From assembly GCA_015069485.1 (NCBI GenBank), contig SVIM01000008.1:1-57040 (forward strand): DNA of 57,040 bases. The letters are read 5' to 3'. The stretch is from Clostridiales bacterium (lineage in GTDB: Bacteria; Bacillota; Clostridia; Christensenellales; Borkfalkiaceae). The stretch's first letter is position 1. Each line of letters opens with the position of its first letter. The notes below the pieces were generated by a model that worked only from the letters and a program-made list of their open reading frames with translations, was not told the origin of the DNA and did no database searches. The position numbers and the translations under genes are program-made. Below, piece by piece: positions 1 to 57,040 of this stretch.

Positions 1-370
1 GCATATATCTTTGGGTGAATTCGTTTAAAGTCCCAACGGGAGTACCATTTAATTGCGCCAAGTCAAAGTCGTATTCAACCGCGCCCTCAATGCAATAAAT
101 TTTACCTACTGCAAGGCCGTCGTTAAGTCCGCCTGCAACCCCCAGGTTAACAATGCAGTCTACATTTAAAAAGTCTATCGCGTATTGCGCGCCACAAGCG
201 GCGTTAACCTTTCCTACTCCGCAAACGACAACGCCAATTCTTTCACCAAAAAGAGTGCCCAAAACAACCTTTTTATTGCAGGAAAAATATTCCTTTTCTA
301 TTTCCATATTGCGCAAAACGGTTTGCGCTTCGCTTTCCATAGCAATTACAAAACATTTCATATTTTTCAT
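1..370 (-). CDS. mtnN: 5'-methylthioadenosine/S-adenosylhomocysteine nucleosidase, C-terminus outside window
   Basis: Only about the first 123 residues are present; the gene runs off the left edge. The frame starts at 370 (ATG AAA AAT ATG; 361 is the alternative start) and is open to base 1. The product begins with a hydrophobic strand followed by IAMESEA, where the Glu-rich loop matches the MTAN/PNP-UDP phosphorylase family, and later has VVCGVGKVNAACG and NLGVAGGL, the nucleoside-binding glycine-rich segments of the family. Known role of the family: it cleaves adenine from MTA and SAH, recycling by-products of SAM-dependent reactions. No strong ribosome site precedes either ATG. Another purine nucleosidase or phosphorylase of the same fold cannot be excluded without the C-terminal half. 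Confidence 0.75.
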   Translation of the reverse strand, partial: MKNMKCFVIAMESEAQTVLRNMEIEKEYFSCNKKVVLGTLFGERIGVVVCGVGKVNAACGAQYAIDFLNVDCIVNLGVAGGLNDGLAVGKIYCIEGAVEYDFDLAQLNGTPVGTLNEFTQRYM

Positions 371-407
371 TATACCAAAACCTAATTATTTTTGCAAATA
401 AATGTAA

Positions 408-436
408 TAATAAAAGGGCGAAAAATAATTCCGCCC
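408..436 (-). terminator. Intrinsic terminator downstream of fruK
   Basis: Read on the minus strand, a GGGCG/CGCCC stem (432-436 with 416-420) is followed by TTTTATTATT. It lies about 60 bases past the fruK stop. A second inverted repeat (467-476 with 484-493) sits between them but has no U-tract. Confidence 0.6.
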
Positions 437-498
437 ATCAAATTTATTTAAGTTTAGCGCCGTATTTTTAACGCTTAAAGGTAAAGCGTTAAATTATA

Positions 499-1410
499 TT
501 AATTCATAAAGCTTGCAACGTATTCAATTTGCGATCTGGTTGCAATACCTGCGGTAAAAGCACAAGCCGTGCCCGCCGCCGTAGCAAAGTTAAGGGCGGC
601 AAAATAGTTGTTAGATGCGATATATTCGTGGATGAATCCTGCAATCATGCTATCGCCTGCGCCAACTGAGTTTACAACCTGCCCCTTCATTGCCCTAATA
701 AATAGCGACTGCTCCGTTTCGGTAACCATAACTGCGCCTTGGCTTCCCATTGAAACTATAACGTTTCTTGCACCCATCTCCTGAAGCTTTCTTGCGCAAG
801 CAATAATTTGCTTTTTATCGGGCGTGGTAGAAAGATTAAAAATTTCGCATAGCTCGTAAACGTTGGGCTTAATTAAAAACGGCTTAAATTTTAAAGTGTT
901 TAAAAGCAAATTTCCACAAGCGTCAACGACTACTTTCACGCCCCTTTTGCCCTTAATGCTATTTAAAAAATCACTATAAGTATTTTCGCCTAAATTAGTG
1001 GGCACGCTACCTGAAACTACAACCCAGTCACCCGGCTTTAAAACCCTTTTAAGCTTAGCTGTAAGTTTATCTATATGTTGCGCTAAAACCTGTGCGCCGG
1101 TGCCGTTTACGTCCGTTTCGTTCGTAGATTTTATTTTTACGTTAATTCTGCTTTGGCCGTCAACCTCAATAAAATTACAGGTCAAACCGCTTTGCGCAAG
1201 CTTTTCCCTAATAACCTTACCCGTAAATCCGCCAACAAAGGCAAAGGCAGTAGTGAGCTCGTCAAGCTCCTTTAACGCAAGCGAAACGTTTATGCCCTTT
1301 CCGCCAACCTCTAATCTTTCGCTAATTGCGCGATTAACGGTACCGCTTTTTAAATTATTAACTTTTACGTAATAATCCAACGAAGGATTAAAAGTTATAG
1401 TGTAAATCAT
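499..1410 (-). CDS. fruK: 1-phosphofructokinase family sugar-phosphate kinase (PfkB/ribokinase fold)
   Basis: About 303 residues, normal for 1-phosphofructokinase or tagatose-6-phosphate kinase. The start MIYTITFNPSLDYYV is the usual beginning of FruK, so the ATG at 1410 is preferred over the one six bases upstream (1416). PfkB signature 1 is seen as EVGGKGINVS (substrate-binding GG, about residue 37). Signature 2 is NSVGAGDSMIAGF near residue 248, where the Asp of GAGD is the catalytic base. Known role: ATP-dependent phosphorylation of fructose-1-phosphate to fructose-1,6-bisphosphate. There is no adjacent PTS gene or DeoR regulator, so the substrate (fructose-1-P or tagatose-6-P) is unresolved. 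It lies just downstream of ssrA but beyond that gene's terminator, and no clear ribosome site is visible. Confidence 0.82.
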   Translation of the reverse strand: MIYTITFNPSLDYYVKVNNLKSGTVNRAISERLEVGGKGINVSLALKELDELTTAFAFVGGFTGKVIREKLAQSGLTCNFIEVDGQSRINVKIKSTNETDVNGTGAQVLAQHIDKLTAKLKRVLKPGDWVVVSGSVPTNLGENTYSDFLNSIKGKRGVKVVVDACGNLLLNTLKFKPFLIKPNVYELCEIFNLSTTPDKKQIIACARKLQEMGARNVIVSMGSQGAVMVTETEQSLFIRAMKGQVVNSVGAGDSMIAGFIHEYIASNNYFAALNFATAAGTACAFTAGIATRSQIEYVASFMN

Positions 1411-1435
1411 AATCAAAATAAAAATTTAAAGTTTA

Positions 1436-1462
1436 AGTAAAACGTCGCCGCAAGCGGCGACG
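1436..1462 (-). terminator. Intrinsic terminator of ssrA
   Basis: On the minus strand an 8-bp perfect stem CGTCGCCG/CGGCGACG with a four-base loop is followed by TTTTACTT. It begins three bases after the encoded CCA end of the tmRNA. Confidence 0.85.
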
Positions 1463-1464
1463 GG

Positions 1465-1853
1465 TGGTGGAGCGGCAGGGACTTGCACCCTGGTCTTACG
1501 AGCTTTTTTAAGGCTTTCTACATACTTATTCCGCCAATTAAGCTTACTGCACAAACGCCGACGAACGGGCTTTTATACAGGCATATCTTAAAATACTAAA
1601 ATTTAAGCAAGATAAAACTCAAACTAAAGTTGACCGTTTAAATAACGCCGAAATTTACCCAACGGTAAAGTAAACCCGACGGACCGCGAAAGTTACGCAG
1701 CGCAAGCAAGGCTAGCGCCTCTGTAGGAGGGCATAGCGATTACTTTAGAATCTTTGGATTCTGCATTTAAATTTAAGTTTCCGTTTTTACAAAGCCGAGC
1801 CTTTGGTATGCTTTTCCCTAAACGCCACCCGCAATCGAATCTAAAACCACCCC
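1465..1853 (-). ncRNA. ssrA: Transfer-messenger RNA (tmRNA)
   Basis: A 389-base one-piece tmRNA. The 5' end GGGGTGG (1853-1847) pairs over seven bases with CCGCTCC (1475-1469), followed by discriminator A and an encoded CCA ending at 1465. The 3' part holds a T-arm CAGGG-TGCAAGT-CCCTG, and the 5' part has the tmRNA-like AGATTCGA segment. Before the tag, CTTAAATTTAAAT resembles the Bacillus resume region. The inferred tag frame starts at GCA (1764) and ends at TAA (1693), giving 23 codons: AESKDSKVIA, then MPSYRGA, then SLACAA. The hydrophobic ACAA end fits a ClpXP-type degron. Role: rescue of stalled ribosomes. The tag is about twice the usual length. Single promoter and terminator flank the gene. 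Confidence 0.93.
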
Positions 1854-1898
1854 GTATCGCAAAGTGTTTTCTATCGCCAAGCTTTCGTTGGGAATATT

Positions 1899-1927
1899 AT
1901 TATATCTTTATTGTGGCTAAATATCAA
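1899..1927 (-). promoter_or_regulatory. Sigma-A promoter of ssrA
   Basis: TTGATA (1927-1922), 17-base spacer, TATAAT (1904-1899). The predicted start near 1892 leaves about 39 bases of 5' precursor to be removed (expected RNase P cleavage at 1853). Confidence 0.85.
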
Positions 1928-1990
1928 GTAAAAATAAAAGTAAATCGTTAACATTTTTGTAAAAGGTAATAATCTTTTGTAATCATACAC

Positions 1991-2019
1991 TTGAAAATAT
2001 TGTTAAAATTTGGTACAAT
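1991..2019 (+). promoter_or_regulatory. Sigma-A promoter for the LOG/tyrosine phosphatase operon
   Basis: TTGAAA (1991-1996), 17 bases, TACAAT (2014-2019). The leader to the ATG at 2123 is about 97 bases, AT-rich, with no clear structure. Confidence 0.7.
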
Positions 2020-2122
2020 AAATAAAAAGCGTTTACAAATTTTATACTATTTTAAAAAATATAACAATATTAAAATAATAATGAAATATACTATTAAGTA
2101 GTAACTGTATTTGGAGAAAATA

Positions 2123-2707
2123 ATGAAAATTTGTGTTTTTGGCGCTGCAAGCGCGCATATAAACGAAAAATTTATTAAAGCCGTAGAAGAGCTTGGCGAA
2201 AGCTTGGCAAAGCGTGGGCACTCGTTGGTGTTTGGCGCAGGCGCAACCGGTATGATGGGCGCGGCTGCCCGTGGCGTTAAAAGGGGAGGCGGATATATTC
2301 ACGGCGTAATCCCTAAATTTTTTAATGAGTTCGGTATTGAAATCGAATACCCCCATTGTGATAAGGTAACCTACACCGAAACTATGTCCGAGCGTAAAAG
2401 AATTATGGAAGACGACTGCGACGCCTTTATAATAACCCCCGGTGGCGTTGGCACTTTTGAAGAATTTTACGAGGTTTTAACCTTAAAACAGCTTGGCAGA
2501 CACAACAAGGCTATTGCAATTTTTAACCTTGATAATTACTTTGACGATTTAGAAAGCTTTATGCAAACCGCCGTGCAAAAAAAGTTTATAACTAAAAGCA
2601 CTACCGAGCTTTACGAGTATTTTAATACCGTAGCCGAAGTTTTAGACTATATCGAAAATTATTCACCTAACGGAAACGACTGGAAAAAATTTAAGCTTGG
2701 AGATTAA
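2123..2707 (+). CDS. LOG-family nucleoside-5'-monophosphate phosphoribohydrolase
   Basis: A 194-residue protein of the Rossmann-like LOG (lysine decarboxylase-like, TIGR00730) family. The signature PGGVGTFEE is present near residue 109, and an early GAGATGMMGAAARG loop marks the nucleotide phosphate site. Known activity of the family: hydrolysis of AMP and cytokinin-type nucleotides to base plus ribose-5-phosphate; older annotations as lysine decarboxylase are wrong. The ATG at 2123 has GGAG seven bases upstream; an in-frame TTG at 2111 overlaps that ribosome site and is rejected. The stop is one base before the start of the phosphatase, so the two are an operon. The physiological substrate in this organism is unknown. 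Confidence 0.85.
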   Translation: MKICVFGAASAHINEKFIKAVEELGESLAKRGHSLVFGAGATGMMGAAARGVKRGGGYIHGVIPKFFNEFGIEIEYPHCDKVTYTETMSERKRIMEDDCDAFIITPGGVGTFEEFYEVLTLKQLGRHNKAIAIFNLDNYFDDLESFMQTAVQKKFITKSTTELYEYFNTVAEVLDYIENYSPNGNDWKKFKLGD

Positions 2708-2708
2708 T

Positions 2709-3194
2709 ATGATAAATATTGCTTTCGTTTGCCTAGGCAATATATGCCGTTCACCAATGGCAGAGCTTATTTTTAAAAAAATGATAAGCGAAAAAAATTT
2801 GCAAAATTCCTTTCGTGTTTCTTCCTTTGCAACGAGCGACGAGGAGGAGGGAAACGGCATATATCCCCCTGCTCAAAGGTGCTTAAGGGAACACGGTATA
2901 GAAGGTGCGCATATAGCAAAGCAGCTTAGCAAAAAGGACGTTTTAAACAACGATTTCGTTTTGGTAATGGATTCGCAAAACCTATACGACGTTCTGCGTT
3001 TAACGGGTGGCGAGCACGGAGAAAAAATTTATAAATTAATGTCCTTTACGGGTAGCCCTCGCGACGTTGCCGACCCTTGGTTTACACGAAATTTCGAAAA
3101 AACCTACCAAGATATAGTGGAAGGGTGCGAAGCGTTTTTAAATTATATTTTATGCGAAAAGGCGGAACATATTAGCTACGATAAACGCCATTAA
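2709..3194 (+). CDS. Low-molecular-weight protein-tyrosine phosphatase
   Basis: 161 residues, the standard size for this family. The P-loop VCLGNICRSPMAE contains the C-x5-R-S active site (Cys8, Arg14), and the general acid lies in the DPW segment near residue 122. The family removes phosphate from protein tyrosine (or sometimes arginine, as in YwlE). The motif NICRS does not separate these, so substrate specificity is open. The ATG at 2709 has GGAG eight bases upstream, formed by the end of the LOG gene. The preceding gene ends two bases earlier and translation is probably coupled. A strong terminator follows at 3268, so this is the last gene of a two-gene unit. Confidence 0.9.
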   Translation: MINIAFVCLGNICRSPMAELIFKKMISEKNLQNSFRVSSFATSDEEEGNGIYPPAQRCLREHGIEGAHIAKQLSKKDVLNNDFVLVMDSQNLYDVLRLTGGEHGEKIYKLMSFTGSPRDVADPWFTRNFEKTYQDIVEGCEAFLNYILCEKAEHISYDKRH

Positions 3195-3267
3195 TTTTTA
3201 TTTAGTGCGCTAAAAACGGCAACTCTTTGCGTAAAGAAAATTACAAAAATTTTAAAAAATTTAATGT

Positions 3268-3310
3268 GGGGCGTAGGCTTTTATTTTAAAAGCCTACGCC
3301 CCGTTTTTAT
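3268..3310 (+). terminator. Intrinsic terminator of the LOG/phosphatase operon
   Basis: A long stem GGGGCGTAGGCTTTTA paired with its complement, then GTTTTTATTA. Confidence 0.92.
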
Positions 3311-3412
3311 TATTAATTAAGCCATATTACCGCGTCAATTTAAAAAAATTACAATTTAACCAAAAATTTTTCTAATGCATATCATAATAAAATGAAGCAT
3401 AAGGAGGAATTT

Positions 3413-4693
3413 ATGAATCCGTTTTTAGAAAAACCTACAAAAATTTTATCAAGCTTTAAAAATTGGCAAAAGCTTTACCCAAAGTCATACAACAAGTACG
3501 AGGTCGACCCTTACACGAAAACGAGAATTATACTTATGAACGGTACGGAATTTGAAGCAAACTGGTTTTCGCACAATTTTGCAAGGCATGTATCAAACAA
3601 CGATTTGCGCCGTGAGCTCGCTTTAACCAGAGCAGTCGAAAAGCAACAGCAAATAAAAATCTCCCTTTTAAAGCCGTGTAACGAAAGCGCGTTAGAGCAC
3701 ACTATTTCCTACGAGCAATTAGCCGTTGACTTAACTGCCGAGCTTGCTAAAAGAGAGAGCGACTGTTACGTTAAAAAGGCGCTCGATTTTGCTTTGTTAG
3801 AAGACTTTGATCACCTTTACAGGTACGCCAACCAGCTGGAAATGGAAAAGGGAATTTTAGCGGAACGCCTCGTTGGACGCTATACCGAAATTATGCCCGG
3901 GCGCCCTACGATAGCCCATCATAGGTTCCCCAAGGATAACCTTCGTCGCAGTATTAATTCAAAGGTTGCCGATAAGCAAACGGTTTTAAACACTATGATA
4001 ATAACCGCCGCCGAACAGCAAACAATGAATTATTATATGAATATAACGAACCTTGCAACCAACGATTTAGCCCGCAAGCTTTATATGGAAATCGCGCAGG
4101 TGGAGGAAGAGCACGTAACTCACTACGAGTCGCTGATGGATGCTGATTCAACTTGGCTTGAAATGCTTTTATGGCACGAATATTGCGAATGCTATTTATA
4201 CTGGTCTTGCTACGAAACGGAAACAAACTTATGCGTAAAAGCGCTTTGGGAAGAATTTTTAAATATGGAAATTGCTCACCTACATAAGGCCGTCGAGCTT
4301 TTAGAAAAATACGATTGTAAGGACTGGCAGGAGGTTATCCCCGACGGAGAATTCCCCGCGCCTATCTCCTTGCACGAAAATATTGAATACGTAAGGGGCG
4401 TTTTAGGCTCAACGGTGCAGTTCACCAGCGTATGCGAGGATTACGAAAAGGTCGATAATCTTTCTTACGACGCCGAATTTTTCAACTTCCAAAACATAGT
4501 TAACCCGTGCGTAGATATAGTGCCCTCTCATCAGGTTATCGATACTCACCAACGGCGCTTCGGCAAAGACTATCGCTTTGAAACCTCGCCAAATCCCATA
4601 AAGGAGCTTCGCTCTCGCACGCAAGATAACACCTGCGTAGGCAGAAAGCCCGCCGCTGCAAGGTCAACAAATTTTTACTGCAATAACGATTAA
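3413..4693 (+). CDS. Large ferritin-like protein with three four-helix-type metal modules
   Basis: A 426-residue soluble protein with no signal peptide. I do not recognise a named family. It is rich in helices carrying carboxylate-histidine pairs typical of ferritin-like dimetal sites: E95-H96/E101 with DFDH (131-134); E201 with EEEH (231-234); and H255-E256/E259 with EIAH (286-289). The second and third are classical ExxH; the first is DxxH. This suggests three repeats of half-ferritin helix pairs, compared with one in rubrerythrin. The C-terminal 110 residues have no helix-rich pattern. AAGGAGG stands seven bases before ATG 3413, so the upstream ATG at 3392 is rejected. It is monocistronic, with a terminator after it. 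A role in oxygen or peroxide reduction or iron handling is inference only. Confidence 0.65.
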   Translation: MNPFLEKPTKILSSFKNWQKLYPKSYNKYEVDPYTKTRIILMNGTEFEANWFSHNFARHVSNNDLRRELALTRAVEKQQQIKISLLKPCNESALEHTISYEQLAVDLTAELAKRESDCYVKKALDFALLEDFDHLYRYANQLEMEKGILAERLVGRYTEIMPGRPTIAHHRFPKDNLRRSINSKVADKQTVLNTMIITAAEQQTMNYYMNITNLATNDLARKLYMEIAQVEEEHVTHYESLMDADSTWLEMLLWHEYCECYLYWSCYETETNLCVKALWEEFLNMEIAHLHKAVELLEKYDCKDWQEVIPDGEFPAPISLHENIEYVRGVLGSTVQFTSVCEDYEKVDNLSYDAEFFNFQNIVNPCVDIVPSHQVIDTHQRRFGKDYRFETSPNPIKELRSRTQDNTCVGRKPAAARSTNFYCNND

Positions 4694-4735
4694 TTTGTCG
4701 AATATCGTTCAAAAATAGTAAAATAATAAAAAAAA

Positions 4736-4774
4736 TAGGGAGTAAGAGTTTTTGTCTTACTCTCTATTTTTATT
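4736..4774. terminator. Bidirectional terminator between convergent genes
   Basis: Stem GGGAGTAAGA/TCTTACTCTC (4738-4747, 4755-4764) with T-rich flanks on both strands. It overlaps the last codons of the minus-strand ECF gene. Confidence 0.8.
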
Positions 4775-5467
4775 AATTGATAATTTAAATAATTTACAAA
4801 GCGGTGGAAATAAAATTAAAACGCTTATAACGGAGCAAACCGTTTGCGGTAGCATTGCTAAAAACGAGGCGTAAAAATATGCAAGCGTCGCCTCCTTTGA
4901 ATAGCGTAAAAAGCAAGGTGTAATAAAATCGTCTAAAAGGGTAAAGCAAATTGTAAAAATTGCGGCAAAGGCGCAAACTACTACAAGCCTTTTATTTTTA
5001 ATAAAAATTAAAAGCAAAAAAATTACAAAAAACAATACTGCTAAAATCCACAAAAAAGCTTCAATAGTGGGCTTAAATATTTTAGAAATTTTAATAAGGT
5101 CAAACAGGATTAATAAAATGCATACTGCGCAAAAAACAAGCATAATAATGCCTAAAAACCAAAAGCCTTTAAAATCCTCGTCCTTAATTTTCCCTAAAGC
5201 GCCAAAGCAAAGCGCAAAAAGGGGGTAATAAATTAAATATAAAACTATTGCCGTGGGGCTAAATCCAAAAACAAAGCATCGCAAAAGGCTAAACGCTACT
5301 GCGCACAAAACACCGCACCTTGCGCCAAAGCAAAAACAAAAGCATAAAAACAGAACGGTAACTATTTCTATGCCCGAAATCGCTGCAAAAGCCACTTGTC
5401 CACCTATTAAAAGCGCGCAAAAAACGGCAATAAGCGCTATTTGCTTGGCAGATAAAAATTTATTCAT
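4757..5467 (-). CDS. ECF transporter S component, probably for cobalamin/corrinoid
   Basis: 236 residues, very hydrophobic. There are about six membrane segments, with a break around KIKDEDFKG and IKNKR. The N-terminal IALIAVFCALLIGGQVAF followed by GIEIVTVLF matches the start of many ECF S components. The ATG at 5467 shares one base with the upstream stop (TAATG), so it is co-translated with the DUF4430 lipoprotein. No EcfA/EcfT genes are nearby, so it would use a shared energizing module encoded elsewhere (group II arrangement). The cobalamin riboswitch upstream is the reason to propose a corrinoid substrate; established precedent is the S component CbrT. It is not a BtuC-type permease. Substrate assignment is inference from regulation. 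Confidence 0.72.
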   Translation of the reverse strand: MNKFLSAKQIALIAVFCALLIGGQVAFAAISGIEIVTVLFLCFCFCFGARCGVLCAVAFSLLRCFVFGFSPTAIVLYLIYYPLFALCFGALGKIKDEDFKGFWFLGIIMLVFCAVCILLILFDLIKISKIFKPTIEAFLWILAVLFFVIFLLLIFIKNKRLVVVCAFAAIFTICFTLLDDFITPCFLRYSKEATLAYFYASFLAMLPQTVCSVISVLILFPPLCKLFKLSINKNRE

Positions 5468-5955
5468 TAGTAATTCCACTCGCTATAAACTAAAGCGTAG
5501 GTATAGCCCTCTATACAAGGCATGCCCGAAACCCCGTAAATTGCGCTATAAAGCGTCGTGTTATCATCTACGAGGTAAGTGCCGAATTCTTGTGAAGAAT
5601 AAATTATTCCGTCAAGCTCAACAAGGTCGGTATAAACCGCCCACGAAAAACCGTGCGTTCCGCCTTGATCGGTAAAATTTTCCTTTCCGTTAACCGATTC
5701 AATATAAAACCCGTATTGCGAGGTTACGCCTTCAAAATCAATTTCCCCCGTTTCCTTTAAGGCGTTTAAATAATCCTCCATCGTAGTATTTTCGTCAATA
5801 GGCATAATAGTCGGGCTTGCAGTAAAAACAACGCTTTCCACTTCGCCGTCCGCGCCGTTTATAAAGGTTAATTTATCCTTCGTGCAAGCGGTAATCGCCG
5901 AACAAAAATAAATTGATAATAATATAGATGCAATCGCAAAAATTTTCCTACTCAT
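5467..5955 (-). CDS. DUF4430 (transcobalamin-like C-terminal) lipoprotein, putative corrinoid capture protein
   Basis: 162 residues. A signal peptide begins MSRKIFAIASILLS and ends with an AITAC lipobox-like site (Cys about 24), so the protein is predicted to be anchored on the outer face of the membrane. The remaining domain has the DUF4430 pattern: TTMEDYLNAL near the start, then FYIESVNG and HGFSWAVY with aromatic residues. Published DUF4430 domains resemble the beta domain of intrinsic factor and transcobalamin. GGAGAG lies eight bases before ATG 5955; longer upstream extensions run into the riboswitch terminator and are rejected. It is the first gene after the cobalamin riboswitch and is coupled to the ECF S component. 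Capture of B12 or relatives and hand-over to the S component is inference. Confidence 0.75.
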   Translation of the reverse strand: MSRKIFAIASILLSIYFCSAITACTKDKLTFINGADGEVESVVFTASPTIMPIDENTTMEDYLNALKETGEIDFEGVTSQYGFYIESVNGKENFTDQGGTHGFSWAVYTDLVELDGIIYSSQEFGTYLVDDNTTLYSAIYGVSGMPCIEGYTYALVYSEWNY

Positions 5956-5970
5956 AAATTCTCTCCAAAA

Positions 5971-6002
5971 TAAAAAAATTACGCTTTTAAAAAACAGCGT
6001 AA
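5971..6002 (-). terminator. Riboswitch-controlled intrinsic terminator
   Basis: Minus-strand stem TTACGCT/AGCGTAA (6002-5996 and 5985-5979) followed by TTTTTTTATTTT, ending directly before the ribosome site of the DUF4430 gene. Its position after the aptamer indicates ligand-induced premature termination. Confidence 0.75.
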
Positions 6003-6073
6003 CAAAATTAGGTTCAAAAATAATTTTGAACCGTCGTTTGTTTTCGCGTCCTCTCAAAAACAAAGTCGTAAAT

Positions 6074-6235
6074 AATTTGGCAGGTCTTCCGGCTTAAAAT
6101 AACGGCAAGAAATTGCAAAACCTTCCCAACGAAGTCAGTGGTTGCAAAACCGTTAAAACGGCAGCGAGGGCTGCGGAGCTATTAGCTCAAACTTCCCTAT
6201 TAAACGCCCGTATTTTATCGGGGCGTACCAAAATA
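6074..6235 (-). promoter_or_regulatory. Cobalamin riboswitch
   Basis: Read on the minus strand, the conserved blocks occur in order: GGGAAGTTTGAGCTAATAGC, CCGCAGCCCTCGCTGCC, ACCACTG, GGGAAGG and AGCCGGAAGACCTGCC. The closing P1 helix can form from TTTGG (6233-6229) and CCAAA (near 6078-6074). This is the standard adenosylcobalamin aptamer pattern. An intrinsic terminator 70-100 bases later is the expression platform. It controls the DUF4430 lipoprotein and ECF S component. Confidence 0.93.
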
Positions 6236-6252
6236 TTTTATATTGTAAAAAT

Positions 6253-6281
6253 ATTATATAAAAAATAATTTACAAAGTCAA
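6253..6281 (-). promoter_or_regulatory. Sigma-A promoter for the cobalamin riboswitch operon
   Basis: TTGACT (6281-6276), 17 bases, TATAAT (6258-6253). Predicted transcription start near 6246, just before the aptamer. Confidence 0.85.
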
Positions 6282-6423
6282 ATAAATAAAAGGCGTAATA
6301 TATCTGCTTTACGCAAATATAAGTTACAAATTTAAATAAAATTGCAAATGCGTTTTTTTCGTTGCTTTGCGCATTTATATTGCAAAAAATTTTATTGCAA
6401 GCGCATAATTTTTAGTAAAAGAA

Positions 6424-6452
6424 TTGAAAGTTAATCAAAAAAGTGGTATAAT
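6424..6452 (+). promoter_or_regulatory. Sigma-A promoter for the alr operon
   Basis: TTGAAA (6424-6429), 17 bases, TATAAT (6447-6452). The leader to the ATG at 6501 is about 42 bases and holds no purine-rich ribosome site. Confidence 0.8.
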
Positions 6453-6500
6453 ATTTTTTAACATAAAATCAATTTTTTTTGTCGGCGCATAAAATATCGT

Positions 6501-7475
6501 ATGCAAAAAACGATATCTGTAGTTAATTTAACGGCAATAAGGCGCAACGCGCAAAAAATAAAAAGCACTGTTGGTAGGGCAAAGGTATTTGCCGTCGTCA
6601 AGGCAAACGCCTACGGGCACGGGGCAGAGCAGGTTGCGCTTTGCTTGCAAAACGAGGTGTACGGCTTTTGTGTAGCAATCGTTGAAGAAGGCGTTAAATT
6701 AAGGATATGTGGGGTGCAAAATACAATTTTAGTGCTTTGTCCACCCCTTTGTAAGTACGATTGCGCCCGTGCAAAATTTTATAATTTAACGGTAACGGTA
6801 AATAGCGTTGCAACGGCAAAGCTTATAAACGGCTTGCCTTGCCACTTAAAAATTAATACGGGGATGAATAGAATAGGCTGCAATTTAAGCGAGCTTGAAA
6901 AAATTCTTTCTGTGTTAAATAAAAATCAAATTAAGGGCGTGTATTCGCACCTTTATTGCGCCGAAGACGAAAATGCTTGTAACGAGCAGTTAAAAATTTT
7001 TAACGAGGCGGAAAAGGCAGTTAAGTTCATTAACAAAAACGCCTTGGCGCACATTGCTGCAAGCGGTGGTATTTTAAGGGGCGAAAAATTTTTTAAAGAT
7101 TGCGTTCGTTGCGGCATACTCCTATACGGATACCCGCCAAACGGTTTTAAAATTAAGGGTTTTACGCCTGCCTTAAAGGTTTTTGCTAGGAGAGTGCAAG
7201 CTACTAATTTTATCGGTAGCGGTGTAGGTTATGCAAAGGCGAACAAAAATTACACTATGCTTTCAACCTACCGTTTAGGGTATGCAGACGGCTTTTTTCG
7301 CACCGTACCGCTTGGCGAAAATAATCTATGTATGGACGCGTTCATATCGCAAACCAACAAAAGCCTTTTGCCCGTTTTAAATGATGCCGAAAAATACGCA
7401 ACAACTGCAAACACCATCAGCTACGAGATTTTATGTAAAGCAACTCAACGCTCGGAAATTATATATGAAAAATAG
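6501..7475 (+). CDS. alr: Alanine racemase
   Basis: 324 residues, shorter than the usual 360-390. The PLP lysine is K34 in VVKANAYGHG. The conserved LGYADG motif and a GVGYAK segment carrying the second catalytic Tyr are present, and LCMDAF corresponds to the C-terminal CMD box. The enzyme interconverts L- and D-alanine for peptidoglycan and, in spore formers, spore germination control. The shortening is mostly in the C-terminal beta domain and between strands, with no catalytic loss visible. No ribosome site precedes the start. It overlaps the next gene by 11 bases and heads a run of six genes (to 10944) with no internal terminator. Confidence 0.88.
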   Translation: MQKTISVVNLTAIRRNAQKIKSTVGRAKVFAVVKANAYGHGAEQVALCLQNEVYGFCVAIVEEGVKLRICGVQNTILVLCPPLCKYDCARAKFYNLTVTVNSVATAKLINGLPCHLKINTGMNRIGCNLSELEKILSVLNKNQIKGVYSHLYCAEDENACNEQLKIFNEAEKAVKFINKNALAHIAASGGILRGEKFFKDCVRCGILLYGYPPNGFKIKGFTPALKVFARRVQATNFIGSGVGYAKANKNYTMLSTYRLGYADGFFRTVPLGENNLCMDAFISQTNKSLLPVLNDAEKYATTANTISYEILCKATQRSEIIYEK

Positions 7476-7995
7476 TTTACGCAAAAAAATTAAAGAAATA
7501 AGAAAGGCTTTTTCGGGTGAAGAGCGCACCGTAAATAACCAAAAAATTTGCGCTAATTTTTTACAAAATTTTAGCCACTTTAAAAGTTATTTTATATATA
7601 ATTCTTTTGGCTCTGAAGCGGATACTTCCGGCATAGTAGCCACCCTTTTAAGTAAAAGCAAGCAAATATATATGCCTAAAATTAATAACGGCGAAATGCT
7701 TGCCACGCCTTTAACGGGGGAATTTACAAAGGGGGCGTTCGGTATAAGCGAGCCTGTGGGCGACGGTTATTTCGGCGAAATCGAGGTTGCAGTAATCCCC
7801 CTTCTCGCCGTAAATAATAAAGGCTTTCGTCTTGGCTACGGCGGTGGATTTTACGATAGATTTTTAAAGGGCAGGCAAATAGTTAAAGTAGGTATTGCCT
7901 TTTCCTTTCAGCATACGGAAGTAAGCTTTGAAGAAGAGTGGGACGAGCCGTTGGATTATTTAGTAACTGAAAACGGCGTTATTAGCTTTAAGTAA
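7465..7995 (+). CDS. 5-formyltetrahydrofolate cyclo-ligase
   Basis: 176 residues. It starts at the ATG inside the alr end (MKNSLRKKIKEIRKAFS). The conserved C-terminal signature is clear: VIPLLAVNNKGFRLGYGGGF and YDRFL, with the Gly-rich GYGGG binding ATP phosphate. An internal MPKI matches the family. The reaction is ATP-dependent conversion of 5-formyl-THF to 5,10-methenyl-THF, keeping folate carriers active. This fits a genome in which the pfl operon is under a ZTP (folate-stress) riboswitch. It overlaps alr by 11 bases, so translation is probably coupled. An upstream ATG at 7381 in this frame lies deep inside alr and gives a non-homologous extension, so it is rejected. Confidence 0.9.
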   Translation: MKNSLRKKIKEIRKAFSGEERTVNNQKICANFLQNFSHFKSYFIYNSFGSEADTSGIVATLLSKSKQIYMPKINNGEMLATPLTGEFTKGAFGISEPVGDGYFGEIEVAVIPLLAVNNKGFRLGYGGGFYDRFLKGRQIVKVGIAFSFQHTEVSFEEEWDEPLDYLVTENGVISFK

Positions 7996-8058
7996 AAAGC
8001 GTTTAATAAGGTCGGTTAAATTATGGCTTAAATACGAATTAAGTTTAAGGAGATATTA

Positions 8059-8604
8059 ATGAGGGTAGTAAGCGGAAAATACCGTGGGTTAGTGCTTGCC
8101 GAATTTAGCGGAAGCGAAATTCGCCCCACGGCAGATAGGGTTAAGGAAAGCTTATTTAATATTTTGTTTAATAAAGTTTTTAACGCGTCCGTTTTAGACC
8201 TTTTTTGCGGTAGCGGAAATTTGGGTATCGAGTGCCTTTCACGCGGGGCAAGCTTCGTTCAGTTTAACGATATTTCCAAGCAAAGCTTAACCGTTTTACA
8301 ACAAAACCTAAAAAAATTAAAGGGCGAAAACAGCTATAAAATTACTAATTTCGATTACCTAATTTGCCTTTCGCAAGCAAATCAAGGCTTTGATATAATT
8401 TTTATCGATCCGCCCTATAGGTTTGATTTTGGCGAATCTGCGCTAAGCGCAATAAAAAAATACAACCTTTTAAAGCAGGACGGAATTATCGTTTACGAAA
8501 GGGACGTGCCGTTTATGCAAGAGGTTGAAGGCTTTGAAAAATACGACGAAAGAAAGTACGGTAAAACTTATTTAAGTTTTTTTAAGTTAAAAGGTGAATT
8601 ATGA
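8059..8604 (+). CDS. rsmD: 16S rRNA (guanine(966)-N(2))-methyltransferase
   Basis: 181 residues, full length. It opens with MRVVSGKYRGL and has RPTADRVKESLFNIL, the substrate-binding start of RsmD. SAM-binding motif I is LDLFCGSGNLGIE and catalytic motif IV is DPPY (about residue 116). It methylates G966 of 16S rRNA during 30S assembly. AAGGAGATATTAATG gives a strong ribosome site. Its stop overlaps the start of coaD by four bases (ATGA), the usual rsmD-coaD pairing in Firmicutes (ylbH-ylbI in Bacillus). Confidence 0.95.
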   Translation: MRVVSGKYRGLVLAEFSGSEIRPTADRVKESLFNILFNKVFNASVLDLFCGSGNLGIECLSRGASFVQFNDISKQSLTVLQQNLKKLKGENSYKITNFDYLICLSQANQGFDIIFIDPPYRFDFGESALSAIKKYNLLKQDGIIVYERDVPFMQEVEGFEKYDERKYGKTYLSFFKLKGEL

Positions 8605-9089
8605 AAAAGTGTGTGTTTGCAGGCACGTTCGACCCTGTAACCTTAGGGCACAAAAAAGTTATAGATACGGCTTTAAAAATTTTTGACGAGGTTGTAGTTG
8701 CAGTTTTAATAAATACTGCAAAGAGCCCCTTATTTACCTTGGACGAAAGGTTAAGCTTTTTAAACAAGCTTTACAACGGCGATAAAAGAGTAAAAATAAT
8801 TTCGTTTAAGGGGGCGGTGGTTGACCTATTAGAACAGGAAAACACCCCCTACTATGTGCGTGGTATTCGCAATACGGTTGATTTTGAGTACGAAAATCAA
8901 AATCATTTTGCAAACAAAAAATTAAAGGAAGATATAGTAACTATATATCTCCCTGCCGAGCAGGATTCCCTTCAAATAAGCTCCTCGCTTGTAAAAAACT
9001 CTATAATTTTTAATAAAGAGTATTCCTTCTACGTACCCGAACAAATATATACCGACATACAAAAAGTATTGGAGGAAAAAGATGTTTGA
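8601..9089 (+). CDS. coaD: Phosphopantetheine adenylyltransferase
   Basis: 162 residues. The nucleotidyltransferase motif GTFDPVTLGH (T/HxGH class) is at residues 8-17, and YYVRGIRNTVDFEYE and ISSSLVK are the CoaD phosphopantetheine and ATP-binding segments. The reaction is ATP plus 4'-phosphopantetheine to dephospho-CoA, the penultimate step of CoA synthesis. It overlaps rsmD by four bases and the DAHP synthase gene by eight, so the three are tightly coupled. No oddities seen. Confidence 0.96.
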   Translation: MKKCVFAGTFDPVTLGHKKVIDTALKIFDEVVVAVLINTAKSPLFTLDERLSFLNKLYNGDKRVKIISFKGAVVDLLEQENTPYYVRGIRNTVDFEYENQNHFANKKLKEDIVTIYLPAEQDSLQISSSLVKNSIIFNKEYSFYVPEQIYTDIQKVLEEKDV

Positions 9090-10104
9090 TAAGCAAATAA
9101 AAATTCCCGAACCCGAAGAAATAAAAAGCAGTTGCCCTATGCCTAATGCTCTTAAAAAAATTAAGGCAGAAAGGGACAAGCTGGTTGAAGAGGTTATTAC
9201 CAACAAATCCGATAAATTAATAGTTATAGTAGGCCCTTGCTCTGCGCACGATTCTAAGCCCGTTTTAGATTATGTTGAAAGGCTTGGAAGGTTAAACGAC
9301 AAAGTTAAAGATAAGCTCGTTTTAGTGCCTAGAATTTACACTAATAAGCCACGCACGAAGGGCGTAGGCTATAAGGGTATGTTTTCTCAGCCCGACCCTA
9401 CTAAATCAGAGGATATATTAAAGGGAATTTATAAAATTCGCGAGCTTAATATTGCCGCAATCGAGGCGAGCGGACTTGCCGCCGCCGACGAAATGCTATA
9501 CCCCACCAACTACGAATACGTCAACGATTTATTATCGTACGTTGCAGTCGGGGCAAGAAGCTCGGAAAATCAGCTTCATAGGTTAGTTGCAAGCGGAATA
9601 GAAGTGCCCGTCGGTATTAAAAACCCTATGAGTGGCAGTATTTCAGTAATGCTCAATTCCATTTTTGCAGCGCAAAGCTCACAAATTTTTAAGTTCAACG
9701 GCTGGCAAGTTAAAACCGAAGGCAACCCGTACGCCCATGCAATTTTGCGCGGCGCGGTAGATAGCTACGGCAACGATATCCCTAACTTCCACTACGAATA
9801 CGTAATGCAGGTTATCGAAGGCTATGCAAAATCTCACCTTAAAAACCCTGCTATTATAATTGACGCAAACCACTCAAACAGCAACAAAAAATTTAAACAG
9901 CAAATAAGAATTTGCGAAGAGGTTATGCAAAACAGGGTTTACGATAGCGATTTTAAAAAGGCGGTTAAGGGCTTTATGATAGAAAGCTTTATCGAGGAAG
10001 GAAATCAAGCAGAAGATAAAGTTTACGGCAAATCAATAACTGACCCTTGCCTTGGCTGGGCAGATACCGAAAGGCTTCTTTTAGATATTGCAAATAAGGT
10101 TTAA
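9082..10104 (+). CDS. aroF: 3-deoxy-7-phosphoheptulonate (DAHP) synthase, class I alpha type
   Basis: 340 residues, matching the AroF/AroG/AroH type (about 350). Visible are IVIVGPCSAHD, the PEP-binding PRIYTNKPRT, VGARSSENQ with the conserved ARSSE-type metal and substrate motif, and DANHSNSNKK near residue 262. It condenses PEP and erythrose-4-phosphate in the first step of the shikimate pathway. Its substrate E4P comes from transketolase, also in this window. The ATG at 9082 lies inside the end of coaD (AAAAGATG), with GGAGG as ribosome site. The following gene is prephenate dehydratase, so this branch feeds phenylalanine. Which allosteric isotype it is cannot be told by eye. Confidence 0.93.
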   Translation: MFDKQIKIPEPEEIKSSCPMPNALKKIKAERDKLVEEVITNKSDKLIVIVGPCSAHDSKPVLDYVERLGRLNDKVKDKLVLVPRIYTNKPRTKGVGYKGMFSQPDPTKSEDILKGIYKIRELNIAAIEASGLAAADEMLYPTNYEYVNDLLSYVAVGARSSENQLHRLVASGIEVPVGIKNPMSGSISVMLNSIFAAQSSQIFKFNGWQVKTEGNPYAHAILRGAVDSYGNDIPNFHYEYVMQVIEGYAKSHLKNPAIIIDANHSNSNKKFKQQIRICEEVMQNRVYDSDFKKAVKGFMIESFIEEGNQAEDKVYGKSITDPCLGWADTERLLLDIANKV

Positions 10105-10146
10105 CCCCCATATATGCGCCAACTACGGCGTTTTTAAAGGTGATTT

Positions 10147-10944
10147 ATGTATAAAAAAATCGGTTATTTAGGGCCAAAGGGAAGCTACAGTATGCTTGCC
10201 GTAAGCGCGCTTTGTCCCAACGCTTTAGCGTTGGAATATCCAAGCTTTTATTTAGTTTTTCAAGCGCTTACTTTAGGTGAAGTGGACGCAATCGTTCTCC
10301 CTATCGAAAATTCTATAAACGGCGGAGTTATGCAAAATATCGACTTGCTACAGCAAAGCGATAATTTAATCGCCGTAAAAGAGTGCAAAATTAAAATTGA
10401 TCATCGACTAATTTATTTAAAGGGCGCAAACCTTTCTAAAATAAAAACGGTTTATTCTCACTCTCAAGCGCTTGCGCAATGCGCAAAATTTTTGCAAAAA
10501 AATTTCCCTAACGCAAAGCAGGTTGCAACGCCATCCACCTCCGGTTGTATCGAAATGATAAATTCCCCCGAAGAAGTGGGAATAGTTGGCGCGCATTATA
10601 GCGTAAACGGCTTTGAAATTTCCCAGTACGGCGTTGCTGACGAGCCTAGCAATTATACGCAATTTTTGCTTGTAGTTAACGGCAGAGAAGAAATGATTGC
10701 CGAGCACGAAAGAATATATTTTTCCTTCACCTGCCCGCACGAGCCGGGGGCGCTACTTAAAATGCTCACCGTTTTAGAAGAAATTAATATGACTAAAATA
10801 GAATCCCGTCCCATAAAGGAAAGGGTGGGGGAATTTAGATTTTTTATCGAGGTTTTTGGAAATTTAAAAGATAGCAAGGTTAAAAACGCGCTGTTATCTT
10901 TAAGTCAAAAAGCCACTAGCTTTAAAATTTTAGGCTGTTATTAA
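10147..10944 (+). CDS. pheA: Prephenate dehydratase with ACT domain
   Basis: 265 residues, monofunctional (no chorismate mutase part). The PDT domain begins IGYLGPKGSYS and has LPIENSINGGV. The ACT domain follows from about 187, with ESRPIKERVGEF, the phenylalanine-binding ESRP motif. Reaction: prephenate to phenylpyruvate with feedback inhibition by Phe. The catalytic TRF motif is here T171-Q-F (NYTQF): the threonine is kept but the arginine is glutamine. It lies 42 bases after the DAHP synthase gene with AAAGGTG as ribosome site and is the last gene of the alr run. It converges on ylbJ. Confidence 0.9.
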   Translation: MYKKIGYLGPKGSYSMLAVSALCPNALALEYPSFYLVFQALTLGEVDAIVLPIENSINGGVMQNIDLLQQSDNLIAVKECKIKIDHRLIYLKGANLSKIKTVYSHSQALAQCAKFLQKNFPNAKQVATPSTSGCIEMINSPEEVGIVGAHYSVNGFEISQYGVADEPSNYTQFLLVVNGREEMIAEHERIYFSFTCPHEPGALLKMLTVLEEINMTKIESRPIKERVGEFRFFIEVFGNLKDSKVKNALLSLSQKATSFKILGCY

Positions 10945-10964
10945 TTTTTTAATTCAAAGCGTTT

Positions 10965-11900
10965 TTAAGGCAAAAAAAGTAAAAAGATAAAGCATACTAC
11001 CGCTTGAATTAATTTTACGGCTACAAATTTTGCAGGCTTTATTCCCGCCTTAACAAGGTAAGAAAGCTGTTGAAAAATAATAGAAGCACCGCCAAAGGTT
11101 ATTAAAAATCCGCAAAGCGCAACGGCGTGCTTGCCGTTATTTTGGGCAATGCTCACGCACGCGCCCGTTGCTTCAATTAAGCCCTTGCATAAATTTGCGC
11201 AAATATTTTCTTCAAAAAATAAACATAATAATTTTTGTACGGGGTAAAAAATGTTAAGGTCGTAAGCAATTTGCGCCACCGTATAAAAAAAGCAAATAAA
11301 AGCACCGCAATTTAACATTGCGCTTGCCGAGCCAAAAAAGCACTCGTGCAAAATATTTCCGCCTTGCCTTTTTAAAGGTGTAATTTTTGCGCTCTCTCTT
11401 TTTGAAAAAGCGCAAAATATAAGGCTTATTAAAAGTATCGAAAGGGTGTGGGCAACAAAAATTTTTAAGCCGACGGCGCTATTTGCAAACATTTTACTGC
11501 CCACGCTACCAATAATAAACAACGGCCCGGAGGTAGAGCATAAAAAGGCAAGCTTTTCGGCATCCCTTTTATCAAACGCGCCACCTTCAAAAAATTCAGT
11601 AACTATTCTGCTTCCCGCAGGGTAGCCGGAAGCAATTGCCATAACAAAGCACGATGGCGCAACAAAGGGTAGCTTTAGCCTATTGCTAACGCAATATAAA
11701 GGCTTATTTAATATATCAACACCCCCCGTTTTAATTAAAATTGCAGAAAGGACGGCAAACGGAAATAGTGAGGGCACTACGCACTCCGCCCAAAGCAAAA
11801 GCCCCTTTAAGCAAGCGTCAATATATCTTTCGGGGTATGCTATTATAGCGCTCGCAACGCAAATGCAGGTTATACATATTAAAATTTTTTTTAGTTTCAT
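10965..11900 (-). CDS. ylbJ: Sporulation integral membrane protein YlbJ homologue
   Basis: 311 residues with about eight membrane segments. The motifs SGYPAGSRI (residues about 91-99) and CSTSGPLFIIGSVG match the YlbJ/nucleoside-recognition (Gate) family. In Bacillus subtilis ylbJ is sigma-E controlled and needed for heat-resistant spores. The gene sits in the conserved rsmD-coaD-ylbJ-ylbK neighbourhood but is inverted here and separated from coaD by the aromatic genes. The start codon at 11900 has no ribosome site; a TATTCT lies six bases upstream but with no good -35. Regulation by a sporulation sigma factor would be expected but no clear sigma-E box was found. Confidence 0.85.
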   Translation of the reverse strand: MKLKKILICITCICVASAIIAYPERYIDACLKGLLLWAECVVPSLFPFAVLSAILIKTGGVDILNKPLYCVSNRLKLPFVAPSCFVMAIASGYPAGSRIVTEFFEGGAFDKRDAEKLAFLCSTSGPLFIIGSVGSKMFANSAVGLKIFVAHTLSILLISLIFCAFSKRESAKITPLKRQGGNILHECFFGSASAMLNCGAFICFFYTVAQIAYDLNIFYPVQKLLCLFFEENICANLCKGLIEATGACVSIAQNNGKHAVALCGFLITFGGASIIFQQLSYLVKAGIKPAKFVAVKLIQAVVCFIFLLFLP

Positions 11901-11931
11901 GTTTATAGAATACTAAAAAGGAGCAAGCGTT

Positions 11932-12723
11932 ATGAGTAAAACTTTAGCATTGGCGTTAGGCGGTGGAGGGGCGCGCGGTGTGGCGCATATCGGCTTTATA
12001 AAGGCGTTGGAGGAAAACGGAATAAAGCCCGACTATATTACGGGTACTTCAATGGGTGCTGTGGTTGGCGGCTGCTACGCCAAAGGGATGCACATAGACG
12101 AAATTAGGGACGCTACTTTAAAGCTTAAGGGTGGCGATTTAATAGATTTTAGCGCAACGGCGTTAACTAAATTAGGGATTTTGCGCAGTAAAAAGGTTCA
12201 ACGGCTTTTTATGCAATATCTTGGCGATATTACCTTTGATAACTTACAAATACCGTTCGTTTGTACTGCCGTCGATTTATATTCAGGCAAGCTCGTAAAT
12301 ATAAATTCGGGTAGCGTTGCAAAGGCGGTTCAAGCGTCAAGCTGTATTCCGTCCGTATTTCGCCCCGTAAGCTTTAAAAATATGCTTTTAATCGACGGTG
12401 GCGTGTTGTGTCGCGTTCCCGTGGTTCAGGCAAGGGAAATGGGGGCAGACGTAGTAGTTGCGGTGGACGTTTTATTAACTGCGTCAAGTCCGGTTAAAAA
12501 AGTGCCCAACATCTTTTCTATGCTTATGCGAATTTTCGACATTATGGATAATACCATAACTACTACCGATAGAACTTATAATAAAAACTATTGCGACCTT
12601 TTAATTCAGCCCGAAATGCAAGGCATAACGCCTTACGCAGTTAAGGATTTAGATAGGGCGTATAAAGAAGGCTACGAAATAGGTTTAAAAAATATTAAAA
12701 ATATAAAAGAGCTGTTAAACTAA
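11932..12723 (+). CDS. Patatin-like phospholipase (YlbK/RssA type)
   Basis: 263 residues. The oxyanion-hole loop is GGGGARGVAHIG, the nucleophile serine is S40 in GTSMG, and the dyad aspartate is D155 in DGG, so the catalytic Ser-Asp dyad is complete. No signal peptide; a cytoplasmic or membrane-associated acyl hydrolase. Substrates of this subfamily are poorly defined. The ribosome site AAAAGGAG precedes ATG 11932 by eight bases. It diverges from ylbJ with only 31 bases between starts, and its stop overlaps the rarA start (TAATG). In Bacillus the equivalent ylbK follows ylbJ, supporting orthology. Confidence 0.88.
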   Translation: MSKTLALALGGGGARGVAHIGFIKALEENGIKPDYITGTSMGAVVGGCYAKGMHIDEIRDATLKLKGGDLIDFSATALTKLGILRSKKVQRLFMQYLGDITFDNLQIPFVCTAVDLYSGKLVNINSGSVAKAVQASSCIPSVFRPVSFKNMLLIDGGVLCRVPVVQAREMGADVVVAVDVLLTASSPVKKVPNIFSMLMRIFDIMDNTITTTDRTYNKNYCDLLIQPEMQGITPYAVKDLDRAYKEGYEIGLKNIKNIKELLN

Positions 12724-14036
12724 TGGATTTATTTGATTTAGCTGGCAACGAAGAAGAGGTAAAACCGCTTGCCGAGCGCATGCGCGCAAACAACTTAAAC
12801 GAATTTATTGGTCAAAAGCATATCGTTGCGGAAGGTAGCCTATTAAGGCGCGCAATTTCGTTAGATAGGCTTGGAAGCTGTATTTTTTGGGGACCTCCCG
12901 GTACGGGCAAAACCACGCTCGCTAATATAATAGCTTCTACCACGCACGGCGAATTTATAAAGCTAAACGCCGTACAAGCAGGGGTTGCCGATGTGAAAAA
13001 GGCGGTTGACGACGCAAAAAACAACCTAAAAATGTTTGGCAAGCGTACATATTTAATGCTTGACGAGTGTCACCGTTTTAATAAAACTCAGTCGGATTCC
13101 CTTCTTCCCGCAATAGAGCAAGGAACTATAATTTTCATAGGCTCAACGACGGAAAATCCCTTCGCTGCAATGACGCCTGCAATCGTTTCCCGTTGCCGAG
13201 TTTTCGAGTTTAAGCACCTTTCAACAGAGGATATTAAGGGGGCAATTAAAAAAGCCATAACCGATAAGCGCAAGGGGTTGGGGCAATATAACGCCGTAGT
13301 GGACGAGGAGGCGATTAATCATATCGCTTTAACCTCGGGCGGTGATTTGCGCACGGCGTACAACGCTATCGAGCTTGCCGTTTTAACAACGCCCCCCACC
13401 GCCGAAGGTACCGTCAGGGTAACGCTTGCCGACGCAGAGCAATCAATTCAAAAAAAATCGCTATCCTATAACAAGGACGCGTATTACGATTACTTATCGG
13501 CGTTTTGTAAATCGCTTCGCGGAAGCGACGCTAACGCCGCGCTATATTACGCAATGCGATTAATTGAAGGCGGTTGCGACCCTATGTTAGTTGCGCGTAG
13601 ATTAGTAGTACACGCCTCCGAGGACGTAGGTATGGCAGACCCTAACGCCCTTGTAATCGCTTCTTCAGCAATGTTCGTTTTAGAAAAAACGGGCTACCCC
13701 GAAGGACTAATTCCCCTTTCAAACGCCATAATATACGTTTGTGAAGCGCCTAAAAGCAATTCCGTCGTAACGGCAATGTACGCAGCTAAGGCAGACGCAA
13801 TTTCCGTTAGGGACGACGACGGCGTACCCCCTTATTTAAAGGATAACAGCTATGGCGATAAAAATTCCAAGGAGCAAAGCGCAAATTACAAATACCCCCA
13901 CAACTATGCACAGCATTACGTTGAACAGCAATATCTTCCCAACGCGTTAAAGGACAAAATTTATTATACTCCGTCCGATATAGGCTTCGAAAAAACCGTA
14001 AAGGAAATAAGAAGGGAAAAGGGCAAGCTAAAATAA
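12723..14036 (+). CDS. rarA: Replication-associated recombination protein A (MgsA/RarA AAA+ ATPase)
   Basis: 437 residues. Walker A GPPGTGKTT is at 57-65, Walker B is LMLDECHRFNK (the family usually has DEIH), sensor 1 lies in GSTTENPF and the SRC box follows. The C-terminal tetramerisation region includes GCDPMLVARRLVVHASEDVG, a RarA hallmark. The family acts at stalled replication forks, interacting with SSB. The start codon overlaps the patatin stop by one base, so expression is coupled. A bidirectional terminator at 14101 ends the unit. Confidence 0.95.
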   Translation: MDLFDLAGNEEEVKPLAERMRANNLNEFIGQKHIVAEGSLLRRAISLDRLGSCIFWGPPGTGKTTLANIIASTTHGEFIKLNAVQAGVADVKKAVDDAKNNLKMFGKRTYLMLDECHRFNKTQSDSLLPAIEQGTIIFIGSTTENPFAAMTPAIVSRCRVFEFKHLSTEDIKGAIKKAITDKRKGLGQYNAVVDEEAINHIALTSGGDLRTAYNAIELAVLTTPPTAEGTVRVTLADAEQSIQKKSLSYNKDAYYDYLSAFCKSLRGSDANAALYYAMRLIEGGCDPMLVARRLVVHASEDVGMADPNALVIASSAMFVLEKTGYPEGLIPLSNAIIYVCEAPKSNSVVTAMYAAKADAISVRDDDGVPPYLKDNSYGDKNSKEQSANYKYPHNYAQHYVEQQYLPNALKDKIYYTPSDIGFEKTVKEIRREKGKLK

Positions 14037-14100
14037 ATTTGCTTTGCTTTGCTATTTAAAAACATTGCCTTGCAACTTTAAAAACATTTACAAATTTAAT

Positions 14101-14145
14101 AAAAAAGCCCGACGAGCATTTTTGCTCGTCGGGCTTAAATTTTTA
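14101..14145. terminator. Bidirectional terminator between rarA and the VanZ-type gene
   Basis: A 14-bp perfect stem AAGCCCGACGAGCA with a four-T loop (14105-14136), then AAATTTTTAT; T-rich on the other strand as well. Confidence 0.92.
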
Positions 14146-14152
14146 TAATAAC

Positions 14153-16048
14153 TTATTCGTCGTCCGTTTGGTCAGCTTGGCTCTTTTTAATTTTAATGCC
14201 TTTAATGCGCCTAATTTTTTTAAGCTTTTGCTCGCTTTTAGCCCTTTCTTCTTCACGGGCTGCCCTTTCCGCTTGCAAAATTTTCTCTTCTTCCAAACGC
14301 TTACTTTCTTCCAGCTGTCGCGCTTCTTCCAAAGCCCGTTGCTTTTCCAGCTCTTCAGCCTCGTATAACTGCTTGGCTTCCTCTAAAAGCCTCGCTTCCT
14401 CTAAAACCTTGGCTTCACGCTTCTTTCTGGCTTTTTCTTCACGCTTTTCCAGCTGTTTTTTCTTTTGTTCTTGCTTTTTTAAGCGTTCTTTGGTTTTTGC
14501 TCGCTTTTTTAAAACGATATTAAATTGCATAAATATTGCAATAATAATGCCCGTTACGTAGCCAGTAAGGTCTATTAAAATATCTAAGGTAACGCTCGAT
14601 CTTCCGGGTATAAACTGTTGAATAATTTCGGTAATTGCCCCAAGAGAAATTCCCACGGAAGCGCAAATAAATGCCGAAAGTAATTTGCTTTTAATTTCGT
14701 GGTGCTTTAAAAAGAAAATTATAAGCAGGCCTTCAATTAAAAACATACCCATATGTCCAAAAATTTTACCTGCGTATTGCGCCCAGTCCTTATACGAAAG
14801 CCCTTGTTGCTCCGCGTTAATAACCAAATCCACGCTAACGCTTTGCACGCCGTCGTCAATCACGACCCTCAAATCAAAAACACCCGGCTTTAGCGCTTTA
14901 ACGCTCCAAGCGTTTTTCCCGGTATTATAAACGTAAAGCTCCTCGCTGGAGTACTCAAATTTCATTATCTTATAAGTGCACTCTTCAGGGAATAAAAAGT
15001 TAACAAGCTTTGCGCTATTTACAATAACCTCAATTTGTCCGTCTTGGTTAAACTGGTCTTCAAAAACGGTGGGCGCTTTAACAACGTTTTCTACGGTTGC
15101 AAAGCTATCAAAAGTAAATCCGTTTGGAAGGGTAACGGTAAACTCTACCCTGCCCGCTTTTTTAAATTTTATGTAATTTAATTTTGTAACGCTACCAAAG
15201 CTTTCGTCCTTTAGCTTAATTTCAAAATCAGTATAAACCCTTTTGCCCCCGTTATATAGGTAAACTACGGCAGTTTCGTTATACCTAAAAACGCTTCTGC
15301 CCTCTGCAATTTGCTTTGAGGTAGAAAGCTTAACCTCGTCAATTTGGGTAACTTCTTCCCTTTCGGGTAGTATTTCAACGGAGTAATAACTTTCGTCACC
15401 GTTTTTAAGTCTTGCGGTAATAGTGGCGTTTTCCGTTTCCTTCAAGGGTAAAAGCTTGCCTTCGCCAACCGTTTTAAAATATTCTTCATCAAAAAGGTAT
15501 TCAACCTCCGTTTCTGAATATGAATTAGTGGCGGAAGTAAACGAGGTGGTTAAATAAATAGGTAGGTTTACGAACGCAACGCCCTTTTTCGTCAGCGTCG
15601 GGCCGGTGGCGGTAACTGAAAATTGATTAGGGTAAACGGTGTAAAAATCAAGGGTTATAACCTTTTCAAAGTCAATATCGTTTTCGCTGGTTATTAAAAT
15701 TTTTCCAACTGCGTGCTCGCCGTCAAACGGCTTAGAACGAAATCCACCCGTATTGTTTAAAACCAAAGTATCGGGCGTAAGGTTTTCAAATTGTAGGGTT
15801 ACCTTTTTATTTGAATCGGTTACGGTAGTGTAAGTAGGATAATAAGTTTTTTCTTTAACTAAAATTTCCGGCAAGCCCTCAACGGTAACGTCGGTAATAT
15901 TTGCCCTAGTAAACAAACTTTTTATATACGGAAAAGTCTTTTGGTAAATATTGCTTGCTATACTCGTCCCAAACGATAGCGTAAAAACTAATATTATCGA
16001 CCAGCCTATTAAAAGCCAAGTCGAAAGAACTTTTTTAAACTTCGTCAC
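14153..16048 (-). CDS. VanZ-type membrane protein with extracellular domain and charged coiled-coil tail
   Basis: 631 residues. Order: N-terminal membrane segment (about 10-30); a 390-residue beta-rich extracellular part with Ig-like strands but no clear BIG2 consensus; a VanZ-like membrane domain (about 425-512) starting GKIFGHMGMF and containing TEIIQQFIPGRSS (from 473) and DILIDLTGYVTG; then about 100 residues of Lys/Glu/Arg/Leu-rich coiled coil predicted to face the cytoplasm. VanZ domains are linked to teicoplanin resistance but their function is unknown. The GTG start at 16048 has AAGGTG five bases upstream. It lies 13 bases after the nitroreductase gene. The protein at 23856 has the same plan. 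Function unknown; envelope anchoring or scaffolding is a guess. Confidence 0.75.
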   Translation of the reverse strand: MTKFKKVLSTWLLIGWSIILVFTLSFGTSIASNIYQKTFPYIKSLFTRANITDVTVEGLPEILVKEKTYYPTYTTVTDSNKKVTLQFENLTPDTLVLNNTGGFRSKPFDGEHAVGKILITSENDIDFEKVITLDFYTVYPNQFSVTATGPTLTKKGVAFVNLPIYLTTSFTSATNSYSETEVEYLFDEEYFKTVGEGKLLPLKETENATITARLKNGDESYYSVEILPEREEVTQIDEVKLSTSKQIAEGRSVFRYNETAVVYLYNGGKRVYTDFEIKLKDESFGSVTKLNYIKFKKAGRVEFTVTLPNGFTFDSFATVENVVKAPTVFEDQFNQDGQIEVIVNSAKLVNFLFPEECTYKIMKFEYSSEELYVYNTGKNAWSVKALKPGVFDLRVVIDDGVQSVSVDLVINAEQQGLSYKDWAQYAGKIFGHMGMFLIEGLLIIFFLKHHEIKSKLLSAFICASVGISLGAITEIIQQFIPGRSSVTLDILIDLTGYVTGIIIAIFMQFNIVLKKRAKTKERLKKQEQKKKQLEKREEKARKKREAKVLEEARLLEEAKQLYEAEELEKQRALEEARQLEESKRLEEEKILQAERAAREEERAKSEQKLKKIRRIKGIKIKKSQADQTDDE

Positions 16049-16061
16049 AAAAACACCTTAA

Positions 16062-16598
16062 TTATTCTTTAATAAGCTCAAAAATTTTATCAAAGTCCTT
16101 GCGCGCCTTTTTGCGAATAACCGCGCCTTCTTCAGCGTATCCAATAGCGATAATCAACGGGAATTTACTGCCATCAGGTAAATTCAAATACTCGGCAATT
16201 CCCTTTTCGTCACGCATACCCAAAATGCAGGTTTGAAGCCCTAAATCCTCTGCTGCTAAAACCAAATGGGCGGCAAGAATACCTATGTCGTTCCCTACGA
16301 AGTCGGATTTAAGCATAGCCTGTCCAATCCTTTCGGGTAAAACTGCCTTTTCTTGCTTAATAACTATAAATGCAGGGCAAGTATCAGCCCAACCGTTTAT
16401 GCCGGAAATTTTAACGAACTTTGCAAAGCCCTTTGCCTTTTTACCGTTTAATGCAATCATCTTCCAAGGCTGTGAATTGCAAGCAGAAGGCGCAAGCGAC
16501 GCCAAGCTACACACCTTTACTAAAAGTTCGTCGTCTACGGGCTTGTCTTCGTATTTTCTCGTGCTTTGTCTTTTTAAAAAAAGCTGTTCAATATTCAT
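16062..16598 (-). CDS. Nitroreductase-family FMN oxidoreductase
   Basis: 178 residues. FMN-binding pattern: RQSTRKYEDKPV at the N-terminus, LAPSACNSQPWKMIAL, and the later IGYAEEGAVIRKKARKDFDK typical of the family C-terminus. Many anaerobe relatives reduce nitroaromatics, quinones or flavin; the physiological electron acceptor is unknown. The ATG at 16598 with GAGAG upstream is chosen over the in-frame TTG at 16610, which lies within that purine run. The VanZ-type gene follows 13 bases later and is probably in the same transcript. The gap to tkt (110 bases) contains an inverted repeat that may end the tkt transcript. Confidence 0.88.
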   Translation of the reverse strand: MNIEQLFLKRQSTRKYEDKPVDDELLVKVCSLASLAPSACNSQPWKMIALNGKKAKGFAKFVKISGINGWADTCPAFIVIKQEKAVLPERIGQAMLKSDFVGNDIGILAAHLVLAAEDLGLQTCILGMRDEKGIAEYLNLPDGSKFPLIIAIGYAEEGAVIRKKARKDFDKIFELIKE

Positions 16599-16657
16599 AA
16601 TAACTCTCAAACATTATTTATTTGCCACATATTATGGCACTAATTTAAACTTAACCG

Positions 16658-16690
16658 CAAAATTCGGCGGCGTTTTGCCACCGAATTTCT
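16658..16690 (-). terminator. Probable terminator between tkt and nitroreductase
   Basis: Minus-strand stem AAATTCGGTGGC/GCCGCCGAATTT (one G-T pair) with loop AAAAC, followed only by a short TTTT, so it may be partial. Confidence 0.45.
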
Positions 16691-16708
16691 TAAGTAAGGT
16701 AATAATTC

Positions 16709-18691
16709 TTATTTTCTATTTCTTGCTTTTTCTATCGAAATTTTTGCCTTTGCAGCAATATTTTCTTTAGTAAAGCCAAAGTGTACAAAAAGTTGGCTTG
16801 CAGGTGCAGATAAGCCGAAATCCTTCATTGCAACTATTTCACCGTATTCGCCTGCGTATTTGTACCAAGAGTAGTGTGAAGCTGCTTCTACGCAAACTCT
16901 TGCCTTAACGCTTGAAGGAAGAACGGATTCTTTATACTGCTCGCTCTGCTGTTCAAACGCTTCAATCGAAGGCATCGAAACAACTCTAACCTTAATTTTA
17001 TCCTTTTCCAACAGTTCTTTCGCTTGCATACAGGTTTCTACTTCAGAGCCTGTACCAATTAAAATAACTTCGGGCTTTTTGCAGTCGGCTAAAACGTACG
17101 CGCCCTTTTGTGCTTCTAAACTGCTCTTTTCAAATTGAGGAAGGTTTTGTCTGGAAAGAACGATAACGGTAGGGGTTTTTTCAGTCAATGCAGAAATATA
17201 AGCCGCCGCCGTTTCCTTGCCGTCGCAGGGACGGAATACCTTAAGGTTGGGGATGGAACGGAGAGCGATAAGCTGTTCAATGGGCTGGTGAGTCATACCG
17301 TCTTCGCCAACGCCGATACTGTCGTGCGTCATAACGTAAATAACGGGCAAGCCCATAATTGCGCTCATTCTAATACCGCCCTTCATATAGTCGGAGAAGG
17401 AGAAGAAGGTCGAGCATAACGCGTGTAAACCGCCGTGCAACTGAATACCGTTACAAATAGCCGCCATAGCGTGTTCGCGAATACCAAAGTGGATGTTGCA
17501 TCCCGTTCTGTCCTCGGGGCAGAAATATCCTTTGCCCTTAAGCTCAGTTTTAGTAGAGGGAGCAAGGTCAGCCGAGCCGGACATAATGTTGGGCATAACC
17601 TTTGCAATTTTATTTAAAATAATACCGCCGGAGGAACGGGTAGCGTCTGCCTTTTCAAAGGTGGTAAGACCTTCGATTTTAGAAAAATCAGGCGCTTCGT
17701 TTGCCATATACTGCTTATATTTTTGTGCAAGCTCGGGGTATTCCTTTTCGTATTTAGCAAAAAGCGCGTTCCACTCAAGCTCTTTTTCAGCCTTTCTGTC
17801 TGCAATTCTTTGGCAAAGAGCCTTAACGTCTGCGGGCACTTCAAAGGGTTCTTCCGTCCAATTAAAGAACTCTTTAGTTTTTGCAAGATTATCAACGCCC
17901 AAGGGTGCGCCGTGGGAATCTGCGCTATCAGCAAGGGGAGAGCCGTATCCAATGTGGGACTGGCAAATAATTATGGAAGGTCTTTCCAAATCAGCCTTAG
18001 CCCTTTCAATTGCTGCGCGAAGCTTAATAAGGTTGTTTGCGTCGTCAACCTTTATAACCTGCCAGCCCTGCGCGCAGAATCTCGAAGCAACGTCTTCGCT
18101 AAAAGTAGAATTAATATTGCCTTCAATGGTAATATCGTTTTTATCGTAGAATAATATAAGCTTACCAAGCTTTTGCGTACCTGCAAAGGAGCACGCTTCG
18201 TAGCCAATACCTTCTTCCAAGCAGCCTTCACCGCATAATGCGTAGGTGTAGTGATCAACTACGGGGAAATCGGGCTTATTAAATACTGCCGCAAGATGAG
18301 CTTCGGCAACGGCAAAGCCAACGGCGTTGCCAATACCCTGACCTAAGGGGCCGGTAGAAACTTCTACGCCGTCCGTTTTACCAACTTCGGGGTGACCGGG
18401 GGTTCTAGAGCCGAACTGACGGAAATTCATTAAATCTTCTTTCGTTACGTCGTAGCCGAAAAGGTGCAATAGCGTGTATAAAAGCATTGAACCGTGGCCG
18501 GCAGATAAAACGAATCTGTCGCGGTTATCCCACTTGGGATTTTTATAACTGAAATTTAAATGCTCTGCAAATAATTCATACGCAATGGGTGCAGCGCCAA
18601 TGCAGATTCCGGGGTGGCCGGAGTTTGCCTTTTGTATTGCTTCTGCCGATATAATTCTAACGGTATTTACGGCTTTGTTATGAACGGACAT
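16709..18691 (-). CDS. tkt: Transketolase
   Basis: 660 residues, a complete fused enzyme. The first domain has SGHPGICIGAAP, LSAGHGSMLLY and TGPLGQGIGNAVG, with the ThDP motif GEGCLEEG..N. The pyrimidine domain has GSADLAPS, FGIREHAMAAICNG and THDSIGVGEDGMTHQP, with the catalytic Glu in REH. Reaction: reversible two-carbon transfer between pentose, triose, tetrose and hexose phosphates (ThDP, Mg2+). It supplies erythrose-4-P for DAHP synthase at 9082. TAAGGAGAAACGAATATG gives a strong ribosome site. The gene follows the hexose phosphomutase by 12 bases and is almost certainly cotranscribed with it. Confidence 0.97.
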   Translation of the reverse strand: MSVHNKAVNTVRIISAEAIQKANSGHPGICIGAAPIAYELFAEHLNFSYKNPKWDNRDRFVLSAGHGSMLLYTLLHLFGYDVTKEDLMNFRQFGSRTPGHPEVGKTDGVEVSTGPLGQGIGNAVGFAVAEAHLAAVFNKPDFPVVDHYTYALCGEGCLEEGIGYEACSFAGTQKLGKLILFYDKNDITIEGNINSTFSEDVASRFCAQGWQVIKVDDANNLIKLRAAIERAKADLERPSIIICQSHIGYGSPLADSADSHGAPLGVDNLAKTKEFFNWTEEPFEVPADVKALCQRIADRKAEKELEWNALFAKYEKEYPELAQKYKQYMANEAPDFSKIEGLTTFEKADATRSSGGIILNKIAKVMPNIMSGSADLAPSTKTELKGKGYFCPEDRTGCNIHFGIREHAMAAICNGIQLHGGLHALCSTFFSFSDYMKGGIRMSAIMGLPVIYVMTHDSIGVGEDGMTHQPIEQLIALRSIPNLKVFRPCDGKETAAAYISALTEKTPTVIVLSRQNLPQFEKSSLEAQKGAYVLADCKKPEVILIGTGSEVETCMQAKELLEKDKIKVRVVSMPSIEAFEQQSEQYKESVLPSSVKARVCVEAASHYSWYKYAGEYGEIVAMKDFGLSAPASQLFVHFGFTKENIAAKAKISIEKARNRK

Positions 18692-18703
18692 ATTCGTTTC
18701 TCC

Positions 18704-20218
18704 TTATTCGTTTATATAAGATTTTATTTTTATGGCATTTAAAAAGGTGTAACCCTTTAATAAATCGTAAAGCTTTTGTGCAATAACCTTCGTTCCGCCC
18801 ACGCTGTCGCTTTCAATATTAATGGGCATAATAGGGTCGTGCACACTCATTCTAACAAGCGCCCAGCCGTTTCCTACGGTATCGTCGAAATTAATTCTAA
18901 CTCCTTCGTAGTTATCGTTTGCAAGGGTTAAATGCTCGTCGCGGACAACCGCTTTTTTAATATCTTCAATAACCAGCGCTCCAAGTAATTTAAAGTCGCA
19001 GCCTTTATCAAAGTTCAATCTAATTTCAACTTCTTCTTCGGCTTCGTGTAAGTCTTTAATAAGGTCGAATAAATTTTCGCCCTTTTTAGCTTGCTCTGCA
19101 AAGCCTATAAGTATTCTCGTAACAAGGTAAGCACCGTCGTCTAAAAAGTAATTTTCCTTTAAGGCGGCGTGGCCGGAGGTTTCGATAGCGAGGGGAGAAT
19201 ATTCTCCGCTTTCGTTAAGCTCTACGCTCTTTCCAATAACGTTTTTATAACCGCGCTTAAATCTTAAGTGCTTTCCGCCGTGCTCTTTAATAAATTTAGC
19301 AAGCCCGTCGCTCGTTACCGAGTCGGTTACGATAGTGCCCTGCTTTTCCTTTAAAAGTATTGCGGAAATAAGCGCGATAAGCTTGTTGCGGTTTACTTCC
19401 TTTCCGTCGGGGTCAACTACTGCAGCCCTATCCACGTCGGTATCAAAAATAATTCCAAGGTCGGCTTTATTTTTTATTACGGCGTCGCAAATAGCCTTCA
19501 TTGCAACCTTGTCTTCGGGGTTGGGGATATGGTTAGGGAAGCTTCCGTCGGGTTGTAAAAACTGGCTTCCTTCGGTGTCTGCTCCTAACGGAATAAGCAC
19601 CTTTTCCACAAAAAATCCGCCCGCTCCGTTTCCTGCGTCAACTATAATCCTTTTGCCTAAAAGGGGCTTTTCACCGCACGCCGAGGTTACCTTGCTTACT
19701 AAATCAGCGCAGTACTCGTCAATAAAGCTCTTTTCTTCATAGCTTCCGTTACCGCTTAAAAATTCGCCCTTTTCGGCAATATGCAAAAGCTCGGTAATGT
19801 CGCTACTTTCCAGTCCGCCTTCGGGTGTAAAAAATTTAAGCCCGTTGCGGTTAAAGGGAAGGTGGGAAGCGGTTATCATAATGCTTGCGTCACAGTCCCA
19901 TCCGCCGTTTTTTAAAAGCATAAACATAGAGGGGGTGGAAGAAAGCCCCGTATAAACGAGGTCGCACCCGCTTTCTTGGCAGGCCGTTTTAACCGCCCCT
20001 AAAATTCGGGGTGCAGAAAGGCGCGAATCGTTGCCAACGGCAATTTTAATTTTGTCCTTTCCAATTCTTTCCGCTTGCATCTTTAAAAATGCTTTTACAA
20101 TATAAATTATGGCTTCGTCGGTAAGGTTTACGCTTTCGCCTTCAACGCCTTCAAGCGCAACGCCCCTTACGTCCGTACCACTTTTAAGTTTTAAAAAATC
20201 AATTTTACACATAATCAT
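18704..20218 (-). CDS. Phosphomannomutase/phosphoglucomutase (alpha-D-phosphohexomutase)
   Basis: 504 residues. The phosphoserine loop is TASHLPFNRNG (S118), the Mg2+ loop DTDVDR near 260, and the sugar-binding loop ETSGHAALKE. These fit the PMM/PGM group rather than GlmM (whose loop is SASHNP). It interconverts hexose-1- and -6-phosphates for glycan precursors. The gene has two possible starts, ATG 20218 and ATG 20212, and neither has a ribosome site. A TTGAAT-17-TATAAT promoter ends only four bases before the first ATG, so the mRNA is predicted to be leaderless or nearly so. tkt follows 12 bases later. Confidence 0.9.
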   Translation of the reverse strand: MIMCKIDFLKLKSGTDVRGVALEGVEGESVNLTDEAIIYIVKAFLKMQAERIGKDKIKIAVGNDSRLSAPRILGAVKTACQESGCDLVYTGLSSTPSMFMLLKNGGWDCDASIMITASHLPFNRNGLKFFTPEGGLESSDITELLHIAEKGEFLSGNGSYEEKSFIDEYCADLVSKVTSACGEKPLLGKRIIVDAGNGAGGFFVEKVLIPLGADTEGSQFLQPDGSFPNHIPNPEDKVAMKAICDAVIKNKADLGIIFDTDVDRAAVVDPDGKEVNRNKLIALISAILLKEKQGTIVTDSVTSDGLAKFIKEHGGKHLRFKRGYKNVIGKSVELNESGEYSPLAIETSGHAALKENYFLDDGAYLVTRILIGFAEQAKKGENLFDLIKDLHEAEEEVEIRLNFDKGCDFKLLGALVIEDIKKAVVRDEHLTLANDNYEGVRINFDDTVGNGWALVRMSVHDPIMPINIESDSVGGTKVIAQKLYDLLKGYTFLNAIKIKSYINE

Positions 20219-20222
20219 AAAT

Positions 20223-20251
20223 ATTATACAATATTTAGTGGTTCAATTCAA
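20223..20251 (-). promoter_or_regulatory. Promoter overlapping the phosphomutase start
   Basis: TTGAAT (20251-20246), 17 bases, TATAAT (20228-20223). The -10 box ends four bases before ATG 20218 and ten before ATG 20212. Confidence 0.65.
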
Positions 20252-20380
20252 GTGTTTAAACACAAAAATAATGCAGTTTTTTTAAAATAAAAAAATTAAA
20301 CGGTAAATTTTTTTCAAAAAAGTAAAATAAACCCAGCATTATGCTATAAAATAACACAATTTGGCATAAAGTATCAAAAA

Positions 20381-20396
20381 ACACAATATATTGTGT
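20381..20396. promoter_or_regulatory. 16-bp perfect palindrome upstream of the pfl promoter (candidate operator)
   Basis: ACACAATATATTGTGT is its own reverse complement. Its centre is about 82 bases upstream of the predicted pfl transcription start (near 20471). A further half-site ACACAAT occurs at 20354-20360. No known consensus is matched exactly. Confidence 0.5.
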
Positions 20397-20435
20397 CGAT
20401 AAAAAAATACTTAATACAATATTTTGATTTTTCTA

Positions 20436-20464
20436 TTGACAAAATAATAATGTTTTGCTATAAT
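20436..20464 (+). promoter_or_regulatory. Consensus sigma-A promoter of pflA-pflB
   Basis: TTGACA (20436-20441), 17 bases, TATAAT (20459-20464): perfect in both boxes and spacing. Confidence 0.93.
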
Positions 20465-20477
20465 AAAGTCAAATAAA

Positions 20478-20560
20478 AAGCTCGCCGTAACTGACGAATT
20501 TTTGCGAATTGACGCAAGGGAACGGCAAGTCAGCTTAAAAGTCGTTCGTCTGGGCAGTTT
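20478..20560 (+). promoter_or_regulatory. ZTP (pfl motif) riboswitch
   Basis: CTCGCCGTAACTGACG, a TTGCG/CGCAA hairpin, GGGAACGGC, GTCAG and finally CGTCTGGGCAG match the order of conserved pieces of the pfl/ZTP RNA, whose 3' part is usually CCGCCTGGGC. Location before pflA-pflB is the context that named the motif. The 3' CTGGGCAG also forms the left arm of a terminator, so ligand (ZTP/ZMP) would be expected to prevent termination. Confidence 0.85.
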
Positions 20561-20592
20561 TATTTTTAAAACGGCTCTTTTTGTTTTTTAAT
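20552..20592 (+). terminator. ZTP riboswitch expression-platform terminator
   Basis: GGGCAGTTTTA pairs with TAAAACGGCTC (one mismatch, one wobble), followed by TTTTTGTTTTTT. The left arm is shared with the aptamer. Confidence 0.85.
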
Positions 20593-20638
20593 TAAAAGGG
20601 CTTTAACGGCAAAAAAAATCGTCTTTTTTAAGGGTGTT

Positions 20639-21355
20639 ATGGTAGGATATATTCATTCGTTCGAATCTTTTGGTACGGTAGACGGTCCCGGTATTCGCTT
20701 CGTCGTTTTTATGCAGGGCTGTCCTATGCGTTGTCTATATTGCCACAACCCCGATACTTGGGCGTTAAACTGCGGAAAGCAATACTCTGCAGAAGAAGTT
20801 GCAAAAACCGCGCTTAAATATAAAAGCTACATTTCAAACGGTGGTGGCGTAACCGTTTCGGGCGGTGAGCCTTTACTTCAAGCAGAATTTATTACGAGCC
20901 TTTTTAAAATTTTAAAAGAAAACGGCGTCCACACGGCGATAGATACTTCCGGTATAACCTATAGCGAAGCGAATAAAGAGCAAATAGAAGGTCTTTTAAA
21001 ATATACCGATTTAGTTATAGTTGATATAAAGCATATCGACGAAAATGAGCATAAAAGGCTAACCGGGCGTTCAAACAAAAATGTTTTGAATTTCGTTCAA
21101 AAATTAAGCGATATGGGAAAAGATATGTGGATTAGGCACGTACTCGTTCCCGAAATTACCGATAACGACGAATATTTACAAAAGCTTTCCGCTTTTATTA
21201 AAACCTTAAAAACCGTTAAAAGGGTAGAAGTTTTGCCCTACCACACTATGGGCGAGGTCAAATACGAAAGGTTGGGGTTAGATTACGCCCTTAAAGGCGT
21301 TTTGCCCCCCACGGAGGATAGGGTTTTAAACGCAAAAAAAATTTTAAATATATAA
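20639..21355 (+). CDS. pflA: Pyruvate formate-lyase activating enzyme (radical SAM)
   Basis: 238 residues. The radical SAM cluster motif is C28-x3-C32-x2-C35 in GCPMRCLYCHNPDTW, identical in form to PflA. A GGEPLLQ SAM-binding strand and VLPYHTMG near the C-terminus are also typical. It installs the glycyl radical on PflB using SAM and a [4Fe-4S] cluster under anoxia. The ATG at 20639 has a modest AAGGGTG ribosome site. The pflB gene follows after 60 bases; the order pflA-pflB is reversed compared with E. coli. Expression is predicted to depend on the ZTP riboswitch and the upstream palindrome. Confidence 0.95.
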   Translation: MVGYIHSFESFGTVDGPGIRFVVFMQGCPMRCLYCHNPDTWALNCGKQYSAEEVAKTALKYKSYISNGGGVTVSGGEPLLQAEFITSLFKILKENGVHTAIDTSGITYSEANKEQIEGLLKYTDLVIVDIKHIDENEHKRLTGRSNKNVLNFVQKLSDMGKDMWIRHVLVPEITDNDEYLQKLSAFIKTLKTVKRVEVLPYHTMGEVKYERLGLDYALKGVLPPTEDRVLNAKKILNI

Positions 21356-21415
21356 GTTTAAAAGCATTAAGTTTTTTAAATTACACAAGATAAATCGTAT
21401 TAAAAGGAGAAAATT

Positions 21416-23674
21416 ATGTTTTACGATGCATGGAAGGGCTTTGTGCCCGGTAAATGGAGCAACGACGAGGTTGACGTAAGAGATTTTATTCAACTTAACT
21501 ATACCCCCTACGAAGGTGAGGGTGATTTCCTTGCGCCCGCAACCGAAGATACGAAAATCCTTTGGGAGCAAATTTTAAAGCTAACCGAAGAAGAGCGTCA
21601 AGCAGGCGGCGTATTAAACGCTGATACTTATATTATTTCCACCTTAACCAGCCACGGCGCAGGTTATTTAGATAAAGAAAGGGAAAAAATCGTAGGCTTG
21701 CAAACGGACAAGCCCTTTAAGCGTGCCTTACATCCCTTTGGCGGAATTAAAATGGCAGAGCAAGCAATTAACGCTTACGGCTACGAGCTTCACCCCGACG
21801 TACGCGACGTATTTATAAAATACCGCAAAACGCATAACGACGGCGTGTACGACGCGTACACCCCCGAAATGCGCAGGGCAAGAAGAGCGCACATTTTAAC
21901 CGGTCTTCCCGATACTTACGGCAGGGGCAGAATTATCGGCGACTACAGAAGAGTTGCTTTGTACGGCATTGACTATTTAGTAGCGCAAAAGGAAAAGGAT
22001 AAGGATATTATCGACGGCGAAATGATTCCCGAAAGAATTAAAGCAAGGGAAGAAGTTGCCGACCAAATTAAAGCCTTAAAGTCGTTAAAGCTTATGGCTT
22101 CCTATTACGGCAAAGATATTTCCAAGCCCGCAACCACCGCGCAGGAAGCAATTCAAGCCTTATATTTTGGCTATCTCGGCGCAATTAAAGATCAAAACGG
22201 CGCAGCTATGTCTATCGGCAGAAACACCGCCTTCCTCGATATTTATATTCAGCGTGATATTGAAAACGGAGTATTGACGGAAGAGGGCGCGCAAGAGCTT
22301 ATCGACCAATTTATTATGAAGCTACGCATCGTTAAGTTTATGCGTACTAAAGAATATAACAATCTTTTCTCGGGCGATCCCACTTGGGTTACCGAAGCTA
22401 TAGGCGGTATGGGTACGGACGGCAGAACGCTCGTAACTAAAACCTCCTTCCGCGTGCTTCACACTCTCGATAATTTAGGCCCTGCACCCGAACCTAACTT
22501 AACCGTATTATGGTCTAAAAATCTTCCCGAAGGCTTCAAGCGCTACTGTGCAAAGGCTTCTATAAAAACCTCTGCAATTCAGTACGAAAACGACGATTTA
22601 ATGCGTCCCGAAATGGGCGACGACTACGCTATTGCTTGTTGCGTAAGTTCTATGAGAGTGGGCAAGGATATGCAGCTTTTCGGCGCAAGAGCAAACCTTG
22701 CAAAATGTCTTTTATACGCTATAAATGGCGGTAAGGACGAAATGATAAAAGATAGGGAAACAGGCAAGGCTTTCCAGGTTTCCCCTGCATATATGCCCGT
22801 TTTAGGCGACGGTCCTTTAGATTATAACGACGTAATTAGCAAGTACGACAATATGATGACTTGGCTTGCAAAGCTTTACGTAAACGTATTAAATTTAATC
22901 CACTATATGCACGATAAATATAGCTACGAGGCGTTGGAAATGGCTCTTCACGATACAAACGTTCGCCGTTTCTTCGCAACCGGTATTGCAGGTCTTTCGT
23001 GTGCGGTTGACTCTCTTTCTGCAATTAAGTACGCAAAGGTTTACCCCATCCGTAACGAAGAGGGCTTGGTGGTAGATTATAAGGTGGAGGGTGACTTCCC
23101 TAAATACGGCAATAACGACGACAGGGTTGACGATATTGCAGTTTGGCTTGTAAAAACCTTTATGGAAAAAATCAAAAGCCACTACACTCACCGCAACAGC
23201 GTTCCTACTATGTCCATATTAACGATAACCTCTAACGTAGTTTACGGTAAAAACACGGGCAACACCCCCGACGGAAGAAGAGCAGGCGAGCCTTTAGCCC
23301 CCGGCGCTAACCCTATGCACGGTAGAGATACTAACGGCGCTTTAGCTTCGCTCGAATCCGTTGCAAAGCTTCCTTATCAGCACGCAAAGGACGGTATTTC
23401 CAATACCTTCTCCATAACCCCCAACTCTCTCGGCAAGGACGAAGCTTCACAGCAAACCAACCTTATCAATTTAATGGACGGCTATTGCAATAACGGCGGT
23501 TTCCACTTAAACGTAAACGTATTCAGTCGCGAAACGCTTTTAGACGCGCAAGCGCACCCTGAAAAATACCCTCAGCTCACCATAAGGGTTTCCGGCTATG
23601 CAGTAAACTTTAATAAGCTTACCAAGGAACAGCAGGATGACGTTATTTCGCGTACTATCCACGAATCATTTTAA
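21416..23674 (+). CDS. pflB: Formate C-acetyltransferase (pyruvate formate-lyase)
   Basis: 752 residues, close to E. coli PflB (760). Catalytic cysteines are C408-C409 in AIACCVSSM. The glycyl radical residue is G727 in [31 protein letters not shown] matches PFL rather than glycerol or choline lyases. Reaction: pyruvate plus CoA to acetyl-CoA and formate, the central anaerobic branch; formate feeds one-carbon folate metabolism, consistent with ZTP control. AAAAGGAGAAAATTATG is a strong ribosome site. Codon use is more biased than in the neighbours (many AAG, GAC, TTC), suggesting high expression. A terminator follows. Confidence 0.97.
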
Positions 23675-23731
23675 TTAACCACGGCTTACGGCAAACTAAT
23701 AAGCGTTTGGTAACAATAAAATAATATAATA

Positions 23732-23763
23732 CCGCCGACGGAAAAATCCGTCGGCGGCTTTTA
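23732..23763 (+). terminator. Intrinsic terminator of pflA-pflB
   Basis: Stem CCGCCGACGGA/TCCGTCGGCGG with loop AAAA, then CTTTTATT. Confidence 0.92.
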
Positions 23764-23797
23764 TTAAAAAACTTTTAATAAATTCTTTATTAAACTA

Positions 23798-23826
23798 TTT
23801 ACAACACACTAAAAATATCATATAAT
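23798..23826 (+). promoter_or_regulatory. Sigma-A promoter of the BIG2/VanZ gene
   Basis: TTTACA (23798-23803), 17 bases, TATAAT (23821-23826). Confidence 0.7.
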
Positions 23827-23855
23827 ATACTTACTATAAAAGGAAGAGATAAGGG

Positions 23856-26762
23856 ATGTTTAAGTTTTTAAAAGGAAAAACAAAATTTCAAATTTTTAGG
23901 TTTTTGTGCTTTATTGCATATTTAGGCTGTATTTTCGTGCTCGTTTTCGAAGCTTCCTTAAACGGCAAGCTTTCCGCTAACCAGTCAAATGCGGTAGGTG
24001 GCACTATTGCCAATACTTTTAACGATTTAAGTGGCGACCAAACCGTAGCCGTTTTACCGGAAGAAATCGTCGTTAGTAATAAAATAAGCGAGGCTAACGT
24101 GGGTGATAGCTACCAGCTTCAAACACAAACCTTGCCCGAAAATTCCACTTATAAATCCGTCGTATATTCATCATCAAACGAATCCGTTGCAACCGTTTCA
24201 AGTAGCGGTTTAATCGAGTTTCTTTCTGCCGGCGAAGCAACTATTACGGCAAGCAATCAGCATTTTTCAAGCGTGATAGATTCCTTTACCGTAACGGTTT
24301 CCAACGTCGAGGTTTCAGATATAACCTTAAGCGTTAACGCACAGCAGGAAAACGGCGTATATATCTTGGATTTAGACGTTAATAATTACGCCATATCCGC
24401 CACCGTATTGCCCGAAAACGCTACCGACCAAACCGTAACTTATTCTACTGATACAACCGCGTATATGTCGGTAAATTCCTACGGCGTGCTAACTCCTAAA
24501 AAGCACTCTAACGGCGAAGTAACTACCGTCGTCGTGTCTTCGGGTAGCATCCAAAAAGAACTTAAATTTATAGTAAAGGTAAACGAAATAGCGTTAACCT
24601 CCCTATCCGTTTCAAATCCCGTAAGCGAGGTATACGTTTCGCAAACCTATACCCCTACGGTATCGTTTACTCCCTCCGACGCAACCTATAAGGACTACAC
24701 CGTAACAAGCAGTAATACCTCCGTGCTTTCTATAAGCGGAAAGGGCGTAAAGGGCGTAAGCGCAGGTACGGCAACCGTTACCGTAACCTCCACCAAATAT
24801 CAAAACGTTTCTGCAAGCTTTGAAATAACGGTATTGCCTCAGCCGGAGGTAACCGATTTTAGCGCAAGGTTATCCTCGCAAGTAGTAATAGGCACTACCA
24901 ATAAAATCAGCATATCTAACGTAACGCCTAAGTATGCAAACCAAAGCACTATGAAATACCGTAGCCTTAACGAAGAAGTCGCAACCGTAAACGCGTCGGG
25001 TAGCGTAAAGGCGGTGGGCTTAGGTACTGCAACTATCGAAATTTACAGTAGCGTAAACAGCTTTTCAGTTAAAACGCTTACCGTAACGGTTATAGAAAGA
25101 GTGGTGGAAGAAGATCATACTACCGACTTTAGCGTTACCTATTTACAAGGCGAACGGCCCGTAATATTTACGAATTCTCCAATAAATTTACAAGAATATT
25201 TTATAGTAGAAAATTTCCAATTCACCGAAGGATATCCTACGACGAACAAGGCAATAACCTATTCCTTATCGGGCGAAAATTCCCAAAACGGAACGATATC
25301 CGGCAGTACCCTAACGGCTAGCGCAGCGGGCGCAATAGAAGTTACTATTACGCACACGGCGTCGCGAATTTCTAAAACGGTAAGCCTTTTTGTGCTAAAC
25401 GATTTCGATATAGAATTCGTACAAAGGACCGAAAGTTTCGTAGTCTTTGAAGAAAAAACCTTTGTAATATCTTCCCAGCAAGACGAGCTTCAAAATTATT
25501 TCGTAAGCGTTAATAGCCCTTCCGTTTCAATTAAAAATATTGACGGTGCTTACCATATATCTTCCGCTGAAGCGGGCGAATTTACAATTTGCGTAACCCC
25601 CGTCTATGACGGCGAGGAATATTCGCAAATGAGTAAAAGCTATAATATTTCAGTTGCTCACAACTTTGCAACCTCTATAATTTATACGGCTAATAACGAG
25701 CAGGAAAACCTTGAAATCGTGCTCGACGGCTCACCCTTAAACATTTACGTAAACGATAGCTTCGTAATTCATCCTACGGTAGATGCCGCTACGACTATAA
25801 CTAACTTTGAATATTTAAGTAGCGACGAGGAGGTGCTTACCGTAGAAGGCGGAAAAATTAACGTCGTCGGCATAGGTGAAGCAACAGTAACCGTTACGGA
25901 AAGCTATTCTGGTATTCAAACTCAAATTCAAATTATAATTAATAATAAAATAATTATTAACGAAAACAACGCGTTTACCTTAAAAGCCAACAACGTAAAC
26001 TTTGACAGCGAAAGTAATACCTATTCGTTAACCAACGGCTTTAGCGGAAAAATCACGGTAAACTTCGATAGCCAAAGCACCTTTAACACCGTCGTATATT
26101 CTACTAGCGACGACGAGATTATAAGTATAGGTCAAGACGGAACCTTAACTCCCCACAAGGAAGGAACGGCTACGCTTACGCTTGTTATCGACGACGGTAT
26201 GCAAGATGAAATAATTTTAGAAGTAACGGTTAAGGTAGAGCGTCAACCCTTAATTCAAAACTTAAGTGAATTTTTCTATCTCGTTCGCAAGGGCTTGGGG
26301 CACTTTGGCGCTTTCGCCGTTTTAGGTATTTTCTCCACCTTAACCTATATGCTTTATCTCGATAAGGCAAAGTGGCTATTCTCAATTCCCGTCAACTTTA
26401 TTTCCGGCTTCTACATAGCAATTTTAACCGAGCTTATTCAACGCTTCGTACCCGGCAGGTCCGGCGTTTGGAACGACGTAACTATCGATTTTTCAGGCTT
26501 CGTTATAGGAAGTATAATAACCGCAATAATAATCTTTATTTGTTATTTCGTAAGCTTTAGCAAAAGAAAACTGCACGAAAATAAAATTAAAAAAGAGCGT
26601 GACAGGGTAGCTTCCGAAAAGTTAGAGCAAGAGCGAAAGGAACAAAAAATTAAAGATTATTTAGAACAAGAAAGATTAGCCGAAGAGGAGCGTAATAAAA
26701 TTAAGCAAAGCTCTGTCGTAAAAATAAAAATGGCAGAAAAGGATAACGATAGCAAAAATTAA
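23856..26762 (+). CDS. BIG2-repeat VanZ-type membrane protein with charged tail
   Basis: 968 residues with the same plan as the protein at 14153-16048. It has an N-terminal membrane segment (about 12-33); then at least six Ig-like/BIG2 modules (about 65-150, 150-240, 245-330, 332-415, 610-690, 700-785), several with the BIG2 signature SSNESVATVSSSGLIEFLSA; then a VanZ-like domain (about 810-900) with RKGLGHFGAF, TELIQRFVPGRSG (from 858) and VTIDFSGFVIGS; then about 65 Lys/Glu-rich residues. The coiled-coil tail is shorter than in the sister protein while the outer part is longer. Single gene between two terminators. BIG2 domains occur in surface proteins and adhesins; the role of the VanZ part is unknown. 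Function not assigned. Confidence 0.78.
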   Translation: MFKFLKGKTKFQIFRFLCFIAYLGCIFVLVFEASLNGKLSANQSNAVGGTIANTFNDLSGDQTVAVLPEEIVVSNKISEANVGDSYQLQTQTLPENSTYKSVVYSSSNESVATVSSSGLIEFLSAGEATITASNQHFSSVIDSFTVTVSNVEVSDITLSVNAQQENGVYILDLDVNNYAISATVLPENATDQTVTYSTDTTAYMSVNSYGVLTPKKHSNGEVTTVVVSSGSIQKELKFIVKVNEIALTSLSVSNPVSEVYVSQTYTPTVSFTPSDATYKDYTVTSSNTSVLSISGKGVKGVSAGTATVTVTSTKYQNVSASFEITVLPQPEVTDFSARLSSQVVIGTTNKISISNVTPKYANQSTMKYRSLNEEVATVNASGSVKAVGLGTATIEIYSSVNSFSVKTLTVTVIERVVEEDHTTDFSVTYLQGERPVIFTNSPINLQEYFIVENFQFTEGYPTTNKAITYSLSGENSQNGTISGSTLTASAAGAIEVTITHTASRISKTVSLFVLNDFDIEFVQRTESFVVFEEKTFVISSQQDELQNYFVSVNSPSVSIKNIDGAYHISSAEAGEFTICVTPVYDGEEYSQMSKSYNISVAHNFATSIIYTANNEQENLEIVLDGSPLNIYVNDSFVIHPTVDAATTITNFEYLSSDEEVLTVEGGKINVVGIGEATVTVTESYSGIQTQIQIIINNKIIINENNAFTLKANNVNFDSESNTYSLTNGFSGKITVNFDSQSTFNTVVYSTSDDEIISIGQDGTLTPHKEGTATLTLVIDDGMQDEIILEVTVKVERQPLIQNLSEFFYLVRKGLGHFGAFAVLGIFSTLTYMLYLDKAKWLFSIPVNFISGFYIAILTELIQRFVPGRSGVWNDVTIDFSGFVIGSIITAIIIFICYFVSFSKRKLHENKIKKERDRVASEKLEQERKEQKIKDYLEQERLAEEERNKIKQSSVVKIKMAEKDNDSKN

Positions 26763-26777
26763 TAAAAATTAAAAATT

Positions 26778-26810
26778 TCTCGCTTACGGCTTTGTAAGCG
26801 AGATTTTTTT
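26778..26810 (+). terminator. Intrinsic terminator after the BIG2/VanZ gene
   Basis: Stem TCTCGCTTAC/GTAAGCGAGA, then TTTTTTT. Confidence 0.92.
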
Positions 26811-26914
26811 ATTAACTAAAGCATAGTATAAGGGCAATTATAAAAAAATTTAGCAAAAGCCTGTATTTATTTGCCAGTAATTGAAGATAATGTTTTTAAG
26901 GAGAAGCTTATTTT

Positions 26915-28423
26915 ATGGCAAAAATTTTAATTATAGGCGGTGGCGTTGCAGGGCTTTCTGCAGGCATATACGCGCAAATTGCAGGGCATAGCGCAACTAT
27001 ATGCGAGCGTCACTCAGTTGCAGGTGGAAACCTTACGGGATGGACGAGAAGGGGATATACAATCGATAACTGTATTCATTGGCTTACCGGTACTAACGCT
27101 TCTACGGACCTTTACAAAACCTGGTGCGATTTAGGCGCTTTGGAAAAAGTAAAGGTTTATTACGGCGAAAGCTTATACACCTACGAATACAACGGAAAAA
27201 CTCTTTCGCTTTATACTGATATCGAACGGGTTAAAAGCGAAATGATAAGCGTATCTAAAAAGGACGAAAAGGAAATTTTGCAATTTATAAAAGCCGTTAA
27301 AGCGATAATGGGCTTTATGGGCATAGGTGGCAAAAACAAAAGCTCAGGGCTCAACCTTTTTCAAAAAATCGCTTCGCTTCCCGAGCTTATAAAATATAAC
27401 GGTATTTCAACGGGGCAGCTTGCCGAACGCTTTTATCATCCGCTAATCCGCGGTTTTCTTATTTCCCTTTTAGGCACGGATTTTTCTGCAAGCGCCTTGC
27501 TTTGTGTGTTTGCCACCGTTTGCGGAAAAAACGGAGGCGTTCCGGAAGGCGGCTCAATGGCAATGGCACAGCGTATGGTAAGCAAATTCACTTCGCTCGG
27601 CGGCGAAATTTTAACGGGCAAGCAGGCTATAAAAATCAACTTAAAAAAGGGGGTAGCGCACTCCGTTGATTTTGCCGATAATACGCAATTGAGTGCCGAC
27701 TATGTCGTAATTACTACCGATCCGCAAATAGCGTTTAACCAGCTTTTAAGCAGCAAAATGCCAAGCTGTTTTTCAAGGCTTTATAATAATAAAAGCATGC
27801 AACGCTTTTCGGGCTATCATTGTGCGTTTGCCTGCGACAGTCAAAGGGTGCCGTTTAAGGGTGATTATATCTTTGATATTTCTGCGTTATACCGTACACG
27901 GCTTCATACGAACTATCTTATTTTGCGGGAATTTACTCACGAAAAAAGCTTTGCTCCACAAAACAGAACCGTTATTCAATCTATAACCTTTTGTAACGAA
28001 AGTGACGCCCGTCAGTTTATAGAGCTTAAAAAGGACGAGCTTTCCTACTATAATTTAAAGCGAAAAATCGCCGCCGACGTGCAGTATTTAATAGGGGAAA
28101 AATTCCCTCAGCTTAAAGGCAACCTACAATTTTTAGACGTGTGGACGCCTGCAACCTATAACCGTTATACGGGCGCAGAGGTGGGCTCGTTTATGAGCTT
28201 TTTATTGCCACCTAAAGCCATACCTAAAACTCTTCCAAACAAAGTTCCGGGTGCGCGTAACGTGTTTTTGGCAACCCAATGGCAACAAGCTCCGGGCGGA
28301 CTTCCCATTGCGGCAAAGGTTGGGCAATTAGCCGTACAATCCATTTTAAAAAGCGAAGCGCAAAAATCAAAAACCTTCTTTTTTCCACGCAAGCAAGCAA
28401 ACAAGGTGGGCGTGCAGGGTTAA
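26915..28423 (+). CDS. FAD-dependent oxidoreductase of the phytoene desaturase (CrtI) family
   Basis: 502 residues. The N-terminal dinucleotide-binding motif is ILIIGGGVAGLSAGIYAQ followed by the acidic CERHSVAGG. The second CrtI-like segment GGVPEGGSMAMAQRMVSKF lies near 210, and the C-terminal FAD motif is around VFLATQWQQAPGGLPIAAK. This places it in the phytoene desaturase/amine oxidase superfamily, members of which in gut anaerobes act on unknown substrates; no carotenoid genes are nearby, so a carotenoid function is not implied. TTAAGGAGAAGC precedes ATG 26915 by ten bases. It stands alone after a terminator; sigK follows 120 bases later. Confidence 0.8.
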   Translation: MAKILIIGGGVAGLSAGIYAQIAGHSATICERHSVAGGNLTGWTRRGYTIDNCIHWLTGTNASTDLYKTWCDLGALEKVKVYYGESLYTYEYNGKTLSLYTDIERVKSEMISVSKKDEKEILQFIKAVKAIMGFMGIGGKNKSSGLNLFQKIASLPELIKYNGISTGQLAERFYHPLIRGFLISLLGTDFSASALLCVFATVCGKNGGVPEGGSMAMAQRMVSKFTSLGGEILTGKQAIKINLKKGVAHSVDFADNTQLSADYVVITTDPQIAFNQLLSSKMPSCFSRLYNNKSMQRFSGYHCAFACDSQRVPFKGDYIFDISALYRTRLHTNYLILREFTHEKSFAPQNRTVIQSITFCNESDARQFIELKKDELSYYNLKRKIAADVQYLIGEKFPQLKGNLQFLDVWTPATYNRYTGAEVGSFMSFLLPPKAIPKTLPNKVPGARNVFLATQWQQAPGGLPIAAKVGQLAVQSILKSEAQKSKTFFFPRKQANKVGVQG

Positions 28424-28463
28424 GCGTTTTGTAATTTTATTTTAAGTTTTAACAAAACTGCAA

Positions 28464-28493
28464 GTATAGTACAACCTACAAAAATCATATCGT
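28464..28493 (+). promoter_or_regulatory. Possible sigma-E promoter of sigK
   Basis: GTATAGT (28464-28470), 15 bases, CATATCGT (28486-28493). This fits the mother-cell sigma-E pattern GHATATT / CATAnnnT at most positions. Expected biologically, but only from sequence resemblance. Confidence 0.35.
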
Positions 28494-28545
28494 ATAAAAC
28501 GCAATTACCGTCGTATGGTAAAAGTGCAAAGTAAAGGGGTACAGT

Positions 28546-29250
28546 ATGATTTTTGATTTTTTATCGCTACTTTTTAACAAAATCTTTTTGTTTACGGGTT
28601 TGGTGCAAAAAGGCGGCACCTTTCCCAATCCGCTTTCCGCCGAAGATGAAAAAAAGTATTTGGCTCTCGCTCAAAACGGGGATAAAGAGGCTAAAAATAT
28701 TTTAGTAAAGCACAATATGCGCCTCGTGGCTCACGTTGTAAAAAAGTATTCAGGCGCGGCAGAAACGGACGATTTAATGTCGGTGGGCTCTATCGGCTTA
28801 ATTAAGGCAATAAACACCTTTAAGGCGGGCAAGGGCACTCAGCTTGCTACCTACACCGCCCGTTGCATTGAAAACGAAATTTTAATGCTTATTCGCGCAA
28901 GCAAAAAGCACAAAAACACCGTTTCCTTGCAAGATACGATAGGGGTAGATAAGGACGGAAACGAGTTAACGCTAATCGACCTTTTAGCCGAAAAGGAGGA
29001 AAGCGTTTTTTCGCAGGTGGAAAAAAGTATTCAGCGCGAAAAATTCGTTAAGCTTTTAAGGGAAACCTTGTCCGAGCGTGAATTTTCTATCCTTTCAATG
29101 CGCTACGGGCTAATAGACGATATCGCCCTGCCCCAGCGCGAGGTTGCTAAAAAGCTTGGAATTTCCCGCTCGTATATTTCGCGAATTGAAAAAAGAGCAA
29201 TAGAAAAAGCAAGGGAAAGCCTTAATAAGCAAGATTTCTTTATCGATTAA
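28546..29250 (+). CDS. sigK: RNA polymerase sporulation sigma factor SigK, uninterrupted
   Basis: 234 residues, sigma-70 type. The first 20 residues are a hydrophobic pro-peptide (MIFDFLSLLFNKIFLFTGL), followed by GTFPNPLSAEDEKKYL, close to the processed start of SigK. Region 2 has HNMRLVAHVVKKY and DDLMSVGSIGLIKAINTF; region 4 ends with SRSYISRIEKRAIEKARE (helix-turn-helix). SigK directs late mother-cell genes (coat and cortex) and is activated by removal of the pro-peptide. The frame is intact, with no skin-type inserted element. The ribosome site is AAAGGGG. With ylbJ, this is good evidence for endospore formation. Confidence 0.92.
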   Translation: MIFDFLSLLFNKIFLFTGLVQKGGTFPNPLSAEDEKKYLALAQNGDKEAKNILVKHNMRLVAHVVKKYSGAAETDDLMSVGSIGLIKAINTFKAGKGTQLATYTARCIENEILMLIRASKKHKNTVSLQDTIGVDKDGNELTLIDLLAEKEESVFSQVEKSIQREKFVKLLRETLSEREFSILSMRYGLIDDIALPQREVAKKLGISRSYISRIEKRAIEKARESLNKQDFFID

Positions 29251-29251
29251 C

Positions 29252-29280
29252 TTGACTTAACGCTTTACTTTTTGTATACT
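29252..29280 (+). promoter_or_regulatory. Sigma-A promoter of tyrS
   Basis: TTGACT (29252-29257), 17 bases, TATACT (29275-29280). The leader is only about 29 bases, so there is no room for a T-box. Confidence 0.85.
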
Positions 29281-29315
29281 TATTAAATAATAAGTAACAA
29301 ATACGGAGCTTTTGG

Positions 29316-30503
29316 ATGAATATTTACGAAGAATTACAAGAACGCGGTTTAATCGCACAGGTTACCGACGAAGCGGAAATAAAAGAACTTATAAACAACG
29401 GTGGCGCTCGCTTTTATATCGGCTTTGACCCCACGGCAGACAGCTTGCACGTAGGTCACTTTATGGCGCTTTGCCTTATGAAAAGATTGCAAATGGCAGG
29501 CAACCGCCCCGTAGTTTTAGTTGGTGGTGGAACGGGCCATATCGGCGATCCTTCCGGTAGAACGGATATGCGTTCTATGCTCACTACAGAAATGATAAAC
29601 TATAACTGCGAACGCTTTAAAAAGCAAATGGAACGCTTTATTGAATTTGGCGAAGATAAAGCAATTATGGTAAATAATGCAGATTGGCTTTTAAAGTTAA
29701 ATTACGTAGAGCTTTTGCGTGAAGTAGGCGCTTGCTTTACCGTAAACAATATGCTCCGTGCAGAATGCTATAAGCAAAGGATGGAAAAGGGACTTTCCTT
29801 CCTTGAATTCAACTATATGATTATGCAGGGCTACGACTTTTATTATTTAAGCGAAAACTACGGCTGCAATATGCAATTTGGCGGTAACGACCAATGGAGT
29901 AATATGCTTGCAGGTACGGAGCTTATCCGTAAAAAGACGGGTAAGGACGCTTACGCTATGACTATAACCCTTCTTTTAAACAGCGAAGGCAAAAAGATGG
30001 GTAAAACCGCAAGTGGCGCAGTATGGCTTGACGAAAATAAAACTTCCCCCTACGATTTTTATCAGTATTGGAGAAACGTTGACGACGCCGACGTTATGAA
30101 GTGTATAAAAATGCTCACCTTTATCCCTATGGATGAAATTCGTCAAATGGAAACTTGGGCAGATAACCGTATTAACGAAAAGAAGGAAATTTTAGCGTAC
30201 GAATTAACCAAGCTAGTTCACGGCGAAGAAAAGGCAAAAACGGCGCAAGCTCAGGCAAAGGCGGCGTTTGGCGGCTCAACCGAAAATCTTCCTTCAAAGG
30301 ATATAAAGGTAGAAGTGCAAACTATTATTCCCGTATTAGTTGCGGCAGGTATATGCTCTTCTAACGGCGAAGCAAGAAGATTAATTCAGCAAGGTGGCGT
30401 AACCTTAAACGAAACTAAGGTTACCGATATTAATGCGCCCGTAAAATCAGGCGACGTTATTCACAAGGGCAAAAAAGTTCATATAAAAATAAATTTATTA
30501 TAA
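29316..30503 (+). CDS. tyrS: Tyrosyl-tRNA synthetase
   Basis: 395 residues, the shorter TyrRS form. Class I motifs: [13 protein letters not shown] (HIGH) and [12 protein letters not shown] (KMSKS as KMGKT). [13 protein letters not shown] and [11 protein letters not shown] are TyrRS-specific. The C-terminal S4 domain (about 330-395) ends [17 protein letters not shown]. It charges tRNA-Tyr. CGGAGC lies before the ATG at 29316. It is transcribed alone from a strong promoter and has a hairpin after it. Unlike many Firmicutes tyrS genes, it lacks a T-box leader. Confidence 0.97.
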
Positions 30504-30516
30504 TTTCAGCTTAATT

Positions 30517-30550
30517 AATGCGGCTTTTTTAAGCCGCATTATGCGTTTTT
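30517..30550 (+). terminator. Intrinsic terminator after tyrS
   Basis: Stem AATGCGGCTT/AAGCCGCATT with a four-T loop; the T-run (GTTTTT) comes only after ATGC, so termination may be partial. Confidence 0.65.
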
Positions 30551-30573
30551 AAACCTTAAAAAATTTTATTACT

Positions 30574-31206
30574 ATGCAACAAAATTACTTATCCGTTTTA
30601 GGTCAATGCGTAACCGAAAAGGTTATAGAAAAATCCCGTTTTATAACTACCTCCCGCCATATAGAAAGCGAGGAGGAGGCGCGCGCGTTTATAGCCGAGT
30701 TAAATAAAAAATATTCCGACGCCACTCATAACTGTTGGGCGTTTATTTCCGATACGCTTGGAAATCTACTTCGCTTTTCCGACGACGGCGAACCGCAAGG
30801 CACGGCAGGTATGCCTATGTTAGAGGTTTTAAAGGTAAAAAAGCTAATGCAAACGGCGGTTGTGGTAACGCGCTATTTTGGCGGAATAAAGCTTGGCGCA
30901 GGTGGCTTAGTTAGGGCATATTCCGGCTCCGTTGCCGAAAATATCGAAAGGGCGCAAAAGGTTTTTTATCAAGTCTGCGCCGAAAGCTTATATACGGTTG
31001 ACTACCCCTTGGTGGACGCCATTTCACGCTATTTTTCACAGCGAGAATGCGAGGTTAAAAGTACCGACTACGGCAATCAGGTAACCTATACCGTAGCAGT
31101 TAAAAAGGATGCGGAAAACGCCTTTAACGCCGAGGTTATAAACCTTTTAAACGGCAAGGTAAAGGTGCAAAAGCTAAAAGAATATTTTTACCCCTTTAAG
31201 GTATAA
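30574..31206 (+). CDS. YigZ/IMPACT-family protein (UPF0029)
   Basis: 210 residues. The IMPACT N-terminal domain signatures are FSDDGEPQGTAGMPML and TRYFGGIKLGAGGLVRAY; the C-terminal part (about 140-210) resembles an EF-G domain V fold. The eukaryotic IMPACT protein binds GCN1; bacterial YigZ has no settled function, although a translation link is suspected from the EF-G-like domain. No ribosome site is visible before ATG 30574. The next gene begins 41 bases later. Confidence 0.88.
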   Translation: MQQNYLSVLGQCVTEKVIEKSRFITTSRHIESEEEARAFIAELNKKYSDATHNCWAFISDTLGNLLRFSDDGEPQGTAGMPMLEVLKVKKLMQTAVVVTRYFGGIKLGAGGLVRAYSGSVAENIERAQKVFYQVCAESLYTVDYPLVDAISRYFSQRECEVKSTDYGNQVTYTVAVKKDAENAFNAEVINLLNGKVKVQKLKEYFYPFKV

Positions 31207-31247
31207 ACGGCGTATATTTAGGCTGTGTTAGGGGCTTATATAAAGTT

Positions 31248-31760
31248 ATGAAAATTCAAATAATCGGCTTTGCGGGAAGCGGAAAGTCAACGCTTGCCGC
31301 AAAGCTTTCAAAAAAGTACAATTTACCCGTATTGCATCTCGATTCCGTATATTGGGAGGGTGATTGGCAGGTTAAGGATTTTGCCAAACAGCAAGAGGAA
31401 GTTAAAAAATTTATTACAGAAAATAACGATTACGTAATCGAAGGGAATTATTTTAAGCTTGTTCCCGAACGCTTTTCTTCTTGCGATAAGCTTATATTTT
31501 TAAACTACAACCGTTTTTACTGCTTTAAAAAGGCATACCAAAGGTATAGGCAGTTTAAAGGCACCTGTCGCCCCGATTTACCTTGTAAAGAAAAGTTTGA
31601 TTTTGCCTTTGCAAAGTGGATACTTTTCGACCAGCGCACGGCTAAAAAGCGCAAGCAAATTAAGGGCGCAATAAGCGCCTGCAAGGGTGAAGTGCTAACC
31701 TTTAAAAACCAAAAAGAATTGCAAAAATATTTAATTAACCAAGGCATATTATTGGGGTAA
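31248..31760 (+). CDS. Small P-loop kinase-like protein (FlaR/topology-modulation type)
   Basis: 170 residues. Walker A GFAGSGKST is at residues 7-15, followed by LPVLHLDSVYWEGDW, in which the HLD Asp is typical of adenylate-kinase-like proteins annotated as topology modulation protein. DYVIEGNY and an Arg-rich lid (RQFKGTCRPD) follow. The true substrate of this group is not known; the name derives from an old genetic effect on DNA supercoiling and should not be taken literally. The C-terminus is rich in Lys. Followed by a bidirectional terminator. A second small P-loop protein of related type is at 56086. Confidence 0.75.
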   Translation: MKIQIIGFAGSGKSTLAAKLSKKYNLPVLHLDSVYWEGDWQVKDFAKQQEEVKKFITENNDYVIEGNYFKLVPERFSSCDKLIFLNYNRFYCFKKAYQRYRQFKGTCRPDLPCKEKFDFAFAKWILFDQRTAKKRKQIKGAISACKGEVLTFKNQKELQKYLINQGILLG

Positions 31761-31798
31761 TTAAAAAAACTCGCAAAAAAATGCGTAAAAAATTAAAT

Positions 31799-31840
31799 AA
31801 AAAACCGTGAGGCAAACGCTTGCCTCACGGTTTTTATTAT
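31799..31840. terminator. Bidirectional terminator between the P-loop gene and ilvE
   Basis: Stem AAAACCGTGAGGCAA/TTGCCTCACGGTTTT with loop ACGC and T-runs on both strands. Confidence 0.93.
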
Positions 31841-31845
31841 ATTAA

Positions 31846-32859
31846 TTATTCAATAACTTTTATCCAGCCTTCGGGGGCTTCTAATCTGCCCATCTGAATA
31901 CCCGTTAAGGTATCGTAAAGCTTTTGTGTAATAGGGCCTATTTTATCGCCGAAAACAATTTCCTTTCCGTGGTCAACAATTTTACCTACGGGTGAAATAA
32001 CTGCCGCAGTTCCGCAAAGACCGCACTCTGCAAAGTCGTAAACCTCTTCAAGCTTTACGGGTCTATGCTCAACGGTAAGTCCCAAATACTTTTCTGCAAC
32101 GAAGCAAAGCGAACGGCGTGTAATGGAAGGAAGTATGCTATCCGATTTAGGTGTAACAACCTTTCCGTCTTTGGTTACGAATAAAAAGTTCGCGCCACCC
32201 GTTTCTTCAACGAAGGTTCTCGTCGCAGGGTCTAAATATAAGTTTTCGTCAAAGCCCTTTTTGTGCGCGTCAACTATGGCGTGCAAGCTCATTGCGTAAT
32301 TTAATCCCGCTTTAATATGTCCCGTACCGTGGGGGGCAGCTCTGTCGAAATCGGAAACTCTTATAGTAATGGGCTTTACGCCACCCTTAAAGTAAGGGCC
32401 AACGGGCGTTGCAAACATTCTAAATTGATATTCTTCGGCAGGCTTTACGCCGATAACTGCAGAAGAACCGAACATAAAGGGGCGAATATAAAGCGTTGCT
32501 CCACTTCCGTAAGGAGGAACGAAGTCCTTATTTGCCGCAACAACCTTTTCAACGGCTTCTAAAAATTTTTCCTTTGGTAAGGCAGGCATCTCTAAACGGT
32601 TTGCCGAATCAATCATCCTTTCCGCGTTTAAATCAGGGCGGAAGCACACGATATTTCCGCTTTCCGTTCTATAAGCCTTTAAGCCTTCAAACGCAGTTTG
32701 CGCGTATTGCAAAACGCCGGCGCACTCCGTTAAAACAATTTTGTCGTCAGTAGTAATTTCGCCATCGTCCCATTTGCCGTTTTTGTAGTTGCAAACAAAG
32801 CGATAAGGTGTTTTTATATATCCAAAACCTAAATTATTCCAATCTAAATTAGCAGCCAT
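31846..32859 (-). CDS. ilvE: Branched-chain amino acid aminotransferase
   Basis: 337 residues, class IV PLP enzyme of the BCAT type. The PLP lysine is K183 in GHIKAGLNYAMS. Other BCAT segments are AFEGLKAYR, LYIRPFMFG and the C-terminal FAECGLCGTAAVISPVG. It transfers amino groups between Leu/Ile/Val and 2-oxoglutarate. CGGAG is nine bases before the ATG at 32859. The promoter is a perfect consensus, and no T-box or leader peptide is present in the 35-base leader. It diverges from recX across a palindrome. Confidence 0.96.
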   Translation of the reverse strand: MAANLDWNNLGFGYIKTPYRFVCNYKNGKWDDGEITTDDKIVLTECAGVLQYAQTAFEGLKAYRTESGNIVCFRPDLNAERMIDSANRLEMPALPKEKFLEAVEKVVAANKDFVPPYGSGATLYIRPFMFGSSAVIGVKPAEEYQFRMFATPVGPYFKGGVKPITIRVSDFDRAAPHGTGHIKAGLNYAMSLHAIVDAHKKGFDENLYLDPATRTFVEETGGANFLFVTKDGKVVTPKSDSILPSITRRSLCFVAEKYLGLTVEHRPVKLEEVYDFAECGLCGTAAVISPVGKIVDHGKEIVFGDKIGPITQKLYDTLTGIQMGRLEAPEGWIKVIE

Positions 32860-32888
32860 AATTGCACTCCGTATAAAATATTACATTA

Positions 32889-32917
32889 ATTATACAACCG
32901 CAAGCTTTTAATGTCAA
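32889..32917 (-). promoter_or_regulatory. Consensus sigma-A promoter of ilvE
   Basis: TTGACA (32917-32912), 17 bases, TATAAT (32894-32889). Confidence 0.92.
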
Positions 32918-32931
32918 TAGTGGTATTGACA
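32912..32931. promoter_or_regulatory. Palindrome made by two divergent -35 boxes
   Basis: TGTCAATA-GTGG-TATTGACA: eight-base arms, four-base spacer. Each arm contains the -35 TTGACA of one of the divergent promoters (ilvE left, recX right). One bound dimer could cover both -35 boxes. Confidence 0.6.
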
Positions 32932-32954
32932 ATTTTTTAACAAAATGCTAAAAT
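32926..32954 (+). promoter_or_regulatory. Sigma-A promoter of recX-birA-nnr
   Basis: TTGACA (32926-32931), 17 bases, TAAAAT (32949-32954). The predicted transcription start falls at about 32961, inside an in-frame ATG at 32959. Confidence 0.85.
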
Positions 32955-32985
32955 AAAGATGAATTTTTTTAATTGGATAAAATAT

Positions 32986-33609
32986 ATGTCGGAAATTACT
33001 TTAATCGAAGTGCAAAAAAAAGATAAAACGCGTTGCAGCGTCTATATCGACGGCGCATTTTATTGCGGAATTAAGGCAGAGGTTGCCGTAAAATATCGCT
33101 TAAAGGCAGGTATGCAAATAGAAAAAGCAACCCTTGACGAAATTCAACTTGAAACGGAAAAATCCGTCGCTCTTGAAAAAGCGTTAACGCACCTTTCTGC
33201 AACGATAAAAACGGAAAAGCAAATGCGTGATTTTTTGGCAAAAAAGGGCTATACGCAAGCCGTTATAGAAGAGGTTTTGCAAAAGCTAATTTCATACGGT
33301 TATATTAACGACGAAAACTACTGTCGCTCCTTCGTCAATTCAGTACGGGGCAAGGGCAAAAGGGCGATAGAGCTAGAGCTTTATAAAAGGGGTGCAAAAA
33401 AGTCGGCTATATCTGCCGTGCTCGAAGGCTTTGAAGAAGACGAGGATGAGGTTTTATCCCTTGCAAAAAAGCATTTAAGGGGCAAAGAAATAACTAAGCA
33501 AAACCTGCAAAAAACTATAAAATATTTAATGGGCAAGGGGTACGACTACGAAGCCTGCAAATCGGCAATAGATAAAATTGGGGACTTAGATGAAGACGAT
33601 TTATTTTGA
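32986..33609 (+). CDS. recX: Regulatory protein RecX
   Basis: 207 residues from ATG 32986; an in-frame ATG at 32959 lies at the predicted transcription start and would add nine non-conserved residues. The RecX three-helix repeats are visible: ALEKALTHLSATIKTEKQMR and DFLAKKGYTQAVIEEVLQKL, then GYINDENYCRSFVNSVRGKG, then the third repeat around 150-190. The family binds RecA filaments and usually inhibits them. The ribosome site before 32986 is weak (GGAT). It overlaps birA by 20 bases. Pairing with birA and nnr instead of recA is unremarkable but means expression is not tied to recA here. Confidence 0.88.
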   Translation: MSEITLIEVQKKDKTRCSVYIDGAFYCGIKAEVAVKYRLKAGMQIEKATLDEIQLETEKSVALEKALTHLSATIKTEKQMRDFLAKKGYTQAVIEEVLQKLISYGYINDENYCRSFVNSVRGKGKRAIELELYKRGAKKSAISAVLEGFEEDEDEVLSLAKKHLRGKEITKQNLQKTIKYLMGKGYDYEACKSAIDKIGDLDEDDLF

Positions 33610-34294
33610 TAAAATAGATAGTACCAACGATTATTGCAAGCAAAACGATAGCGGTGAAGATTTGTTAGTGGTTGCAAAAAAGCAAACGGCAGGCAGGGGC
33701 ACAAAGGGCAGAAGCTTTACCTCCGACGAGGGCGGTCTTTATTTATCGCTGCTAAAGCACTATAAAAATTTCCCCGCACATAACGCCTTTAAAATACTTA
33801 TAAACGCCTGCGTTGCAGTATGTAAAACATTAGAACAATGCGGTGTTAAGCCGGTTATTAGATGGTCTAACGATATTTTGGCAAACGGCAAAAAAATAAG
33901 TGGCACGCTTATCGAAAATACCTTTTCAAACGGGCATATATGCCGTTCAATTGTGGGAATAGGCTTAAATATTAACAACGAATTTAACGGCGATCTTCGT
34001 CAAATTGCAACCTCGCTTAAAGAGGTAAGCAATAAAAATTTTAGCGTTAATAAGGTTTTAGAAATTCTTAAAAATAACTTAAACAACGAATATTCTATTA
34101 AAGAATATAAAAGCTATATGCCTTGGCTTAACGGCTTGGTTTTATTAAAAACGGAGCAGGGGGAAGCGCAAGCAACCGCTTTAGATATCGCGGACGACGG
34201 CAGGTTAATTTGTAAAATCGGCGAAGAAATAAGGGTTATTTCTTCTGCAGAGGTTTCTTTAAGGTTTCAATATGAATTATGCTTTATCAAATGA
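33590..34294 (+). CDS. birA: Biotin-[acetyl-CoA-carboxylase] ligase, without DNA-binding domain
   Basis: 234 residues. It begins directly with the catalytic domain (IDSTNDYCK), so it is the monofunctional type lacking the N-terminal helix-turn-helix of E. coli BirA and cannot repress biotin genes by itself. The biotinyl-AMP loop is AGRGTKGRSF, the substrate segment RWSNDILANGKKISGTLIE, and GIGLNIN follows. It attaches biotin to BCCP or oxaloacetate decarboxylase-type carriers. It overlaps recX by 20 and nnr by 23 bases, giving tight coupling. Confidence 0.93.
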   Translation: MKTIYFDKIDSTNDYCKQNDSGEDLLVVAKKQTAGRGTKGRSFTSDEGGLYLSLLKHYKNFPAHNAFKILINACVAVCKTLEQCGVKPVIRWSNDILANGKKISGTLIENTFSNGHICRSIVGIGLNINNEFNGDLRQIATSLKEVSNKNFSVNKVLEILKNNLNNEYSIKEYKSYMPWLNGLVLLKTEQGEAQATALDIADDGRLICKIGEEIRVISSAEVSLRFQYELCFIK

Positions 34295-35711
34295 ACAAAT
34301 GCGCAACGCAGACCAATATACCATTAACGCTTTGGGCGTTTCTAGCCAAACCTTAATGCAAAGGGCGGGCGAAAAAATTTTCCGCGAGGTAATTTTCGCT
34401 TTGCAAAATTTAAGCAATCAAAGCGTTTTAGTCGTATGCGGTACGGGCAATAACGGTGGCGACGGCTTCGTTTGCGCACAGCTTTTAAAAAATAGTAAAG
34501 TAAAGGTTAAGGTGTATGCGTTTTCGGGCAATCTTTCAAGCGATTGCGCAAGGGAAAAGCAAAATTACTCGGGCAAATACGCAGATAATATAGACGGCGA
34601 CTACGGTATTATCGTAGACTGCATTTTCGGTACGGGGATTTGCCGTGAGGTTGGCGAAAAGCACGCCGAAATTATTAAAAAAATTAATAAAAGCCCGGCC
34701 TTTAAAATTTCCGCTGATATTCCAAGCGGAATAAACGGCGACAACGGGTTAGCGTTAGGCGTTGCGGTAAAGGCGGATTTAACCGTTGCCATTGCCGAGT
34801 ATAAATTAGGGCATTTTTTAAACGACGGCAAGGATTATTGCGGAAAAATAGTTAAGGCCGATATAGGAATTTCTCTTCCCCAAAACGGGTACGCTCGGGT
34901 TTTTGATAATGCGGATATTAAAAGCATTTTACCTAAACGCAAGCAAAATTCCAACAAGGGAACTTACGGCTTAGCGAATATAGTTGCGGGAAGCGAAATC
35001 TTTCCCGGCGCTGCCGCGCTATCGGTAGCGGCGGCGTTAAAAAGCGGTTGCGGATACGTTCAGCTAACTTGCCAAAGCTTTTTAAAAAAGGCGTTATTTC
35101 CAATATATCCCCAGGCCATTTACTCAAAAATTACCAATTCGTCTGCAGAGGCAATAGCTATCGGAATGGGTTGCGAGCGTTCTACAGCCCTTTACGAAAC
35201 TTTAAAAAATTTACTAACAAACTACGGCGGAAAGCTTTTAATTGACGCCGACGGAATAAACATTTTGTCTATGGCTGGCGCGCATATTTTAAAGGAAAAG
35301 CGTTGCGAGGTTTTAATCACTCCACATATAAAAGAATTTTCACGCTTAACTAAAATCAGCGTTGAAAAAATTTTATCAGATCCTGTAAAGCACGCAAAGG
35401 ACTTCGCCAAGGAATACGGCGTAACCGTTCTTTTAAAATCCTCGACAAGCGTAATTACAAACGGTGAAAATACTATAATTAATATTAAAGGCTCGTCAGC
35501 GCTCGCAAAGGCAGGTAGTGGCGATATGCTGTCGGGGCTTTGCTGCGGCATTTTGGCGCAGGGCAAAAATTTATTTGAAGGGGCAATAATTTCCTCCTAT
35601 ATTTTAGGGCTTTCGGCAGAGTTAGCGGAAAAAGAAAACACCGCTTACGCCACCACCAGCACCGAAATTATAAAAAATCTGGCAAACGCGTTTTTATGCT
35701 TGACAAAGTAA
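34272..35711 (+). CDS. nnr: Bifunctional NAD(P)H-hydrate epimerase / ADP-dependent dehydratase
   Basis: 479 residues; both domains of the YjeF/Nnr family. The N-terminal epimerase domain (about 1-210) has CGTGNNGGDGFVCA and SADIPSGINGD. The C-terminal ribokinase-like dehydratase (about 220-479) has LLIDADGINIL and the catalytic LAKAGSGDMLSG loop. It repairs hydrated NADH and NADPH. It overlaps birA by 23 bases. The end of the coding sequence contains the -35 box of the next promoter. No missing catalytic residues noted. Confidence 0.95.
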   Translation: MNYALSNEQMRNADQYTINALGVSSQTLMQRAGEKIFREVIFALQNLSNQSVLVVCGTGNNGGDGFVCAQLLKNSKVKVKVYAFSGNLSSDCAREKQNYSGKYADNIDGDYGIIVDCIFGTGICREVGEKHAEIIKKINKSPAFKISADIPSGINGDNGLALGVAVKADLTVAIAEYKLGHFLNDGKDYCGKIVKADIGISLPQNGYARVFDNADIKSILPKRKQNSNKGTYGLANIVAGSEIFPGAAALSVAAALKSGCGYVQLTCQSFLKKALFPIYPQAIYSKITNSSAEAIAIGMGCERSTALYETLKNLLTNYGGKLLIDADGINILSMAGAHILKEKRCEVLITPHIKEFSRLTKISVEKILSDPVKHAKDFAKEYGVTVLLKSSTSVITNGENTIINIKGSSALAKAGSGDMLSGLCCGILAQGKNLFEGAIISSYILGLSAELAEKENTAYATTSTEIIKNLANAFLCLTK

Positions 35712-35728
35712 TTTAGCTTTGTTAAAAT
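35700..35728 (+). promoter_or_regulatory. Sigma-A promoter for the riboswitch/antiporter
   Basis: TTGACA (35700-35705), 17 bases, TAAAAT (35723-35728). The -35 box lies inside the last codons of nnr. Confidence 0.85.
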
Positions 35729-35734
35729 AAAGGT

Positions 35735-35881
35735 GTTAAAAGGGAGTAGTTAATAGGTTTACGGCAACAATCTCCGGTAATAAAAACCGTGCCGTATTCC
35801 CCTTAATTTCGTTTAATAACGGAACGCGTAGGAACAAGACTTTTGACTTAAGTGCATTTAAGTCAAAGGTCTATTTTTTTT
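35735..35881 (+). promoter_or_regulatory. Probable Mn2+ (yybP-ykoY) riboswitch
   Basis: After the promoter, GTTAAAAGGGAGTAG resembles the yybP-ykoY 5' element (AAAGGGGAGTAG). An ACGGCA/TGCCGT helix with an inner CGGT/ACCG follows, and then GGAACAAGAC-TTTTG resembles the 3' element (GCAAGACC). The outer P1 pairs GTTAAAAG (35735-35742) with CTTTTGAC (35840-35847), and that second strand also belongs to a terminator stem. This gives a ligand-dependent antitermination layout. Identification is by eye; the aptamer class is less certain than the existence of a riboswitch-like leader. Confidence 0.62.
35838..35881 (+). terminator. Riboswitch-controlled terminator before the antiporter
   Basis: ACTTTTGACTTAA pairs with TTTAAGTCAAAGGT (loop GTGCA), then CTATTTTTTTT. 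It is mutually exclusive with the leader P1 helix. Confidence 0.85.
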
Positions 35882-35940
35882 GCCTTAAACGCTTTTACGC
35901 CCTTTAATTTTAGTCAAAAAATATTACAAAAGAGGTTTTT

Positions 35941-37002
35941 ATGATTTTTTTGCAAATTTTACTCTTACTCGTAGGTTTCGTGCTTTTAGTTAAGGGCGCA
36001 GACTGGTTTATTGACGGCGCTGCAGGTATAGCTGCAAAATTAAAGGTTTCCACCTTCGTAATCGGCTTAACAATCGTTGCGCTTGGCACTTCCGCGCCCG
36101 AAGCGGCAACTTCCATCGTGGGCGCAATCAAAGGGGAAGGCGATATTATTATCGGCAACGTTTTGGGCAGTAATATAATTAACATTTTATTAATTTTAGG
36201 TATTTGCTCGTTTTTTGCGCAAATCCCCATCGAAAAAAGCTCAAAGCTTATCGAGCTTCCTTTTTTAATTATAGTCTCCGCGCTCTTTATCCTTTTAGGC
36301 GTAATCGGCTCAACCTTCGTTTGGTGGGAAGGCTTAATTTTATTGGGCTTATACGGCGCTTTTATGGCTTATACTATAGTTATGGCAACAAAAAGCAAAT
36401 CAGCGTTAATTGAAGACGCCGTACCCCAGTCAATCGAGCAAGAAGCTATCGTAGAGGTTTACGATAGTAAAATAAAAGCCTTTTTTGCAAAGGCTTCAAA
36501 CAAGTACGAAGAGCTTAAGCAAAAAGTGTGGTTCTTAATTATTTTAACCATAGTAGGGCTTGCATTAGTCGTTTTAGGGGCTGATTTCGTAGTGGATTCG
36601 GCAACCTATATCGCAGGTAAAATGGGTATTCCCGATATGGTTATAGGCTTAACGGTAGTAGCGTTTGGTACTTCGCTTCCCGAGCTCGTAACTTCCGTTT
36701 CCGCAGCAAAAAAGGGCGATATGGGTATAGCCACGGGCAATATTATAGGCAGTAACCTTTCTAACCTTCTCTTCGTTGGCGGGCTAGGCTTTATCGCTTC
36801 TGGCGGCGTAGCAATTAACGTGGATGTTACCACTTTCGTAATAGACACCGTCGTTTCTATTTTAGCTACTTTAATTTTATGGTTCTTTGCATTTGGCAAA
36901 AAGCAATCGCTTACTAAAGCGTCCGGCGTAATAATGATAGGCGTTTTAGCAGTTTACTACGTTTACCTATTTTTAATGGCGTTCGGCGTAATAGTTCTTT
37001 AA
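35941..37002 (+). CDS. Ca2+/cation antiporter (CaCA family, YrbG-like)
   Basis: 353 residues, ten or eleven membrane segments. The two alpha repeats are clear: GLTIVALGTSAPEAATS with GNVLGSNIINILLILG, and GLTVVAFGTSLPELVTS with GNIIGSNLSNLLFVGG; the Glu in PE coordinates the cation. A cytoplasmic loop of about 55 residues separates the halves. The family exchanges Na+ (or H+, K+) for Ca2+. Control by a probable Mn2+ riboswitch suggests that Mn2+ export is at least one job here; that is inference. GAGG is a good ribosome site before ATG 35941. Confidence 0.9.
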   Translation: MIFLQILLLLVGFVLLVKGADWFIDGAAGIAAKLKVSTFVIGLTIVALGTSAPEAATSIVGAIKGEGDIIIGNVLGSNIINILLILGICSFFAQIPIEKSSKLIELPFLIIVSALFILLGVIGSTFVWWEGLILLGLYGAFMAYTIVMATKSKSALIEDAVPQSIEQEAIVEVYDSKIKAFFAKASNKYEELKQKVWFLIILTIVGLALVVLGADFVVDSATYIAGKMGIPDMVIGLTVVAFGTSLPELVTSVSAAKKGDMGIATGNIIGSNLSNLLFVGGLGFIASGGVAINVDVTTFVIDTVVSILATLILWFFAFGKKQSLTKASGVIMIGVLAVYYVYLFLMAFGVIVL

Positions 37003-37120
37003 CGGTAAGGTATAAAAAAGCTTATCCAGGTCAACAATATTTATAGGGCAGTACATATAATAAAATATACACACTGCCAAAGTTTGCGTCCTATTTATAT
37101 TCGCAAACGGAGAGGTTGAT

Positions 37121-37468
37121 ATGGAAATTAAACGAGGAGAACTGTATTACGCAGATTTATCACCGGTTGTGGGCAGTGAACAGGGTGGCGTTCGTCCCGT
37201 GCTTATCGTGCAAAACGACGTCGGCAATAAATATTCGCCAACAATAATTGCGGCGGCGGTAACAAGCAAAATAAACAAGGCAAAATTGCCCACACATATA
37301 GAATTGCCGTGTAATAGCTACGGGCTTCAAAAGGATTCGGTAATTTTATTAGAACAAATACGCACGCTTGATAAGCGAAGACTTAAAGAACGCATCGGTG
37401 AGCTTAACGAGTCAACAATGTCAAGGGTCGATAAAGCCATATTAATAAGCCTTGGCTTTGCAAAATAA
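37121..37468 (+). CDS. mazF: MazF/PemK-type endoribonuclease toxin
   Basis: 115 residues, standard EndoA/NdoA size. It begins [20 protein letters not shown] with [12 protein letters not shown], the conserved catalytic and substrate-binding start of MazF in Firmicutes, and has [11 protein letters not shown]. The family cuts mRNA at short specific sequences. No antitoxin gene is present: the 118 bases before it have no open frame with a ribosome site, and downstream are a terminator and lspA. AGAGG is a good ribosome site. In Bacillus the antitoxin gene ndoAI directly precedes it. Confidence 0.92.
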
Positions 37469-37471
37469 ATA

Positions 37472-37505
37472 AAAGCGCTGGAATTTCCGGCGCTTTTTTA
37501 TTTAA
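37472..37505 (+). terminator. Intrinsic terminator after mazF
   Basis: Stem AAAGCGCTGG/CCGGCGCTTT with loop AATTT (one G-T pair), then TTTTATTT. Confidence 0.85.
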
Positions 37506-37511
37506 TTTTGC

Positions 37512-37540
37512 TTTAAAAATCTTTAAGGTTATGGTATAAT
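37512..37540 (+). promoter_or_regulatory. Promoter abutting the lspA start (leaderless mRNA predicted)
   Basis: TTTAAA (37512-37517), 17 bases, TATAAT (37535-37540), then six bases to ATG 37547. Transcription would start at or within one or two bases of the start codon. Confidence 0.65.
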
Positions 37541-37546
37541 AAATTT

Positions 37547-38200
37547 ATGGTTAAAAATTTATTAAAGTATTTAAAAATAAATTATGGCAAATTAAGCTTA
37601 ATTTTAACGCTTATCGGCGTCGTTTTACTCGCTTCCGACCTTATTACCAAGCATTTAGAAGAAGCGTATAACTGGAACTTTTGGCACGACGTTGACGCGT
37701 TAAATTGGCTAATTTTCGTTGAAAGCGGGCACAGAAATCCAGGCGCCGCCTTTAGCTTTTTAGCAAATGCAGAGTGGGGGCAAGCCTTTTTAATTACGCT
37801 AACCGTAATAATGCTTATAGTATTAATTGCAGTATTTATTTTTATGCCCGAACGCTTTGCGCTTTTAAAGGTCGCCCTCGTTTTAATAATTTCCGGCGCG
37901 TTAGGAAATTTAGTCGACAGAATTGCCTTTGGCGAAGTGCGCGACTTCGTTTGGATAAATATTTTCGGTAGCTTCGCCTGTTGCAACTTTGCCGATTTTT
38001 GGATTGTTATCGGCGCAATAATTGCAGGCATAGACGTTTTGTTTTTAAACGAATTTTCGTTAATTCCCTTAACTAAAAAAGCCCAAGAAGCGCAAAAAGC
38101 AGAAAGGCAAGCACAGCTTTTAAATGCTCAAAATAAAATTGATGCGGATATATCATCCAACGAACAAGAAAATTCCGCTAATATTACCAAAGAAGAATAA
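37547..38200 (+). CDS. lspA: Lipoprotein signal peptidase (signal peptidase II) with C-terminal extension
   Basis: 217 residues; the usual length is about 150-170. Four membrane segments. The catalytic aspartates are D124 in GNLVDRI and D150 in NFADFW (family NxAD). HRNPGAAFSFL matches the conserved NxGxAFS loop. The extra part is a soluble Gln/Lys/Glu/Asn-rich tail (about 172-217), predicted cytoplasmic and probably disordered. LspA processes the many lipoproteins seen in this window. No ribosome site precedes the ATG. The stop overlaps the rluD start (TAATG). Confidence 0.92.
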   Translation: MVKNLLKYLKINYGKLSLILTLIGVVLLASDLITKHLEEAYNWNFWHDVDALNWLIFVESGHRNPGAAFSFLANAEWGQAFLITLTVIMLIVLIAVFIFMPERFALLKVALVLIISGALGNLVDRIAFGEVRDFVWINIFGSFACCNFADFWIVIGAIIAGIDVLFLNEFSLIPLTKKAQEAQKAERQAQLLNAQNKIDADISSNEQENSANITKEE

Positions 38201-39105
38201 TGGAAAGGATAATAATTATTGCCGAAGAGGCGTGCCCAAGATTAGACGTGTTTTTAACGGAAAATCTTTCAAATCACACCCGTTCGGCAGTTAAAAAATT
38301 AATAGATAACGGCGCGGTTACTGTCAATGGAAAAAGGGCAAAATCTTCGCAAGATATTAAGGCGTTAGACGAGGTTATCGCCCAAATTCCCGACCCTGTC
38401 ACCTACGAGGTTAAGCCAGAAAATATCCCCTTAGATATCGTTTACGAGGACGACGATATCGCCGTAATCAACAAGGCGCAGGGTATGACCGTGCATATGG
38501 GTAACGGTAATTTTGAAGGCACTTTAGTAAACGCCCTTTTATATCACTTAAAAAGCCTGTCGGGCATAAACGGCGTAATTCGCCCCGGCATCGTTCATAG
38601 AATCGATAAAGATACTTCTGGGCTTTTAGTCGTTGCTAAAAACGATACCGCCCATTTAAGCCTTTCCCGCCAAATTGCCGAAAAATCCTGTAAGCGCCAA
38701 TATATTGCGCTACTTGAAGGCGTTTTAAAGGAAGATAGCGGAAATATTACCACATATATCGGCAGAAACCCTAACGACAGAATAAAAATGTCGGTAGTTC
38801 CCCCTGAAAAAGGAAAAATTGCCATCACCGATTTCAGCGTTATAAAAAGGTTCGAAAGGTTTACCTTGTGCCAATTTAATTTACACACGGGCAGAACTCA
38901 TCAAATAAGGGTACACGCCCAACACTTAAAGCATCCAATAGTGGGCGATACGGTTTACGGAGTAAAAAAGCAAGCCTTTAAATTAAACGGTCAGCTTCTT
39001 CACGCCGAAAAATTAGTACTTACCCACCCCAAAACGGGAGAAAGGATGGAATTTTTTGCAGAAATGCCTTGCTATTTTAAAGAAGTTTTAAATAAATTAA
39101 AATAA
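38200..39105 (+). CDS. rluD: Large-subunit-type RNA pseudouridine synthase (RluD/RluA family)
   Basis: 301 residues. An N-terminal S4 RNA-binding domain (about 12-70) is followed by the catalytic domain with HRIDKDTSGLLVVAK, where the Asp of RIDKDTSG is the nucleophile, and the HTGRTHQIRVH motif. Members modify uridines of 23S rRNA. The position after lspA is the common Firmicutes order (lspA-ylyB in Bacillus). The start overlaps the lspA stop by one base. Exact target site cannot be inferred from sequence by eye. Confidence 0.94.
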   Translation: MERIIIIAEEACPRLDVFLTENLSNHTRSAVKKLIDNGAVTVNGKRAKSSQDIKALDEVIAQIPDPVTYEVKPENIPLDIVYEDDDIAVINKAQGMTVHMGNGNFEGTLVNALLYHLKSLSGINGVIRPGIVHRIDKDTSGLLVVAKNDTAHLSLSRQIAEKSCKRQYIALLEGVLKEDSGNITTYIGRNPNDRIKMSVVPPEKGKIAITDFSVIKRFERFTLCQFNLHTGRTHQIRVHAQHLKHPIVGDTVYGVKKQAFKLNGQLLHAEKLVLTHPKTGERMEFFAEMPCYFKEVLNKLK

Positions 39106-39115
39106 TTTTACACTT

Positions 39116-40396
39116 ATGCTAAAAATAATTTCGGCAAAGTCAAAGCTTTGTAAAAAACTTAATATTAAAAAAGGCGACGTTATTTTGGCGTTCGACGGCT
39201 TTGAAGCCGTCGATTCTTTAGACTATCTTTTTTACGACAGCCAAGAAAGCTTTACGCTAACGCTTAAAAATTCTTTGGGTGAAGTAAGGGAAGTAAAGGT
39301 GCAAAAACAAGAATTTGAAAGCTTGGATTTAACCTTTGAGCAAGAAGAAAAAATGCGTACCTGCCACAACAACTGCACTTTTTGCTTCGTTGATCAAATG
39401 CCCCCTAACATGCGCGAAAGCTTGTATGTAAAGGACGACGACTACGTTATGAGCTTTATGTGCGGTAACTTCGTAACGCTTACAAACCTTTCTGAAAAGG
39501 AGCTGGAAAGAATTATAAGGCTACGCCTTTCGCCCCTATACGTTTCCGTTCATACTATGAATAAGGACTTGCGTTGCAAGCTTATGAATAACCGCTTTGC
39601 AGGAAAAATCGTCGAGCAATTAAAACGCCTTACTCAAGCCGGAATAGAGGTTCATTGTCAGGCAGTAATAGTTCCCGGCTTAAACGACGGCGAAAATTTA
39701 GAATACACCGCAAGGGAGCTTTTTGCAATGTATCCGTCCGTTTGCGACTTGGCGGTCGTTCCTACGGGAATAACAAAATTCCGTGATTGCCTGCCATATA
39801 TCCCCGATATAACTGCAGAAAGCGCCAAAAAGGTGTTGGAGCTTTGCGATAAATTAAATAAGAAATTCGGGGTAAATTTCCTTCTTCCTGCAGACGAATA
39901 TTTTATACGAAGCAACACGCCCTTTAAAGACGCGGAATTTTACGGGGATTTTTCGCAAATAGAAAACGGAATAGGGATGACGGCTAAATTTATACAAGAT
40001 TTTCAATCAAGCCTAAAAAAATCCTCCCTTAAAACGCAAAAAAAAGTTGCCGTAGTGTGTGGGGTAAGCATAGCGCCGACTATGCAAGAATTATGCCAAA
40101 AGGCAAACGGCGCAGTTAAAAATTTACACGCCTTTGCGCTACCTATAAAAAATAAGTTTTTTGGCGAAACGGTAACTTGCACGGGGCTACTTACGGGTGG
40201 CGATATTTTAGATGAATTATTAAATAACTCAAGCATATTCGACACCGTAATCATCCCTGCAAACACCTTAAAGGAATTTGAAGACGTGTTTTTAGACGGT
40301 ATGACCGTTGAAGAATTAACTGCAAAATTAAAAGATAAAAAAGTTATAATTAATAGAAATTCTGAAGACTTTTTTAAAAGCCTTCTTAAAGGATAA
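39116..40396 (+). CDS. DUF512 radical SAM-like protein with N-terminal PDZ domain
   Basis: 426 residues. An N-terminal PDZ-like domain (about 1-65; KKGDVILAFDG) precedes a radical SAM cluster motif C83-x3-C87-x2-C90 (RTCHNNCTFCFVDQMPP). YVSVHTMNKDLR and HCQAVIVPGLNDG resemble radical SAM barrel strands. The C-terminal half is DUF512, with FAL and TGLLTGGDIL near the end. The family sits next to der throughout Clostridia and has no known function. It starts 10 bases after rluD and ends five bases before der, so it is within the same operon. No distinct ribosome site precedes its ATG. Confidence 0.9.
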   Translation: MLKIISAKSKLCKKLNIKKGDVILAFDGFEAVDSLDYLFYDSQESFTLTLKNSLGEVREVKVQKQEFESLDLTFEQEEKMRTCHNNCTFCFVDQMPPNMRESLYVKDDDYVMSFMCGNFVTLTNLSEKELERIIRLRLSPLYVSVHTMNKDLRCKLMNNRFAGKIVEQLKRLTQAGIEVHCQAVIVPGLNDGENLEYTARELFAMYPSVCDLAVVPTGITKFRDCLPYIPDITAESAKKVLELCDKLNKKFGVNFLLPADEYFIRSNTPFKDAEFYGDFSQIENGIGMTAKFIQDFQSSLKKSSLKTQKKVAVVCGVSIAPTMQELCQKANGAVKNLHAFALPIKNKFFGETVTCTGLLTGGDILDELLNNSSIFDTVIIPANTLKEFEDVFLDGMTVEELTAKLKDKKVIINRNSEDFFKSLLKG

Positions 40397-40401
40397 ATAA
40401 T

Positions 40402-41715
40402 ATGGCAAATCCCTTAATTGCAATTGTAGGCAGACCTAACGTCGGTAAAAGCACGTTTTTTAATAAGGTTGCCGGAAGAAAAATTAGCATAACCGAAGAT
40501 AGACCGGGCGTAACCCGCGATAGATTGTATTGCGATGCAGAGTGGCGCGGAAAAAACTTTTCTATGGTAGATACGGGCGGTATCGAGCTTAATTCCGAAG
40601 ACACTATGTGGAAGGAAATTAAAAAGCAAGCAGAGGTTGCTATCGAAACGGCTCAGGTTATTTTATTTTTCGTGGACGGAAAGGAGGGCTTAACTACCTC
40701 CGACTACGACGTTGCCGATATGCTTCGCCGTAGCAAAAAGCCCGTAATTTTAGTCGTTAATAAAATCGACGAATATTCCGAAGATAAAATTTTTGAATTT
40801 TACGCTTTGGGCTTGGGCGAGCCTTACCCCGTTTCTGCAGAGCATAGCACGGGCATAGGCGACGTTTTAGACGAAGCTGTTTCTTGGTTTGAAAAATACG
40901 AAAACGAGGATGACGAAAGTATTAAAATTGCCGTTGTGGGCAAGCCCAACGCAGGCAAGTCCAGCCTTGTAAACAAGCTTTTAGGCTTTGAACGCTCAAT
41001 AGTTACCAATATTGCAGGTACAACCCGTGATGCAATCGATACGAAATTTGAATTCGACGGCAAAAAATATACCATTATCGACACGGCTGGTATTAGAAAA
41101 AAGAGCAAGGTTGAAGACGACGTAGAATATTATTCCGTTATGCGCGCCTTTGACGCCGTTCGCCGTGCCGACGTTTGCTTATTAGTCGTAGATAGCACCG
41201 AAGGATTAACCGAGCAGGATACTAAAATTATCGGCTATGTGCACGAGCAAGGCAAGCCTTCAGTAATAGTTATGAACAAGTGGGACTTGGTTGAAAAGGA
41301 CACGAACACTATTAACAAGTTTAACGAAAAGCTTGCGCAGGATTTAAAGTTTATGGACTATTTTAAATCCATTTACGTTTCGGCAAAATCCGGTCAGCGT
41401 ACCGAAAAAATTATGTCGTTCGTTGACGAGGTTTACGAGCACGCGCATTTCCGTGTTTCCACAGGCACTTTAAACGACTTAATTTCCGATACTATCCGTT
41501 CTAACGAACCGCCTTCGTTTAACGGCAGAAGATTGAAGGTTTACTACTCCTCGCAAGTTTCCGTCGCACCTCCAACCTTCGTGTTGCACGTAAATGCGGT
41601 AGAGCTTATGCACTTTTCATACGAAAGATTTTTAGAAAACACTTTGCGCAAATCCTTCAATTTTTCTGGTACTCCCATAAAAATTATCGTAAGGGAAAAA
41701 GGCGATAAGGAATAA
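40402..41715 (+). CDS. der: Ribosome-associated GTPase Der (EngA)
   Basis: 437 residues with two complete GTPase domains. Domain 1 has GRPNVGKSTFFN (about 9-20), DTGG and NKID; domain 2 has GKPNAGKSSLVNK (about 180), DTAG and NKWD. The C-terminal KH-like domain (about 350-437) includes PPSFNGRRLKVYYSSQV. It is needed for 50S subunit assembly. Der is essential in most bacteria. Tightly packed between DUF512 and plsY. Confidence 0.97.
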   Translation: MANPLIAIVGRPNVGKSTFFNKVAGRKISITEDRPGVTRDRLYCDAEWRGKNFSMVDTGGIELNSEDTMWKEIKKQAEVAIETAQVILFFVDGKEGLTTSDYDVADMLRRSKKPVILVVNKIDEYSEDKIFEFYALGLGEPYPVSAEHSTGIGDVLDEAVSWFEKYENEDDESIKIAVVGKPNAGKSSLVNKLLGFERSIVTNIAGTTRDAIDTKFEFDGKKYTIIDTAGIRKKSKVEDDVEYYSVMRAFDAVRRADVCLLVVDSTEGLTEQDTKIIGYVHEQGKPSVIVMNKWDLVEKDTNTINKFNEKLAQDLKFMDYFKSIYVSAKSGQRTEKIMSFVDEVYEHAHFRVSTGTLNDLISDTIRSNEPPSFNGRRLKVYYSSQVSVAPPTFVLHVNAVELMHFSYERFLENTLRKSFNFSGTPIKIIVREKGDKE

Positions 41716-41719
41716 GCTT

Positions 41720-42451
41720 ATGGCAGAACTTTCGTTTATAAACACTTGGTATTGGTTTTTGTTGGGCGCAGTAATAAGCTACTTTATAGGTTGCTTTAAC
41801 TTTGCGGTTTTAATCTCCCACATAAAAAAATCCGATATCCGTAATATTGGCAGCGGCAACCCGGGCACTATGAATATGACGCGTACTTTTGGCTTAAAGG
41901 TTGGTCTTATAAACTTTTTTTGCGACGCGTTCAAGGGTATGATACCCGTATTTGCAGGATATTTAATTTTTAAAGGCTTTTATTTTGAAGGAACCGAAAT
42001 TATCGTTTCCGACTTTGCAAGGTTCTTTTTTGGGCTATTTGCAGTAATAGGGCACGTTTTCCCCGTAACTATGAAGTTTAAGGGCGGTAAGGGTATAGCA
42101 ACTACCCTAGGTCTTTTTTGGGCGGCTCTTTCGTGTGAAGAGTGGTGGTTGATTCTCGTTGCGTTCGTTTTCCTTTTAGGAATCGTTGCGTATATTGCCT
42201 TAACCGAGTGGGGCTCAATGGGCTCGCTTATAGGCGTTTCCGGGCTTTCCGTTTGGCAAGGCTTATTCATTTTCTTCCGCTATCAAAGCTCCCTTCAAAG
42301 CGTGTACGTAATAATAATTTTTATGCTGATTTTATCGCTAAATTTATTAACTTGGCTCGCTCACAACAAAAACCTAATAAAGCTTTTGGCAGGGGAAGAG
42401 CATAGAACTTCTATTCTTGGCAAAATTAAAAATAAGCTTAAAAAGTCTTGA
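41720..42451 (+). CDS. plsY: Acyl-phosphate glycerol-3-phosphate acyltransferase PlsY
   Basis: 243 residues, about six membrane segments. The PlsY motifs are in order: DIRNIGSGNPGTMNM (motif 1), DAFKGMIPV (motif 2 region) and GHVFPVTMKFKGGKGIATTLG (motif 2/3). It transfers an acyl group from acyl-phosphate to glycerol-3-phosphate, the first step of phospholipid synthesis. AAGGAATAAGCTTATG gives the ribosome site. It is longer than the usual 190-210 because of an enlarged loop around KGFYFEGTEIIVSDFAR. Last gene of the lspA-plsY unit. Confidence 0.94.
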   Translation: MAELSFINTWYWFLLGAVISYFIGCFNFAVLISHIKKSDIRNIGSGNPGTMNMTRTFGLKVGLINFFCDAFKGMIPVFAGYLIFKGFYFEGTEIIVSDFARFFFGLFAVIGHVFPVTMKFKGGKGIATTLGLFWAALSCEEWWLILVAFVFLLGIVAYIALTEWGSMGSLIGVSGLSVWQGLFIFFRYQSSLQSVYVIIIFMLILSLNLLTWLAHNKNLIKLLAGEEHRTSILGKIKNKLKKS

Positions 42452-42481
42452 ATATCGTTCAAATTAAATAAAATATAAAAT

Positions 42482-42515
42482 AAAAGCGGCGAGTTATTGC
42501 TCACCGCTTTTTTAA
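42482..42515. terminator. Bidirectional terminator between plsY and the PH-like gene
   Basis: Stem AAAAGCGGCGAG/CTCACCGCTTTT (one mismatch) with loop TTATTG and T-runs on both strands. Confidence 0.85.
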
Positions 42516-42524
42516 ATACTATCG

Positions 42525-43016
42525 TTATTTATCGTCTTCGTTGCAAGAAATTCTATATTCAATCGTGGGGTTAACCTTTAAAATTGCCGTTACAAAATCG
42601 TTATACCACTCTTCGTTTACAACTATAACTATAAATTGTCCTTCCGTTTCAACGCCGTCCTTAATTTCGCCCTTAAAATAAACGGAAAGCTTGTTTAATT
42701 TAGTGTCGAGTAAAATCGTTTGCACCTTTTCAATTTCAAACTTGGATTTTATCAGGCCAAAGCAGGTAGTAAAATACTTATCGTCAACGGCGTAGTAAGA
42801 ATTTTTTAAAATACTAACTAAAATAACGGCAAGCGCAACGGATACGGCAAACATTAAAACGTACTGAATAATTTTATATTCGGGGTTAGGGGCAGAAGCC
42901 AAGCCGTAGCGAATAACCTGATACAGCGTTATTCCAAAGCCAACGGCGCATAATATTAACGCAACGTAAATTAAAGCTTTTATTAATTTTGTAAATTGAT
43001 ATTTAAAGGTTTTCAT
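42525..43016 (-). CDS. Membrane protein with bacterial PH-like domain
   Basis: 163 residues. Two membrane segments (about 14-36 and 53-76) are followed by a domain with YYAVDDKYFTTCFGLIKSKFEI and EKVQTILLDTKLNKLSVYF. That pattern fits the bacterial PH (YdbS/YdbT-like, PF03703) fold: tandem strands with a conserved hydrophobic dipeptide plus Thr. Function unknown. The ATG at 43016 has no ribosome site; TTGATT-17-TATAAT ends six bases before it, so the mRNA is predicted to be leaderless. A longer start would lie inside the promoter. Divergent from acnA. Confidence 0.6.
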   Translation of the reverse strand: MKTFKYQFTKLIKALIYVALILCAVGFGITLYQVIRYGLASAPNPEYKIIQYVLMFAVSVALAVILVSILKNSYYAVDDKYFTTCFGLIKSKFEIEKVQTILLDTKLNKLSVYFKGEIKDGVETEGQFIVIVVNEEWYNDFVTAILKVNPTIEYRISCNEDDK

Positions 43017-43022
43017 AAGTAT

Positions 43023-43051
43023 ATTATACACTCAACTTTAATAAAAATCAA
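43023..43051 (-). promoter_or_regulatory. Promoter abutting the PH-like gene start (leaderless mRNA predicted)
   Basis: TTGATT (43051-43046), 17 bases, TATAAT (43028-43023), six bases, ATG. Confidence 0.78.
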
Positions 43052-43089
43052 CATTTTTTTTGCAAAGCAAAATTAATACCTTTAAACGT

Positions 43090-43118
43090 TTGAAATATTT
43101 TATATAATAGGTTAAAAT
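43090..43118 (+). promoter_or_regulatory. Sigma-A promoter of the aconitase gene
   Basis: TTGAAA (43090-43095), 17 bases, TAAAAT (43113-43118). An overlapping TATAAT (43103-43108) has no suitable -35. Confidence 0.65.
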
Positions 43119-43165
43119 ATATGTATTAACTTTACTTGGCAAAAGTTTTTGCTAATAGGAGAAAT

Positions 43166-45388
43166 ATGATTAAGCTTATAAAAGGCGGTGTTTACTACAC
43201 CGAAGGAAAGTTATTAAAAGAAAGCGTAGCTTTTATGGTCGAAGCAAAAAAGCAAAAGGCTATAAAGGGTACTATTGCGTATAACATTTTATCTTCACAT
43301 AACGTGGGGGACGAAAACAATTTAAAAATTAAGTTCGACGCAATGGCCTCGCACGATATTACTTACGTAGGCATAATTCAAACGGCAAAGGCATCCGGGC
43401 TTGAAAAATTCCCCTTGTCATACACTCTTACAAACTGCCATAATTCCCTTTGTGCGGTAGGTGGAACAATTAACGAGGACGACCATGTATTCGGTCTTTC
43501 CGCAGCAAAAAAATACGGCGGAAATTACGTTCCTCCTCACCTTGCGGTAATTCACCAATATATGCGCGAAATGAAGGCAGGCTGCGGTAAAATGATACTC
43601 GGCTCAGACAGTCATACTCGCTACGGTGCGCTTGGTACTATGGCTGTTGGCGAAGGTGGGCCCGAGCTTGTTAAACAGCTTTTAAATCAAACCTACGATA
43701 TTAAAAAACCTGAAGTAATTGCGGTATATCTTAAGGGTAAACCCAAAAAAGGCGTTGGACCTCAAGATATTGCAATAGCCTTAATAGGCGCAACCTTTAA
43801 AAAGGGGTTTGTTAAAAATAAGGTATTAGAATTCATTGGCCCCGGCGTAAAAAATCTTTCTATGGACTACCGCCTTGGCATTGACGTAATGACCACGGAA
43901 ACGACCTGTTTATCCTCCGTTTGGGAAACGGACGAAACGGTTAAAGAATATTTAAAGCTTCATAATAGGGAAGAAGATTATAAGCAGTTAAAGCCTGCAG
44001 ACCCCGCTTATTACGACGGCGCGGTAGTAATCGATTTATCTAAAATAGAGCCTATGATTGCCCTTCCTTTCCACCCCTCTAACGCATATACCGTAAGGGA
44101 GGTAATCGACAACGCCGCCGATATTTTAGGCGAAATCGAAGCAAACGGAAACAAGCTTAAGGGCAACAATACCTTCCGTTTAACCGATAAAATTAAGGAT
44201 GGTAAGGTTTTCGTAAGCCAAGGTATAATCGCAGGCTGTGCGGGCGGTATGTACGAAAATATTGCCGAAGCAGCCGAAATTTTAAAGGGTCATAGCTGTG
44301 GCTTTGACGAATTTTCGTTAAGCGTTTATCCTCAATCTCAGCCCGTATTTAAAAGCCTTGTGGATAACGGATATATTTCCAATCTAATGCAGTCGGGCGC
44401 AATCGTTAAAACGGCGTTCTGCGGTCCTTGCTTCGGCGCGGGCGATACCCCTGCAAATAACGGCCTTTCTATTCGCCACACCACTCGAAATTTCGAAAAT
44501 AGAGAAGGCAGTAAGCTTGGCGAAGGTCAGCTTGCGGCGGTTGCGTTAATGGACGCGCGCTCTATTGCGGCAACGGCGGCAAACGGCGGTGTTTTAACCC
44601 CCGCAACCGAGGTGGAATATACCAAAAAACTCAAAAAATATTACTTCGATAAGTCCATATACGAAAATAGGGTGTATATTGGGGAAAATAATGCAAACGA
44701 AGGTGTTAACCTCGTTTACGGCAACAATATTGCCGACTGGCCCGAGCAAATTGCCTTAACTCAAAATATTTTAATCAAGGCAGTTTCCGTAATCTCCGAC
44801 CCCGTTACGACTACCGACGAATTAATACCTTCGGGCGAAACTTCTTCATATCGCTCCAACCCCTTGCGCCTTGCAGAATTTACCCTTTCAAGAAAGGACC
44901 CGCAGTATGTAAGTAGGGCAAAGGCGGTAAAGGCGGACGAGCTTTTAAGAAGGGAAAACGGAGCGTTACCCGAAGAAGTATTAAAGGAAGTGGGCATAGA
45001 AATCCCTGCAAACACCTTGTACGGCAGCTGCGTTATTGCCAAAAAGCCCGGGGACGGCTCTGCTCGCGAGCAGGCGGCTTCCTGCCAACGAGTTTTAGGT
45101 GGCGTTGCCAATATTGCGCTTGAATACGCAACCAAGCGCTATCGCTCCAACCTTATAAACTGGGGTATGCTTCCCTTAATTGCAAAAAGCTTTGACTTTA
45201 AGGTTGGCGACTATATTTTAATCGAAAATATTACCGATTATATAAAGCAAGAAAACCCCGTTATACCTGCAAAGCATATATCTGGTGGCAAGGTAAAGCA
45301 GGTTAGCTTCGAGGTTGGCTCACTAACTCAAGAAGAAAAGCAAATAATACTTCAAGGTTGCCTTATAAACTTTAATAAAAACAAATAA
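43166..45388 (+). CDS. Aconitate hydratase family [4Fe-4S] enzyme
   Basis: 740 residues; four-domain aconitase architecture. Cluster cysteines lie in TNCHNSLC-type and FCGPCFGAG segments (the latter C-x2-C near residue 418); substrate loops include [18 protein letters not shown] and [13 protein letters not shown]. The swivel domain (about 560-740) begins after [20 protein letters not shown]. The reaction expected is citrate to isocitrate, but homologues in Clostridia are often annotated only as hydratase, and no citrate synthase or isocitrate dehydrogenase is in the window. Start choice: AGGAG eight bases before ATG 43166; the in-frame TTG at 43136 is rejected. Monocistronic between a promoter and a terminator. 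Confidence 0.9.
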
Positions 45389-45392
45389 CTAA

Positions 45393-45428
45393 AAGCCCGT
45401 TGCAAGCTTTTGCAACGGGCTTAAATTT
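45393..45428 (+). terminator. Intrinsic terminator after the aconitase gene
   Basis: Stem AAGCCCGTTGCAA/TTGCAACGGGCTT, then AAATTTTAA. Confidence 0.85.
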
Positions 45429-45482
45429 TAATGTTTGGGGCATATATGCCGTCCAATTTGCATTTTTGTGGTAAATTTTTAG

Positions 45483-45977
45483 TTAAAACGAAATTGATTT
45501 AGGTGGAAGGCGGTGGGGTTTTTTAGGTAATTTTCCACCTCTGCCAGGCACAAATTTAGGGTGTCTGGGTTTAGGCAATTCTACCTTTTTACCTTCTTTT
45601 TCTTTGCAGCTTGGACAATTTTCGTCTTGACAATTTTTATCCTCGCAGTCTTTGCACTTATCCTTTTCGCAGTCTTTGCACTTGTCCTCGTCGCAAGCGC
45701 CGTCTTTATAGTTTTTGCCCTTGCATCTTTCGTCTAATAAGCTACTTTTATTAATCTTGCTTCCGCACTTGGGGCAAAACATATCGCCAAAATCGTTCAT
45801 TTCGTTATTCCACATATGCATATCGTTGCCTTTTTTACTTTCGTTTGTTCTAACTTGTTCCGTGCGTCTATCCATCGTTTCACCGTTCATCGTACTTCCC
45901 TTAGAACAACCAACGGCTCCGCACGCCGTAGCAATAGCTACTGCGGAAATTATTAAATTTACTATCAATCTTTTCAT
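45483..45977 (-). CDS. Cysteine-rich lipoprotein with zinc-ribbon-like motif
   Basis: 164 residues; no family recognised. Signal peptide MKRLIVNLIISAVAIATACG, with probable lipidation at C24 (AVGC). The middle holds FCPKCGSKI (C68, C71), a zinc-ribbon knuckle, then a dense Cys/Asp/Lys block (C85 to C124, about nine Cys) with two copies of DKCKDCE. The last 35 residues are Pro/Lys-rich and basic, perhaps cell-wall binding. The Cys spacing suggests metal binding outside the membrane. No ribosome site is visible before the ATG. Convergent with the aconitase gene and divergent from the hydrogenase-type regulator. Function unknown. Confidence 0.7.
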   Translation of the reverse strand: MKRLIVNLIISAVAIATACGAVGCSKGSTMNGETMDRRTEQVRTNESKKGNDMHMWNNEMNDFGDMFCPKCGSKINKSSLLDERCKGKNYKDGACDEDKCKDCEKDKCKDCEDKNCQDENCPSCKEKEGKKVELPKPRHPKFVPGRGGKLPKKPHRLPPKSISF

Positions 45978-46017
45978 ACTAACAGTATGTAAAAAAAATA
46001 AATTTACTATTCACTTG

Positions 46018-46046
46018 TTGCAATTTTTTTTACTCCGTGCTATAAT
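46018..46046 (+). promoter_or_regulatory. Sigma-A promoter for the hydrogenase-type regulator
   Basis: TTGCAA (46018-46023), 17 bases, TATAAT (46041-46046). Confidence 0.8.
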
Positions 46047-46050
46047 ATCC

Positions 46051-46176
46051 TTGCCCGAGTTTAAAGGTTCGCCTAAAAACGAGGGGGAGTAATAATGCGT
46101 AATCTCTTGGCGTTTTAGTCAAGAAGTTTTTTTGCGTGCTTTTAATTTCCCCCGCTCGGCGCGGAGGAATTTTTTT
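46051..46176 (+). promoter_or_regulatory. Attenuator-like structured leader
   Basis: Two exclusive structures can form. (a) CCCCCGC (46149-46155) pairs with GCGGAGG (46161-46167, one mismatch), followed at once by AA and seven T ending at the ATG; this is an intrinsic terminator that also hides the ribosome site. (b) CGAGGGGGA (from 46080) pairs with TCCCCCGCTCG (to 46158), which would break (a). The left strand of (b) is itself the ribosome site of a seven-codon frame. No known riboswitch class was recognised. Confidence 0.55.
46094..46117 (+). CDS. Possible seven-residue leader peptide
   Basis: ATG-CGT-AAT-CTC-TTG-GCG-TTT-TAG encodes MRNLLAF. It is preceded by a very strong GAGGGGGAG five bases upstream, far better than chance would need. 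It lies within the attenuator-like leader of the hydrogenase-type regulator. Ribosome occupancy here could control the competing hairpins. Two adjacent Leu codons are the only possible amino acid bias. Confidence 0.4.
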
Positions 46177-46425
46177 ATGTCAGAAAATAGGCTTGCTGTT
46201 GTTAGCATTATAGTTGAAAACCGTGAAAATAGCGAAAAAATAAACGCTATACTTTCGCAATACGGCGAATATATGGTGGGGCGTATGGGCGTTCCCTATA
46301 AAGAAAGGGGCGTTTCGGTCATTTGCATAATTTGTGATGCCCCTGCCGAAATTATCAACACCTTAACGGGCAAAATCGGTATGCTTTCGGGCGTTACGGC
46401 AAAAACGCTATTTTCTAAAAAATAA
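46177..46425 (+). CDS. Iron-only hydrogenase system regulator-like protein (TIGR03959 type)
   Basis: 82 residues. The sequence LAVVSIIVENRENSEKINAIL, GEYMVGRMGVPYKERGVSVI and the ending NTLTGKIGMLSGVTAK match the small ACT/NikR-C-like proteins found with [FeFe]-hydrogenase maturation genes in Clostridia. There is no DNA-binding domain, so regulator is a name inherited from context. GCGGAGG precedes ATG 46177 by nine bases; an upstream in-frame ATG at 46132 lies inside the leader structure and is rejected. No hydE, hydF, hydG or hydrogenase gene is in the window; an ABC importer follows after 90 bases. Confidence 0.8.
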   Translation: MSENRLAVVSIIVENRENSEKINAILSQYGEYMVGRMGVPYKERGVSVICIICDAPAEIINTLTGKIGMLSGVTAKTLFSKK

Positions 46426-46514
46426 TAGTTCTATTTTAAAATATAGAAAAAATTTTTAACAAAAAATTAATTTTTTAAGGTAAAAGGTACGCCTAATACC
46501 AAAAAGGAGAAATA

Positions 46515-47561
46515 ATGAAAAAATTTTTAACAGCCTTACTTTGCGCCGTAAGCGCATTTATGGCAACCTTTGGCTTTTCCGCCTGCGTAAACACTACAAA
46601 TACCAATAAGCTTTCGCTTTACCTTCCCGACGGTGCGCCTGCGCTTTCGGTAGCCCGCTTAATGGACGACGAAGCTATTCTTGACCAAGCTATCGAATAT
46701 AGCGTCGTTTCGGCAAGCACTATTCAAGCCTTCGTCACGGGCGAAAATCCTACGGCGGATTTTTGTATTCTTCCCGTAAACTTGGCAAGTAAGCTTTTAG
46801 GTAGCGGTGACTCGTATAAAATGCTCGGTGCGGTTACTAACGGCAACCTGTTCATTTTAAATAAAAAATCACCCGATAATACGGGTTATCAATCTCCCGA
46901 TATCTCAACGGAAAATATCAGCACATTAATAGGTAGTAGGGTGGGGGTAATAAACCTTGCCAATGTGCCCGGCTTAACCTTTAAAGCAATTTTAAACGAC
47001 AACTCTCTTGCCTATCAAGAGCTTACCGAAGGCGTAGAATACGACGAAAACAAGGTAAATCTTATTGCGATAGACGCCACCCAGGTTTTGCCTACAAACG
47101 ATAACTGCGACTATTTTATAGTTCCCGAGCCTGCCGCAACTACAAAGGTAAACGCAACCCAACAAAAGCTTAATATTGCAGGTAGCTTGCAAGAGCTTTA
47201 TGGCCAAGACGGCGGTTATCCTCAAGCCGTTCTCGTTGCAAAAAATTCGGTAATTTCCTCCCACAACAAAACGGTAACGCAATTAATTGCTTCCTTCCAG
47301 CAAAATAAGGCTTGGCTCACGGCGGAAGATACTTCGTTTGAAGCAATTTTAAACGCTATAACCTCTCACTATTTAATGCAAGATACAACTCCTACCTTTA
47401 ATGCAAACAACTTAAACGGGCAAGTTATAAACAACTGCGGTATAAATTTCGTAAGCTCGGCAAATTGCAAGGGGCAAGTAATTTCCTATATTCAAAAATT
47501 AAACGCAATAACTAATAACGCTTGGGGCAATCCTGCGCAAAACTTCTTTTACGAACAATGA
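46515..47561 (+). CDS. ABC transporter substrate-binding lipoprotein (SsuA/TauA/NMT1-like)
   Basis: 348 residues. Signal peptide MKKFLTALLCAVSAFMATFG with lipidation at C24 (FSAC). The fold pattern (LSLYLPDGAPALSVARLM; ADFCILPVNLASKLL; GSRVGVINL) matches the two-domain periplasmic-binding proteins of the nitrate/sulfonate/thiamine-precursor group. AAAAAGGAGAAATAATG is the ribosome site. The stop overlaps the permease start by four bases. Ligand unknown: homologues bind sulfonates, nitrate, aromatic acids or pyrimidine precursors. No thiamine riboswitch precedes it. Confidence 0.88.
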   Translation: MKKFLTALLCAVSAFMATFGFSACVNTTNTNKLSLYLPDGAPALSVARLMDDEAILDQAIEYSVVSASTIQAFVTGENPTADFCILPVNLASKLLGSGDSYKMLGAVTNGNLFILNKKSPDNTGYQSPDISTENISTLIGSRVGVINLANVPGLTFKAILNDNSLAYQELTEGVEYDENKVNLIAIDATQVLPTNDNCDYFIVPEPAATTKVNATQQKLNIAGSLQELYGQDGGYPQAVLVAKNSVISSHNKTVTQLIASFQQNKAWLTAEDTSFEAILNAITSHYLMQDTTPTFNANNLNGQVINNCGINFVSSANCKGQVISYIQKLNAITNNAWGNPAQNFFYEQ

Positions 47562-48328
47562 AATCTTTTTTAAAATATAATAAAATAAATTTAATATTTT
47601 CCGCCCTTTCAATAATATTCGTTTTCGTCTTGTGGCAGGTATGCTTTTTTATAGTGGGTAACGACTATTTAGTGCCGTCCTTAAACGATACGGTAACTGA
47701 ATTTTTTACTCTTTTTAGCGAGGCGTTTTTTTGGAAAGCCTTTTTAAATACTTTTTTAAGGGTTTTGTCGGCGTTTGCAGTTTCCTTCATTTTGGGTGCG
47801 GTATGCAGTATTTTATCGGTTTTTTTCAAGCCTTTTAACTCGTTTATAAACCCTATAATCACAATACTTCGCGCCCTTCCCACAATGGCGGCTTTACTTA
47901 TAATTTTGCTTTGGCTTTCGCCTAAAACCGCACCCGTATTAATTTGCGTATTAGTGTTATTCCCCCTTATATATACCCAAATTAATGCGCAAATTAATGC
48001 GATTGACAGCGGTATTTTGCAAATGGCAAAGGTATATAATTTGCCCTTTTATAAAAGGTTAACTAAAATATATTTGCCCTTAACCTTACCTGGCATTTTT
48101 TTGTATTCGGGCAGCAATCTTTCGTTTGCAATAAAAATAGTAGTTTCAGCAGAGGTTATGGCAAATACCTTAACTGCCTTGGGCGGATTGATGCAAACTG
48201 CAAACTTATATTTGCAAACCTCGCGCCTTGCCGCGCTTACCATAGTTGCGGTAATTTTAGGCCTTTTAATCGAAGGGTTTTTCGCTCTTTTATACAAGGT
48301 AATTTTTAAGTGGAAAAGGGGGGAATAA
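47558..48328 (+). CDS. ABC transporter permease (SsuC/TauC-like)
   Basis: 256 residues from the ATG overlapping the previous stop (ATGA). About six membrane segments. The EAA-like loop that contacts the ATPase is around AKVYNLPFYKRLTKIYLP, in which the conserved Gly after EAA is replaced. A long ATG-less extension upstream is rejected because it lies inside the binding-protein gene. The set 46515-48993 is a complete importer with one binding protein, one permease (homodimer) and one ATPase. A 3-base gap separates it from the GTG start of the ATPase. Confidence 0.9.
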   Translation: MKSFLKYNKINLIFSALSIIFVFVLWQVCFFIVGNDYLVPSLNDTVTEFFTLFSEAFFWKAFLNTFLRVLSAFAVSFILGAVCSILSVFFKPFNSFINPIITILRALPTMAALLIILLWLSPKTAPVLICVLVLFPLIYTQINAQINAIDSGILQMAKVYNLPFYKRLTKIYLPLTLPGIFLYSGSNLSFAIKIVVSAEVMANTLTALGGLMQTANLYLQTSRLAALTIVAVILGLLIEGFFALLYKVIFKWKRGE

Positions 48329-48330
48329 CG

Positions 48331-48993
48331 GTGTTTGAAATAAAAAACTTAACTAAAAAATACGGCGATTTGTGCGTGTATAATAATTTCAATTTTGCCT
48401 TTAAAAAGGGGCAAATAACCTGCGTTTTAGGCGAAAGCGGTTGTGGCAAAACTACGCTTTTAAATGTAATAGCAAATCTAACTGAATACGAAGGAAGCGT
48501 CCCTAAAATCAAAACCTCCTATATTTTTCAAACGCCCAACCTTTTACCTAACCTAACCGTTTACGGCAATCTGCAATTAGTTTGCGGGGACGAAGAAAAA
48601 ATTAAAAGCGTTATAAATTCGTGTGGGCTTGAAGAAAAAATTAACAGCTATCCTAACCGGCTTTCCGGCGGGCAAAAGCAACGCGTTTCTATTGCGCGCG
48701 CCTTTTTATACGACGCGGAATTAATTTTAATGGACGAGCCGTTTAGCTTTCTCGATTTAAAATTAAAGCTTTCCGTTGCAGAGCTTTTTATAAAAATGCA
48801 AAAAAGCCTTAATAAAACTGCCCTTTTCGTCACTCACGATATTGACGAGGCGTTAATGCTCGCCGATAGAATCGTGTTAATAAAGTCGGGGGAAATTCAA
48901 AGGGAATTTATTCCAAGCAAATCGGAGCCGCCACGCCCCTTCGGCGAAAACGAAGAGCTTCGCAAGCAAATTATCGCAGAATTAATTAAGTAG
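48331..48993 (+). CDS. ABC transporter ATP-binding protein (SsuB/TauB-like)
   Basis: 220 residues. Walker A is GESGCGKTT (about 33-41), the ABC signature is RLSGGQKQRVSIARAFL, Walker B is LILMDEPF and the switch is VTHDIDEA, as usual for the nitrate/sulfonate ATPases. The GTG at 48331 is chosen because AAAAGGGGGG ends six bases before it; the other in-frame GTG at 48310 lies upstream of that ribosome site and inside the permease gene. Closes the importer operon; no strong terminator was found before the next promoter at 49070. Confidence 0.93.
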   Translation: MFEIKNLTKKYGDLCVYNNFNFAFKKGQITCVLGESGCGKTTLLNVIANLTEYEGSVPKIKTSYIFQTPNLLPNLTVYGNLQLVCGDEEKIKSVINSCGLEEKINSYPNRLSGGQKQRVSIARAFLYDAELILMDEPFSFLDLKLKLSVAELFIKMQKSLNKTALFVTHDIDEALMLADRIVLIKSGEIQREFIPSKSEPPRPFGENEELRKQIIAELIK

Positions 48994-49069
48994 CGTAAGG
49001 GTTTTATTTATTATAAATAAACTAATTTTAAATGTGTATAATTTATTAACGGCTTATAATTTGAGTGTA

Positions 49070-49098
49070 TTGACATAAAACAGCAACGGCTATAAAAT
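49070..49098 (+). promoter_or_regulatory. Sigma-A promoter of the GH16 gene
   Basis: TTGACA (49070-49075), 17 bases, TAAAAT (49093-49098). A TATAAT-like ATAAT run further upstream lacks a -35 box. Confidence 0.85.
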
Positions 49099-49116
49099 TA
49101 AACTTAAGAGGTAGAT

Positions 49117-50232
49117 ATGATAATTAACACTTTTAAAAGGCGCTATCTTCGTTTATTAACCGTTTTTGCGCTAGCTTTTATATTTATTTTTAGCTCCTGC
49201 TCGTTGTTCGAGCCTGCTACGCTTGAATTAAGTGAAGAGCAGGTTATGCTAACCGTTGGCGAAAGCGCCAGCGTTTTGGCTGTTTCAAACAAAAAGAACT
49301 TAAAATGGACTTCGAGCGACGAAGATATTGCAACCGTATCTTCTAACGGAGAAATTACCGCAATAAGCGCAGGCGAAGTGGATATAACCGTGTCCGTTGC
49401 AGGGGTAAGCGCAACCTGTACGGTAGTGGTAGAAGACGGATTTATTAAAAATTTAGCGCTTATTTGGCAAGATGAATTTATAGGTGACGAGCTTGACTTA
49501 ACCAAGTGGGGCTATCAAACGGGCATACGCGACTTTTATAACGGAAGGGCTTCGGGCTCAAAGCATTGGGGAAATAACGAGCTTCAGTATTACACCGAAG
49601 ATTCTGTTACGGTTCAAGACGGCGTTTTAACCATAACCGCGCAAAAGCGTGAAATGGAGGAAATGGAATACACCTCCGCCAGAATTTTAACGCGTGATTT
49701 AGCCTATTTCACCTACGGCTATTTTGAAGCAAGAATAAAGCTTCCCGCAGTAAACGGTATGTGGCCTGCCTTTTGGATGCTCCCCCAACCTAACGGAGAA
49801 AACGGAACTGCAAACGATTACGGAACTTGGGCGGCAAGTGGCGAAATCGATATTATGGAAGCGAAGGGAAGGGTAGATAACGAAATAGGCAACGCTCTTC
49901 ACTTTGGCGGTAATTGGCCCAACAACACCTATTTGGCTGATAACGAAAGGCTTAATTCAAGCATTTCAGAGTGGCATACCTACGGAATTGATTGGCGTTC
50001 CGATAAAATTACTTGGTATGTCGACGGCGTTCAGTCCTTTACCCTTGAAAGCGAAAGATGGTGGACGGCTTCTTCAAACGAAGATAGCGCACCATTCGAT
50101 AGGGATTTTTACTTGCTTTTAAACCTTGCGGTTGGCGGTAATTACGATAACGGAGTTACCCCGCCCGACGATTTTATATCGGCAGATATGCAGGTCGATT
50201 ATGTACGCGTATTCAAGCATTTAGAAAGTTAG
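49117..50232 (+). CDS. BIG2-GH16 beta-glucanase lipoprotein
   Basis: 371 residues. Signal peptide with lipidation at C28 (FSSC). One BIG2 domain (about 34-106; SSDEDIATVSSNGEITAISA) is followed by a glycoside hydrolase 16 domain (about 112-371). The catalytic triad lies in GEIDIMEAKG (E243 nucleophile, D245, E248 acid/base), with GMWPAFWML and HWGNNELQYY as substrate-cleft strands. The extra residue in ExDIxE and the context put it near laminarinases (endo-beta-1,3-glucanases), with beta-1,3-1,4-glucan also possible. AAGAGGTAG is the ribosome site. It lies just before a carbohydrate-binding-like lipoprotein (50331). Confidence 0.93.
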   Translation: MIINTFKRRYLRLLTVFALAFIFIFSSCSLFEPATLELSEEQVMLTVGESASVLAVSNKKNLKWTSSDEDIATVSSNGEITAISAGEVDITVSVAGVSATCTVVVEDGFIKNLALIWQDEFIGDELDLTKWGYQTGIRDFYNGRASGSKHWGNNELQYYTEDSVTVQDGVLTITAQKREMEEMEYTSARILTRDLAYFTYGYFEARIKLPAVNGMWPAFWMLPQPNGENGTANDYGTWAASGEIDIMEAKGRVDNEIGNALHFGGNWPNNTYLADNERLNSSISEWHTYGIDWRSDKITWYVDGVQSFTLESERWWTASSNEDSAPFDRDFYLLLNLAVGGNYDNGVTPPDDFISADMQVDYVRVFKHLES

Positions 50233-50330
50233 CGCATATCGCTTTTCCGTTTATTTTAATTATTGCTACATATAAAATAAACGCGTTATTCGGTATTGTC
50301 TAAAATAAAATTATATACAGGAGGATTAAA

Positions 50331-52028
50331 ATGAACAAAAAATCTTTAATTTCCCTTCTTTCAGCGTTAGTGGCTATGTGTTTAGCAATTTTCACCCTTT
50401 CGGCTTGCGCAAGCACAACGGTAACCATCTCTCAACAAAGCGCGTCTATTATTATCGGTAGCACGCTCGAGCTTACCGCAACTGCTTCCGACGGTTCGGA
50501 AATAGAGTGGGAATCAAGCGATAGCACTATTGCTTCCGTAAATAAAAGCGGTATAGTAACAGGCCGTAAGGAAGGTACGGTAACAATCACCGCCTACGCA
50601 GGCGAAGCAAGCGCAACCTGCGAAGTAACTGTTAACGCAGTACAAGTAACCCTTTCTCAAAGCACCGCAACGATAGAGCGTGGCGAAACCCTTGAATTAA
50701 CCGCTACGGCTTCCGATAACGGCACTATAACTTGGAGTAGCAGTAACGAAGCGGTTGCAACCGTAAATAACGGCGTCGTAACGGCTTTAAAGGAAGGCTC
50801 TGCAACAATAACCGCAAAGCGTGGGGCGGCAGGCTCTGCAACCTGCACCGTAACGGTAGTTTGGAACAATAAGCCCCAAGATTTCGCTGAAATTTCCTTT
50901 GGCGAAGAAACGGTAAGCGCAGCCAACCCCGGCAACTGGTATTATTGGAACGACCAAAACTGGGTAGGCTCATCCGTAACCGTATCTAACGCAGAATACG
51001 CTAACGGAACGGCTTCCTTTACATATTCCGGCGCGTCATCTGCTTGTTGGTTTGGTATGCAAATTTTCTACAAATGTCCAACCAACACCGTTGATAAAAA
51101 TTACAAGGTTAGTTTTACTGTAACCTCTTCATCAGCAGGAAATATAACCGTAAACGGCACGGTGGTAGCGTTAGTAGAAGGTGAAAATCAGGTTGAAGTA
51201 TTTTATACCGAAACGGCTAACAATACTAACGGCACGCCTGCGGCTTCCCTTTCAATTCAATGTGGCGTAAGCGCGTCAAACACTGTTATAGAACAAGCCA
51301 CTATTGCTATTTCTAATCTTACCTTTACCGAATACAATCCGGAAAAATTATCTGCGCCCAATTCCCTTACCATTTCAAGCGATAAGGTTGCAACCGTCGG
51401 CGCGGTAGAAAACGCACGGGCGTACACCTTATTATTCTGCCAAGGAGAAGAGGTTAAGTATAGCGTAACCCTTCAAAGTGGCGACTCGTTCGACGATTCT
51501 ATTATGCAAGACGGAACTTACGATATTAAGGTAGTGGCGGTAGGAAGCGGCGCATATCAATCCTCCGAAGCATCTGCAGTATTATCCACCTACACCGTAT
51601 CAAACGGTTCAGTAGAGTACGATTTATTCGCCGGTGGTGAAGTTGACGCAGTTGCAAACGCAGGTAAATATTATTTTTGGACGGAATTTGGCGGTATCGT
51701 TAACGGCAGATACGAAAACGGAACTATTTCCTTTGATGTAACTACCGGCGGTAACTGGTATTCCAACCAAATCTTCTTTAAAAACTCCGCGTTAGTTAAC
51801 GGAACGCAATACACCTTATCCTTTAAAATCAACTCCACCGTTGCAGGCAATATCACCGTAAACGGAACGGTAGTTGCTTTAGAGGTAGGCGATAACACGG
51901 TATCCGTCACCTACACCGAAGGCGCAAGCGCAGCGTCCATTTCCGTTCAAATCGGCACTTACGAGGAAGGTTCGGCAATAATCACGGCAGGTAGCTTTAT
52001 AATTAGCGACATTGTCGTAACTGCGTAA
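50331..52028 (+). CDS. Lipoprotein with two BIG2 and two CBM-like modules, no catalytic domain
   Basis: 565 residues. Lipidation at C26 (LSAC). Two BIG2 domains (about 28-103 and 106-176). Module A (about 183-333) and module B (about 428-565) are related beta-sandwiches: both have a GNWYYW/GKYYFW start, an aromatic-rich Q-I-F-Y/F-K strand and the shared stretch AGNITVNGTVVAL (269-281 and 505-517). A fibronectin-III-like spacer (about 336-425) lies between. No catalytic residues of any hydrolase family were found. Likely carbohydrate-binding (CBM4/9-like) surface protein, inferred from aromatic strands and the neighbouring GH16. CAGGAGG precedes the ATG. A terminator follows at 52141. Confidence 0.75.
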   Translation: MNKKSLISLLSALVAMCLAIFTLSACASTTVTISQQSASIIIGSTLELTATASDGSEIEWESSDSTIASVNKSGIVTGRKEGTVTITAYAGEASATCEVTVNAVQVTLSQSTATIERGETLELTATASDNGTITWSSSNEAVATVNNGVVTALKEGSATITAKRGAAGSATCTVTVVWNNKPQDFAEISFGEETVSAANPGNWYYWNDQNWVGSSVTVSNAEYANGTASFTYSGASSACWFGMQIFYKCPTNTVDKNYKVSFTVTSSSAGNITVNGTVVALVEGENQVEVFYTETANNTNGTPAASLSIQCGVSASNTVIEQATIAISNLTFTEYNPEKLSAPNSLTISSDKVATVGAVENARAYTLLFCQGEEVKYSVTLQSGDSFDDSIMQDGTYDIKVVAVGSGAYQSSEASAVLSTYTVSNGSVEYDLFAGGEVDAVANAGKYYFWTEFGGIVNGRYENGTISFDVTTGGNWYSNQIFFKNSALVNGTQYTLSFKINSTVAGNITVNGTVVALEVGDNTVSVTYTEGASAASISVQIGTYEEGSAIITAGSFIISDIVVTA

Positions 52029-52140
52029 TTTGCTTTTCTGCCCTAATCCGTTTTGGCAAAGCGCTATCTAATACGGCGCAAAAATAGCCTTTATAACGGG
52101 TAAAAGCTCAACCGTATTTAATTTAAAAAATTAAGGCTTT

Positions 52141-52177
52141 AAAAAGGCGTACCCTTATAGGTGCGCCTTTTTTTACT
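52141..52177 (+). terminator. Intrinsic terminator after the CBM-like gene
   Basis: Stem AAAAAGGCGTACC/GGTGCGCCTTTTT (one G-T) with loop CTTATA, T-run at the end. Confidence 0.88.
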
Positions 52178-52264
52178 TTGTTTTTAATATTCGCAAACAA
52201 AACGGTAAGTATATACAACATGCAAAAAAAGTATAAAAATTAAACTTTAAAATTAAAAAGAATA

Positions 52265-52293
52265 TTGTTTAACGGGCAGTTTTGTATTAAAAT
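52265..52293 (+). promoter_or_regulatory. Sigma-A promoter of the glycerophosphodiesterase gene
   Basis: TTGTTT (52265-52270), 17 bases, TAAAAT (52288-52293). Confidence 0.6.
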
Positions 52294-52326
52294 TAACAAG
52301 GTAAATATTTAATTTTGGGGGATATT

Positions 52327-54093
52327 ATGGTCAATAAAACAAGCAAAAAAATAAAAATTTTACCCGTGCTTGCCGTGGGCGCACTCGTCGTTACTTCAAG
52401 TATATTCGGGGGTGTAGGCGGTATTTCCGCCCTTGCACAAACGCAAAATAACAACATTGTCGATACTTATCAGTCGCAATCCTCACTCGTTAACGAGCCT
52501 ACCGTCGTTGCAGAGGTTACTTCAGCCGCTCATCTTGAAGAGCTTTGCTCTGCGGAAGAAAGACCTTCAAACGTAATTTTACAATACGATAATTACGAAA
52601 ATATTTGCGATTCCTCAGGCAATAAAATCGGCACTATGGAAGAGGTAATGGCAATTCTAAATAACAAGGTTTTGCCTATTTTTTCAATCGAATCAAGCAC
52701 CTCGGCGTACAATTTTATATCTTATATGAGCACGGAGGTTAAAATTTTAGATATCGCGGTAACCTCTTCCGACGCAACTATTATAAAGGATATTAAATCG
52801 GATATAAGTTGCAGGCACGTGCGTGGAATTTTGCGCATTGACGAAACTTACGAGCTTGCCGAAGCAGTTCAAATTGCAAACGTAAACGCCGCTACTATCG
52901 TAATTATGCCCCAAAGCATGGCAACCATCAACAACGTGCGCTATTTGCAGGCAAGGTTTAAAACGGTATGGGTGGACTTAAAAGATACTTCCGGTTTAAA
53001 TATTCAAAACGCAATAAACAGCGGGGCGTACGGCGTTATTTCAACTACTCCTGCAGATATATATTCAACTTTAAATTCATACGAAGGCGGTTATACCCGC
53101 ACACCCTTTAACGTGGCGCACCGCGGTTTACCCAAAACTCATAACGAAAACTCTATAAGCGGTACAATAGCCGCTATCGAAGGTGGCGCAACTCACGTTG
53201 AATTAGACGTGTTCCTTTCAACCGATAATCAGTTATTCTTAATGCACGACGATACGCTAGACAGAACATCAAACGGCACGGGCAATCCCAGCAAAATGAC
53301 GCTAGCGCAAATTCAGCAATATAAGCTCGACTTGTTCGGCGAAGAAAAAATACCCACTCTCGACGAGGCGTTCGAGGTTATAAAGGAATCGGAAGTAGTT
53401 TTAGTATTAGAGCTTAAAACCTCCGATACTAACATTATCGAACCCTTGCGTGCAAAAATTGAAGAGTACGATATGTGGGATCAGATGGTAGTTATCTCGT
53501 TCTATCTTCCCCAGCTTGAAAAGATGTACGAGGTTATTCCCGAAATCCCTACCGCAAACCTTAATACCGCATCAAAATCTACCTTTGCTGATGTAATCGA
53601 CTGGATGGGTAAATACAATACGGGCATTAACACGAGTAACGGCAACGATACGGCAGAGTTTAACGAAAAATACCTTAGGGATAGGGGCATAATCGGTTGG
53701 TATTATACCTACGATACTTACGAAAAGGGAGTAACCGACGCCAGCGGTATAATAGGCTTAACCAACAACGGCGCGGCAACCGCTTTAGGTAAGGTTATGT
53801 ATGCAGATTCTTTCGTGGGAGATTTAACCGAAGTTGCAGTAGGTCAAACGGTAACTCTCAATGCGACCACCTACGAAGGCGCTGAAAAGCAAGTGGAAGG
53901 CACCGTTATTGCCGTTGAACAAAACGGGGCAAACTACAGCTTTATTTGCAAGTACGAAGATAACGGTTTAACCTTATATACGCAAGCGTTAACAATCGAA
54001 AAGGGTGGTTGCGCAGGTAGCATATCAGCTTCAACCTTCGTATTAACGGCGTTGGGCGCATCGTTAGTGCTTATTTGCAAAAAACACAATTAA
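52327..54093 (+). CDS. Surface-anchored glycerophosphodiester phosphodiesterase with degenerate N-terminal barrel half
   Basis: 588 residues. Signal peptide (about 1-38, ending SALAQ). Residues about 60-255 resemble the C-terminal half of a GDPD barrel (EEVMAILNNKVLPIF, AINSGAYGVISTTP) without the HR...E catalytic set. The active GDPD barrel is about 261-495: NVAHRG (H265, R266), HVELDVFLSTDN and LMHDDTLDRTSNGTG. A short beta domain (about 495-560) and a C-terminal segment (KGGCAGSI, then about 20 hydrophobic residues, then CKKHN) follow, resembling a sorting or anchor signal. It hydrolyses deacylated phospholipid or teichoic-acid glycerophosphodiesters. TTGGGGGATATT precedes ATG 52327; the in-frame TTG inside that purine run is rejected. 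Confidence 0.85.
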   Translation: MVNKTSKKIKILPVLAVGALVVTSSIFGGVGGISALAQTQNNNIVDTYQSQSSLVNEPTVVAEVTSAAHLEELCSAEERPSNVILQYDNYENICDSSGNKIGTMEEVMAILNNKVLPIFSIESSTSAYNFISYMSTEVKILDIAVTSSDATIIKDIKSDISCRHVRGILRIDETYELAEAVQIANVNAATIVIMPQSMATINNVRYLQARFKTVWVDLKDTSGLNIQNAINSGAYGVISTTPADIYSTLNSYEGGYTRTPFNVAHRGLPKTHNENSISGTIAAIEGGATHVELDVFLSTDNQLFLMHDDTLDRTSNGTGNPSKMTLAQIQQYKLDLFGEEKIPTLDEAFEVIKESEVVLVLELKTSDTNIIEPLRAKIEEYDMWDQMVVISFYLPQLEKMYEVIPEIPTANLNTASKSTFADVIDWMGKYNTGINTSNGNDTAEFNEKYLRDRGIIGWYYTYDTYEKGVTDASGIIGLTNNGAATALGKVMYADSFVGDLTEVAVGQTVTLNATTYEGAEKQVEGTVIAVEQNGANYSFICKYEDNGLTLYTQALTIEKGGCAGSISASTFVLTALGASLVLICKKHN

Positions 54094-54137
54094 CCCCAAC
54101 ATATGCCTTAATTACTTGCATTTTAAAAGGTAAAAAA

Positions 54138-54176
54138 TGGGCGGACGGCTTAAAAATTAAGCCGTCCGCCCTTTAA
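54138..54176. terminator. Bidirectional terminator
   Basis: Stem GGGCGGACGGCTTAA/TTAAGCCGTCCGCCC (54139-54171) with loop AAA; T-rich on the plus side (CTTTAAATTT). Confidence 0.82.
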
Positions 54177-54194
54177 ATTTAATTGTAATTTAAT

Positions 54195-55356
54195 TTAAAT
54201 TATCACCATAACGCCCGTTAAAATAATTAAAAACGCAAAGTTAAAAGCCGAAAATTTGGCTATGTATTTTAACGCCTCGCCCCTGTTGTGCTTGGTGTAT
54301 TCGCTAAAGGTAATAAGGCTTGCAAGCGACGCAATAAGCGTTCCCACCCCGCCGATATTAACGCCTATAAGCAGGTCGGCATAATTCGTGGTAAACTGCG
54401 AAAGCAAAATTGCAGAAGGCACGTTGCTAATAACCTGACAGCTTAATACGCTAAAAACAAGCGTGTTTTTATCAAGTAAAAATTCAAAAAAGCCTTTAAC
54501 CTGTTCAATTCTTGCCATATTGCCCGAAAAAATAAAAAATGCAACAAAGGTTAAAAGTAAGGGGTAATCAACGGACTTTAACGCCTTTCTGTCAACGAAA
54601 AACAGCACTGTAGGAATTATAATAAGCCCAATCAAATAAGGAATACCCCTAAAAACTATTGCTATTGCAAGCGCAAACAAAACGCAGTATAAAGCCGTTT
54701 TTCCCTTGGGCAATTTTACGGGCTCGTCGCCAACCTCTAACGCCTCTTTTTTTAAAAATATAAAGCAACAGGCAATAATTAAGGTTACCGAAAGTATAAA
54801 CGGAATAAGCATAATGCCCATAAACTCAAGGGTAGGAATTGCAAATTTAGTGTAAAGGTATAGGTTTTGCGGGTTGCCAAAGGGCGTTAACATACCGCCA
54901 AGGTTGGCTGCAATATTTTGCATAATAAAGGTAAACCATATGCTTTTGCTTGCCCGTAGTTTGCAAAACGAAAAAGCCTAACGGCAAAAAGGTTAAAAGC
55001 GCCATATCGTTTGCAATTAACATACTGCCAATAAAGGTTATGCAAACTAACGCAATAACGGCAGAGCGCACCGTTTTAAACCTTTTAACTATTTTTTGCG
55101 CTAAAACGTAAAAAAAGTTAACGTTTTTCAACGCGCAAACAACGGCTAAAACGCAAAATAGGCAGGTAAGCGTTTTATAATCAAAGTAATTTAAATACTC
55201 TTTATCGGGCGGAACAATAAACGAGGTTATAATCGCCGCCGTTACGGCAACGCACAAAACCGCGTTCTTTTTTAAAAAACCTAAAACGCCTTTAAAAATA
55301 TTATGTAAACGGCTAAAATTTATACCGTCATTTTTTTTCGCTTCAACCTTGCTCAT
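54195..55356 (-). pseudogene. SLC13/ArsB-type ion transporter, frameshifted
   Basis: Two overlapping frames encode the halves of one transporter. The first (from ATG 55356, open to 54847) has several membrane segments and IANDMALLTFLPLGF. The second (54923 back to 54195) begins inside the first and has MQNIAANLGGMLTPFGNPQN and SNVPSAILL, the conserved NP and S-N-P loops of the family. Joining needs a net +1 base skip near 54938, close to the CATATGG sequence. ATG 55356 has no ribosome site. It could be a real pseudogene, a sequencing error or, less likely, programmed frameshifting. Each half alone lacks required elements. Confidence 0.75.
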
Positions 55357-55364
55357 ACCGCTTA

Positions 55365-55393
55365 AGTATAGCACCGCAAGCAAAACAAAGCAA
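55365..55393 (-). promoter_or_regulatory. Promoter abutting the transporter start
   Basis: TTGCTT (55393-55388), 17 bases, TATACT (55370-55365), eight bases, ATG at 55356. Predicts a leader of one to three bases. Confidence 0.55.
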
Positions 55394-55536
55394 TTTAATA
55401 AAAATTTTTTTGTAAACAAATAAATTTTGTTACACGCTAACTATTAATTTACAATAATATCAAAAAATCTAAATAAAGGGCTGGCAAAAAAAAGGCGTTC
55501 GCCGTCAAACTCGCGCGTATTAAATTGCTTAAACGG

Positions 55537-55565
55537 TTGAAAATTTAATAGTGATGCATTATAAT
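55537..55565 (+). promoter_or_regulatory. Sigma-A promoter of the small lipoprotein gene
   Basis: TTGAAA (55537-55542), 17 bases, TATAAT (55560-55565). Confidence 0.85.
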
Positions 55566-55592
55566 AATAATCAAACAAGGAGGAACACAAAC

Positions 55593-56000
55593 TTGAAAAA
55601 AACATGTTTTTTATTGGCGTTAATACTTTCACTCGTTATGCTCTGTGGTTGTAGCGTATATGTAAAAAGCTATTCTGCAACCATTTTAATTACTTCCTGC
55701 TTCGGCGACGAAGCAAATATGGAATTTTATACCTTTAACGGAACTTATAATTTTAAGTTAAGAAGAGACGACCCCGCCGAGCATACGCTCGACTGTGATT
55801 TAAGCCTTGAAGAAGGGGAGATGTCCGTATATATCGGCGTTAACGGCGAAAAGGAGTTGCTCCTTACGGTTAACGGCGGAGAATCTTACGATACGACTAT
55901 AACTTTAGATTCTAAATACGATAACGAAAAAGCTATTTATATTATACTTGAATCGGTAGGCAAATGCGTTAACGGCGATTTTGAGTTTGAATATAATTAA
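55593..56000 (+). CDS. Small lipoprotein of unknown function (TTG start)
   Basis: 135 residues; no family recognised. The TTG at 55593 is chosen because AAGGAGG ends nine bases upstream and the upstream ATGs fall inside the promoter. The signal peptide is (M)KKTCFLLALILSLVMLCGC, with a strong LCGC lipobox. The rest is about 110 residues of alternating polar and hydrophobic strands (YSATILITSCFGDEA, YNFKLRRDD, GEMSVYIGVNGE, GGESYDTTITL), a likely single beta-sandwich. Low-complexity or repeat features are absent. Followed by a P-loop kinase gene 85 bases later. Confidence 0.65.
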   Translation: MKKTCFLLALILSLVMLCGCSVYVKSYSATILITSCFGDEANMEFYTFNGTYNFKLRRDDPAEHTLDCDLSLEEGEMSVYIGVNGEKELLLTVNGGESYDTTITLDSKYDNEKAIYIILESVGKCVNGDFEFEYN

Positions 56001-56085
56001 TTTGCGCATAGCCCAAAACAAAATTTTTTAATTATTAAGTAAACGGCTTACAAAAGACGGCTGTTAAAAATTTGTAGGAGAAAAG

Positions 56086-56604
56086 ATGATTATTTTAATT
56101 GCAGGGGCGTCACACACCGGCAAAACGGCGCTTGCTCAAAAATTGCTCGAAAAATATAAATATCCCTATCTTTCAATAGATCATCTAAAAATGGGCTTAA
56201 TACGAAGCGGAAATACTACGCTTACGCCATTAAGTAGCGATAAGCAATTAACCGAATACTTATGGCCTATTCTCCGTGAAATGATTAAAACGGCAATCGA
56301 AAACGATCAAAATTTGATAGTAGAGGGGTGCTATATACCTTTCGATTGGAAAAAAGATTTTTCTGCAGAATATCTTAAAAACATCAAATACTATTGCCTT
56401 GTAATGAGCGAAGGCTATATAAAAAAGCATTTTGCAAAAGTAAAAGCATACGCCAACACTATCGAAAAAAGGTTAAACGACGAATACTATACAATGGATA
56501 TCGCGTTACAAGATAACGCAAAAGCTTTGGCTCTTGCTCAAAAGCATGGCGTAAACTATATTCTCATTGACGAAAAATACGAAATCAACCTTGACTTGCT
56601 ATAA
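56086..56604 (+). CDS. P-loop kinase-like protein
   Basis: 172 residues. Walker A is GASHTGKTALAQ (about 7-18), then YPYLSIDHLKMGLIRSG, a DxxK/R segment similar to the nucleoside/nucleotide and 2-phosphoglycerate kinase groups, and NLIVEGCYIPFDW as the Walker-B-like strand. Relatives in Clostridia are annotated adenylate kinase, but the lid region and AMP site are not conserved here, so the substrate is unknown. TGTAGGAG is the ribosome site. Terminator-like stem at 56694. Confidence 0.72.
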   Translation: MIILIAGASHTGKTALAQKLLEKYKYPYLSIDHLKMGLIRSGNTTLTPLSSDKQLTEYLWPILREMIKTAIENDQNLIVEGCYIPFDWKKDFSAEYLKNIKYYCLVMSEGYIKKHFAKVKAYANTIEKRLNDEYYTMDIALQDNAKALALAQKHGVNYILIDEKYEINLDLL

Positions 56605-56679
56605 AAATTTACAATTAATTAAAGTGGCTTCGTACTATAAAAATTAATGGGCTTTGGACTATAAAAATTTACGATTAAC
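56599..56679 (+). repeat. Three imperfect direct repeats
   Basis: CTATAAAAATTTACAATTAA (from 56599), ACTATAAAAATTAATGGGCT (from 56635) and ACTATAAAAATTTACGATTA (from 56659). The first overlaps the stop codon of the kinase gene. Confidence 0.5.
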
Positions 56680-56693
56680 ATATAAAATATTAA

Positions 56694-56732
56694 AAGGGGC
56701 TGGCGGAAATAATCCGCCAGCCCCTAATTTAT
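56694..56732 (+). terminator. Hairpin, probable terminator
   Basis: GGGGCTGGCGGA/TCCGCCAGCCCC with a five-base loop (56696-56724); followed by TAATTTAT, a weak T-run. Confidence 0.6.
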
Positions 56733-56760
56733 CATCATAAAGAAAAGCAGAGAACTAAGC

Positions 56761-56872
56761 TTATTCAAGGTCGGCTAAATTATAAAATGGCACTTTCTTT
56801 TTCTTGGCGTATTCTAGCATTTTTGATGCGCCTCCCCAAGAATATTTACGAATTTGAAAATTAATAAAAATA
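56761..56872 (-). pseudogene. Truncated C-terminal gene remnant
   Basis: On the minus strand an open frame ending at TAA 56763-56761 reads RKYSWGGASKMLEYAKKKK then VPFYNLADLE. It looks like a natural protein end, but no start or upstream domain is present; AT-rich low-complexity sequence and a hairpin lie upstream. The GGASKMLEYAKKK pattern faintly resembles C-termini of SLOG/DprA-like nucleotide-binding proteins. Too short to assign. Confidence 0.35.
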
Positions 56873-56880
56873 ATAATAAA

Positions 56881-56917
56881 AAAATGCAGGAAATTCAGTC
56901 AATTTCCTGCATTTTTT
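56881..56917. terminator. Bidirectional hairpin with T-runs
   Basis: AAAATGCAGGAAATT/AATTTCCTGCATTTT, loop CAGTC; T-runs on both strands. Confidence 0.7.
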
Positions 56918-57040
56918 GTGAAAGGGCTACGAAAAGGATACAAAATTGAAAGCGGATGAATTAAGCAAAAACGGATGATTTTTTTGAAAACGGTTTCAAT
57001 TTTAATTATTCGGCTGAAACCTTAAGCCTGTTTGGTTATT
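56918..57040. other. Window edge, no gene found
   Basis: About 120 bases without a convincing frame or promoter. An inverted repeat GGTTTCA (57010-57016 region) ... TGAAACC occurs near the right end and may belong to a terminator of a gene beyond the window. Confidence 0.4.

Follow-up and report, generated by a model that had tools for sequence, protein, structure and literature searches.

How a long outer region and a charged tail are joined to a VanZ domain, and what they might do there, is the question raised by two genes in a 57,040-nucleotide stretch of a Clostridiales genome (positions 1 to 57,040 of contig SVIM01000008.1, assembly GCA_015069485.1; the whole stretch is called the window here). 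Classical VanZ proteins are short and are not known to carry a stalk or a charged helical tail. VanZ is a large membrane family without proven function, and it is described as of unknown function in PMC7146870.

Two intact long VanZ genes

The two genes lie on opposite strands, as the initial annotation had it, and are intact in the list of open reading frames (ORFs).

14153..16048, minus strand: gene for a stalked VanZ protein of 631 residues, GTG start; PF04892 33.2 bits; model pLDDT 72.5, pTM 0.39
23856..26762, plus strand: gene for a stalked VanZ protein of 968 residues; PF04892 36.9 bits, Big_2 121 bits; model pLDDT 78.8, pTM 0.42

Both PF04892 (VanZ) scores exceed the cut-off of 30.1 bits, which upholds the family assignment proposed for them, and NCBIfam gives the same verdict as Pfam, with VanZ over the cut-off in both proteins. 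The Pfam matches are confined to profile positions 55-125 of 126, and the two motifs quoted at the outset are present in both proteins (TEIIQQFIPGRS / TELIQRFVPGRS and DILIDLTGYVTG / DVTIDFSGFVIG). Aligned with each other, the proteins share 28% identity over 215 residues (E 3e-16), a stretch that covers the VanZ domain and the tail and is of low complexity in its tail portion; this alignment indicates that they are homologous across VanZ plus tail.

The genes between the pair encode a nitroreductase, a transketolase, a phosphoglucomutase/phosphomannomutase, a radical SAM protein (pflA-type) and PFL. The nitroreductase gene and the gene for the 631-residue protein are probably co-transcribed. 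The following elements adjoin the pair.

16062..16610, minus strand: nitroreductase gene, 13 bp upstream of the gene for the 631-residue protein
14105..14136, minus strand: terminator-like hairpin 3' of the gene for the 631-residue protein, two-way and common to a rarA/mgsA-type gene
23732..23757, plus strand: terminator-like hairpin separating pflB from the gene for the 968-residue protein
23798..23826, plus strand: promoter-like site (TTTACA-17-TATAAT, 11/12) about 30 bp 5' of the gene for the 968-residue protein, of a kind found in the region at close to the chance number (27 against 24.3 in shuffles)
26778..26803, plus strand: terminator-like hairpin 3' of the gene for the 968-residue protein

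A fusion or assembly artefact was ruled out by the intact ORFs, a window free of N, relatives with the same plan and window-like codon usage; both genes match the window's ORFs in codon usage and in GC3 (z -0.73 to 0.17).

Position of the Ig-like stalk in the VanZ domain

According to PMC12419801, the Lipocone core, VanZ included, consists of four helices (H1-H4). In both window proteins, hydropathy places one membrane segment before the outer region and three after it, and the AlphaFold2 models have one or more N-terminal helices, a beta stalk and then exactly three helices. The parts are listed below, with domain counts given as our reading of the modelled strands.

15953..16033, minus strand: putative VanZ H1 of the 631-residue protein, residues 6-32, assigned from hydropathy, position and topology; model helices 2-24 and 28-47
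14801..15904, minus strand: outer stalk of the 631-residue protein, residues 49-416, about four Ig-like beta sandwiches; model strands 51-413
14522..14794, minus strand: VanZ H2-H4 of the 631-residue protein, residues 419-509, with K..GH, E..Q, PGR and D...D (Pfam, alignments, model)
23877..24029, plus strand: VanZ H1 of the 968-residue protein (residues 8-33) and a helix at residues 37-58 with an S...G...S...S motif (held-out N-terminal profile; model)
24057..26243, plus strand: outer stalk of the 968-residue protein, residues 68-796, about eight Ig-like domains between H1 and H2 (Big_2; model strands 70-795; alignment with stalkless proteins)
26262..26567, plus strand: VanZ H2-H4 of the 968-residue protein, residues 803-904, with RK..GH, E..Q, PGR and D...D (Pfam, alignments, model)

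The outer region had been described as Ig/BIG2-like in both proteins. This stood for the 968-residue protein (Big_2 121 bits; cut-off 22.8), whereas the 631-residue protein has no Pfam family besides VanZ above the cut-off, Big_2 included. In the predicted model of the latter, VIA-align aligns the stalk to Big_2, S-layer, phage and filamin Ig domains, with fold-search matches spanning residues 49-416, and the predicted stalk also resembles a segment of Leptospira LigA. The outer region of the 631-residue protein is predicted from the model to fold as Ig-like domains. Its likeness to BIG2 and S-layer Ig domains (PF02368; SbsC, 7r3t) is one of predicted fold, and that of the 968-residue stalk to BIG2 (PF02368) is one of sequence; both window stalks differ from such domains in being held at both ends by membrane helices of one polytopic domain.

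The initial annotation had placed an N-terminal membrane segment ahead of the outer region and the VanZ domain. Our analysis identifies this segment as H1 of VanZ, by sequence in the 968-residue protein and by position and topology in the 631-residue protein. A profile built from the N termini of 16 stalked relatives and 18 short VanZ proteins, with the window proteins left out, matched the N terminus of the 968-residue protein at 54.0 bits (E 3.4e-16), compared with 15.6 bits for the best of 495 control ORFs; the N terminus of the 631-residue protein is absent from the 36 matches listed for this profile. An earlier profile, built from the 18 short proteins only, picked up five stalked relatives (E 3e-6 to 7e-4) and gave the N terminus of the 968-residue protein 0.4 bits (E 16), with one control at 13.3 bits, and because of this poor score the link of the 968-residue protein to H1 goes via the relatives. 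The four core helices are accounted for in the 968-residue protein by the held-out profile and the three later helices, and in the 631-residue protein by position only.

With the N-terminal segment as H1, the outer region is not placed ahead of the VanZ domain but enclosed by it, and we regard it as nearly certain that the stalk is inserted in the outer loop between H1 and H2. The topology suggests that the N terminus is inside and the stalk outside, with H2-H4 returning and the charged helical tail inside; the positive-inside charge pattern fits a stalk outside and a tail inside. Given the low pTM values (0.39 and 0.42), the models say nothing on helix packing or on the direction of the stalk. 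Annotators should be aware that H1, cut off from the Pfam match, may look like a signal peptide or an anchor of its own.

Ig-VanZ fusions as such are already known: PMC12419801 describes the arrangements 'SP + X + TM + Lipocone' and 'Lipocone + TM + X', with Ig among the X domains, and these resemble the window proteins as single-gene systems with an Ig-type outer domain on VanZ. In those fusions, X is outside a complete four-helix core, whereas in the window proteins it lies inside the core, after H1; because only three membrane helices follow the stalk, the first helix is taken as part of the core and not as a signal peptide. In the literature searched, we found no published description of an Ig chain inside a VanZ core, of orthologues with and without such a chain at one syntenic place, of the RK..GH clade described below or of the charged tails; for the Ig chain inside VanZ, single proteins may already be listed in the supplementary tables of PMC12419801.

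Stalkless relatives at the same loci

A scan of GTDB contigs gave 24 loci, among them proteins of 167-187 residues (L099, L100, L104, L105 and L112) that have the same N terminus and core without the Ig region. When held out, these five and L116, which is truncated by its contig end, gave N-terminal matches at E 3e-12 to 2e-8, and all share the core.

Among the order-level matches, two genera contain both forms: in genus g9, L153 (183 residues) aligns on both sides of a gap with L091, L090, L156, L157 and L093 (544-585 residues), and in genus g78, L158 (211 residues) does so with L155 (631 residues). When the locus that holds L153 (L218) is compared with L091, L219 and L220, IspG and an exonuclease-domain gene adjoin VanZ (55-74% identity), NrdR is common to L218 and L091 (79% identity) and identity between the VanZ genes is 51-56% across 103-121 residues. 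The locus that holds L158 (L217; its VanZ gene was read from L158, as an overlapping frame had been picked there) has five genes around the VanZ place in common with L216, at 60-93% identity. These comparisons indicate that stalked (544-631 residues) and stalkless (183-211 residues) forms are positional orthologues in two genera.

In a core tree of 49 rows of at least 350 residues and 26 shorter rows, the length label needs 8 changes (21.6 in shuffles), and well supported branches force at least 4 of these. Among the 'short' rows, at least two (L098 and L163) have no match at the N terminus and are probably truncated or broken, so that these counts are inflated and the case for stalk presence and absence rests on the two syntenic pairs. 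The pairs argue for regarding the stalk as a removable addition, which relatives have or lack at one genome place. Natural pairs with and without a stalk at one locus offer a handle on the role of the outer loop and on whether VanZ acts on wall precursors.

H2 spacing sets a VanZ-2-like clade apart

We compared 94 distinct cores, 49 of them from ORFs of at least 350 residues (the smallest of 498 residues, both window proteins among them). All 49 stalked and all 45 shorter cores have E..Q and, after it, R and D...[DN]. RK..GH is found in 47 of the 49 stalked cores (K..GH in 48) and in 12 of the 45 shorter ones, whereas the spacing R[KNDE]..H occurs in 0/49 and 20/45, respectively; ten of the 12 shorter K..GH forms have their own N-terminal match. 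D...D in H4 is present in 41/49 stalked cores, with DVTID and DILID in the window proteins, and the 631-residue copy has GK..GH, without the R of RK..GH. Across 21 cores, K, G-H, E, Q, G-R, D and G are invariant; across 16 cores, K, G-H, E, Q, R, D...D and G are. The residue patterns point to a VanZ-2-like clade that is distinguished by the H2 spacing RK..GH and has both stalked and stalkless members.

The published VanZ-2 motif in H2 is RKxxH (PMC12419801), whereas the clade has RKxxxH, one residue longer, and for this reason is assigned as VanZ-2-like. In the terms of PMC12419801, it shares with VanZ-2 the E in H3, K and H in H2 and D...D in H4, with DxxxD in both window proteins; an outer-facing pocket is predicted for the family, and the H1-H2 linker in VanZ forms a helical 'handle' to which the modelled helix after H1 is comparable. 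The window proteins differ from VanZ-2 by hundreds of Ig-domain residues in that linker. The VanZ-1 residues, Asn in H2 and DxDDxxxN in H4, are absent: both window proteins have His in H2 and D...D in H4. Classical glycopeptide-resistance VanZ belongs to the same Pfam family (PF04892; PMC7146870, PMC8744867), with five membrane segments reported (PMC8744867) and, according to PMC12419801, key residues that differ from those of the window proteins. No solved VanZ structure was found by sequence with profile A3, which gave four weak matches among solved structures (E 0.19-0.98), three of them V-ATPase subunit e chains and the fourth a phospholipid phosphatase.

The kept residues bear on an unlikely reading in which the protein is a surface adhesin or S-layer-like spacer, its Ig stalk serving adhesion or wall attachment and its VanZ part being only an unusual anchor. 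The likeness of the predicted stalk to S-layer domains and to the LigA segment would suit this, as would the wide length range of the 49 stalked ORFs (498-1316 residues). A mere anchor, however, would not need the predicted active-site residues that are kept in 49/49 stalked forms, and stalkless orthologues persist at the same loci.

A third VanZ in the host genome (1.52 Mb, 97% complete) is a short protein matched at PF04892 positions 1-122 (L001; contig C8 of the same genome, 4176-4520). By eye it has Asn at the H2 position, which is VanZ-1-like, and the tree places it outside the clade of the window proteins. By eye, a subclade of stalked forms (L075, L081, L076, L161, L166 and L167) seems to have in common a short motif after H4 like S-x-K-T-x-F, unlike the window tails.

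Charged tails

Each window protein ends in a tail that is modelled as one helix with H4.

14156..14521, minus strand: charged tail of the 631-residue protein, residues 510-631, helix to residue 609; 0.58 charged
26568..26759, plus strand: charged tail of the 968-residue protein, residues 905-968, helix to residue 949

The description of these tails as charged coiled coils holds in part: they are highly charged and AlphaFold2 draws a long helix, but their heptad and salt-bridge patterns do not exceed those of shuffles (by apolar heptad score, our own simple measure, 784/2000 and 468/2000 shuffles were as high for the two tails). Long tails that are at least half charged occur in 2/49 stalked forms, the two window proteins only. 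Both tail ends (14160-14210; 26700-26762) have a similar short basic stretch, IKIK or VKIK, before an acidic tip, a likeness that may be due to chance in low-complexity sequence.

The initial annotation had guessed at a bridge between the surface and cytoplasmic machinery; working as a signal transducer, the stalk would sense the envelope and relay its state through the charged helix in the cytoplasm. The positive-inside pattern and the models, which put the stalk outside and the tail inside, would allow this, PMC12419801 reports VanZ proteins fused to cytoplasmic signalling domains and a sigma-70-type factor gene (28546-29250), a possible link, lies two genes downstream of the gene for the 968-residue protein, past the gene at 26915-28423. 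We nevertheless consider a bridge rather improbable: the nine neighbours scanned include no gene for a kinase or receptor, the heptad pattern of the tails does not rise above shuffles and, because long, at least half-charged tails are confined to 2/49 stalked forms, such a tail is not needed for the general function.

Distribution and origin of the two copies

In a family sample, a VanZ (PF04892) frame of at least 500 residues is present in 27/150 other genomes, counted by frame length only; 2 of the 27 fall below the Pfam cut-off, and 16 of these genomes were read further. Profile A3 found frames of this length in 20/296 other genomes of an order sample, spread over five family codes (f1, f3, f16, f19 and f32), a count that leaves out G494 (567 residues, partial profile match). 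In the window's own genus, by contrast, there is a long VanZ frame in 0/92 other genomes (species), in a sample in which only 61/93 genomes reach 90% completeness with little contamination. In a phylum sample, 51/397 other genomes match at E 1e-8 with a longest frame of 245 residues, and stalked forms also occur on contigs titled Erysipelotrichaceae and Bacilli (L095 and L097). Long VanZ frames are widespread in the order, not rare, and the long, highly charged tails are the peculiar trait here.

Whether two copies always occur, a point raised with the initial annotation, has a mixed answer. Two copies are present on separate contigs in G107, G135 and G166, and in family f3 long VanZ genes with overlapping ends stand in tandem by a DapB-cluster gene in G459 (L224, 3143-6867) and G479 (L225, 4263-7744); among the 20 genomes searched through loci, however, only the window's had two. 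The core of the 968-residue protein is nearest to L096, L094, L098, L097 and L095 (at most 50% identity in the tree alignment; 48-50% in A3), the core of the 631-residue protein is a long branch of unsure placement, and a tree constrained to keep the two cores together has a p-AU of 0.21. The proposed origin of the pair by duplication is neither shown nor rejected by these sequence data.

The neighbours of the pair are genes of the genus: their best relatives among 40 other genomes are at 78% identity for transketolase and about 80% for PFL. In 20 genus loci, the mutase-transketolase pair is kept (9/9 transketolase loci; nitroreductase adjoining in 3), as is the pfl pair; what comes after these pairs varies, and no clean empty site is definable among the loci read. 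Because codon usage is host-like, there is no sign of a recent arrival, and recent horizontal arrival was rejected as without support from composition. The patchy distribution would fit an old transfer or repeated loss.

That patchiness (0/92 other species of the genus) might also be expected of protection against membrane-anchored glycopeptide-like antibiotics or competitors' wall-targeting antimicrobials, of the kind that classical VanZ proteins provide, with a stalk that would shield or displace the drug. VanZ proteins lower teicoplanin binding (PMC7146870), and VanZ-2 genes too may be linked to VanY (PMC12419801). The VanZ of resistance operons is, however, treated as VanZ-1 in PMC12419801, whereas the window proteins have VanZ-2-like residues; there is no van gene among the nine neighbours scanned, and the host codon usage gives no sign of recent arrival. 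We judge drug protection very unlikely.

Proposed function

The best explanation overall, which we hold at about an even chance, is a VanZ/Lipocone enzyme that would act on undecaprenyl-linked wall precursors in the outer leaflet and carry a wall-contacting stalk. For Lipocone proteins in general, PMC12419801 predicts action on phosphate-linked head groups of the outer leaflet; the targets it predicts for VanZ families are lipid-linked precursors of wall and glycan, and it takes outer domains fused to Lipocone as ligand-binding regulators. By analogy with these family predictions, the four-helix cone would act in the outer leaflet on undecaprenyl-linked precursors of wall or glycan, at their phosphate-linked head groups, and the stalk, starting beside the mouth of the pocket, would contact or span the wall and position or tune the enzyme. 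That the proteins are lipid-head-group enzymes could equally prove right or wrong; a role of the stalk as a wall-contacting regulator or spacer is possible and on balance doubtful.

A more specific version is a stalk-gated enzyme, in which wall contact or tension on the stalk would open or close access to the precursor, gating would appear with a stalk and vanish without one, and the two enzymes of the window's species would also couple it to a long cytoplasmic helix. We put this forward as a speculation with a small chance of being right. If true, control of an enzyme would have been switched on and off in evolution by gain or loss of a stalk at the same gene.

Gene neighbourhood across lineages

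We clustered the neighbours at 55 loci, retaining the VanZ gene in 52 and an overlapping frame in 3; one or two members of each neighbour cluster were scanned with Pfam and the rest joined by BLAST similarity. A MatE-type gene is near VanZ in 6/38 loci, DapB adjoins it in 4/55, and IspG and NrdR are near it in one genus (g9). These genes recur within lineages only, and none of them adjoins the window genes; by plain counts of recurrence, no common functional partner was seen across loci. At L107, L222 and L223, the long VanZ gene is preceded by two genes of about 275 residues; one of each such pair was scanned, giving a ParA-type ATPase at L107 and an AraC-type regulator at L223.

The PFL gene of the window (21416-23674) is a single gene of 752 residues. 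In the genus (41 genomes searched, its own included), 31 genomes have a match, and in 20 of these a stop interrupts it at about residue 676-689; one of the 20, G082, is matched over the whole length of PFL with two stops. In L194, L195 and L196, a separate ORF of 76 residues covers the end of PFL at 81-84% identity, and in L196 the Pfam Gly_radical match is divided between the 676-residue part (positions 2-48) and the 76-residue ORF (positions 53-106), that is, a split PFL.
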